A DNA stretch of 38,070 bases from Thermoplasmata archaeon (GTDB taxonomy: Archaea; Thermoplasmatota; Thermoplasmata; Lutacidiplasmatales; UBA184), in NCBI GenBank assembly GCA_030037395.1, contig JASHRJ010000115.1, positions 1 through 38,070 of the forward strand, in the 5' to 3' direction. This document shows positions 1 to 38,070 of this stretch, piece by piece (position 1 is the stretch's first letter; each line of letters opens with the position of its first letter). Under the pieces are notes generated by a model. It was not told the DNA's origin and made no database searches. It saw only the letters and a program-made list of their open reading frames with translations. Position numbers and translations under genes: made by a program.

Positions 1-347
1 GTCAGGGCCGGCTGGCGGCGGGCCCGTACGAGGGTCTCGTGGGCGGACTGCGCGAGCTCGTAGGCGCGATCGAACTGACGGCCGTTGAACGCCTGCTCGG
101 CCAGCCCTATCAGGTCCTGCGCGCGGCTGGTGTCGCCGCCCTGCGCGGCCAGGAGGCCAGCCTCGCGGCGGGCGAGCGCCAGGCGATTGTACGCGCGGTC
201 GGACGCGAACTCCGGCGTTGCGGCGGCCTCGCGCAGCTTGAGCTGGCGGCGACGCATCCGTTGGAGCAGGAGGACCACGACGGCGATCCCCGTGATCGCG
301 ACGATCGCCCCTAGGGCGACCGCCTCGAGGGCTATCGAACTGACCAT
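1..347 (-). CDS. N-terminal part of a membrane-anchored protein (one TM helix, then charged alpha-helical region); runs off the left edge
   Basis: Minus-strand frame from ATG (cat at 345-347) is open to base 1: MVSSIALEAVALGAIVAITGIAVVVLLLQRMRRRQLKLREAAATPEFASDRAYNRLALARREAGLLAAQGGD... Missing from ORF track because it has no stop in the window; TATA-like taaata on the minus strand near 410-415. Confidence 0.65.
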   Translation of the reverse strand, partial: MVSSIALEAVALGAIVAITGIAVVVLLLQRMRRRQLKLREAAATPEFASDRAYNRLALARREAGLLAAQGGDTSRAQDLIGLAEQAFNGRQFDRAYELAQSAHETLVRARRQPAL

Positions 348-586
348 GCGGACCGTTCCGGGGCTTCCGGGGAGCGCCGGTTCCGCTCGGAACGTATGGG
401 GGGGCCGCCCTATTTAGAGGGCCACGTCGACCGCGGCGGCGTGCCCCTGCGCCGACGGACCCGCGTCGGGCCTGACCGCCGCGTACGTGCCGCGCGGCGG
501 TCCGGGAGGAGAAGGACCGTCGAGCGGGGGGCGAAGCACGCCTCCGAGCCGCCGCCGGTCCGGCGCCCGAGCCCTCGGGCCCCGAC

Positions 587-1783
587 CTAGAAGACCGTGA
601 TCTTGTCGGTGAGCAGCCGTCGGGGGATCGTGTCGATCTGGTCGAACGCCGACTCGGCGATCGCCTGGGCGCGGGGCTTGACCGCGGAGAGCCGGACCCC
701 GTCGGCCGGAAGGACCTGGATGCTGGCGACCTGCGGCTGGTCGACGGGCTTGCCGATCTGCGAGAGGATCCTCACGTGGACCTCCTTCACGTCGCCGCCG
801 GTCTCCTGGACGATCTGCTGAGCGACCAGGTTGCCGAGGATGTTGTAGATCTTCCCGACGTGGTTCACCGGGTTCTTGCCGGCGGACGCCTCCAGGCTCA
901 TCGGGCGGCACGGGGTGATCAGGCCGTTCGCCCGGTTCCCGCGGCCGACCGACCCGTCGTCCCCGGCCTCCATCGAGCAGCCGGTGACCGTGAGGTAGTA
1001 CCGGCCGAGCTCGGGGTCGTCGGCGGTGTTGACGTCGATCGTGACCTCGCGGCGGGTGAGCTTCGCGGTCTGGTCCGCGAGCCGGTCGTGGATCTCCTCG
1101 CAGACCGCGGCGTACTCCTTGGCATCTTTCATCTCGCGGTCGACCAGGGCGGCGGCGACCGTCAGGTGGATCTTCTGCCCCTGGCGGTACCCCATCACCT
1201 TGACGTCCTCGCCGAGGGCGGGGACCTTCTTCTTCAGCTTCAGCGTGAGGAACCGCTCGCTCTCGAGCACCAGTCGCTCCGTGTCGGACAGCGGGGCGAA
1301 ACCGACCCCGAAGGAGGTGTCGTTCGCCAGCACCTGCTTCTGGTCGAAGACCCCCCGGAGGTCCACCGATCCCTGGCCGATCCGGCAGTCGAACTCCACC
1401 TGCCGGGCCACGTCCAGGTGCGCGCAGACCGAGCCGACGTACTTCCGCGCGGCCTCGATCGCCACGTCGCGGTACGGCAGCTTCTCGCCATCGACCGAGG
1501 TCGTGGCCCGACCGACCAAGAGGATGTAGATCGGCTGCAGGACCTTCCCGCCGCCGAACTTCGGCTCCGAAGCGCCGCCGACGACCTGCGTCTCGTCGGT
1601 GTTGTGGTGGAGGATCTTGCCGAACTCGTCCAGGTAGAGGCGGCTCAGCGCACGGCTGACCGACTCCGAGACCCCGTCGGCGATCGAGTCGGGATGGCCG
1701 AGCCCTTTCCGTTCGACCAGCTCGACCTCCTGGTCCTCGATGTGGACCGTCCGCAGCGGCTCGACCTGAACGTTCCGGGCCAT
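587..1783 (-). CDS. mat: S-adenosylmethionine synthetase, archaeal type
   Basis: 398 aa; [68 protein letters not shown]: archaeal MAT family hallmarks. Confidence 0.96.
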
Positions 1784-1930
1784 GGCTCGGTTCCTCGGTC
1801 GCCGAGCGGGGGGTGGGTTTAAGGGTTGCGCGGACGCGGCGGCCTGTCCTCAGTCCTCCGACGTTCGCCACGCCCGTCGAGGCCCCTCCCGGTCGCGGGT
1901 CGGGGGGGTCGGCGCGGGAGCGGAACGGCG

Positions 1931-3382
1931 TCAGGGGGCGCCGCGGAGGCCCCGGACCATGTACGGACCGGCCCGGCAGAAGCCCCGGCGGGCGTAGTAC
2001 TCCCGGGTGCCCACCGCGCTGATCACGTACATCCGGTCGAAGCCGGCCGCGCGGGCGGTACGCGCTGCCTCCTCCAGGAGGCGTCGGCCGAACCCCCGAT
2101 GCTGGTAGGTCTCGGCCGAGGCCGCCGGGGCTCCCACGTCCAGTTCCCGCCCGACGACCTTGAGCTCCCGGACGACCGGGCCGTCCAACCCGCCCTCCGG
2201 GCACGCCGGCGGGAGCCGCAGGCGGAGGAACGCCGCGCAGCGGTCCGTCGGAGGGTGCTCGAACGAGAGGAACACCTCGCGACCCCCGGACGCGGAGTAC
2301 TCTCGGTGCGCGAGCACCAGCGTCTCGGGCGGGGGCAGGGGCCCGCGCCCCGGCTCGCGGCAGCGGAGGCATCGGCAGGACTCGCCGTCCGCCGCCAGGC
2401 GCGCGCGGGCGAGCTGCCGGACGTTCCCCGCGCGGACGCCGGCGGCGATCAGGCGTGCCGGGATGTCGCGCTGGATCCGGTGGACCCGGACCCACGGCGG
2501 GAGCTCTCGCTTCAGCGCGGCGAGCACCTCCACCGCGGTCGGGGTGTCGTACGGGACGTACCGGCCGGCGCGCCAGGCGTCGTACAGCCCCGTGCCCGGC
2601 AGGACGAGCGTCGGGTAGATCTTGAGGAAGTCCGGCCGGTATCGCTCGTCCGACCAGAGCCGGCGGAAGCCGTCCAGGTCCCGCGTCGGGTCCATCCCGG
2701 GAAGCCCGAGCATCATGTGGTAGCCGAGCTTCAGGCCCCGGTCCCGCGCCTCCCGGCTCGCCCGGCCGACGTCGGCGGTGCCGTGCGCCCGCCCGACCTC
2801 GGCCAGCACCCGATCGTCCAAGCACTCCACGCCGACCTCCACCCGGGTGACGCCGGCGTCGAGCAGCGACGGGAGGATCCGCCCGTCGCACCAGTCCGGC
2901 CGGGTCTCGACCGTGAGTCCGACGACCCGATGGGGGCCGGCAGCGTTGCGGTCCTGCGCCTCCTCCAGCGACGCGGACCGGCCCCCGTTCAGCCCGTCGT
3001 AGATCCCCTTGAACACGCTTGCCCGGTACTCTGGGGGGCGCGCAGGGAACGTGCCGCCCATGACGATCACCTCCACCTTCGAGGTCGGGTGCCCGATCTC
3101 CTGGAGGGTCGCGATCCGGTGGCGCGCGATCGCCTCCGCGTCGTAGTGGAACTGAGCCCCGCGCAGCGCCGACGGCTCCTCGCCCGTGTAGCTTTGCGGG
3201 CTACGCTGCTCCACGCCCCCCGGGCAGTAGGTGCAGCGGCCGTGCGGGCAGCGGGCGGGGGCGGTCATCACCGCGACCACGGCGACCCCGGAGAGGGAGC
3301 GGGTCGGCTTGCGGAGGATCCGGCCGGCGGCGCCCGGCGTCGGGGGCGCCGCCCGTTCCGGCCCGGCTAGCGCCGGAGCCAC
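1931..3382 (-). CDS. elp3: Elp3-family tRNA uridine-34 modification enzyme (radical SAM + GNAT)
   Basis: RKPTRSLSGVAVVAVMTAPARCPHGRCTYCPGG (radical SAM Cys cluster), IVMGGTFPARP, C-terminal GNAT region YQHRGFGRRLLEEAARTARAAGFDRMYVISAVGTREYYARRGF. Confidence 0.92.
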   Translation of the reverse strand: MAPALAGPERAAPPTPGAAGRILRKPTRSLSGVAVVAVMTAPARCPHGRCTYCPGGVEQRSPQSYTGEEPSALRGAQFHYDAEAIARHRIATLQEIGHPTSKVEVIVMGGTFPARPPEYRASVFKGIYDGLNGGRSASLEEAQDRNAAGPHRVVGLTVETRPDWCDGRILPSLLDAGVTRVEVGVECLDDRVLAEVGRAHGTADVGRASREARDRGLKLGYHMMLGLPGMDPTRDLDGFRRLWSDERYRPDFLKIYPTLVLPGTGLYDAWRAGRYVPYDTPTAVEVLAALKRELPPWVRVHRIQRDIPARLIAAGVRAGNVRQLARARLAADGESCRCLRCREPGRGPLPPPETLVLAHREYSASGGREVFLSFEHPPTDRCAAFLRLRLPPACPEGGLDGPVVRELKVVGRELDVGAPAASAETYQHRGFGRRLLEEAARTARAAGFDRMYVISAVGTREYYARRGFCRAGPYMVRGLRGAP

Positions 3383-4512
3383 GGCGGGGTCTCCCCGGTG
3401 AGGACGTACGGGGCGGCCCGCAGCTCGTCGACGGTACGCGAGCCGGTGAGGAACATCGCGACCTTCAGCTCGTGGACCAGGTTCTCGAGCTCGGCCCGGG
3501 TCTCGGCCGGCCCGGTTGCCGCCGCGCGCAGGATCCCTCCGGCGGTACCGGCCGCGGTCGCGCCGAGCGCCAGCGCCCGCGCGACGTCGAGCCCCGAGCG
3601 GACCCCCCCGCTCGCGACGATCGGCAGCCCGAGCGGCGCGAGCTCAAGCACCGACACCGGCGACGGGATACCCCAGTCCCAGAACGTCTTGCCGACCCGG
3701 GCCTCCCGCTCGGCCCCCTGGTCGACGGCCCGGTAGTGCTCCACGGCCGCGAACGAGGTACCGCCGGTCCCGCTGACGTCGAACGCCCGGACCCCCGCGT
3801 CGCGCAGCTGCTCGGCGACCGACCGCGAGATCCCGGCGCCGGTCTCCTTGGCAAGCACCGGGAACGCGCGGGCGAGCTCGCCGATCCGTCCGAGGCAGCC
3901 CCGGGCGCGCCGGTCTCCCTCGGGCTGGACCATCTCCTGCAGGAAGTTGAGGTGTACGGCGAGGAGGTCCGCCCCGATCAGCTGCATCGCCGACCGGACC
4001 TCCTCCGGACCGACCGCGCGGTCCCCCGGCTTCTGGGGGATCAGCTGGGGCGCGCCGATGTTCGCGATCTTGAGCGGTACCGGATGCCGGGCGACGCAGG
4101 CGTAGCTCTCGGGGTACTGGCCCTTCAGCACCGCGGCCCGTTCGCTGCCGACGCCCATCGCGACGCCTACCTCGGCCGCCGCGGCCGCGAGGTTGTCGTT
4201 GATCTTCGCCGCGTCCGGGAAGCCGCCGGTCATCCCGGTGATGACGATCGGGGCCTTCAGGCGGTGGCCCAGCAACGACACGCGGGTGTCGACCTCGTCG
4301 AAGTCGATCTCCGGAAGCGCCCGATGGACGAGCTGTACGTCGCTCCAGTAGCGGTAGCGGCCCTCGACGTCCCGCCCCAGGACGACCTTGACGTGCTCGG
4401 CCTTGCGATGGCTCAGGTCGATGCCGGAACGGTCGGCGGCCCTACCGGGCGCGCGCGTGGGCCCAGCTCCCGTAGACCGCTTCCCCCCGGATCGCTCTCG
4501 AGACCGCTCCAT
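3367..4512 (-). CDS. fni: Isopentenyl-diphosphate delta-isomerase, type 2 (FMN-dependent); exact start uncertain
   Basis: RKAEHVKVVLGRDVEG, APIVITGMTGGFPDAAKINDNLAAAAAEVGVAMGVGSERAA, GISRSVAEQLRDAGVRAFDVSGTGGTSFAAVEHYR, VASGGVRSGLDVARALALGA. N-terminal ~30 aa overlaps the IPK 3' end, so the start may be further downstream. Confidence 0.93.
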   Translation of the reverse strand: MERSRERSGGKRSTGAGPTRAPGRAADRSGIDLSHRKAEHVKVVLGRDVEGRYRYWSDVQLVHRALPEIDFDEVDTRVSLLGHRLKAPIVITGMTGGFPDAAKINDNLAAAAAEVGVAMGVGSERAAVLKGQYPESYACVARHPVPLKIANIGAPQLIPQKPGDRAVGPEEVRSAMQLIGADLLAVHLNFLQEMVQPEGDRRARGCLGRIGELARAFPVLAKETGAGISRSVAEQLRDAGVRAFDVSGTGGTSFAAVEHYRAVDQGAEREARVGKTFWDWGIPSPVSVLELAPLGLPIVASGGVRSGLDVARALALGATAAGTAGGILRAAATGPAETRAELENLVHELKVAMFLTGSRTVDELRAAPYVLTGETPPWLRR

Positions 4513-5257
4513 CCGTGAGTCCGCTAATAAGCGCTGCGTCCGCGCCGGCGCCGGCGATCGCGAGCATCGCCGCGACCTTGCCCCGGATGCTGCCGGTGAC
4601 GTCCGGCGCCGCGGGCGCCGGCCGCAGACGGTCGAGCACCGCCGCCGTCAGCTCCGCCACGGGGCGACGCCGCCCGGGGGCCGTGCTCTCGAGGACCCCG
4701 GGCACGTCCGAAGCGAACACGACCCGCCGGGCCCCCAGCCTCCGGGCGAGCTCCACGGCGAGGGTGTCGGCGCTGAGGATCGACACCCCCCAGGCGTCGT
4801 CCGGAACGACATCCCCGAACGACACCGGCACCCGACCTCCCTCCAGCGCCTCGGCGAACGCGGCGGCCTCGAACGCGATGAGCTGGCCTTCTCGATTGCG
4901 GGCGAGCGCAGCGGCCGGTACGCTCCACGCGGAGAGGCCGGCCGCGACCAGCTCCCGCAGGACGTGCAAGTGCAGCCGACGCACCTCGGCGGCGACGATG
5001 GAGCCCCCCCGGGCCCGGGCCGGCCCGGTCGTGCCGGCCGCGGGAGCGCGCGCCAGGCCGAACCGTAGCGCCCCCGGGTGCCCGAACGATCCGGCCCCGT
5101 GCAGGACGATCAGGCGGGCCGCTCCGGAGCCGGCCAGCTCGACCGCCAGCCGGTGCAGCACCTTGGGCCGGCGCTTCTCGACCTCCCGCTTACGGGTAAG
5201 GAGGCTCCCGCCCAGCTTGACGACGACGAGCGGGGCCGCGTCGTCGGAGGCCGGCAT
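4442..5257 (-). CDS. ipk: Isopentenyl phosphate kinase
   Basis: VVVKLGGSLLTRKREVEKRRPKVLHRLA, LIVLHGAGSFGHPGALRFGLA, VPVSFGDVVPDDAWGVSILSADTLAVELARRLGARRVVFASDVPGV; amino-acid-kinase fold IPK signature with the diagnostic His; adjacent to IDI-2. Confidence 0.92.
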   Translation of the reverse strand: MPASDDAAPLVVVKLGGSLLTRKREVEKRRPKVLHRLAVELAGSGAARLIVLHGAGSFGHPGALRFGLARAPAAGTTGPARARGGSIVAAEVRRLHLHVLRELVAAGLSAWSVPAAALARNREGQLIAFEAAAFAEALEGGRVPVSFGDVVPDDAWGVSILSADTLAVELARRLGARRVVFASDVPGVLESTAPGRRRPVAELTAAVLDRLRPAPAAPDVTGSIRGKVAAMLAIAGAGADAALISGLTDGAVSRAIRGEAVYGSWAHARAR

Positions 5258-5269
5258 CAGCGCGGGTCG

Positions 5270-5491
5270 CTACGCGTGGTCCGCCCCGCTCGCCCGGGTG
5301 AACAGAAGGTACGCCCCGCCGGCGAGCAGGCCCAGGCTCAGGAAGTACAGCCAGCGGAAGGTGATCAGCCAGTAGATCGTCCCGAGGAGCCCGACCCCGG
5401 CGAGCACGGCGGCGCCGACCAGCCGCGGCACCGAGACCGAGCCCTCGGAGGAGCTCGCGTGCGCCCCCGCCACGGCCGGATGCGCTTCCAT
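5270..5491 (-). CDS. Small two-TM membrane protein
   Basis: 73 aa; two hydrophobic stretches RLVGAAVLAGVGLLGTIYWLI and LYFLSLGLLAGGAYLLF; 12 nt from ipk start on the same strand. Confidence 0.7.
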   Translation of the reverse strand: MEAHPAVAGAHASSSEGSVSVPRLVGAAVLAGVGLLGTIYWLITFRWLYFLSLGLLAGGAYLLFTRASGADHA

Positions 5492-5641
5492 CGCTCGGAC
5501 GGAGGCGTTCCCTCCTTCAAATCGGTTCGGTGGGGTCGCCCGCCCCGGCTCCGGCGCGTTCGTCGCCGTCGAGGACGGTTACTCGCCAAAAGATAGATAT
5601 GGCACACGACCCTCCAACCGCCGCCCGAGGCCCGGGTAGGC

Positions 5642-7069
5642 GTGACGGTGCCACCTGCTCCCGAGGATCTACCGGCTACGCCGCCGGTACGACCCGTTGC
5701 CAACCAGGCGACAGCTCCGGCGGTCGCTCCCGTCGGCGACCGCCGGCCGGCCGGCGGAACGGCGCCCCCCTCGGGGGCGAGCGTCCCGCCGACCGGAACC
5801 GGAGGCAACGCGGGGGCGTTCCTCGACGCGATCCTGCAGACGAAGAGCGAACTGTTCCGCGCGAGCCGCGAGGTCCTGCGCGACTCGTACGTCCCCGCGC
5901 GGCTGCCGCACCGGGAGGAGGAACTGCGCAAGGTCGCCGAGATCCTTGGCCCGGCCCTCCGCGGCGACCTCCCCTCGAACCTCTTGGTCTACGGCAAGAT
6001 CGGGACCGGGAAGACCGCGGTGGTCGCGCAGGTGCGCAAGGACCTGCAGGCCCGGGCCGGTCCGAAGCTCAGCTTCATCACGGTCAACTGCGCGAACCTC
6101 GACACGTCGTACTCGCTGCTCCAGACGATCGGCAACACGTTCGCGCCCAGCGAGGCGGAGCGGATCCCGACCGGCTGGTCGCTCGATCGGGTCCAGGCCA
6201 CGATGGCCCGGTTCATGGACGCCCGGCGGGGCACGACCGTCCTCGTGCTGGACGAGATCGACCGGCTCGTCGCGCGGAGCGGCGACAACGTGCTGTACAC
6301 CTTGAGCCAGCTCAACACCGAGCTCGAGTCCGCCCGCCTCAGCCTCGTCGGGATCTCGAACGACCTCAAGTTCACGAACCAGCTGGACGCCCGGGTGCGC
6401 AGCCGGCTGAACGAGGAGAAGATCGTCTTCCAGCCGTACAACGCCACCGAGCTGCAGGACATCCTCCGCGACCGGGCCCGGGAGGCGTTCAACCCGGACG
6501 TCGTCGACCCCGGGGTTGTCGAGCGGTGCGCCGCGTACGCCGCGCTCGAGAACGGGGACGCGCGCCGGGCCCTCGCGCTGCTGAGGCTCTCCGCCGAGAT
6601 GGCCGAGCGCGACCACGCGAAGCGGATCAGTCCCGACCACGTCGTCAAGGCGAAGAACCGGCTCGAGCAGGACATCGTCGTCGAGTGCTGCCGGACGCTG
6701 CCGCCCCACTGCAAGGTCCTCCTGTACGCGATCCTCCAGCTCTACGAGCGCCGCCGGAACGGCGTTCTCACCGGCGAGGTGTACGACGGCTACCGCCGGC
6801 TGGCCGAGCGCCTGGGCCTGCAGCCGCTGCACGCGCGGTCGATCTCCAACTACGTCTCCGAGCTCGAGACCCTCGGCCTCGTCCGCGCGACGATCGTCTC
6901 GCGGGGCCGCGGGGGTCGGACCCGCGAGATCCTGGTCGACGTGCCGATCTCCGAGACGATGCCGGCGCTCGAGGAGGACCCTCTGCTCGCGCCGGTCGCC
7001 CGGCCCCGGAGCCGGGGCCAGATGCTCCTGACGAACTTCGACAACCCGAACCGGACGGGCTCGATCTAG
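5642..7069 (+). CDS. orc1/cdc6: Orc1/Cdc6-type replication initiator (AAA+ plus winged helix)
   Basis: LLVYGKIGTGKTAVVAQVRKDL (Walker A), TTVLVLDEIDRLV (Walker B), GISNDLKFTNQLDARVRSRLNEEKIVFQPYNATEL (sensor/IS region), C-terminal wHTH; GTG start. Confidence 0.95.
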   Translation: MTVPPAPEDLPATPPVRPVANQATAPAVAPVGDRRPAGGTAPPSGASVPPTGTGGNAGAFLDAILQTKSELFRASREVLRDSYVPARLPHREEELRKVAEILGPALRGDLPSNLLVYGKIGTGKTAVVAQVRKDLQARAGPKLSFITVNCANLDTSYSLLQTIGNTFAPSEAERIPTGWSLDRVQATMARFMDARRGTTVLVLDEIDRLVARSGDNVLYTLSQLNTELESARLSLVGISNDLKFTNQLDARVRSRLNEEKIVFQPYNATELQDILRDRAREAFNPDVVDPGVVERCAAYAALENGDARRALALLRLSAEMAERDHAKRISPDHVVKAKNRLEQDIVVECCRTLPPHCKVLLYAILQLYERRRNGVLTGEVYDGYRRLAERLGLQPLHARSISNYVSELETLGLVRATIVSRGRGGRTREILVDVPISETMPALEEDPLLAPVARPRSRGQMLLTNFDNPNRTGSI

Positions 7070-7106
7070 GGCGGGACCGCCCCGGTCGGCCCGGCGGGGC
7101 CGGGCC

Positions 7107-8045
7107 TCAGCAGGTCGTCGCCTGGACTCCCTGCGTGTAGAGGGTACCGGTCGTTGCCTCCACCATGGAGGTCAGGCTCGTCCCGTTTCCCGTCGCCGTA
7201 CCGAACAGCGGGCAGGTCGTGTCGGTGATGATCCAGAGCGGGACCGGCGGCGCTCCCGAGACGAACCCGGGCGGGGCGAGGAAGAACTCGGCGGAGACCG
7301 ACGCGTTGCTCTCGTTGGCCACGAAGCCGGAGCTCGTGTTCGTGGCGGCCGCCGTCGAGGCCGCCAGCGAGCTGTCGATCACCACGGCGTTGAAGGTGCT
7401 CGGCCCGTTGTAGCACTGCCCGTCCGAGGCGATCGTGGCGACCGGCGAGGCGGTCCCGTTCACGACGATCACCACGAGGAGCTGGCTCGCGGACGTGCTG
7501 AAGGCGAACAGCCAGTACGGCGCGGTGCCCGACGCGAGCGAGCCGTTGAACGTCGGGACGTCCTCGAGGACGTCCGTGAGCAGGTGGGGAGAGCAGGCCG
7601 AGGTCCCGAACTGCCCGGCGGTCACCGCCGGGCCCAACGCGGTCGGCGAGGCGAACCCCTCGGCGAAGACCAGCGGCGGGCCGTTGCCCCCCCCGCCGTT
7701 CCAGTCCGCGGCGCGCGCCGCGTCGCTCGCCGGGACCAGGGCGGCGTAGAAGGCGGTCGGACCGACGCTCGGGCTGGTCGGACCGGGCGTCGTGCCGGAG
7801 GGCGAGCTGCCGGGGAGCAGGACGCGGAACGTCCCGAAGACGATGCCGGCCAACAGGAGGATCGCGACGACGGCGGCGCCGGTGGCGATCCACTTGGCCC
7901 GCGAGCGGCGCCGTCGCGACGGGGGCCGCTCCGGTCGCGCGCGGGTCGCCGCGAGCGCGGCCGCGAGGCCGCCCCCCCCGGCCGCCGCCTCCGGGCCCGG
8001 GGCGGCGATGGCGCCGCCAGGCTCCCGATCGTCCGAGCCGCTCAT
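7107..8045 (-). CDS. Membrane-anchored, probably glycosylated extracytoplasmic protein
   Basis: 312 aa: cytoplasmic RRRRSRAK, TM WIATGAAVVAILLLAGIVFGTF, then Ser/Thr-rich ectodomain with several N-x-S/T sequons. Confidence 0.75.
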   Translation of the reverse strand: MSGSDDREPGGAIAAPGPEAAAGGGGLAAALAATRARPERPPSRRRRSRAKWIATGAAVVAILLLAGIVFGTFRVLLPGSSPSGTTPGPTSPSVGPTAFYAALVPASDAARAADWNGGGGNGPPLVFAEGFASPTALGPAVTAGQFGTSACSPHLLTDVLEDVPTFNGSLASGTAPYWLFAFSTSASQLLVVIVVNGTASPVATIASDGQCYNGPSTFNAVVIDSSLAASTAAATNTSSGFVANESNASVSAEFFLAPPGFVSGAPPVPLWIITDTTCPLFGTATGNGTSLTSMVEATTGTLYTQGVQATTC

Positions 8046-8149
8046 CCGGCCCTCCCGGAACCAAAACGAGCCGACGGCTCGTACTTGAACTCTCCTCTGG
8101 GGGCTTGTGCCCCGGATCCCCCTCTAGGGTCGCGGGGGTCCGCCGCCGG

Positions 8150-8365
8150 CTACGGCTCGGCCTCGGAGCCGACGGGGGCCGCCGCGAGCGCGGCACCGGG
8201 CACGGCCGTGGCCTGCCGCCGCCGCCGCTCTCGGCGCAGGTCGGAGAGGTCGTCGGCGAGCCGGCGGAGGTCGTCGTTCGCTCGGCGGAGCCGCAGGCGG
8301 GCGATCGCCTCGACGGTCGAGATCTCCCGCTCGAGCTGTTCGTCCGACCCCCGGTACGGGCTCAT
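8150..8365 (-). CDS. Small coiled-coil protein
   Basis: 71 aa, highly charged heptad-like helix (DEQLEREISTVEAIARLRLRRANDDLRRLADDLSDLRRERRRR); start overlaps the stop of the upstream ALDH gene (8362-8365). Confidence 0.65.
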   Translation of the reverse strand: MSPYRGSDEQLEREISTVEAIARLRLRRANDDLRRLADDLSDLRRERRRRQATAVPGAALAAAPVGSEAEP

Positions 8366-9897
8366 GCCGCCGACTCGGCGTCGATCTGCGCTCGCTGGAG
8401 GCGCGCGGAGAAGTCGACGAACACCGTCTTGATCTCGGTGAACTCCTCGATCGCCGCGCTGCCGGCCTCTCGGCCGCCGTTGCCGGTGTTCTTGATCCCG
8501 CCGAACGGCAGGTGGACCTCGGCCCCGATCGTCGGGGCGTTAACGTAGGTGATCCCGGCCTCCAGATCGCCGACGGCGCGGAAGGCGCGGTTCACGTCCC
8601 GAGTGTAGATGGACGACGAGAGACCGTAGTCGATGTCGTTCGCCACCCGCACCGCCTCCTCGTACGTCCCGACCCGGATCACGGAAAGGACCGGGCCGAA
8701 GATCTCCTCCCGGGAGATCCGGGTTCCGTGGGCCGTCTCGAAGATCGTCGGCTGGAGGAAGTAGCCGCGGTCGTAGGCCCCGCCCCGAAGCTTCTCGCCC
8801 CCGTACCGGAGCTTCGCCTCGCGGGTGCCGAGGGCGATGTAGTCGAGGATCTTGCGCTCCTGGTCGGCGGAGGCGACCGGTCCCATCCCGGTCGTAGGGT
8901 CGAGCGGGTCGCCGACCGGGAACCGGTCCAAGCGCTGGGTGAGCATCGTCAGGAACGGCTCGTACACCTTCTCGTGGACGATCAGGCGGCTGGTCGCGGT
9001 GCAGCGCTGGCCCGCGGTGCCGAACGCCCCGAAGAGGACCCCCTCGAGCGCGAGCGGCAGGTCCGCGTCCTCCATCACGATCACCGGGTTCTTCCCTCCG
9101 AGCTCGAGGTGGACCATCTTCAGGCCCTTCGCCCCGCGCTGGTAGACCTCCCGGCCGGCGTCGACGCCGCCGGTGAACGAGACCGCCCGGACCCGCGGGT
9201 CCTCGACCAGGGCGTTCCCGACGAGCCCCCCAGGACCGGTGACGAGGTTGAGCACTCCGGGCGGGACCCCCGCCTCCTCGTAGAGGCGAACGACCTCCGC
9301 GCCGCATCGCGCGGTGGCGCTGGCCGGCTTGAACACGACGGTGTTGCCCGAGATCAGCGCCGCGGCGATCTTCCAGTTGGGGATTGCGGTGGGAAAGTTC
9401 CAGGGGGTGATGCAGGCGACGACCCCTTTGGGCTGCCGGACCGTCAGGCAGAACTTCGACCGGAGCTCGGAGGGGACGGTCTCGCCGGTCAGGCGGCGCC
9501 CCTCGCCGGCCATGTACTCGATGAAGTCGATCGACTCCTGTACGTCCCCGAGCCCTTCGCTGAGGACCTTGCCCATCTCGCGGGTCACGAGCCGGCCGAG
9601 CTCGGGCTTCCGCTCGCGCATCCGGTGGGCGACCGAGAGCAGGATCTCGCCGCGCTTCGGCGCCGGCGTCTGCCGCCAGCCCGGGAACGCCCGCGCGGCG
9701 GCCTCGGTCGCTCGGCGCACGTCCTCGACCCCCGCGGCGACGAACGAGCCGACCGTCTCGCCCGTTGCCGGGTTGGTCGAGGTGAACCGCTCGGCCTTCG
9801 GCGGCGTCGCCCAGCGCCCGTCGATGAACAACCCGTACTCCCCTTCCAACGCCCGCACCCCCTCGCGGCCGGGCCCGGAGCGGTGCCGAAGGTACAT
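8362..9897 (-). CDS. NAD(P)-dependent aldehyde dehydrogenase family protein
   Basis: WNFPTAIPNWKIAAALISGNTVVFKPAS, catalytic Glu LELGGKNPVIV, catalytic Cys GTAGQRCTATSRLIVHE, EEIFGPVLSVI. Confidence 0.94.
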   Translation of the reverse strand: MYLRHRSGPGREGVRALEGEYGLFIDGRWATPPKAERFTSTNPATGETVGSFVAAGVEDVRRATEAAARAFPGWRQTPAPKRGEILLSVAHRMRERKPELGRLVTREMGKVLSEGLGDVQESIDFIEYMAGEGRRLTGETVPSELRSKFCLTVRQPKGVVACITPWNFPTAIPNWKIAAALISGNTVVFKPASATARCGAEVVRLYEEAGVPPGVLNLVTGPGGLVGNALVEDPRVRAVSFTGGVDAGREVYQRGAKGLKMVHLELGGKNPVIVMEDADLPLALEGVLFGAFGTAGQRCTATSRLIVHEKVYEPFLTMLTQRLDRFPVGDPLDPTTGMGPVASADQERKILDYIALGTREAKLRYGGEKLRGGAYDRGYFLQPTIFETAHGTRISREEIFGPVLSVIRVGTYEEAVRVANDIDYGLSSSIYTRDVNRAFRAVGDLEAGITYVNAPTIGAEVHLPFGGIKNTGNGGREAGSAAIEEFTEIKTVFVDFSARLQRAQIDAESAA

Positions 9898-9966
9898 AGG
9901 GGTGGCGCACGCGCCACCCGCTCGAACCGGGAGGAAACTCTTTCGCGCGGTACGGCTGCTCCGCCG

Positions 9967-11250
9967 GTGGTGATCGACGTCGAGCTCCTGAGGAGCGACC
10001 CCGCCAAGGTCGAGGAGAACCTGGCCCGGCGGAGGAATCCCGCCTACCTCGAACTGCTCGCCCGCGTGCGGGAGAAGGACTCCCTCTGGCGGGTCAGCGT
10101 ACGCGAGGCGGACCGTCTTCGGGCCGCCCGCAACGCGCTAGGCCAGCAGATCGCGGCGGCTCGGAAGGAAGGACGGCCGGTCGACGAGATGGTCGGGGCG
10201 TCGAGAAGCGCCCCGGCCGCGCTCGACGCCGCCGCGGAGGCCGAGGGGCGGCTCCGGCGAGAGCGCGACGACCTGCTGCGGCGGCTGCCGAACCTCCTCG
10301 ACCCGTCGGTGCCGTACGGCAAGGACGACACCGAGAACGTCGTGGTGACCACGTGGGGAACGCCGACCGAGCCGCGGGGGCCGGATCGGCCGCACGGGGA
10401 GGCCCTGGAGGCCCTCGGGTTTGCCGAGTTCGAGCGCGGCCGCCGGGCGAGCGGCGCCGGGTTCTACTACCTGCGGGGCCCGCTCGTGCTCCTCGACCTC
10501 GCCCTCCAGCGGTTCGCCCTCGATCTTCTGGTCGCGCGCGGGTTCACCCCGGTGGTCCCGCCGTTCCTCCTGCGTCGCGAGCCGTACGAGGCGGTGACCG
10601 ACCTCGCCGATTTCGAGAAGGTGATGTACAAGATCGACGGCGAGGAGCTCTACCTGATCGCGACGAGCGAGCACCCGCTCGCCGCGCTCTACCAGGGGGA
10701 GATCCTGGACGAGGGGTCCGTTCCCCTCCGCCTCGCCGGGCTCAGCACGAACTTCCGACGCGAGATCGGCGGCCACGGGGTCGACCAGAAGGGGCTGTTC
10801 CGGGTGCACCAGTTCGCCAAGGTCGAGCAGTTCGTCTTCTGCCGCCCGGAGGAGTCGACGGCGATCCACGAGGAGCTCCGCGCCAACGCGGAGGAGGTGT
10901 TCCGACGGCTGGAGATCCCGTACCGGGTCGTGAACGTCTGCACGGGAGACGTCGGCACGGTCGCATCCCACAAGTACGACGTCGAGGCGTGGTTCGCGCG
11001 CCAGCGCGGCTACCGCGAGGTCGTGAGCTGCTCGAACTGCACCGACTACCAGGCCCGGGCCCTCGGGATCCGGCTCGGCAAGGCCGGCAAGCCCGGGAAG
11101 GTCGTACCGCACACGCTGAACTCGACCGCGGTCGCCACTCCCCGGGCGCTGGTCGCGATCGTGGAACAGTACCAGCGCGCCGACGGGACGCTCGAGGTAC
11201 CGGCGGTACTGAGGCCGTACCTCGACGGCCGGGACACGCTCGGCGGCTGA
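9967..11250 (+). CDS. serS: Seryl-tRNA synthetase
   Basis: VVIDVELLRSDPAKVEENLARR N-terminal arm; class II motifs YLIATSEHPLAALYQ, LAGLSTNFRREIGGHGVDQKGLFRVHQFAKVEQFVFC, HTLNSTAVATPRALVAIVEQYQ. GTG start (9967 or 9970); the longer track ORF from 8512 is a frame extension. Confidence 0.95.
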   Translation: MVIDVELLRSDPAKVEENLARRRNPAYLELLARVREKDSLWRVSVREADRLRAARNALGQQIAAARKEGRPVDEMVGASRSAPAALDAAAEAEGRLRRERDDLLRRLPNLLDPSVPYGKDDTENVVVTTWGTPTEPRGPDRPHGEALEALGFAEFERGRRASGAGFYYLRGPLVLLDLALQRFALDLLVARGFTPVVPPFLLRREPYEAVTDLADFEKVMYKIDGEELYLIATSEHPLAALYQGEILDEGSVPLRLAGLSTNFRREIGGHGVDQKGLFRVHQFAKVEQFVFCRPEESTAIHEELRANAEEVFRRLEIPYRVVNVCTGDVGTVASHKYDVEAWFARQRGYREVVSCSNCTDYQARALGIRLGKAGKPGKVVPHTLNSTAVATPRALVAIVEQYQRADGTLEVPAVLRPYLDGRDTLGG

Positions 11251-11327
11251 GGGGCCTCGGGCGGCGCGTCGGGCGTCCGCGAGGACCGGGCCGAAGCGCT
11301 TTCGGTCCGGCGGCTCTTGCGCGGCGG

Positions 11328-13019
11328 ATGCCCCGACAGCCCCGGCTCGAAGAGTTCGCCACGGCCGAGGGGCCCGACTCTCCTCGGCTGCGGTTCGCAA
11401 GGCCGTTCGCCGAGCCGCTGCCGGGGATATGGCGGGCCGACGGCGGCACCGTCGAGCACCCGCTGCTACGACCCGGGGAGATCCGGGCGCTGCCGTTCCA
11501 GCTCGATCTCGCGCGGGTCGGGCTCGCGGAGGACCTGCTCGTCGTGCTCCCCACGGGCCTCGGCAAGACGGTCATCGCCGCGCTGATCGCGGCGGAGGTC
11601 CTCCGTCGGGGGCCGGGCAAGGTCCTGGTGCTCGCCCCCACCCGCCCGCTCGTCCAGCAGCATGCGGACGCGTTCGGGCGGTGGCTCGTGCCGCTGCGGA
11701 GTTCCCGGTTCACCGGGACCGTTCGCCGGCCGATCCGGCAGGGGGCCTGGGAGGACTCCGACCTCGTCTTCGCCACGCCCGAGATCGTGGACCACGACCT
11801 GAAGGAAGGTCGGTACCGCCTCGACGACGTGGCGCTGCTCGTGTTCGACGAGGCGCACCACGCGGTGGGCAAGTACGCCTACGTCCCCATCGCGGAGCGC
11901 TACCGCACGGAGCGGCCGGCGGCCGGCCGGGTGCTCGGCCTCACCGCCTCGCCGGGCGGAAAGGACGAGCGGATCGAGGAGGTCGTCGGCGCCCTCGGCG
12001 TGCAGCGCATCGAGGCCCGTTCCCGCGAGGACGAGGGGGTTCGAGAGCACGTCCAGGCCGTGGAGGTCGAACAACGCTGGGTCGACCTGCCGCCGGCGAC
12101 CGCGCGGCTGCGGGACCTCCTCGCCACGGCGGCGCGGGAGGTCGCACGCAAGCTCCAGCGGATGGGCTACCTGAGGAAGAAGCCGATCACCTCCCTTTCG
12201 GTCAAGGACCTCATCGCGCTCCGGGCGGAGATTTTCGCGCGCCCCGGGCCGATGGTCCGTCGGTTCGGGCCGCTGTTCCATCAGCTGGTCCTGCTGCACC
12301 TGCACCATGCCCAGGAGCGCCTCGAGACCCAGGGGGTCCGGCCGTTCCTGCAGTACGTGGACCGGGTCGAGGCGAAGGAGAAGAGGGGGCGGGGGGACCT
12401 CGCGTTCCTCAAGCTCCCCGCGGTCGTCCAGGCGCGGGCGGAGGCGACCGCGTTCCTCGAGACGACGAAGGAGGCGTCGCACCCGAAGCTCGACGCCCTG
12501 GTCGGCCTGGTGCGCGAGACCTTGGAACAGCCCCGAGAGCACCCGCCGCGGCTCCTCGTCTTCGCCCAGTACCGCGACACGATCCAGTCGATCCAGGAGC
12601 TGCTCGAGCTCCAGGGCTGGAAGGTCGGCCGGTTCGTGGGGCAGGCGACCCGGGACCGGGATGACCCGGGGATGAGCCAACGGGACCAGGCCAGGGTCCT
12701 CGGGGACTTCCGGGCCGGCCGGTTCCCGATCCTGGTCGCGAGCAGCGTGGCCGAGGAGGGGCTCGATGTGCCGGACGTCGACCGGGTCGTCTTCTTCGAG
12801 TCGGTTCCGAGCGAGATCCGAGCGATCCAGCGCCGGGGCCGCACCGGGCGCACCTCCCTGGGGCGCGTCACGGTCCTCCTGACCCGGGAGACCCGGGACG
12901 TCGCCTACCAGGTCGCGGAGGTCCGGCGGGAGAAGGCGATGCGCAGGATCGTCCGGCGCCTCTCGGCCGAGGGCCGGCGCCGCGGGACGCGGCCAGCCGG
13001 ACCCCCCCTTAAGGCTTGA
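11328..13019 (+). CDS. hef-like: Hef/FANCM-type superfamily 2 helicase without C-terminal nuclease domain
   Basis: ATG at 11328; LLVVLPTGLGKTVIAALIAAEVL, LLVFDEAHHAVGKYAY, GLTASPGG, VASSVAEEGLDVPDVDRVVFFESVPSEIRAIQRRGRTGR; ends about 60 aa after motif VI. Confidence 0.88.
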   Translation: MPRQPRLEEFATAEGPDSPRLRFARPFAEPLPGIWRADGGTVEHPLLRPGEIRALPFQLDLARVGLAEDLLVVLPTGLGKTVIAALIAAEVLRRGPGKVLVLAPTRPLVQQHADAFGRWLVPLRSSRFTGTVRRPIRQGAWEDSDLVFATPEIVDHDLKEGRYRLDDVALLVFDEAHHAVGKYAYVPIAERYRTERPAAGRVLGLTASPGGKDERIEEVVGALGVQRIEARSREDEGVREHVQAVEVEQRWVDLPPATARLRDLLATAAREVARKLQRMGYLRKKPITSLSVKDLIALRAEIFARPGPMVRRFGPLFHQLVLLHLHHAQERLETQGVRPFLQYVDRVEAKEKRGRGDLAFLKLPAVVQARAEATAFLETTKEASHPKLDALVGLVRETLEQPREHPPRLLVFAQYRDTIQSIQELLELQGWKVGRFVGQATRDRDDPGMSQRDQARVLGDFRAGRFPILVASSVAEEGLDVPDVDRVVFFESVPSEIRAIQRRGRTGRTSLGRVTVLLTRETRDVAYQVAEVRREKAMRRIVRRLSAEGRRRGTRPAGPPLKA

Positions 13020-13080
13020 GTCGGACGCCGCCCTCCCGGGAGCCTAAAGAGCCTGCCCGCCCCGAACGCCGACGAACGGC

Positions 13081-13194
13081 ATGGGCGCTGCGGCGTGGGT
13101 CGCCCACGATCTCGGCCTCGTCACGCTCACGGGGCTCGTGTTCGCCCTGACGGCCTACCTCGTGTACACGATGCTGCACCCCGAGCGGATCTGA
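13081..13194 (+). CDS. kdpF: KdpF-like small subunit of the Kdp K+-transporting ATPase
   Basis: 37 aa MGAAAWVAHDLGLVTLTGLVFALTAYLVYTMLHPERI; C-terminal YLVYTMLHPERI resembles KdpF GYLVYALxxPE; directly upstream of kdpA; below the ORF-track length cut-off. Confidence 0.82.
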   Translation: MGAAAWVAHDLGLVTLTGLVFALTAYLVYTMLHPERI

Positions 13195-13204
13195 GCAGGG
13201 GCCC

Positions 13205-14917
13205 ATGGGATTCGACCCGCGGACCCTGTGGGATGTCGTCGCGCTGGTCGGGGTCGTCCTCGCGATCGCGCCGTGGTTCGGCCGCTACCTGGGTCGGATC
13301 TACATGGACCGACCGCTGGTCGGCGACACGATCCTCACGCCGATCGAGCGCGGGATCTACCGCCTCCTCGGGACCTCGCCGCGCCACTCGATGCGCGCGC
13401 GCGAGTACATGCTCGCCGTCCTCGTCGTCAACGGCGGCCTGCTGGGGTTCCTGTTCCTCTTCTTCCTGTGGCAGGCGCTGCTTCCCGGCGACCCGACCGG
13501 CGCCCCCGGGATGCGCTGGGACCTCGCCTTCCACTCCGCGTCCAGCCTCGTCACGAACACGGACTTCACGCACTTCACCAACGAGTCCCAGCTGAGCCTC
13601 GCCTCGCTGACGGTCGCCTGGCCGGCGGCCCTGTTCGTCTCGCCGGCGACCGGGCTGGCGGTCGCGGCGGCCATGGTCCGGGGCTTCGTCCGCCGGGACG
13701 GCACGCTGGGGAACTTCTACGTGGACCTCGTACGCTCGGTCACGCGGCTGCTGCTGCCGCTGAGCATCCTGTTCGCCCTGGTGATGGTCCTGCTCGGGGT
13801 CCCCGAGACGTTCACCGCGTACGTCATCGCGCACCCGCTGACCGGGGGCACGCAGACGATCTACCTCGGGCCGGTCGCCTCGTACCAGTCGATCTCGCTC
13901 CTCGGCACGAACGGCGGCGGCTTTTACTCCGCGAACATGGCGAGCCCGCTCGCGAACCCGTCGGCGGTCTCCAACCTGTTCGGCGTGTTCGTGATGATGC
14001 TGATCCCCTTCGGGGCCCCGTTCGCGTTCGCCACGATGGTCCGCCGCCACGGCGAGGCGTGGCCGTACATGATCACGATCGTCATCGTCTTCTCGGTCGC
14101 GCTCGGCCTGTTCATTGCGTACCAGGCCGCCACGAACCCCTTCCTGTCCGGCGTGGCCGGTCTCGGCGCGCAGACGAACGGCTACCCCGTCGGCCAGGAG
14201 GTCCGGTTCAGCCTGCCCGAGAGCTCGCTGTTCCAGGTGACCAGCGTCTACTCGAACGTCGGCGCGAACAACCTGCAGATCGGCTCGATCTCTCCGGTCG
14301 CCCAGCTCGTGCTGTTGTTCGGGATGTTCACCCAGGCGACCCCGGGGGGGGAGGGGACCGGCTTCGGGATGCTGCTCCTGTTCGGCGTCCTCGCCATCTT
14401 CGTCGGCGGCCTCATGGTCGGCCGGACCCCCGAGTACCTCGGCAAGAAGATCGGCACCGGCCATGTCCGCTGGGCCGCGCTCGCGCTCCTCGTGCATCCG
14501 GCGGCGATCCTGCTGCCGACCGCCGTCGCCTTCCTGGGAGGGTTCGTCTCGCTGGCCGGGCTGAGCACCGGCGCCGGCGCCCACGTCTTCACGTCGGTCC
14601 TCTACGAGTTCACGAGCGAGTCGGCGAACAACGGCAGCGCGCTCTCGACCGCCCAGTTCAACGACACGACCCTGTTCTTCAACCTCAGCGGGGCCGTGGT
14701 GATGCTGATCGGCCGGTTCGTGCCGATCTGGGTGATGCTGAAGGTCGGCGAGCGGTTCGCCGGCCAGGAGGCGCTGCCGCCCGGGCCGGGCACGCTGCGG
14801 ACGACCTCGATGACCTACAGCCTCTACCTCACCGTGTTCGTCGTCATCGTCACCGCGCTGATCTTCCTGCCGGTGATGGCCCTCGGGCCGCTCGCCCAGA
14901 TCGTGGGAGGTCCGTAG
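13205..14917 (+). CDS. kdpA: Potassium-transporting ATPase subunit A
   Basis: MDRPLVGDTILTPIERGIYRLLG, TNTDFTHFTNESQLS, SLLGTNGGGFYSANMASPLANPSAVSN, GEGTGFGMLLLF: KdpA selectivity-filter-like segments. Confidence 0.96.
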   Translation: MGFDPRTLWDVVALVGVVLAIAPWFGRYLGRIYMDRPLVGDTILTPIERGIYRLLGTSPRHSMRAREYMLAVLVVNGGLLGFLFLFFLWQALLPGDPTGAPGMRWDLAFHSASSLVTNTDFTHFTNESQLSLASLTVAWPAALFVSPATGLAVAAAMVRGFVRRDGTLGNFYVDLVRSVTRLLLPLSILFALVMVLLGVPETFTAYVIAHPLTGGTQTIYLGPVASYQSISLLGTNGGGFYSANMASPLANPSAVSNLFGVFVMMLIPFGAPFAFATMVRRHGEAWPYMITIVIVFSVALGLFIAYQAATNPFLSGVAGLGAQTNGYPVGQEVRFSLPESSLFQVTSVYSNVGANNLQIGSISPVAQLVLLFGMFTQATPGGEGTGFGMLLLFGVLAIFVGGLMVGRTPEYLGKKIGTGHVRWAALALLVHPAAILLPTAVAFLGGFVSLAGLSTGAGAHVFTSVLYEFTSESANNGSALSTAQFNDTTLFFNLSGAVVMLIGRFVPIWVMLKVGERFAGQEALPPGPGTLRTTSMTYSLYLTVFVVIVTALIFLPVMALGPLAQIVGGP

Positions 14918-14919
14918 AC

Positions 14920-17061
14920 ATGCCGGGCGACGCCGGGTCCGCGGTCGCGTCGGGGGCCCACGTTCCGGTCCGTCGGCGCCCGCACACCTCGGCCCGCCGG
15001 GTGCTCGGCGACTCGCTCCGGTTCTTCGGCCTCCGCCACCAGCTGCGGAGGCCGCTGATGTTCTGCGTCTTCGCCCTCTTCCTGTTCGTCGCGATCGTCA
15101 CCGTCTACCCCCGACCGTTCCCGGACATCGCGAAGACCTACCACAGCGGCTACTACCTGGCGATCTCCGTCATCCTGTTCCTGACCGTCTGGTTCGCCAA
15201 CCTCTCCGATGCGATCGCCGAGGCCCAAGGCCGCGCTCAGGCGGAGAGCCTCCGCACGATCCGCAGCGGGATCCGCGCGCGGCAGATCCTTCCGGACGGC
15301 CAGTCGCGCTGGGTGCCCTCGGACGTCCTCCACGTCGGCGACACGGTCGAGATCCGCCCGGGCGAACCGGTCCCTCTCGACGGCGACGTGATCCACGGCG
15401 CGGCGCTGATCGACGAGTCGATGATGACCGGGGAGTCCGAGGCGGTCACCCGCGAGAGCGGGGGGGACAAGACCAGCGTCCTGGGGGGAACCCAGGTGCT
15501 CCAAGGGACGATCCAGGTCCGCATCGCCGCGGCCCGAGGGGAGTCGTTCCTCGACCGCCTGATCCGCCTGGTCGAGGGGCTGGGGCGGGAGCCGACCCCG
15601 AGCGAGATCGCGCTGAGCGTCCTGCTGGCGGCGTTCACGATCACGCTGTTCATCGTCTGCGTCTCGTTCGTCTACCTCGCGAACTTCTCCGGGATCGTCA
15701 CCGTCGATCTCGCGACGATCATCGCGCTGTTCGTCTGCCTGATGCCGACGACGATCGGGGCCCTGCTGCCGGCGATCGGCATCTCCGGCGTGAACCGCGT
15801 CGCGCGCGCGAACGTCATTGCGAAGTCCGGCAAGGCGGTCGAAGCGTCCGGCGATCTGGACGTTCTGATCCTCGACAAGACCGGCACGATCACCGTCGGG
15901 AGCCGGCTCGCCGTGCAGTTCGTGGCGGCGCCGGGGGTGGCGACGGCCGAGCTGCTCGAGGCGGCGCTCCTCTCGTCGACCCTGGACGAGACCCCGGAGG
16001 GCCGCTCGATCGTCCGGCTGGCCGCGCGCCGGAACGCGGCGGCGCGCAAGCTCGAGCCGGGGTCGTTCAAGGTGATGCCGTTTACCGCCGAGCGCCGGAT
16101 GAGCGGGCTGCAGCTGCAGGACGGCACGGAGCTCTACAAGGGCGCGGTCGCCTCGATCGAGGCGTACGGGGCCCTGCTGCCCCCCGAGACCCGTCGGGCG
16201 GCCGCCGACGCAGCGCGCCAGGGGATGACCCCGCTCGCGATCTCCGTGAACCGGCGGATCGTCGGACTCGTGATCCTCAAGGACGTGGTCAAGCCCGGGA
16301 TCCGCGACCGGATTCGCGAGCTCCGCACGATGGGGATTCGCACGATCATGTGCACCGGCGACAATCGTCTGACCGCGGCCGCGATCGCCCAGGAGAGCGG
16401 CGTCGACGAGTTCGTCGCCGAGGCGAAGCCCGAGACCAAGCTCGAGCTGATCCAGCGCGAGAAGGCGGCCGGGCGGCTCGTGGCGATGACCGGGGACGGG
16501 ACGAACGACGCCCCGGCGCTCGCTCGGGCCGATGTCGGCCTCGCGATGAACAGCGGCACCAGTGCCGCCAAGGAGGCCGGCAACATGGTCGATCTCGACA
16601 ACGACCCGACCAAGCTGATCGAGGTCGTCTCGATCGGCAAGCAGCTCCTGATCACCCGCGGGGCGCTCACGACGTTCTCGATCACGAACGACGTCGCGAA
16701 GTACTTCGTGATCATCCCGGCGATCTTCGCGACCGCCGGCGCCCTCGCGCTTCCCGGGGTCACCGCGCTGAACGTGCTCGGGTTCAGCAACCCGTACCTC
16801 GCGATCCTTGCCGCGCTCGTCTTCAACGCGCTCATCATCCCCCTCCTCATCCCGCTCGCGCTCGCCGGGGTGCCGTTCCGGCCGCGCAGCGCGATCGACC
16901 TCCTGCGGAGGAACATGGTGACCTACGGGCTCGGCGGCCTCGTGAGTGCGTTCGTCGGAATCTGGCTGTGCTACGTCCTGCTCGCCTGGCTCGTCGTCCA
17001 GCCGGCGGTCGCCGGCGGGTCGGCGTGGGTCGGGCATGTGCTCCCCCTCGGAGGACGATGA
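14920..17061 (+). CDS. kdpB: Potassium-transporting P-type ATPase subunit B
   Basis: DESMMTGESEAVTRESGGD, LDKTGTITVGSRLA (phosphorylation Asp), MCTGDNRLTAAAIAQESGVDEFVAEAKPETKLELI, MTGDGTNDAPALARADVGLAMNSGTSAAKEAGNMVDLDNDPTKLIEVV. Confidence 0.97.
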   Translation: MPGDAGSAVASGAHVPVRRRPHTSARRVLGDSLRFFGLRHQLRRPLMFCVFALFLFVAIVTVYPRPFPDIAKTYHSGYYLAISVILFLTVWFANLSDAIAEAQGRAQAESLRTIRSGIRARQILPDGQSRWVPSDVLHVGDTVEIRPGEPVPLDGDVIHGAALIDESMMTGESEAVTRESGGDKTSVLGGTQVLQGTIQVRIAAARGESFLDRLIRLVEGLGREPTPSEIALSVLLAAFTITLFIVCVSFVYLANFSGIVTVDLATIIALFVCLMPTTIGALLPAIGISGVNRVARANVIAKSGKAVEASGDLDVLILDKTGTITVGSRLAVQFVAAPGVATAELLEAALLSSTLDETPEGRSIVRLAARRNAAARKLEPGSFKVMPFTAERRMSGLQLQDGTELYKGAVASIEAYGALLPPETRRAAADAARQGMTPLAISVNRRIVGLVILKDVVKPGIRDRIRELRTMGIRTIMCTGDNRLTAAAIAQESGVDEFVAEAKPETKLELIQREKAAGRLVAMTGDGTNDAPALARADVGLAMNSGTSAAKEAGNMVDLDNDPTKLIEVVSIGKQLLITRGALTTFSITNDVAKYFVIIPAIFATAGALALPGVTALNVLGFSNPYLAILAALVFNALIIPLLIPLALAGVPFRPRSAIDLLRRNMVTYGLGGLVSAFVGIWLCYVLLAWLVVQPAVAGGSAWVGHVLPLGGR

Positions 17062-17687
17062 CGGAGGCCCCCCGCCCGCCGCCGCCGCATCCGTGGCGCA
17101 CCCATGTCCGTGCCGGGGCGATCCTCCTCGCGCTGATGATCGTGGTCTCGGGGCTCGCCTACCCGGCGTTCGTCACGGCGATCGCGCAGGAGATCGACCC
17201 CGGCGCGGCGAACGGCTCGCTCCTGACGTGCCCGAACGGTACGGTCGTCGGCTCGGCGGACATCGCCCAGAACCTCTCCGCGGGGGCGCTGGGCCCGAGC
17301 CTCTTCTGGGCCCGGCCCTCGCTGACCGACTACAACACGACGCTGGGGGCGGCGTCGCCCCCCGGCCCGAGCGATCCCGCGCTCCTCGCGCTCCTGAACG
17401 AAACGCTCGCCTACCTCAAGAACGGCACCGGCAACAGCTCGCCGACCGCGACGTTGCCGTTCTGGTGGGTCGCCCCGAGCGCCTCGTCGGTGGACCCGGA
17501 CCTGACCCCCAGCGCGGTGCTCGTGCAGATCCCGCGCATCTCGAACGCGACGAACCTGTCCGTCCCTACCCTCATGAACCTGGTGAACGCGCACATTACC
17601 CAGCCGCCGCTGCCGTACCTGGGGGTGCCGTTCGTGAACGTTCTGGAGCTCGACATCGCTCTCCTGGCCCTGCAGGGGACCTGCTGA
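17058..17687 (+). CDS. kdpC: Potassium-transporting ATPase subunit C, divergent, sequon-rich ectodomain
   Basis: ATGA overlap with kdpB; N-terminal TM AGAILLALMIVVSGLAYPAFVTAIAQ; FWARPS and VAPSASSVDPDLTPSAVLVQIPRIS match the conserved KdpC FxxRPS / SASxLDPxISPxAA motifs. Confidence 0.9.
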   Translation: MTEAPRPPPPHPWRTHVRAGAILLALMIVVSGLAYPAFVTAIAQEIDPGAANGSLLTCPNGTVVGSADIAQNLSAGALGPSLFWARPSLTDYNTTLGAASPPGPSDPALLALLNETLAYLKNGTGNSSPTATLPFWWVAPSASSVDPDLTPSAVLVQIPRISNATNLSVPTLMNLVNAHITQPPLPYLGVPFVNVLELDIALLALQGTC

Positions 17688-18481
17688 TGTACCGCCACAT
17701 CCTAGTACCGGTCCAGGTCCCGGCGGAGGTCGAGCCGCTGGTGCGGTTCGCCGCGCAGCTGCTGGAGCCGGACGGCGAGATCCGGGTCCTGCACGTCATC
17801 CCCACGACGACCCTTCCCGAGGTGACCCGCGAGTGGCGCGCCTCGGTCAACCTGGTCGTGCCGGCCCACGAGATCGGCGCGGTCCTGGACGTGAAGGTCG
17901 AACCGGAGGTCCGCGCGGCGACCGACGTCCCCGGCGAGATCCTGGAGAGCGCGGAGACCCACGCCGTCGACGCGATCGTCTTCACCCTCCGCGGGGATCG
18001 TCGCAGCCACAACCCGTTCGTCGGCCACACGGCGACCGCGCTCCTGCAGCACGCGGGGGCGAACGTCCTCGTCGTGAACCGCCTCGCGCTCGCGACCGGC
18101 GCCCCGCCCCGGGTGCTCCTGCCGACGTTCGGGGCGCGCGCGGGGGCCCGGCCGCTGGCCCTGGCCGAGGAACTGTCGGTCAAGGCCGGCGGGATCCCGG
18201 TGATCACCCTGCCGCTCGGCCCGGAGACCGGGGGGCCCGAGTCGACGGACCGCACCAGCCGGGGGGTCCCGATCGTGCATCGGCCGGTGACGTTCTCCGG
18301 CTCCCTGCTCGGCCGGCGGCGGCGGTTGCCGGAGCTGATCCTCGCGGCCGCGGCCCGCGAGCGGTACGGCCTCCTCTTGGTCGGCGAGGCGCCGGTCGCC
18401 GGCGGCTCGCTTCTCACCCGGCGCTTCCTCGAGGAGCTGTTCCGCCGGGCGCCGTGCCCGGTCCTCGCCGTTCGCGCCTAG
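17687..18481 (+). CDS. UspA-like universal stress protein (tandem-domain-like), last gene of the kdp operon
   Basis: ATG overlaps the kdpC TGA; MYRHILVPVQVPAEVEPLVRFAAQLL...IRVLHVIP, HTATALLQHAGANVLVV, ERYGLLLVGEAPVAGGSLLTRRFLEELFRRAPCPVLAVRA. Confidence 0.8.
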   Translation: MYRHILVPVQVPAEVEPLVRFAAQLLEPDGEIRVLHVIPTTTLPEVTREWRASVNLVVPAHEIGAVLDVKVEPEVRAATDVPGEILESAETHAVDAIVFTLRGDRRSHNPFVGHTATALLQHAGANVLVVNRLALATGAPPRVLLPTFGARAGARPLALAEELSVKAGGIPVITLPLGPETGGPESTDRTSRGVPIVHRPVTFSGSLLGRRRRLPELILAAAARERYGLLLVGEAPVAGGSLLTRRFLEELFRRAPCPVLAVRA

Positions 18482-18496
18482 CCGGTCCGGCGTCCG

Positions 18497-19267
18497 ATGG
18501 CCACCCTTTGGTTCGTCGGCCTGGGTCTGGACGACGAGCGAGGCCTCTCGCGCCGGGCCCTCGAGGTCCTGCGCCGGTGCGAGCCGTTCGCCGAGCAGTA
18601 CACCGCGGCGGCCGCGCCGGGGGCGCTCGAGCGTCTCGCGGCGGAGCTCGGCCGGCCCATCGCGCAGCTCGGCCGGGAGCAGCTCGAGGCCGAGACCCCG
18701 GTGCTCGCGGCGCTGGCCCGCGCCCCCGAGGTCGCGCTGATCGTCGTGGGGGATCCGTTCGCGGCGACGACCCACGTCGCGCTCCGCCTGGCCGCCGAGC
18801 GGGCGGGGCACACCTGGCGGTACCTTCCGAACGCCAGCATCCTGGTCGCGGCCGCCGGCTTCCTCGGTCTGATGCCGTACCGGTTCGGCCGCACCGTCTC
18901 CCTTCCGTTCCCGGCTCCCGGGTTCGCCCCCCGATCGCCGCTCGAGCAGATCGACGGCAACCGCGCTCGGGACCTGCACACGCTGGTGCTCCTCGACCTG
19001 GAGCCGGCGCGGGGGCGATTCCTCCGGGCCGAGGAGGCGCTGGCGCAGCTCCGGGAGCTGGACCCCGACGGGCGGGTCCTCGCCGACCCCGACCTGGTCG
19101 CCGTCGCCGCCCGGGTCGGGCGGGACGATGCGGCGGGCTTCGCGGGCCCGTTCGGGGAGCTGCGCGGGGCCACCTTCGGCCCGCCGATGCACGCCGTGGT
19201 CGTACCGGCCCCCCGCCTCCACTTCGAGGAGGACGCGGCGCTGGCGGCGTTCCGCCGCCGGCCTTAG
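18497..19267 (+). CDS. dph5: Diphthine synthase
   Basis: MATLWFVGLGLDDERGLSRRALEVLRRCE, VALIVVGDPFAATTHVALRLAAERAG, NASILVAAAGFLGLMPYRFGRTVSLPF. Confidence 0.94.
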   Translation: MATLWFVGLGLDDERGLSRRALEVLRRCEPFAEQYTAAAAPGALERLAAELGRPIAQLGREQLEAETPVLAALARAPEVALIVVGDPFAATTHVALRLAAERAGHTWRYLPNASILVAAAGFLGLMPYRFGRTVSLPFPAPGFAPRSPLEQIDGNRARDLHTLVLLDLEPARGRFLRAEEALAQLRELDPDGRVLADPDLVAVAARVGRDDAAGFAGPFGELRGATFGPPMHAVVVPAPRLHFEEDAALAAFRRRP

Positions 19268-19665
19268 GGGGGCGGGGCGGCCGGGCCGCTCGACGGTGGC
19301 GGGGCGATCGCGTCGGCGAACTGCTGGATACGGAACGGACGCAACAGCAGCACGTCCGGCGCCGAGGCGCCGGACAGGAGCGGCGGCGGGCGTGACGCCG
19401 GGTAGACGAGGATCACCCGGACCCCCGGCGCCGCGGTCCGCGCCCGGCCGACCAGGTCGATCGCGCTTCCCTCCTCCAGGTGCGAGTCCACGACCACGAG
19501 CGTCGGGCGCCGCTCCGCGAGGAGCCGCAGCGCGTGCGTGACCCCCGTCGCCTCGCCGTCGACCCGGACCCGATGGAGCTGGAGCAGGCCCCGGAGCAGG
19601 ATCCGCATCTCGTCGTCGGCGGCGACGACGAGCGCCACCGGTGCGGTGCCGTCGGCCGGCGTCAC
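19264..19665 (-). CDS. Stand-alone receiver (CheY-like) domain protein, atypical
   Basis: 133 aa; ALVVAADDEMRILLRGLL, phospho-acceptor-like VVVDSHLEEGSAIDLV, RPF in place of the canonical KPF. Confidence 0.7.
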   Translation of the reverse strand: MTPADGTAPVALVVAADDEMRILLRGLLQLHRVRVDGEATGVTHALRLLAERRPTLVVVDSHLEEGSAIDLVGRARTAAPGVRVILVYPASRPPPLLSGASAPDVLLLRPFRIQQFADAIAPPPSSGPAAPPP

Positions 19666-19740
19666 GCGGGGTTCCCGTTGCTCCCGAGCGGGCCGTCCCG
19701 GCGGCCCGCGTTCGCGAACGCCGAAGAGACCGCCGACCCG

Positions 19741-21315
19741 CTATTTGGACTCGCGGTCCGGAGGGGGCCCCTCCGGCGCTACGACACCCCAGTCGGCGAC
19801 TCCCGCCGCCCGCAGGAGCGCGTCCAAGGCCCCGTGGTAGCCGGCGGCCGGGGCGCGCAGCAGCTCGCGGACCCGCGGCTCGAGGGCCTGGCCGAACTCC
19901 TTCTCGGTGGGCGTGAACTGCCAGGCATGTGCCGCGCCCCGCCCCAGGGCGAGGAGGATCCCGAAGCCGAGGCCCCGCACCTTCCCCTCGCGGGGCAGGG
20001 TCTGCAGGGCCGCACGCTCGGCGCCCCCCTCGCCATGGGTCCGGTAGACCCGAGCCACCCGGTCGACGTACGCCGCCTCCGGTACGAGCCGGGCGTAGTG
20101 CGGCAGGGTTTCCAAGAGCTCGCGTTCCTCGCTCCGACGCTGCAGGCGCTTGAGGATCTCGGCGACACGGCCGGGAGCGCCCCGGGCCTCGTCGACCAAG
20201 CGGCGCGCCTCGGCGGGATCCGGCACGATCGCACGGACGATCGCCTCGGCGTGCGCGCCCCACAGCCGCTCCAGCGCGCGGCTGGCGGCCGGCTCGTCGA
20301 CCTCGAAGGCTCCCGCCTCCTCCGCGAGGACGCCGGCGAGGGCGCGCCGCTCGACCGGGGACGGATGTAAGGCGTCCAGGAACGCCTCCAGATCCGAGCC
20401 GTAGCATACCCCTCCCGCCACGAACGTCGGGCGCGGGGTCCGCTCGAGCCGGGGCGCGAGCTCCTCCAGGTAGCCGGCGAGCAGGGGTCCGTCCGCCAGC
20501 CTCCCGAGCACGTACCGCTTTCGCAGCGCGCGGGCCGGCGGCGGGAGCCCCTGATGGACGCACTCCGCGCCGCCGCGGCAGTCGACGTTCAACGACGCCG
20601 CGACCGGGAACGCCGCCTCGGGATCCGGCACCGCGGCCCCGCCGGAGATGCTCGAGAGGAGGTGCCGGTCGTCCTTCGCGCACCGTCGGCAGACCCGGAA
20701 GGCGAGGTCGGCGCCGGGCCAACCGACCTCGAGGAACGGCCGCGGCTCGCCGGCCGTGAGGTGCGAGCAGAGGTAGACCCGGTGGCTCGCGTCCGGCAGC
20801 AGCCGGTACGGCAGGTCGGCGATCCGCTCGGCGACGAACTCGGCGGGCGGTTGCTCGGACCGACCGGTGCACCAGAGCTCGCGGCGGGTCGCGTAGAAGT
20901 GGAACCCCTTCCTCGCCCAGGCAAGGTAGCCGAGCAGCAGCCGCTCGGGATCGTCCGACTGCTGTACCGCGACCTCGGCCTCGCGGTCGGTCGCGGCGAG
21001 CGGGGCGTACGACACCTCGCCCCCGGCGGTCGGGAACGCCACGACCACCGGAGGGCTCGGGTCGAGGGCGTACTTCAGCAGACCCGCGTACGCTCGGGCG
21101 AGCGGCTCGCCCCAGCGGGCGAGGCGGCCGAGACGTCGGTCGTCCTCCGAGGCCTCCCGCACCTCCTCGAGCTCGGTCCGCAGCCGGTCGAACCGGTCCC
21201 GTGGACAGTCCGGGGTGAGGCGCGGGAGCAGCGCGTCCACGCTCTGGCGGAGCGCCTTCGCGCGCGCGAGGAGATCGGCCTCGCGGACCCCGGAACCCTT
21301 GCGGATGCGCGGCAC
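19741..21315 (-). CDS. Uncharacterised protein with a possible Cys-rich metal-binding segment
   Basis: 524 aa ORF with strong coding character; FRVCRRCAKDD...NVDCRGGAECVHQG; TATA-like aaatatgtag about 26-35 nt upstream of the ATG. Confidence 0.75.
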   Translation of the reverse strand: MPRIRKGSGVREADLLARAKALRQSVDALLPRLTPDCPRDRFDRLRTELEEVREASEDDRRLGRLARWGEPLARAYAGLLKYALDPSPPVVVAFPTAGGEVSYAPLAATDREAEVAVQQSDDPERLLLGYLAWARKGFHFYATRRELWCTGRSEQPPAEFVAERIADLPYRLLPDASHRVYLCSHLTAGEPRPFLEVGWPGADLAFRVCRRCAKDDRHLLSSISGGAAVPDPEAAFPVAASLNVDCRGGAECVHQGLPPPARALRKRYVLGRLADGPLLAGYLEELAPRLERTPRPTFVAGGVCYGSDLEAFLDALHPSPVERRALAGVLAEEAGAFEVDEPAASRALERLWGAHAEAIVRAIVPDPAEARRLVDEARGAPGRVAEILKRLQRRSEERELLETLPHYARLVPEAAYVDRVARVYRTHGEGGAERAALQTLPREGKVRGLGFGILLALGRGAAHAWQFTPTEKEFGQALEPRVRELLRAPAAGYHGALDALLRAAGVADWGVVAPEGPPPDRESK

Positions 21316-21365
21316 GGCCGCGCGGCCGAGCGAACCCGTCTACATATTTCCGGGGGTCCGGGCCG

Positions 21366-21929
21366 TCAGCGGCGGCAGGCGTCGAGGAAGCGCCGGAAGA
21401 TCTCCCGGCCGCCCTCGGTGTGCTCGACCTCCGGGTGGAACTGGACCCCCCAGATCGGCCGGTCCGGCGCGGACATCGCCTCGACGCGGCAGGCGGGGGA
21501 GTGCGCCAGCACCGTCCAGCCCTGGGGCGGGGTGGCCACCTGATCGTTGTGGCTCGCCCAGACCCGCAGGGTGCGGGGCAGTCCGGCAAAGAGGCGGTCC
21601 TCCGGCCGGTCGATGGTGAGCTCGACCGATCCGAACTCGGGGGCCCCCCGCTCGACACGGCCGCCGAAGTGCCGGGCGAGGAACTGATGCCCCACGCAGA
21701 TGGCGAGGACCGGCACCTCCACCGTGTCGATCCAGCGGTCGACCTTCCCGAGGGGAGCGGCGCTGCCGTCGAGGCTCAGCGCCCCGCCCGAGAGGACGAC
21801 CCCGTCGGCGTCGAACTCCGCCCACGGCGTGGTGTTCGGGACGATCCGGCTCTCCGCGCCGAGCTCGCGCAGCACCCTCCACTCGCGGTGGGTCCACTGG
21901 CCGCCGTTGTCGACGACGGGGATCTTCAT
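21366..21929 (-). CDS. guaAA: GMP synthase glutamine amidotransferase subunit
   Basis: MKIPVVDNGGQWTHREWRVLRELGAES; nucleophile elbow VLAICVGHQFLARHFGG; GVQFHPEVEHTEGG; ATGA overlap with the upstream gene. Confidence 0.9.
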   Translation of the reverse strand: MKIPVVDNGGQWTHREWRVLRELGAESRIVPNTTPWAEFDADGVVLSGGALSLDGSAAPLGKVDRWIDTVEVPVLAICVGHQFLARHFGGRVERGAPEFGSVELTIDRPEDRLFAGLPRTLRVWASHNDQVATPPQGWTVLAHSPACRVEAMSAPDRPIWGVQFHPEVEHTEGGREIFRRFLDACRR

Positions 21930-22285
21930 CGGGCGCCCCGACCCTCCCCGCCGGGCCCCCTCGGAGGGGACCCCGATCGGTCGCGGAGGTCGTCGACCGA
22001 CTTGCGGAGCTCCCGGATCTCCGCCCCCATCCGCAACATCTCCTCCTCGAACGGGGTGAACTCCCGGGGGCCGAGGAGCCGAGCGGAGACGTAGATCCCG
22101 ACGAAGATCGCGCCGATGATCGCCACGATCGTGGTGAAGACGAGCGAGACGACCAGCGAGATCGGGTCGCCGAGCGCGGCCGAGACCGGGGACGTGAACA
22201 GGTGCGTCACCTCGGCGAGCTCGAGGACCACCAGCGCCACGACGACGATGCTCCACAGGACGAGCACCGCGCGGCCGGGCCTCAC
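21926..22285 (-). CDS. Small membrane protein, two TM plus C-terminal coiled coil
   Basis: GTG start overlapping upstream TGA; VLVLWSIVVVALVVLEL and ISLVVSLVFTTIVAIIGAIFVGIYV, then EFTPFEEEMLRMGAEIRELRKSVDDLRDR. Confidence 0.72.
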   Translation of the reverse strand: MRPGRAVLVLWSIVVVALVVLELAEVTHLFTSPVSAALGDPISLVVSLVFTTIVAIIGAIFVGIYVSARLLGPREFTPFEEEMLRMGAEIRELRKSVDDLRDRSGSPPRGPGGEGRGAR

Positions 22286-22857
22286 GGGGGCCCTCCCGAT
22301 CCGTAGTTGACCAGCAGGAGCGACAGCGGAAGATCGGCGACCGACCACGTGTGCGGCGGGTTCTCCCCCGGCGTGTACGGGCAGCTGGCGAGCTCGAGGC
22401 TCTCGTCCGAGAGGTTCTCGTTGACCAGGCCGAAGGCGATCTCCCCCGCGTAGACGGTCCGAACGCCGCCCTGGTCGTAGATCGCCGTCGCGTTCAGGAC
22501 GACCGCGGTGGCGTTCGTGCCGACGTTCATCTCGAGGAGGTCGGTCTCGTTCGTGATCGTCCAGTTGAGCGGGGTCGTCGGGCAGCCGCCGCTCCACACG
22601 AACCCGGTGCCGAGCCCGACGCGGATCTCCGAGTACGCCACGTCGGATCCAACCGCGTGGACGTAGAACTTGGTGGTCGGCCCTCCGATCACCCGGTAGA
22701 CGGTAAGCTCGGCGTGGGCCGCGAGCGGCGAGGGACCGCTCGCCAGCAGGACCGGGGTGAAGACGATCAGGGCCACCAGGATCGCCGCCGCGCCCACGAA
22801 CGGCAGCGGAGCCACTCGGCCGAGCCGGCCGCCGGGTACCGGGCGCCGGGCGCTCAC
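22282..22857 (-). CDS. Secreted or membrane-anchored ectodomain protein with multiple N-glycosylation sequons
   Basis: GTG start overlapping the ubiX stop; signal/TM PLPFVGAAAILVALIVFTPVLLASG; sequons NWT, NET, NAT, NAT, NLS. Confidence 0.72.
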   Translation of the reverse strand: MSARRPVPGGRLGRVAPLPFVGAAAILVALIVFTPVLLASGPSPLAAHAELTVYRVIGGPTTKFYVHAVGSDVAYSEIRVGLGTGFVWSGGCPTTPLNWTITNETDLLEMNVGTNATAVVLNATAIYDQGGVRTVYAGEIAFGLVNENLSDESLELASCPYTPGENPPHTWSVADLPLSLLLVNYGSGGPP

Positions 22858-23429
22858 CCGGCCCCCTCCTTCCAGCCCCGGTACAGGGTGTGCGCGACCC
22901 CCAGGTGGTCGAGCACCTTGCCGGCGAGGTAGTTCGTCACGTCGTCGATGCTCCGGGGCTTCAGGTAGTACGCCGGGGCCGCCGCCAGGACCACCACCCC
23001 GAGCTCGCTGAGGGTGGCCAGTTGCCGCAGGAGGATCGTCGGCATCGGGGTCTCCCGAGGTACGAGCACGAGGGTCCGCCGCTCCTTGAGGTGCACGTGC
23101 GCGGCCCGGGTCAGGAGGGTGTCGGCGAGCCCGAGCGAGATCTTCGCGGCGGTCGACGCCGAGCACGGCACGACGACCATCCCCCGGGTGGGCCGCGAAC
23201 CGCTGGCGATCGGCGCGCCGAGGTCGTCGTCTCCGTAGACCGTGTCCGCGAAGCGTGCCAGGGCTGCCGGCTCGAGGCCCGCCTCCTCGCGGAGCACCTC
23301 GAGCCCCGCCCGCGAGGCGACGAGCGCGACCGGCCGACCGGCCGCGCGCAACCCCTCGAGCACCTTGACCGCGATCGGGGCCCCGCTCGCCCCCGAGACT
23401 CCGACGACGAACGGCCCGTCCTCCTGCAC
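22854..23429 (-). CDS. ubiX: UbiX/Pad1-type flavin prenyltransferase
   Basis: FVVGVSGASGAPIAVKVLEGL, VVPCSASTAAKISLGLADTLLTRAAHVHLKERRTLVLVPRETPMPTILLRQLATLSELGVVVLAAAPAYYLKPRSIDDVTNYLAGKVLDHLG; GTG start. Confidence 0.94.
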   Translation of the reverse strand: MQEDGPFVVGVSGASGAPIAVKVLEGLRAAGRPVALVASRAGLEVLREEAGLEPAALARFADTVYGDDDLGAPIASGSRPTRGMVVVPCSASTAAKISLGLADTLLTRAAHVHLKERRTLVLVPRETPMPTILLRQLATLSELGVVVLAAAPAYYLKPRSIDDVTNYLAGKVLDHLGVAHTLYRGWKEGAG

Positions 23430-23472
23430 CGCGGTTCCCCGGGGGTTAAATCGGACGAGCGACTTCGCCGTT

Positions 23473-24660
23473 ATGACGGTTCGCGGGGCGGGAGGCGTGG
23501 GGCAGCGGGCGGCGGTCGTGGGGGCGGGGCACAGTCGGTTCGGGGCCGTGCCCGAGGGGCCCCGGGCGCTGCTGAGGACCGCGCTGGAAGGGGCGTTGGC
23601 GAGCGTCGATCGCGGGCTGGACCGCCGCACGATCGAGCGCGGGTACCTTGCCACCCTCGGCTTCGGCGGCTGGCAGATCGGCAACGCCTCCGCCGTCGTC
23701 GCAGAGGAGCTCCGGTGCCCCGGCCTGCCGACGGTCCGGATCGAGAACGCCTGCGCCTCCGGCGGCTTCGCGGTCCAGGAGGCGGCGCGGGCGATCGGCT
23801 CGGGGGCCGCCGACCTGGCGATCGTGGCGGGGCTCGAGAAGATGACCGACGTCTCCTCCGCGCGGCGGCGGTACTGGCTCGGCGTCAGCGGCGACACCGA
23901 GTGGGAGCGCCAGGCCGGCCTCACGTTCGCCGGGGTCTACGGGCTGATCGCCTCCCAGTACCTCGCCCGGTACCGCGTGCCGCCCGAGGCGCTCGCGGCG
24001 GTCGCCGTCAAGGCCCACGAGAACGGCGCGCTGAACCCGAACGCGCACTTCCAAAAGCGGATCTCGCGGGAGCAGGCCGCCGCCGGTCCGAAGGTGGCCG
24101 ACCCGCTGGGGCTCTACGACTGCTGTCCCGTCAGCGACGGCGCGGCGGCCGTCCTGCTCGCCTCCGAGGCCACGGCGCGCCGCTACACCGACACGCCGGT
24201 CTTCGTGGACGGGGCCGGAGCGTCGTCCGACTTCCTCGCCGTGCAGGAACGCCCGGACCTCCTTGGGTTCGCGGCGAGCCGCCGCGCCGCCGCGGCGGCG
24301 TACCGTGCCGCCGGCTGCCGTCCCGCCGACGTGTCGCTCGTCGAGGCGCACGACTGCTTCACCATCGCGGAGCTGCTCGCCCTCGAGGACCTCGGCCTCG
24401 CGCCCCCCGGCGCCGCCGGCGCGATGACCCTCGCCGGGGCGACGCGCCGGGACGGTGCCCTCCCCGTCAACCCGGACGGCGGGCTCAAGGCGAAGGGGCA
24501 CCCGATCGGGGCGACCGGGGTCTCCCAGATCTACGAGATATTCCAACAGCTCCGCGGTCACGCCGGCCCCCGGCAGGTCCCGAACGCGCGGCGCGCCGTC
24601 GCGCACAACGTGGGCGGCGCCGGCGCCACGGCAGCCGTCACGATCCTCTCCGTGGGGTGA
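23473..24660 (+). CDS. SCP2-type thiolase / archaeal acetyl-CoA C-acetyltransferase
   Basis: Nucleophile IENACASGGFAVQEA; VEAHDCFTIAELLALEDLGL; NPDGGLKAKGHPIGATGVSQIYEIFQQLRG; AHNVGGAGATAAVTIL. Confidence 0.92.
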   Translation: MTVRGAGGVGQRAAVVGAGHSRFGAVPEGPRALLRTALEGALASVDRGLDRRTIERGYLATLGFGGWQIGNASAVVAEELRCPGLPTVRIENACASGGFAVQEAARAIGSGAADLAIVAGLEKMTDVSSARRRYWLGVSGDTEWERQAGLTFAGVYGLIASQYLARYRVPPEALAAVAVKAHENGALNPNAHFQKRISREQAAAGPKVADPLGLYDCCPVSDGAAAVLLASEATARRYTDTPVFVDGAGASSDFLAVQERPDLLGFAASRRAAAAAYRAAGCRPADVSLVEAHDCFTIAELLALEDLGLAPPGAAGAMTLAGATRRDGALPVNPDGGLKAKGHPIGATGVSQIYEIFQQLRGHAGPRQVPNARRAVAHNVGGAGATAAVTILSVG

Positions 24661-24663
24661 ACG

Positions 24664-25701
24664 ATGGCCCGGGGGATCGTGCGCGCCGGGGTCTACCTAC
24701 CGGCGTTCACCGACGGCCGCCGGCGGGTGAGGGGGCCGGACGAGGACGACTTCACGCTCGCCGCGACCGCGCTCGAGCGGGCCGTCGGCCTCGGCGCCGG
24801 TCCCGCGAACGAGGCGGCGCTGCTCCCGGTCGGCTTCGCGGTCCCGCCGGAGCTTCCGATCTTCGCGCGCCTCCTCGGTACTTCGCTGCGGCTGGACGAT
24901 GCGAGCGGGCGTCCGGGGGGCCTCGCGGCGGCGATCGCCGACGCGAGCCGCCGTCGGGGGCCGGCATGGGTCGTGGTCGTTGCTTCCGACCGGGACCGTT
25001 CCGCGGTCGGGCCCCCCGGCGAGGGCGCGGTCGCCATTCTCTTCGACGACGAGGGCGCGGTCGCCGCCCCGGAACCCGACGGGGCCACCCCGGCGCCCGG
25101 GGCCGCGGAGGGTGGCCTCGGCGCCGCCCTCGCTTACCTGAGCTCCGTCCGCCGCGACGCGGTCGGAGCTCGCGCCCGGCCGGATCCCACGTTGGGTCGG
25201 CCGGTGCCGGGGGCGCCCGCCGACGATCGCCCGCCGCCGCCGTCGGTCTCCCAGGGCGCGTTCGTCCCCGCGCCTCGGTATGCCGAGAGCCAGCCGAGCC
25301 GCTGGAGGTTCGTCGCCGAGCGATGCGCCGCCTGCGGCCTCCGGACCTTTCCGGCCCGGGGAAGGTGCCCCTCGTGCGGCGCAGCCGAGGGCCTGCGGCG
25401 CGAGTCGCTGCCGACGGAGGGGGGTCAGGTGGTCGCCGCCACGTGGATCGCCCCGGGCGGCCAACCGACAGAGTTCGACGCCCAGGTGGAGGGCAGCGGA
25501 CCGTACGGGGTCGTGCTCGCGGAGATCGCGCCGGACGCTCGCGTCACCCTGATGGTCGCCGACGCAGGGCGCGACGAGATCGCCGTCGGTTGCCGGGTCG
25601 ATACGGTGCTGCGGCGGCTCTACCCCATCGAGGGTGCCTGGCGGTATGGGCGCAAGGCGGTGCCTGCGACGGCGGCGGGGGCGAGCGCGCCGATTCGCTA
25701 G
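24664..25701 (+). CDS. Degenerate HMG-CoA-synthase-like domain fused to a DUF35 (rubredoxin-like Zn ribbon + OB fold) domain
   Basis: N-term GIVRAGVYLPAFTDGRR...DEDDFTLAATALERAV resembles archaeal HMGCS N-terminus; C-term ERCAACGLRTFPARGRCPSCGAAEGLRRESLP...GPYGVVLAEIAPDARVTLMV is a DUF35 pattern; 3 nt after the thiolase stop. Confidence 0.78.
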   Translation: MARGIVRAGVYLPAFTDGRRRVRGPDEDDFTLAATALERAVGLGAGPANEAALLPVGFAVPPELPIFARLLGTSLRLDDASGRPGGLAAAIADASRRRGPAWVVVVASDRDRSAVGPPGEGAVAILFDDEGAVAAPEPDGATPAPGAAEGGLGAALAYLSSVRRDAVGARARPDPTLGRPVPGAPADDRPPPPSVSQGAFVPAPRYAESQPSRWRFVAERCAACGLRTFPARGRCPSCGAAEGLRRESLPTEGGQVVAATWIAPGGQPTEFDAQVEGSGPYGVVLAEIAPDARVTLMVADAGRDEIAVGCRVDTVLRRLYPIEGAWRYGRKAVPATAAGASAPIR

Positions 25702-25913
25702 GCGAACCCCGGGAGGTCTCGGGACGTGCCCGGATCGCCCTTGCGAACGTACGGCTCGGAGGCGATGCCGAGATGCGTCGCGAGCGTTCGGAACGTTGTC
25801 ACGAGCTCGGAGATGGCGGCCGCCATCTCGCGCTGCTCGGCGCGCATGCGTTGCAACTCCTCGCGGATCGCCTGAAGCTCGACCTGCCATGGGTCCGGTT
25901 GCTGGAGCGACAT
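25698..25913 (-). CDS. Small coiled-coil protein
   Basis: 71 aa MSLQQPDPWQVELQAIREELQRMRAEQREMAAAISELVTTFRTLATHLG...; TATA-like taatctatc on the minus strand about 30 nt upstream. Confidence 0.6.
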   Translation of the reverse strand: MSLQQPDPWQVELQAIREELQRMRAEQREMAAAISELVTTFRTLATHLGIASEPYVRKGDPGTSRDLPGFA

Positions 25914-26007
25914 GATGCCAGAGCAACCTGAGCCGGCCGCGATAGATTACTGCCCCGTCGGCTTCGCTCGCCCCGCGTACGCTCCGCGAAGGGGGTCAAC
26001 GAGCCCC

Positions 26008-26025
26008 CGCGGCACCGGTGCCGCG
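26008..26025. repeat. Perfect 18-bp palindrome CGCGGCACCGGTGCCGCG
   Basis: Read directly in the divergent intergenic region between the small coiled-coil gene and padR. Confidence 0.85.
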
Positions 26026-26036
26026 CAAACCTAATC

Positions 26037-26064
26037 TACCGATATCAGTATTTCGATATCGGTA
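26037..26064. promoter_or_regulatory. Perfect inverted repeat TACCGATATC-8 nt-GATATCGGTA at the padR promoter, putative operator
   Basis: 10-bp arms 26037-26046 and 26055-26064, ending 5 nt before the padR ATG. Confidence 0.8.
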
Positions 26065-26069
26065 TCACG

Positions 26070-26492
26070 ATGTCCCTCCTCGAAGCGCCCTGGATCTCGC
26101 GTCACCGCCGCGGGCTCCGCCCGCTCGTCTATCACCTCCTCTGCCAGGGGGCCAAGACCGGTGCCGAGTTGATGGACGACATAGAGAGGATGAGCCGCGG
26201 GTTCTGGCGCCCGTCCCCCGGCTCGATCTACCCCCTTCTCGAAGAGATGACCCGCGACGGGGTGGTAAAGCGGGGCGCCGACGGCCGCTACTCGCTCACC
26301 GCGCCGGCGTCGGCGGAGCGGGGGTGGGGGCCCGGGAGGTTCGGCCCCCGCACCGTCGAAGAGGCGGTCGTGGAGCTCCGGGGCCTCCTCGCCTACCTGG
26401 AAGACCTCAAGCGGAGCCGCGCGGAGGAGTTCCAGCACGGCCTTCCGGCGATGAAGGAGATCGCCTCGAGGCTGGCCCGGATCGCCGAGTAG
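26070..26492 (+). CDS. PadR-family transcriptional regulator
   Basis: PLVYHLLCQGAKTGAELMDDIERMSRGFWRPSPGSIYPLLEEMTRDGVVKRGADGRYSLT: PadR winged-helix signature. Confidence 0.92.
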   Translation: MSLLEAPWISRHRRGLRPLVYHLLCQGAKTGAELMDDIERMSRGFWRPSPGSIYPLLEEMTRDGVVKRGADGRYSLTAPASAERGWGPGRFGPRTVEEAVVELRGLLAYLEDLKRSRAEEFQHGLPAMKEIASRLARIAE

Positions 26493-26498
26493 TTCACC

Positions 26499-27527
26499 AT
26501 GGGAGCGAAGGACCCGGCCGGATCGATCGTCGCGGGCGAGCTCACGAAGACCTACAACGGCACCGTGCGCGCCGTCCGGGGCGTTTCGTTCGCCGTCCGG
26601 CCGGGCGAGGTCTACGGCTTCCTCGGGCCGAACGGGGCGGGCAAGACGACGACGGTCTCGATGCTCAGCGCCGGCCTGCGGCCCACCTCGGGGCGCGCCA
26701 CGGTCGACGGCGTCGACGTGGGGGCTGAGCCGGATACGGTGAAGCGCCGGATCGGGGTCGTCTTTCAGGAGTCGACCGCCGACGGGGACCTCACCGGACG
26801 CGAGAACCTCGAGCTGGCGGCCGCGCTCTACTCCGTCCCGCGCAACGAGGTCCGGTCCCGGGTCGACGGCCTGCTCGAACGCATGCAGATCGGCGACGCC
26901 GCCGACCGCCTCGCGAAGACGTACTCGGGGGGCATGCGCCGTCGGCTCGAGCTCGCCGCGGGGATCGTCCACTCCCCCCGGGTGCTCTTCCTGGACGAGC
27001 CGACCCTCGGCCTCGACCCGCAAGGGCGCGCAGGGTTCTGGAAGTACGTGCTGGAGCTGCGCCAGGAGCACCAGATGACGGTCTTCGTCACCACCCACTA
27101 CTTGGAGGAGGCGGACGGGATGTGCGAGCGGGTCGCCATCATCGACCACGGGACGATCGTCGCCGCGGGCACCCCGGGCGAGCTGAAGGACCGCCTCGGG
27201 GGCGACATCGTCACCGTCCGCCCCTCGGTGCCGAATCCGTCGCTGGCGGAGCTTCTCGCCCAGGTCCCCGGGGTCGTCGCCGCCGTCGCGCAGGACGGCA
27301 GTTGCCGGCTCAAATGCACGAACGGCGAGGCGCTGGTGCCCGAGATCGTCGCGGCGTGCGTCCGCGCCGGCGTCGGCCTGCAGGGAGTCTCGCTCAAGCG
27401 CCCGAGCCTGGACGAGGTGTTCCTGGAGTTCACCGGCCGCGAGTTCCGAGAGGACGAGGGGCTCAGCGCCACCGACCGCGCCGTGATGGTCGGCCGGGTC
27501 CGACAGCAGCTCGGGGGCCGCCGATGA
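26499..27527 (+). CDS. ABC transporter ATP-binding protein (DrrA-like exporter)
   Basis: YGFLGPNGAGKTTTVSML (Walker A), TYSGGMRRRLELAAGIVHSPRVLFLDEPTLGLDPQGR (signature, Walker B), TTHYLEEAD. Confidence 0.96.
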   Translation: MGAKDPAGSIVAGELTKTYNGTVRAVRGVSFAVRPGEVYGFLGPNGAGKTTTVSMLSAGLRPTSGRATVDGVDVGAEPDTVKRRIGVVFQESTADGDLTGRENLELAAALYSVPRNEVRSRVDGLLERMQIGDAADRLAKTYSGGMRRRLELAAGIVHSPRVLFLDEPTLGLDPQGRAGFWKYVLELRQEHQMTVFVTTHYLEEADGMCERVAIIDHGTIVAAGTPGELKDRLGGDIVTVRPSVPNPSLAELLAQVPGVVAAVAQDGSCRLKCTNGEALVPEIVAACVRAGVGLQGVSLKRPSLDEVFLEFTGREFREDEGLSATDRAVMVGRVRQQLGGRR

Positions 27528-28354
27528 TCCGGGAGACCCTCGCGCTGACCCGGCGGGAGCTCCTCCGGCTCGGCCGCAACCCGCAGGCGATCGTGACGTC
27601 GCTCCTGCTCCCGATCCTCTACCTGCTGCTGTTCGGCCAGGCGCTCAACTTCGGCCGCCTGTTCTCGAGCAACCCGGCCGAGTTCGTCCCGTACGTGAAC
27701 GGGGCCCCGACCTACTTCAGCTACTTTGCCGCCGGGATGGCCGGCTTCGTCGCCGTGACCGCCACGTTGTTCATCGGCGCGAACGTGATCTTCGACCGGC
27801 TGTTCGGGGTCCTGAAACGAATCGCCTCGACGCCCGCCTCGGCGATCTCGATCTTCGGCTCCCGCCTGCTGGCGGGCCTCGTCCAACCGGTCGGGCTCGC
27901 GTTCCTGGTCCTCGGCCTCGCGGTGGCGCTCGGACCCCTCGGGCTGAGCGGACTTCACGTCACCGCGAGCGTCGGGGTCGTGGCGGCGGGCGAGATCCTC
28001 CTCGCGATCGTGATCCTGTCGGTGATGTTCGCCTCGCTGTTCCTTGCGATCGGCTTCTCGGTCGAGCAGCCCCAGACGTACTTCGCGGTCGTGAACGCGA
28101 TCAACCTGCCGGTGCTGCTCACCTCTGCGGCCCTCTACCCGTGGGGGATCCTCCCCGGGTGGATGCAGGTGATCGCCTCGTACAACCCGATCACCCTCGC
28201 GGTGACGGTCCTGCGACTCGACCTGTTCTCGGGGGCGGCGGCGTACTACCCGTACTCCGCGGGGATCTACCTGCTCGGCCTGCTAGGGTGGGCGGCGGCG
28301 ATGATCCTGCTCGCGACGCTCCTCGCCCGGCGGGCGCTCGCGCCGCGGCAGTAG
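27524..28354 (+). CDS. ABC-2 type transporter permease
   Basis: MIRETLALTRRELLRLGRNPQAIVTSLLLPILYLLLFGQAL...; six hydrophobic segments; ATGA overlap with the ATPase gene. Confidence 0.94.
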   Translation: MIRETLALTRRELLRLGRNPQAIVTSLLLPILYLLLFGQALNFGRLFSSNPAEFVPYVNGAPTYFSYFAAGMAGFVAVTATLFIGANVIFDRLFGVLKRIASTPASAISIFGSRLLAGLVQPVGLAFLVLGLAVALGPLGLSGLHVTASVGVVAAGEILLAIVILSVMFASLFLAIGFSVEQPQTYFAVVNAINLPVLLTSAALYPWGILPGWMQVIASYNPITLAVTVLRLDLFSGAAAYYPYSAGIYLLGLLGWAAAMILLATLLARRALAPRQ

Positions 28355-28364
28355 GACCGGGGCG

Positions 28365-28940
28365 CTACGGGGCGGGCGCCCCGGCGCCCTTCTCCACGAA
28401 CGGCTTCCAGGCCTGGGCCTCGGCGTCGTAGTCGACCCGCTGGAGCTCGACGACGAACCCCTTCAGGAGCTCCCCCGGTGCCGGCCGGACCGAGATCGCG
28501 TAGACGTAGATCCCGAACCCCATGAACTCCACCGCCCGACGGAGGACCTCCGGGAGCGCGTCGCGCGGGACGGTCACCCGGATCGCGGTCTCGCCAAGCA
28601 TCTGGGAGAACTCGTCAAGGTCGAACGGCCGTTCGAGCCGGATCAGTCCCGTCGGGACGGTGCCCGCGGGAGACGCGGCCGGGGGCGCGACGGACCCCGG
28701 CGGGGCCGTCGGGGAGGTGCGGGGAGCTGCGGGTGCGGGCGCGGCCGGGAGTACCGGCGGGGAGGCCCCCTCCCTGGGGGGATAGCGGTCCAGCACCGGA
28801 GAGGGGTCCCGTCCGACGAACCGGGGATGCCGCTGCGACGCCGGTCGGCTCCGTTTGCGCGCGCGGGGCGTCGCCGAGCGCTTGCGGGCGGTGCCTCGCC
28901 GCTTCGTCGGCACGGGCCCGGTCGAGCCTCCCCGACCCAT
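28365..28940 (-). CDS. Uncharacterised protein: basic disordered N-terminus, Pro/Ala linker, small C-terminal domain
   Basis: 191 aa from ATG 28940; MGRGGSTGPVPTKRRGTARKRSATPRARKRSRPASQRHPR...IRLERPFDLDEFSQMLGETAIRVTVPRDALPEVLRRAVEFMGFGIYVYAISVRPAPGELLKGFVVELQRVDYDAEAQAWKPFVE. Confidence 0.68.
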   Translation of the reverse strand: MGRGGSTGPVPTKRRGTARKRSATPRARKRSRPASQRHPRFVGRDPSPVLDRYPPREGASPPVLPAAPAPAAPRTSPTAPPGSVAPPAASPAGTVPTGLIRLERPFDLDEFSQMLGETAIRVTVPRDALPEVLRRAVEFMGFGIYVYAISVRPAPGELLKGFVVELQRVDYDAEAQAWKPFVEKGAGAPAP

Positions 28941-29029
28941 AACCTCTCGGCCGGCGAGGTAAGGCCCCCCGGTCCCGAGCGTGGCCAGCAGCCTCAGCCG
29001 GCGCCCGGGCTCCCGGGGTCGCCTGACCT

Positions 29030-29971
29030 CTACCCGCGCCTCGCCCCGGGTATCTGCGGGAACGACAGCCGCAGCAGCGACCGGGGCTCCAGCCGGCGCA
29101 TCCGCTCTCCCAACGGGATCGTCGCGACTGTAAGGCCGGCCCAGCCGAACACCCGGGTACTGTGTACAGTAAGGAGGCGACCGTCGAACAGGAACCGCCC
29201 GGCGATGTCCGGGTCGTGCCCGCGGAGGAACACCGAGGTGTCGGACCGGTCGAGGAACGCTTCCAGGTTGTCGCGCCGGATCGGCGTCTGCTCGATCCCC
29301 CGGTGGCCGCAGGCCGGAGAGCCTTCCACGTCGTTCCAGACGACCTGGAGCAGCAGCTGATCCGAGTCGTCCTCGAGGGCGGCCCTCCACTCGCGGTTCG
29401 TGTCCAGCGGAAACCCCGCGTGGGCGAGGTAGGCTCCGCTCTCCGTACGGGCGGCGAGCGGGAGGCGGTCGAACAGGTCCTCGATCCGATCCGCGACGCC
29501 CGGCCCCCCCCAGAGCTCCTCGGCCTCGTCCCGAAGGGCGTGCATCCCTCCGGAGATCCTCCGCTGCGTCTCGTGGTTGCCGCGAAGGAGCAGGACCCGG
29601 TCCGGGAGCGCCGCCCGCAGGGATAGGAGGTACAGCGCGTTCCGCAGCGACCCGAGCGGGAGCTCCGGGGGGGTGCGGTCGACGTAATCTCCCAGCGCCA
29701 CCCACCGGGCCTTAGGCTCGGCACCTAGCAGGAACCTAGCCGCCAGGTACTCGGAGGTGGGCCAGTCCGCGTGGGTATCGCCCACGATGAGCGCCTCTTG
29801 GTGGGGGATCGAGGGTACCTCTACCAGCCGTCGGGCCGGTATCGCGGCCGTCCAACGGTCGAGCGCCTCCAGCACGTCGGCCTCCGGCCACGAAGACACC
29901 CGCGCCGGATCGATTGGCGCGTCGGCGGGCACGGACACGGCTCTCCCGGGGGAACCCGGGAGCCGCCCCAC
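29030..29971 (-). CDS. PPP-family serine/threonine protein phosphatase-like metallophosphoesterase
   Basis: GDTHADW (variant of GDxHG), LGDYVDRTPPEL, LLLRGNHETQR, YLAHAGFPLD, FLRGHDPD. Confidence 0.88.
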   Translation of the reverse strand: MGRLPGSPGRAVSVPADAPIDPARVSSWPEADVLEALDRWTAAIPARRLVEVPSIPHQEALIVGDTHADWPTSEYLAARFLLGAEPKARWVALGDYVDRTPPELPLGSLRNALYLLSLRAALPDRVLLLRGNHETQRRISGGMHALRDEAEELWGGPGVADRIEDLFDRLPLAARTESGAYLAHAGFPLDTNREWRAALEDDSDQLLLQVVWNDVEGSPACGHRGIEQTPIRRDNLEAFLDRSDTSVFLRGHDPDIAGRFLFDGRLLTVHSTRVFGWAGLTVATIPLGERMRRLEPRSLLRLSFPQIPGARRG

Positions 29972-30233
29972 GGCATAGCGGCACCGTCCCCCCAGGCCTT
30001 ACCCTCACGCGGGAGCAGGGGACCGAGCGCGCAGGAACGCGGGGGACCCGGCTCCCGGGTCCAAGGTCGACGGCCAGGGCAGGCGGTTGTAGCGGGCGAG
30101 ACCGTGCGATTGCACGTCACGGGACCCAACTTTTGTCGCGTCCTGGACGACAGATGGGTTATGTAGGGCGGAGTGGGTGGGCAAGCCAAGCCCAGGCCCC
30201 CGTGGGGCCGGGCGAGGACGGAGGAATCAAGCG

Positions 30234-31943
30234 ATGCCGGCGCGTGTGATGAAGGAGTTCCAGGCCCCGCGGGGGCTGCCCCGGAAGACCGCCTCGGTCT
30301 GCCCGGAGTGCATCAAGGTGATCCCGGCGATCGTCCGCGAGAAGGAGGGCCGGGTCATCATGGAAAAGACCTGCCGGGCGCACGGCTACTTCTGGGACAT
30401 CATCTCCAACGATGTCGACTTCTACCTCCGGATGGAGGTGTATGCTCACGACGGGGTCGGTTACGAGAACCCGTACTACGACAAGTTCCGCGGCTGCCCG
30501 ACCACCTGCGGAATGTGCAGCCACCACAAGTCGCACACCGGGCTCGCCCTGGTCGACCTGACCAACCGCTGCAACCTGAAGTGCCCGGTCTGCTTCGCGA
30601 ACGCCAACGCGGCCGGCTACGTCTTCGAGCCGACCCGCGAGCAGATCTACTTCATGCTGAAGACCCTCCGGGAGCAGAAGCCGGTCGGGACCGTCGCCGT
30701 CCAGTTCTCGGGCGGGGAGCCGACGCTCTCGCCGCTGTTCCTGGACGCGGTGGGGATGTCCCGCGACCTCGGCTTCAAGCAGATCCAGGTCGCGACCAAC
30801 GGGATCCGGGTCGCCAACGAGCCCGGGTTCGCCCAGGCGTGCCGCGACGCGGGCCTGCACACGCTCTACCTCCAGTTCGACGGACTGGACGACGAGATCT
30901 ACCGCAAGGTGCGGGGCGTCCCGCTGCTCAAGGTGAAGCAGAAGGCGATCCAGGCCGCGCGGGAGACCCACGCGCCCGCGACCGAGCTCGCCGCGGGCAA
31001 GCCGGACAAGCCGCTCTCCGTCGTGCTCGTCCCCACCCTGGTCGGTGGGTTCAACGAGAAGGAGATCTGGCCGACGGTCCGGTTCGCCATCGACAACCTG
31101 GACGTCGTCCGCGGGGTCAACTTCCAGCCGGTCGCGCTCACGGCGCGGATCCCGGACAAGGACCGATTCCAGATGCGGTTCACCCAGTCGGACCTGGTCC
31201 GGATCCTGTGCACGGACGGACCGTTCGAGAAGTCGGACTTCTTCCCGGTGCCGTCGGTCGCCCCGATCTCCGAGCTCGCCTCGATCATCCACGGCGAGGA
31301 GAAGATGACGCTCACGACGCACCCGGGGTGCGGCTGCGCGACGTTCGCGTTCGTCTCCCAGGACGGACAGAAGATCACGCCGCTGCCGCGGTTCATGGAT
31401 GTCGACGGGTTCTTCGAGAACATCGAGTCGATGATCGAGAAGTACCGGGACGCCCGGTTCGCCCGGGTCCGCACCGCGGTCGCCGGCGCCCGGCTCCTGC
31501 ACGACGTCGCGAAGTACTTCGACTTCTCGAAGGCGCCGGAGGGGGTCAGCGAGAAGAACTGCGTCCGGATCATCGCGTCGATCTTCACCGAGGGCAACAA
31601 GGAGGCCGTCGCGAAGTTCACCTGGCGGACGCTCTACATCGGGAACATGCACTTCCAGGACGCCTACGACTACGATATCCAGCGCCTGATGCGCTGCGAC
31701 ATTCACTACGCGGTGCCGGACGGGCGGATCATCCCGTTCTGCTCGTACAACTCGGGCCCGATCTACCGGACGGAGGTCGAGAAGAAGTTCTCGATCCCGA
31801 TCCCCGACTGGCAGCGGGCGAAGTCGCAGACCGGCGTGACGCTGAAGACGATCGAGACGATGGGCGTCAACGGCGAGGTCGTCGTCGACCCCGAGTACTA
31901 CAAGGTCCGCGCGCTCAAGGGCGCGCCCGGGATGTCGTCGTAG
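30234..31943 (+). CDS. tes-like: Radical SAM protein of the tetraether lipid synthase (Tes/MJ0619-like) family
   Basis: N-terminal CPECIKV..CRAHGYF, CPTTCGMCSHHKSHTGLALVDLTNRCNLKCPVCFANAN (CxxxCxxC), VQFSGGEPTLSP, HPGCGCATF: multi-Cys architecture; gaggaa RBS-like sequence just upstream. Confidence 0.8.
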   Translation: MPARVMKEFQAPRGLPRKTASVCPECIKVIPAIVREKEGRVIMEKTCRAHGYFWDIISNDVDFYLRMEVYAHDGVGYENPYYDKFRGCPTTCGMCSHHKSHTGLALVDLTNRCNLKCPVCFANANAAGYVFEPTREQIYFMLKTLREQKPVGTVAVQFSGGEPTLSPLFLDAVGMSRDLGFKQIQVATNGIRVANEPGFAQACRDAGLHTLYLQFDGLDDEIYRKVRGVPLLKVKQKAIQAARETHAPATELAAGKPDKPLSVVLVPTLVGGFNEKEIWPTVRFAIDNLDVVRGVNFQPVALTARIPDKDRFQMRFTQSDLVRILCTDGPFEKSDFFPVPSVAPISELASIIHGEEKMTLTTHPGCGCATFAFVSQDGQKITPLPRFMDVDGFFENIESMIEKYRDARFARVRTAVAGARLLHDVAKYFDFSKAPEGVSEKNCVRIIASIFTEGNKEAVAKFTWRTLYIGNMHFQDAYDYDIQRLMRCDIHYAVPDGRIIPFCSYNSGPIYRTEVEKKFSIPIPDWQRAKSQTGVTLKTIETMGVNGEVVVDPEYYKVRALKGAPGMSS

Positions 31944-32463
31944 GCTCGGTCGGCCGGCGCCTCGATCGCCCAACCTCTTCCCCGCTCCCTTCTTCTTCGG
32001 CGTCGGTCGCGGGGTCGGACGGCTCCTCCCAGAGGACATTCCCCGGCCGGTCGACCTCGCGGATCTCGTGGGGAGGCGTCCGGGCGAGCTCGGCGAGGCG
32101 TCGGTCGATCTCCTTCCAGAGCCTCTCGACCGCCGGGCCCGCGGGGGCCGAGAGGGCCTCCCCCGGGAGCCGGGGCGGCGCGCCGAGCCAGCTCCAGACC
32201 GCCTCGAGGTGCTTGCAGGTCCCCAGCCCCCGGCGCGCGAAGTCCGGGCAGGTGCAGAGCGCGGCGTCCCGCTGGGGGAACAGCGGAAGGAACACCCGGT
32301 AGCTGGTCCGATGGATCGGGTTGAGGACCTCCAGCCGGACGAACGGCTCGGTCCCTCGGAGCCGCACGTCCAGCGGCTCCTCGGCGGCCCGAAGGCGTCG
32401 GGAACGGACCGCCTCCGGGGAGGGGGCGGTCACGCGGGACGGTCGGGCCGGCCCTCGCCGCAT
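31915..32463 (-). CDS. SWIM zinc-finger protein
   Basis: CTCPDFARRGLGTCKHLEAVWSWL = CxC-x10-CxH SWIM motif; the track ORF begins at 32517, but a TATA-like ataacta near 32520-32526 favours ATG 32463. Confidence 0.78.
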   Translation of the reverse strand: MRRGPARPSRVTAPSPEAVRSRRLRAAEEPLDVRLRGTEPFVRLEVLNPIHRTSYRVFLPLFPQRDAALCTCPDFARRGLGTCKHLEAVWSWLGAPPRLPGEALSAPAGPAVERLWKEIDRRLAELARTPPHEIREVDRPGNVLWEEPSDPATDAEEEGSGEEVGRSRRRPTEPTTTSRARP

Positions 32464-32613
32464 CGGGGCGGCAGCGCAAGGACCGTTCAAGACCCTGCCG
32501 GCCGGCCGTCCAAACAAAGCTAGTTATGGGCCGGGGGACCCGGACCCCTCCGAGGGTGCCGGGCCGCGCGCGGCCGTGGCCCGCCCCCCGGCCCACGAGC
32601 GCACGGGATCCGG

Positions 32614-33930
32614 ATGGACACGACCACCCTGTTCGTCGTCGGGCTGTTCCTGCTGGTCGGCTGCGCGGTCGCGGTCGGGGAGCTCGTCAGCCGCCTGGGC
32701 CAGACGGCGCTGATCGGCCAGCTCGCGGTCGGGGTGGTGCTCGGCCCCACGCTGCTGGGCGGCCCGCTCGGACTCACCGCGATCTCCCCGGAGTTCTCGG
32801 GCCTCGAGATCCTGGCGACGTTCTTCGTGCTGATGACCGCCGGTCTCGCGGTGACGCCGGACCAGATCTATGCCACCGGCGGTCCGTCGGCCGCGCTCGG
32901 GATCACGATCTTCGTGGTCCCGTTCCTGGCGGGTTCCGGGGTGGTTCACCTCCTCTACCCGGCGCTCGGCTGGACGGAGGGCCTGTTCGTCTCGCTGACG
33001 ATCTCGATCACCGCGCTGCCGGTGCTGGGGGTCATGCTCCGCGAGTTCGGGCTGTTCGGGACCCGCTTCGGCACCTTCCTGCTGAACGGAGCCGTCGTGA
33101 ACGAGCTGGCGGCCGTCACGACGTTCTCGATCCTCCTGAGGGCCCACGCCACCGGCTACGCGCTGGGGGCGAGCGCGGCGATCGCCGGGCTCACGGTCGT
33201 GGTGTTCCTCACCTCGATCCTGGCGGTCCACTTCGGTCTACGGAGCTTGCGCGAGCTCCACCTGTGGGACCGACTCGTGGCGCGGTTCCGGCGGGACTGG
33301 CATTCGCCGGAGGGCGGCTTCGCGTTCCTGATGGTCGGGGGTCTCGCGGCGGCCCTCTACTCGCAGCTGCTCGGGCTGACGTTCCTGGTCGGGGCGTTCT
33401 ACGCGGGTCTGTTGGTGACGCCGGCGAGCGCCGGGGTCCGAGAGCACCGCGACATCACGAGGATCTTCGAGGCCGTGACCTGGGGGTTCTTCATCCCGCT
33501 GTTCTTCGCTCTGGTCGGCTTCGGCATGGACCTCAGGACCCTCCTCGCCTCCCCCCTCGTGCTCGCGGGATTCGCGGCCCTCTGCTTGTTCGCGTTCGTC
33601 TCCAAGCTGTCCGTCGGGGGGCTGGTCGCCCGGGCGCTCGGCTGGCCACCGGAGGACGCCCTTGCGGCCGGTTTCCTGCTCGCGAGCCGCGGCGCGGTAG
33701 AGCTCGCGATGGCGGTCCTCCTCCTCTCCCTCGGCATCTTCGACACCGCGGTGTACACCGTGGTCGCCGGCGTGGGGCTCGTGACGACGTTCCTCAGCCC
33801 GTTCGGGGCCCGGCCGTTCGTCCGCCCAGGGATCGGACCGGGGGGTCCGCCCGTGGCGGGGAGCGCCCGGCCCGGGCCGGGGTCCCTGCCGTCGGGGCCG
33901 CCGGAGGCGGGCGGGAGTCCCCCGGCGTAG
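32614..33930 (+). CDS. CPA2-family cation:proton antiporter (KefB/NapA-like)
   Basis: ELVSRLGQTALIGQLAVGVVLGPTLLG, VLMTAGLAVTPDQI, FVSLTISITALPVLGVMLREFGL, FFALVGFGMDL, ASRGAVELAMAVLLLSLGIFD; about 12 TM. Confidence 0.92.
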   Translation: MDTTTLFVVGLFLLVGCAVAVGELVSRLGQTALIGQLAVGVVLGPTLLGGPLGLTAISPEFSGLEILATFFVLMTAGLAVTPDQIYATGGPSAALGITIFVVPFLAGSGVVHLLYPALGWTEGLFVSLTISITALPVLGVMLREFGLFGTRFGTFLLNGAVVNELAAVTTFSILLRAHATGYALGASAAIAGLTVVVFLTSILAVHFGLRSLRELHLWDRLVARFRRDWHSPEGGFAFLMVGGLAAALYSQLLGLTFLVGAFYAGLLVTPASAGVREHRDITRIFEAVTWGFFIPLFFALVGFGMDLRTLLASPLVLAGFAALCLFAFVSKLSVGGLVARALGWPPEDALAAGFLLASRGAVELAMAVLLLSLGIFDTAVYTVVAGVGLVTTFLSPFGARPFVRPGIGPGGPPVAGSARPGPGSLPSGPPEAGGSPPA

Positions 33931-33979
33931 GCGGCCGCGGGGGGCCGACCTTCTTACCTCCGAAAGGTACCGCCGGAGC

Positions 33980-34213
33980 GTGTCCGACACCGAGGGATCG
34001 GGCCCTCGCGGTCGCCCGCGGACCCGCCTCCGCCTCTCGCGTCGCGCGAAGCTCGGCCTCGGCCTGCTGCTCACCGTGGTCGGTCTGTTCGTGATCGGGG
34101 GGACCGTGCCGACGGCCCCCGGCACGCTGGAGCGTGCGCTGGCGGTCACGGGGGTCGCCGCCGTCGCGCTCTGGCTGGGCGGGATCCTGCTCGGCGCCGG
34201 GAGCCGAAGGTAG
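33980..34213 (+). CDS. Small two-TM membrane protein with basic N-terminus
   Basis: 77 aa; AKLGLGLLLTVVGLFVIGGTV and AVTGVAAVALWLGGILLGAG. Confidence 0.6.
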   Translation: MSDTEGSGPRGRPRTRLRLSRRAKLGLGLLLTVVGLFVIGGTVPTAPGTLERALAVTGVAAVALWLGGILLGAGSRR

Positions 34214-34287
34214 CCCCCGGTTGCCGCGCGCGTGCAGCGGGCACCGCCCGCACAGATTTCTTATAGCGATCCCGACTCGCGCTCGTT

Positions 34288-34866
34288 GTGGAGTACGTCG
34301 TGGTCCGGGCGACCCACCCGACGTGGCTCACGATGCAACTGCCGGCCGAAGTCGCGCAGCTGATCTGCTTCGACCCCGGCTCCGACCCTGAGGTCGCCGC
34401 GGCCCAGTCGATCGCCTTCCTCGCCCGGGGACCCGGGGTCTCCCGGGTCATTGCCACGCACCCCGCCCGCGAGGCGCTCGCCGTGGAGACGGTCCGGGAC
34501 CGACTTCTCGCGACGGCCCGGCCCGGGCGCCCGCACCTGTTCACCCTGCCGGCGGCCGTGGCCCAGCACCTCGGCCTGAAGGTGTACCTGCGCGGCCACC
34601 GGCTCAAGGGGACCGACGACTCCGTCGCCTGGCTGGTCCCAGCCCCGGAGTACTACGAGTTCCGCTCGGTCACCGAGGGCGGCAAGCCGTGGCGGGGGCC
34701 GTCGGGCGGGCCGTTCGCCCACGTCTACCTCGTGCGCTCCCTGGTCCCGTTCCCCCGCGAACTCGACGCGCTCGCCGACCTCGAGATCCGTATCGAGGAG
34801 GAGGAGTGGCGACCCGCGGTCGCAGCGCTCCAGCGGGTCGGGCGAGGCCGCCGGACGGCGTCGTAG
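34288..34866 (+). CDS. Uncharacterised archaeal protein
   Basis: 192 aa, GTG start; TATA-like cttatagcg ~25-30 nt upstream suggests a leaderless transcript. Confidence 0.7.
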   Translation: MEYVVVRATHPTWLTMQLPAEVAQLICFDPGSDPEVAAAQSIAFLARGPGVSRVIATHPAREALAVETVRDRLLATARPGRPHLFTLPAAVAQHLGLKVYLRGHRLKGTDDSVAWLVPAPEYYEFRSVTEGGKPWRGPSGGPFAHVYLVRSLVPFPRELDALADLEIRIEEEEWRPAVAALQRVGRGRRTAS

Positions 34867-34939
34867 ACGCCCCCGGGTTAGTCGTCGGGCCGGCCGCCTC
34901 CCAACAGTATATATACCGATACCAAGGATACTTTTGTGC

Positions 34940-35596
34940 ATGTCGGGCACGGGGGGACGCCCGTCCAAGCCGGTCGGTCCGACCGGGTACCGGCTGCGCA
35001 ATCCGCTGCCGCTCAGGTCGGAGGCGGACATTGCCAGGACGCGCGCGGGGATTCCCGAGGATGCGCTGCTGTCGGGGGCGGGGCCGGTCGATTTCGACTC
35101 GCTGGCGAAGGCGATCCGACGCTCGGTGGGCCACGACGGGATGCGCCCGGAGGATGCCCGCTCGATCGCCGCCCACGTGCTGAACTTCTTCGGCTTCAAC
35201 GAGCGGATCATCGACAACGTCCTGGAGCCGGACGACCGCGACACGTTCTACATGCTCGAGGACACCGGCATCCTCGAGACGGAGCGGGACGAGACGACCC
35301 TCTACGACGGCCGGGAGTGGCGGATCCACTACTGGATGTTCCGCAAGGACCGCATCTTCGCGCTCGCGAGCGAGGAGTCCGCTGCGATGGCGGCCGCGGG
35401 CGAGCAAGAGGTGGTTTACTCCCCCAACGCCCAGCGGTCGGGGGGGTTCCGGCTCCCGCATGGCGAGCACGGCACGGGCCTGGCCGCCCACGCGGTCTAC
35501 CACGAGCTGGGCGACGAGATCTGGCTCGAGCGCAAGCAGAGCCCGGCGCCGGCCGCCCCGGCTGCGCCCCGCGGCCGCCGCCCGAGCCGGCCGTAG
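34940..35596 (+). CDS. Uncharacterised archaeal protein, possibly the DUF6015-type family of Thermoplasmata (assignment tentative)
   Basis: ATG 34940; MRPEDARSIAAHVLNFFGFNERIIDNVLEPDDRDTFYMLEDTGILETERDETTLYDGREWRIHYWMFRKDRI; TATA-like tatatatacc ~25 nt upstream. Confidence 0.75.
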   Translation: MSGTGGRPSKPVGPTGYRLRNPLPLRSEADIARTRAGIPEDALLSGAGPVDFDSLAKAIRRSVGHDGMRPEDARSIAAHVLNFFGFNERIIDNVLEPDDRDTFYMLEDTGILETERDETTLYDGREWRIHYWMFRKDRIFALASEESAAMAAAGEQEVVYSPNAQRSGGFRLPHGEHGTGLAAHAVYHELGDEIWLERKQSPAPAAPAAPRGRRPSRP

Positions 35597-35641
35597 CGCC
35601 CAGGGCGAGCCGTTAACGGCGCGCCGCCTCCTCCCCGAGCG

Positions 35642-36271
35642 GTGCGCCGCTTCCTCCTGCTCTCCCACCGGGTCCCTCCGAGCGGCAGCTTCACGCTGAA
35701 CGACCTGGCCGGCGGCGCCGGACGGATGGACGAGATCGCTCGCGCGGTCTCGACCGCCTTCACGCTGTCGAACGACCTCCGCCGGGACACGGAGGTCGCC
35801 GTGTTGTTCGTGGCGGAGGCGCCCCCAGCGGCCCGTCGCATCGAGATGGCCGGTGCCCGGCTCCGCCACCTGAACCCGGACGAGCGTTCGACGGCCGCGC
35901 TGCTCAAGAACGCGCTCGTCGGCTCCGTCCGCTACCCGGCGGACTTCGAGTCGTCCCCCGGTCTGCGGGTGGGCCCGGTGGATCCGCTGCCGTACCTCGC
36001 GGAGTTCCTGCGCCGACCCGGGGCGATCTGGCTCTCGGAGGACGGCGGGCCCTTGGCGGCCTGGGCAGCGCCCGCCGGCGAGCTCGCCGCGGTCGTCTCG
36101 GACCCGTACGACCCGGGCTCCGAGGAACGAGCCGCCCTGCTCGCGAGCGGAGTGCCGAAGCTCTCGGTGGGGCCCCGGTCGCTGAGGACGAGCCAGGTGA
36201 TCGATGCGGTTCACCGCGAGCTGGACCTCCGCGAGGCGACCGGGGGGCCGGCCGCGCAGAACGCCGCCTAG
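35642..36271 (+). CDS. trmY: tRNA (pseudouridine-54 N1)-methyltransferase
   Basis: MRRFLLLSHRVPPSGSFTLNDLAGGAGRMDEIARAVSTAFTLSNDLRRDTEVAVLF...GARLRHLNPDERSTAALLKNAL...: TrmY/DUF358 pattern. Confidence 0.93.
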   Translation: MRRFLLLSHRVPPSGSFTLNDLAGGAGRMDEIARAVSTAFTLSNDLRRDTEVAVLFVAEAPPAARRIEMAGARLRHLNPDERSTAALLKNALVGSVRYPADFESSPGLRVGPVDPLPYLAEFLRRPGAIWLSEDGGPLAAWAAPAGELAAVVSDPYDPGSEERAALLASGVPKLSVGPRSLRTSQVIDAVHRELDLREATGGPAAQNAA

Positions 36272-37227
36272 CGGGCCGGCACGGCGGGAGGCCCCGCCGG
36301 GCGGAGCGCCTCCCGTACGGTCCGGGGGCGAAGGCCCCCCACGACGGCCGTGAGACGGACCACCTCGCGGACCTCCGGCCGTATCCGGGTGCCGAAGACG
36401 AGCCGCTCCGGCTCGTGCAACCGCTCCCGGACCTCCCGCAGGACCTCTTCGAGGGTCTGGAGGGTGAGGTTCGAGCCCCCGTCCAGGTGGACCAGCGCCG
36501 ACGGGTGCTCCGGGAGGCGGAAGTCGAGGAGCGAGTCGGCGAGGGCCTGGTGGACGAGCCGCGCCGGCTCGCTGACGTGCTGCTCGCCGATGACGAGCGT
36601 GGAGAGCCCGGCGTGCCGCAGATGCGTCTTCAGGCTCGCCAGGTCGACGTTCAATTGAGACGGGTGCCCGACCATGTCGACCAGGCTGGAGACCAGCCCG
36701 TGAAGGTAGGCGTTCCGGGCCCGGAAGACGCGATGGATCGGAAGCGACTCGAAGCGGCGCAGCTTCTCGTTCGCGAGCGCGAGCAGCATCCCGCCGAGCT
36801 CCTCGAGCTCGTCGACCGCGCCCTCGACGTTCTCCCGGGCGGCAGAGTTCGCGTCCAGCTCGAGGCGGAACGGCAGAAAGACGATGGGCACCGGGAGCGC
36901 GGAGGTCCCCCGGAGCTCCCGGGAGAGGAACGGCAACAGCGCGCTGCCGGTCCCGCCGCCGAGCCCCGCGAGCAGGAAGACCAGCTCGAACTCTCCCAGC
37001 CGCCGGACCAGCTCCTCCCGGCTCTCCTCCGCCGCCCGCAGCACCGCCGCGCGGTCCCCGCCGCTGCCCCGGCCGGCGAACTCCCGCTGTCCGAGCAGGA
37101 TCCGGTCGTCGACCCCGATGCGGCGCAACTGCATCGCGTCGGTGTTGACCGCGAGCGCCCGCGCGCCGGGGAGCCCGAGGGTGACGAGATCCTCGACGGC
37201 CTCGCTGCCGGCCCCGCCAAGCCCCAC
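36268..37227 (-). CDS. ftsZ-like: FtsZ/tubulin-superfamily GTPase-like protein, divergent; true start probably upstream of 37227
   Basis: VVGLGGAGSEAVEDLV, ALAVNTDAMQLRRI, GGDRAAVLRAAEESREEL, VFLLAGLGGGTGSALLPFLSREL, T7-like LNVDLASLKTHL. Confidence 0.85.
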   Translation of the reverse strand: MGLGGAGSEAVEDLVTLGLPGARALAVNTDAMQLRRIGVDDRILLGQREFAGRGSGGDRAAVLRAAEESREELVRRLGEFELVFLLAGLGGGTGSALLPFLSRELRGTSALPVPIVFLPFRLELDANSAARENVEGAVDELEELGGMLLALANEKLRRFESLPIHRVFRARNAYLHGLVSSLVDMVGHPSQLNVDLASLKTHLRHAGLSTLVIGEQHVSEPARLVHQALADSLLDFRLPEHPSALVHLDGGSNLTLQTLEEVLREVRERLHEPERLVFGTRIRPEVREVVRLTAVVGGLRPRTVREALRPAGPPAVPAR

Positions 37228-37303
37228 GACCGCGATCGACGGGGAGGCCGCTAAGGCGTCCAGGGCGTCCGCGTCGGCCCCCGGGCGGCTCCGGGCCCCG
37301 CGG

Positions 37304-37711
37304 TCAGGGAGGCGGAGCTCCCTCGGCGGCGACAGTGTCGCCCTCCCGGCGGTGAAGCCGCGACGGCGGACCGAGCTGGTCGATCCGGCTTCGGATGTAC
37401 TCGCGAACCGCCGATCGCACGGCGTCGTCCACGCTGACGGAGTTCCCCTCTCGGACGAACTCCTCGAGCCGGTTGTTGTCCCGACGCGACAGCTCGACCA
37501 CGACCTTGCGGATGTGGTTGGGCGGCAGGTGGAGCTCGATGTACTGTTCCAGGCCCTCGCGGATCGTATCGGAGATCGTCGCGGTCCCTTTCTCCTCTTG
37601 GATCCGCTTGAGCTTCTCTAGGAGCTCCTCGGGGATGCGAACGGTGACCCGCTCGGACGTGTCGACCATGGTCGTCAGACAATACGGCGTTCTTTGTCTG
37701 ACGATTGACAT
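37304..37711 (-). CDS. Ribbon-helix-helix transcription factor with two tandem RHH-like modules
   Basis: ERVTVRIPEELLEKLKRIQEEKGTATISDTIREGLEQYIEL and IRKVVVELSRRDNNRLEEFVREGNSVSVDDAVRSAVREYIRSRI; starts possible at ATG 37711 (preceded by ggaggtgat) or ATG 37669. Confidence 0.85.
   Translation of the reverse strand: MSIVRQRTPYCLTTMVDTSERVTVRIPEELLEKLKRIQEEKGTATISDTIREGLEQYIELHLPPNHIRKVVVELSRRDNNRLEEFVREGNSVSVDDAVRSAVREYIRSRIDQLGPPSRLHRREGDTVAAEGAPPP
37672..37704. promoter_or_regulatory. Perfect 11-bp inverted repeat TCGTCAGACAA-11 nt-TTGTCTGACGA, putative operator of the RHH gene
   Basis: Arms 37672-37682 and 37694-37704, downstream of minus-strand TATA-like ctatatacc (about 37723-37732). 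Confidence 0.75.
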
Positions 37712-37928
37712 ATCACCTCCCCGGTATATAGAATCGGCGTCCCCTAGGTTCTGTCGGCACCGCGGCGTCTCGACCCGAGGGCCCGGTACGGCCGATGGTC
37801 AGACCCTCGGGGCGGCGTGCCGCGGGTGCGCCGGTCGCTAGGGGTCTCCGAGGCTTCGCAGCATGGACAGCGCCGAGCGCTCAGGCTTCGTCGGCCGGCG
37901 CCGGCTCTCGGCTCGACCTCAAGGAGGC

Positions 37929-38070
37929 TCAGCAGGAGCGGAGGGTCGGAGCGACGGCCTCGACGTCGCGGAGCAGGTTGGGGCCCGCCGTGGCTCCCTC
38001 GAGCGACACCCGTTCGAAAAGGTAGGCCCGAGCGCCCAAGGTCCCGCAGGACTCTCGGTCGGACAACCCC
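37929..38070 (-). CDS. C-terminal fragment of an unidentified protein running off the right edge
   Basis: Minus-strand frame open from the window edge to TGA (37929-37931): GLSDRESCGTLGARAYLFERVSLEGATAGPNLLRDVEAVAPTLRSC*. Confidence 0.45.
   Translation of the reverse strand, partial: GLSDRESCGTLGARAYLFERVSLEGATAGPNLLRDVEAVAPTLRSC

Follow-up and report, generated by a model that had tools for sequence, protein, structure and literature searches.

The window analysed here, a 38,070-nucleotide stretch comprising one contig of a Thermoplasmata MAG (1.58 Mb, 83.8% complete) from the uncultured soil archaea of Lutacidiplasmatales, described as an order in PMC9287336, encodes a fusion protein in which a predicted degenerate half of the HMG-CoA synthase (HMGS) fold precedes a DUF35 domain. 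As an enzyme, this protein is not an HMG-CoA synthase. It is likely a pseudoenzyme subunit, acting as a non-catalytic scaffold or CoA-site partner of the live thiolase encoded next to it, with thiolysis in β-oxidation as the most likely process. The fusion is the end of a series that leads from unfused Cys-less HMGS homologues (HMGS') through full-length fusions and fusions with a shrunken C-terminal half to the half-domain. Beyond what an earlier note, made from the sequence alone, had proposed, the HMGS' lineage survives unfused and at full length, its C-terminal half has been lost recurrently, and the thiolase of the mevalonate locus is itself inactivated, to judge from its residues. In a literature search, with most subscription papers outside its reach, neither the fusion nor dead Thermoplasmatota mevalonate thiolases were found to be described.

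Domain structure of the fusion protein

The earlier note had recognized a thiolase gene followed by a single HMGS-like/DUF35 fusion, and this arrangement is correct (Table 1); the fusion ATG lies 3 nt downstream of the thiolase stop codon (24658-24660). The note had taken the first ~170 aa as a shortened HMGCS N-terminus. The shortening was borne out, but the extent was not: the protein consists of an HMGS half-fold of ~130 aa, a low-complexity linker of ~65 aa, and a complete DUF35 (zinc ribbon and OB fold).

Table 1. Features of the thiolase/fusion gene pair and its upstream neighbor (positions in the window)
Feature	Position	Strand	Basis
Divergent UbiX-type flavin prenyltransferase	22854..23400 (approximate limits)	-	Conserved cluster 6 upstream; Flavoprotein PF02441 on orthologue
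Partner thiolase (SCP2/PRK06064 class), active site intact	23473..24660 (start 23473 or 23497)	+	Pfam Thiolase_C_1 1.7e-46; motifs
HMGS'-DUF35 fusion protein, 345 aa	24664..25701	+	Translation; 72 relatives extracted; family alignments A1, A3
Predicted degenerate N-terminal half of HMGS fold, residues 1-130, without nucleophilic Cys, DED..T at residues 26-31	24664..25053	+	AF2, Foldseek, hhalign, motif conservation
Variable linker, residues 131-202	25054..25269	+	Low pLDDT, omega, length variation
Rubredoxin-like zinc ribbon of DUF35 (C221, C224, C235, C238)	25324..25377	+	PF12172 zf-ChsH2 7.2e-7; invariant in family
OB fold of DUF35, residues 244-334	25393..25665	+	AF2; Foldseek to 6ESQ DUF35

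As the note had stated, the N-domain contains no Cys: in the translation, Cys occurs only at positions 221, 224, 235, 238 and 310, i.e., in the zinc ribbon and near the C-terminus, and none lies within the first ~195 aa. The 72 extracted relatives were used for alignment and comparison. Across 43 short and 24 long relatives, Cys recurred in four alignment columns only, those of the zinc ligands, and the N-domain has no column of conserved Cys. At the catalytic Glu82 and His positions of HMGS, the window protein has Phe and Pro, respectively, in a short-form alignment that is uncertain there; Glu and His are absent from nearly all fused relatives, and throughout the HMGS' lineage DED is kept but Glu82, Cys114 and His are not. 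The window protein thus lacks the nucleophilic Cys (Cys114 in MtHMGCS), Glu82, His and one of the two fold halves, which supports the conclusion of the note that it cannot use the normal HMGS mechanism. What persists in the N-domain is DED and T (residues 26-28 and 31), invariant in the 43 short relatives and common to live HMGS, PhlA and dead HMGS' homologues. Apart from this motif and a few single residues, the strongly conserved positions of the fusion are in DUF35.

The DUF35 signal is strong. A CxxC...CxxC zinc ribbon is followed by an OB fold, the Pfam zf-ChsH2 match (7e-7) is above the PF12172 cut-off, and the fusion family profile matched the DUF35 chain of 6ESQ at 4e-16. Pfam recognized only the zinc ribbon in the fusion; PF01796 gave no match, and the OB fold was recognized by structure only. 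In NCBIfam, no HMGS model matched the fusion at E<=1, and the curated cut-offs of TIGR00748 and NF003274 were not reached. Two fusions elsewhere, L095 (G083) and L111 (G088), lack even the DUF35 zinc-ribbon cysteines (e.g., GVRSGTIHFPPRGPIMERATG).

The AlphaFold2 model of the fusion, built with 42 relatives, had a pLDDT of 84.6 and a pTM of 0.86. Its N-domain runs E-H-E-H-E-H-E-E (E, strand; H, helix) up to residue ~128 with pLDDT mostly 76-93, followed by a low-confidence linker and then DUF35. The top Foldseek matches in the PDB were DUF35 chains, namely 6ESQ (E 1.6e-8, TM-score 0.83 normalized by target), PhlB, MucB, ChsH2 and BbsA. Below these came many HMG-CoA synthases, including Staphylococcus aureus HMGS (1TVZ; E 2.4e-5, prob 1.00, ~167 columns). 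TM-scores against whole HMGS were low, about 0.28, as is expected for a half-fold. By comparison, the model of a longer relative from Candidatus Lutacidiplasma silvani (L183; pLDDT 88.5) aligned with HMGS and KAS III over ~340 columns, twice the ~170 of the window protein; therefore, the long forms keep both halves and the window protein the N-terminal half only. In hhalign, the N-domain was collinear with a combined HMGS and HMGS' profile (3-135 to 2-171, P 2.7e-4, probability 42%), whereas against canonical HMGS alone only the first 44 columns were aligned. By sequence, accordingly, homology between the short form and HMGS is weak, yet consistent. A thiolase half was rejected as the identity of the N-domain because the thiolase profile gave no match in hhalign. 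Together, these data support the assignment of the N-domain as half of an HMGS fold (~130 aa vs. ~345 aa in HMGS), and the concern raised in the note that it might not model as a thiolase/HMGS fold is answered by the AlphaFold2 and Foldseek results.

Distribution and selection

A strong match to the fusion was found in 31 of the 37 genomes of the genus, with identities of 43-50% for near-full-length matches; G034 has a fragment of the fusion only. Completeness is 56-80% in the six genomes that gave no strong match. A scan of genome contigs returned 80 loci, nearly all from Thermoplasmata archaeon entries and one from Candidatus Lutacidiplasma silvani AcS3-62. The phylogenetic distribution that the note had asked about takes in most of the genus, other Thermoplasmatota and haloarchaea. 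A thiolase gene lies directly upstream of the fusion in 63 of the 64 loci with sufficient upstream sequence, usually at a spacing of -8 to 16 nt.

An assembly deletion, which the note had considered, or a frameshift is ruled out, as dozens of independent MAGs carry the short form. Likewise, the missing C-terminal half is not encoded nearby: the next ORFs are a PadR regulator and an ABC transporter, and a synteny scan found no HMGS-like ORF beside the pair.

Nei-Gojobori omega values between short-form pairs were 0.14-0.35 for the N-core, 0.37-0.79 for the linker and 0.13-0.27 for DUF35. The N-core is under purifying selection, and on these values an unconstrained degenerate N-domain is rejected. 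Given the low omega and the invariant DED..T motif shared with live HMGS and PhlA, the N-domain has been retained and is not junk. The linker site corresponds to the place of the C-terminal HMGS half in full-length relatives, and the distance to the DUF35 start varies from 165 to 295 aa among relatives.

Origin of the fusion from a Cys-less lineage

Three states of the lineage are found among extant genomes. In the first, G041, G054 and G067 carry thiolase, full-length HMGS' and DUF35 as separate genes in a row. In the HMGS' of these unfused trios, both the Cys and the Glu are replaced by Thr, and the G041 protein matched the HMGCS of 6ESQ at 4e-43 and PhlA at 2e-42. The second state comprises full-length or shrunken HMGS'-DUF35 fusions of ~400-500 aa, all without the Cys, on haloarchaeal plasmids (Natronorubrum, Haloferax mediterranei, Haloarcula), in several other Thermoplasmatota families and in other genera of the window's family. 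The third, the half-domain fusion, is that of most of the window's genus. In a FastTree tree of thiolase plus DUF35, in which some nodes are weak, the long forms are basal, intermediates are present, and the topology suggests some four losses of the C-terminal half (in the main clade, in L175, in L184 and in L146/L150/L164). Such naturally graded forms, from full-length pseudo-synthase to half-fold, make it possible to ask what part of a dead subunit its complex still requires.

In two of the unfused trios (L063, G041:C115; L064, G054:C41), in which the Cys of HMGS' is replaced by Thr, the DUF35 gene is followed by genes for two CoA-transferase subunits, a PLP aminotransferase and DapF, and a lysine 2,3-aminomutase-like gene lies upstream. 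This cluster looks like one for amino-acid (possibly lysine) degradation.

Annotation of the lineage calls for caution. The Cys-less HMGS' at L063:9341-10363 scored 275 bits against the curated model NF003274 "hydroxymethylglutaryl-CoA synthase" (cut-off 244 bits), so annotators are warned that this model passes Cys-less HMGS' proteins. Haloarchaeal fusions are annotated as "zinc ribbon domain-containing protein" or "3-hydroxy-3-methylglutaryl CoA synthase"; loci L193:4071-5498 and L194:3083-4501 are traps of this kind, with a haloarchaeal fusion named HMG-CoA synthase.

Partner thiolase and gene neighborhood

The thiolase of the window has Thiolase_C_1/Thiolase_N domains and retains the motifs ENACASG, HDCF and GHPIGATG; its best PDB relatives are 7YVY, 4YZO and 6ESQ_A. 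Cys, HDCF and GHP were present in all partner thiolases of the relatives examined. In the tree, 32 of 32 fall into a single clade (support 0.995), which takes in those of the haloarchaeal pairs and the unfused trios. The window thiolase is not the sole live thiolase of the genome, as two others keep the Cys (C19, C2/C139). A further live thiolase of the genus has the motif ESACSSSS (L208 and L232, G000:C19; L210, G022:C16), and in G022 a DUF35 match of ~142 aa adjoins it, forming a two-component BbsAB-like system.

Within the genus, no other β-oxidation genes cluster with the pair, and its syntenic neighbors are housekeeping genes; the synteny scan found no conserved new partner gene beside it. 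Directly downstream (26070-28354, +), a PadR regulator is followed by a DrrA-like ABC transporter ATPase and permease, a position partly conserved in the genus. A UbiX/UbiD pathway involving the pair found no support. UbiD is encoded on another contig (C92) and is present in 32 of 41 relatives, and UbiX is therefore probably housekeeping and not part of the thiolase/fusion system. A UbiD-family gene lies beside the haloarchaeal pair of L194 (Haloarcula sp. JP-L23); because the UbiD of the window genome is elsewhere, this adjacency and that of UbiX to the window pair are probably a coincidence.

The homologous pairs of H. mediterranei and Natronorubrum adjoin 3-hydroxyacyl-CoA dehydrogenase and enoyl-CoA hydratase genes. 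Judged by gene order, with the MaoC gene HFX_6361 as anchor, HFX_6355 is apparently the dehydrogenase of the H. mediterranei pair; it is reported to be induced during PHA mobilization through β-oxidation (PMC4823750). β-Oxidation genes are common in Lutacidiplasmatales (PMC9287336).

The gene cluster of the mevalonate locus

The note had supposed that the catalytic HMGCS would be encoded elsewhere, and a search of the same genome located it. Contig C106 carries a canonical HMGS-thiolase-DUF35 cluster with a full-length HMGS (C106:4646-5680; TIGR00748, 515 bits) in which Cys (FACKAGT) and Glu are intact. The thiolase of this cluster (L077:5699-6862) has EGGGASG for EAACASG, HDAY for HDCF and GRPFGAVG for GHPxGATG, i.e., the nucleophilic Cys is lost and the His of GHP is replaced by Arg. 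In 44 Thermoplasmatota mevalonate loci, HMGS kept Cys and Glu without exception, and the thiolase Cys was lost in 38 (Gly in 27, Asp in 7, Ser in 3, Glu in 1) and kept in 6. The dead-thiolase/live-HMGS pattern holds across the genus and four other genera of family f1 tested. Mevalonate-cluster thiolases at L033-L062 and L239-L256 often lack the GHP His as well.

On the basis of these residues, we infer that the mevalonate-locus thiolases are inactive. Since one complex has a live synthase with a dead thiolase and the other a live thiolase with a dead synthase, the two are, as read from their catalytic residues, reciprocal pseudoenzymes. Most of the Thermoplasmatota mevalonate loci tested would thus pair a live HMGS with a thiolase unable to use the normal mechanism. 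This challenges the picture of a single channelling complex in isoprenoid synthesis in Thermoplasmatota. Dead mevalonate thiolases are not strictly tied to the pair: they also occur in genomes in which no pair was found (G037-G039 and others), and G067 and G083 have HMGS' or the fusion together with a live mevalonate thiolase.

Proposed function and alternatives

What does a synthase subunit without an active site do? A scaffold or acyl-CoA-binding role, as suggested in the note, is supported by homology and selection. In the proposed mechanism, the ancestor would have been an HMG-CoA synthase within a thiolase/HMGCS/DUF35 complex, whose nucleophile was lost (Cys to Thr) before fusion to DUF35 and trimming to the N-terminal half. 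The DUF35 part would dock onto the thiolase to line and close the CoA/acyl pocket there, with the HMGS half-domain bracing the DUF35-thiolase interface. The C-C bond would be made or broken by the thiolase alone through a Cys/His/Cys mechanism. Thiolysis of a 3-ketoacyl-CoA in β-oxidation is probably the reaction of the pair.

The mirror image of the two complexes makes it attractive to see in the pair the acetoacetyl-CoA source of the mevalonate pathway, replacing the dead thiolase of the HMGS complex, with the two reactions divided between two paralogous complexes by free diffusion or in a mixed assembly. The motifs of the C106 thiolase beside an intact HMGS, opposite to those of the fusion pair, and the recurrence of this pattern across the genera tested favor such a role; however, the genome has two other live thiolases, the association is not strict, and the haloarchaeal context suggests degradation. 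This reading is not required by the data and is considered unlikely. Alternatively, the two reciprocal-pseudoenzyme complexes may cooperate, the fusion complex passing acetoacetyl-CoA to the HMGS complex, perhaps by shared or exchanged subunits, such that division of labor replaces channelling within a complex; this is rather improbable.

Other explanations concern the half-domain itself. Its repeated shrinkage, low sequence identity and relaxed linker could indicate functionless, decaying sequence carried along through the need for DUF35, but the N-core omega of the short forms, the invariance of DED..T and the confident compact fold make decay very improbable. That DED..T has outlasted the active site, being found in live as well as dead homologues, might instead point to a new activity or a new ligand, e.g., acyl-CoA sensing or enzyme recruitment. 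Since strong conservation otherwise lies mostly in DUF35 and no new partner gene is conserved, such a gain of function seems hardly probable at all. The non-catalytic scaffold or CoA-site role beside the live thiolase is thus the preferred reading.

Comparison with known systems

The thiolase and DUF35 of the window are homologous to those of the Methanothermococcus thermolithotrophicus thiolase/HMGCS/DUF35 complex (6ESQ), and unfused HMGS' aligns end to end with its HMGCS. As in that complex, a live thiolase gene adjoins a DUF35 gene; unlike in it, HMGS' has lost Cys, Glu and His and shares a chain with DUF35, and in the window half of it is gone, leaving no live HMGCS subunit for channelling. 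BbsAB (benzoylsuccinyl-CoA thiolase, 7PXP), Ltp2-ChsH2 (DUF35) and Sal-Shy (DUF35) also have a thiolase-fold subunit working with DUF35, but none has an HMGS-derived domain, and Ltp2 and Sal are aldolases. In the haloarchaeal pairs (e.g., H. mediterranei pHME505), as in the window, a same-clade thiolase is followed by a fusion of Cys-less HMGS' and DUF35; however, their fusions (~473 aa) have both HMGS fold halves, and the record assigns them no function.

PhlABC, the MAPG/DAPG acyltransferase (5M3K, 9SKH), and MucABC (9VBO) combine a live thiolase-like subunit with DUF35, as does the window pair. In PhlABC, the HMGS-like PhlA lacks Cys (Gly115) and Glu (Cys83), and the catalytic residues come from PhlC only, yet all three subunits are required (PMC6392133); DUF35 has been described as the scaffold holding such complexes together (PMC12329534). 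The window pair shares the HMGS-like part without Cys and Glu. Unlike it, PhlABC consists of three separate full-length subunits, PhlA being one that serves phenol acylation, whereas the window counterpart is fused, truncated and archaeal. As half of the fold is gone, the HMGS/PhlA dimer interface may be absent and assembly could differ. By analogy, the window fusion may be regarded as a single-chain PhlA-B in which PhlA has been halved.
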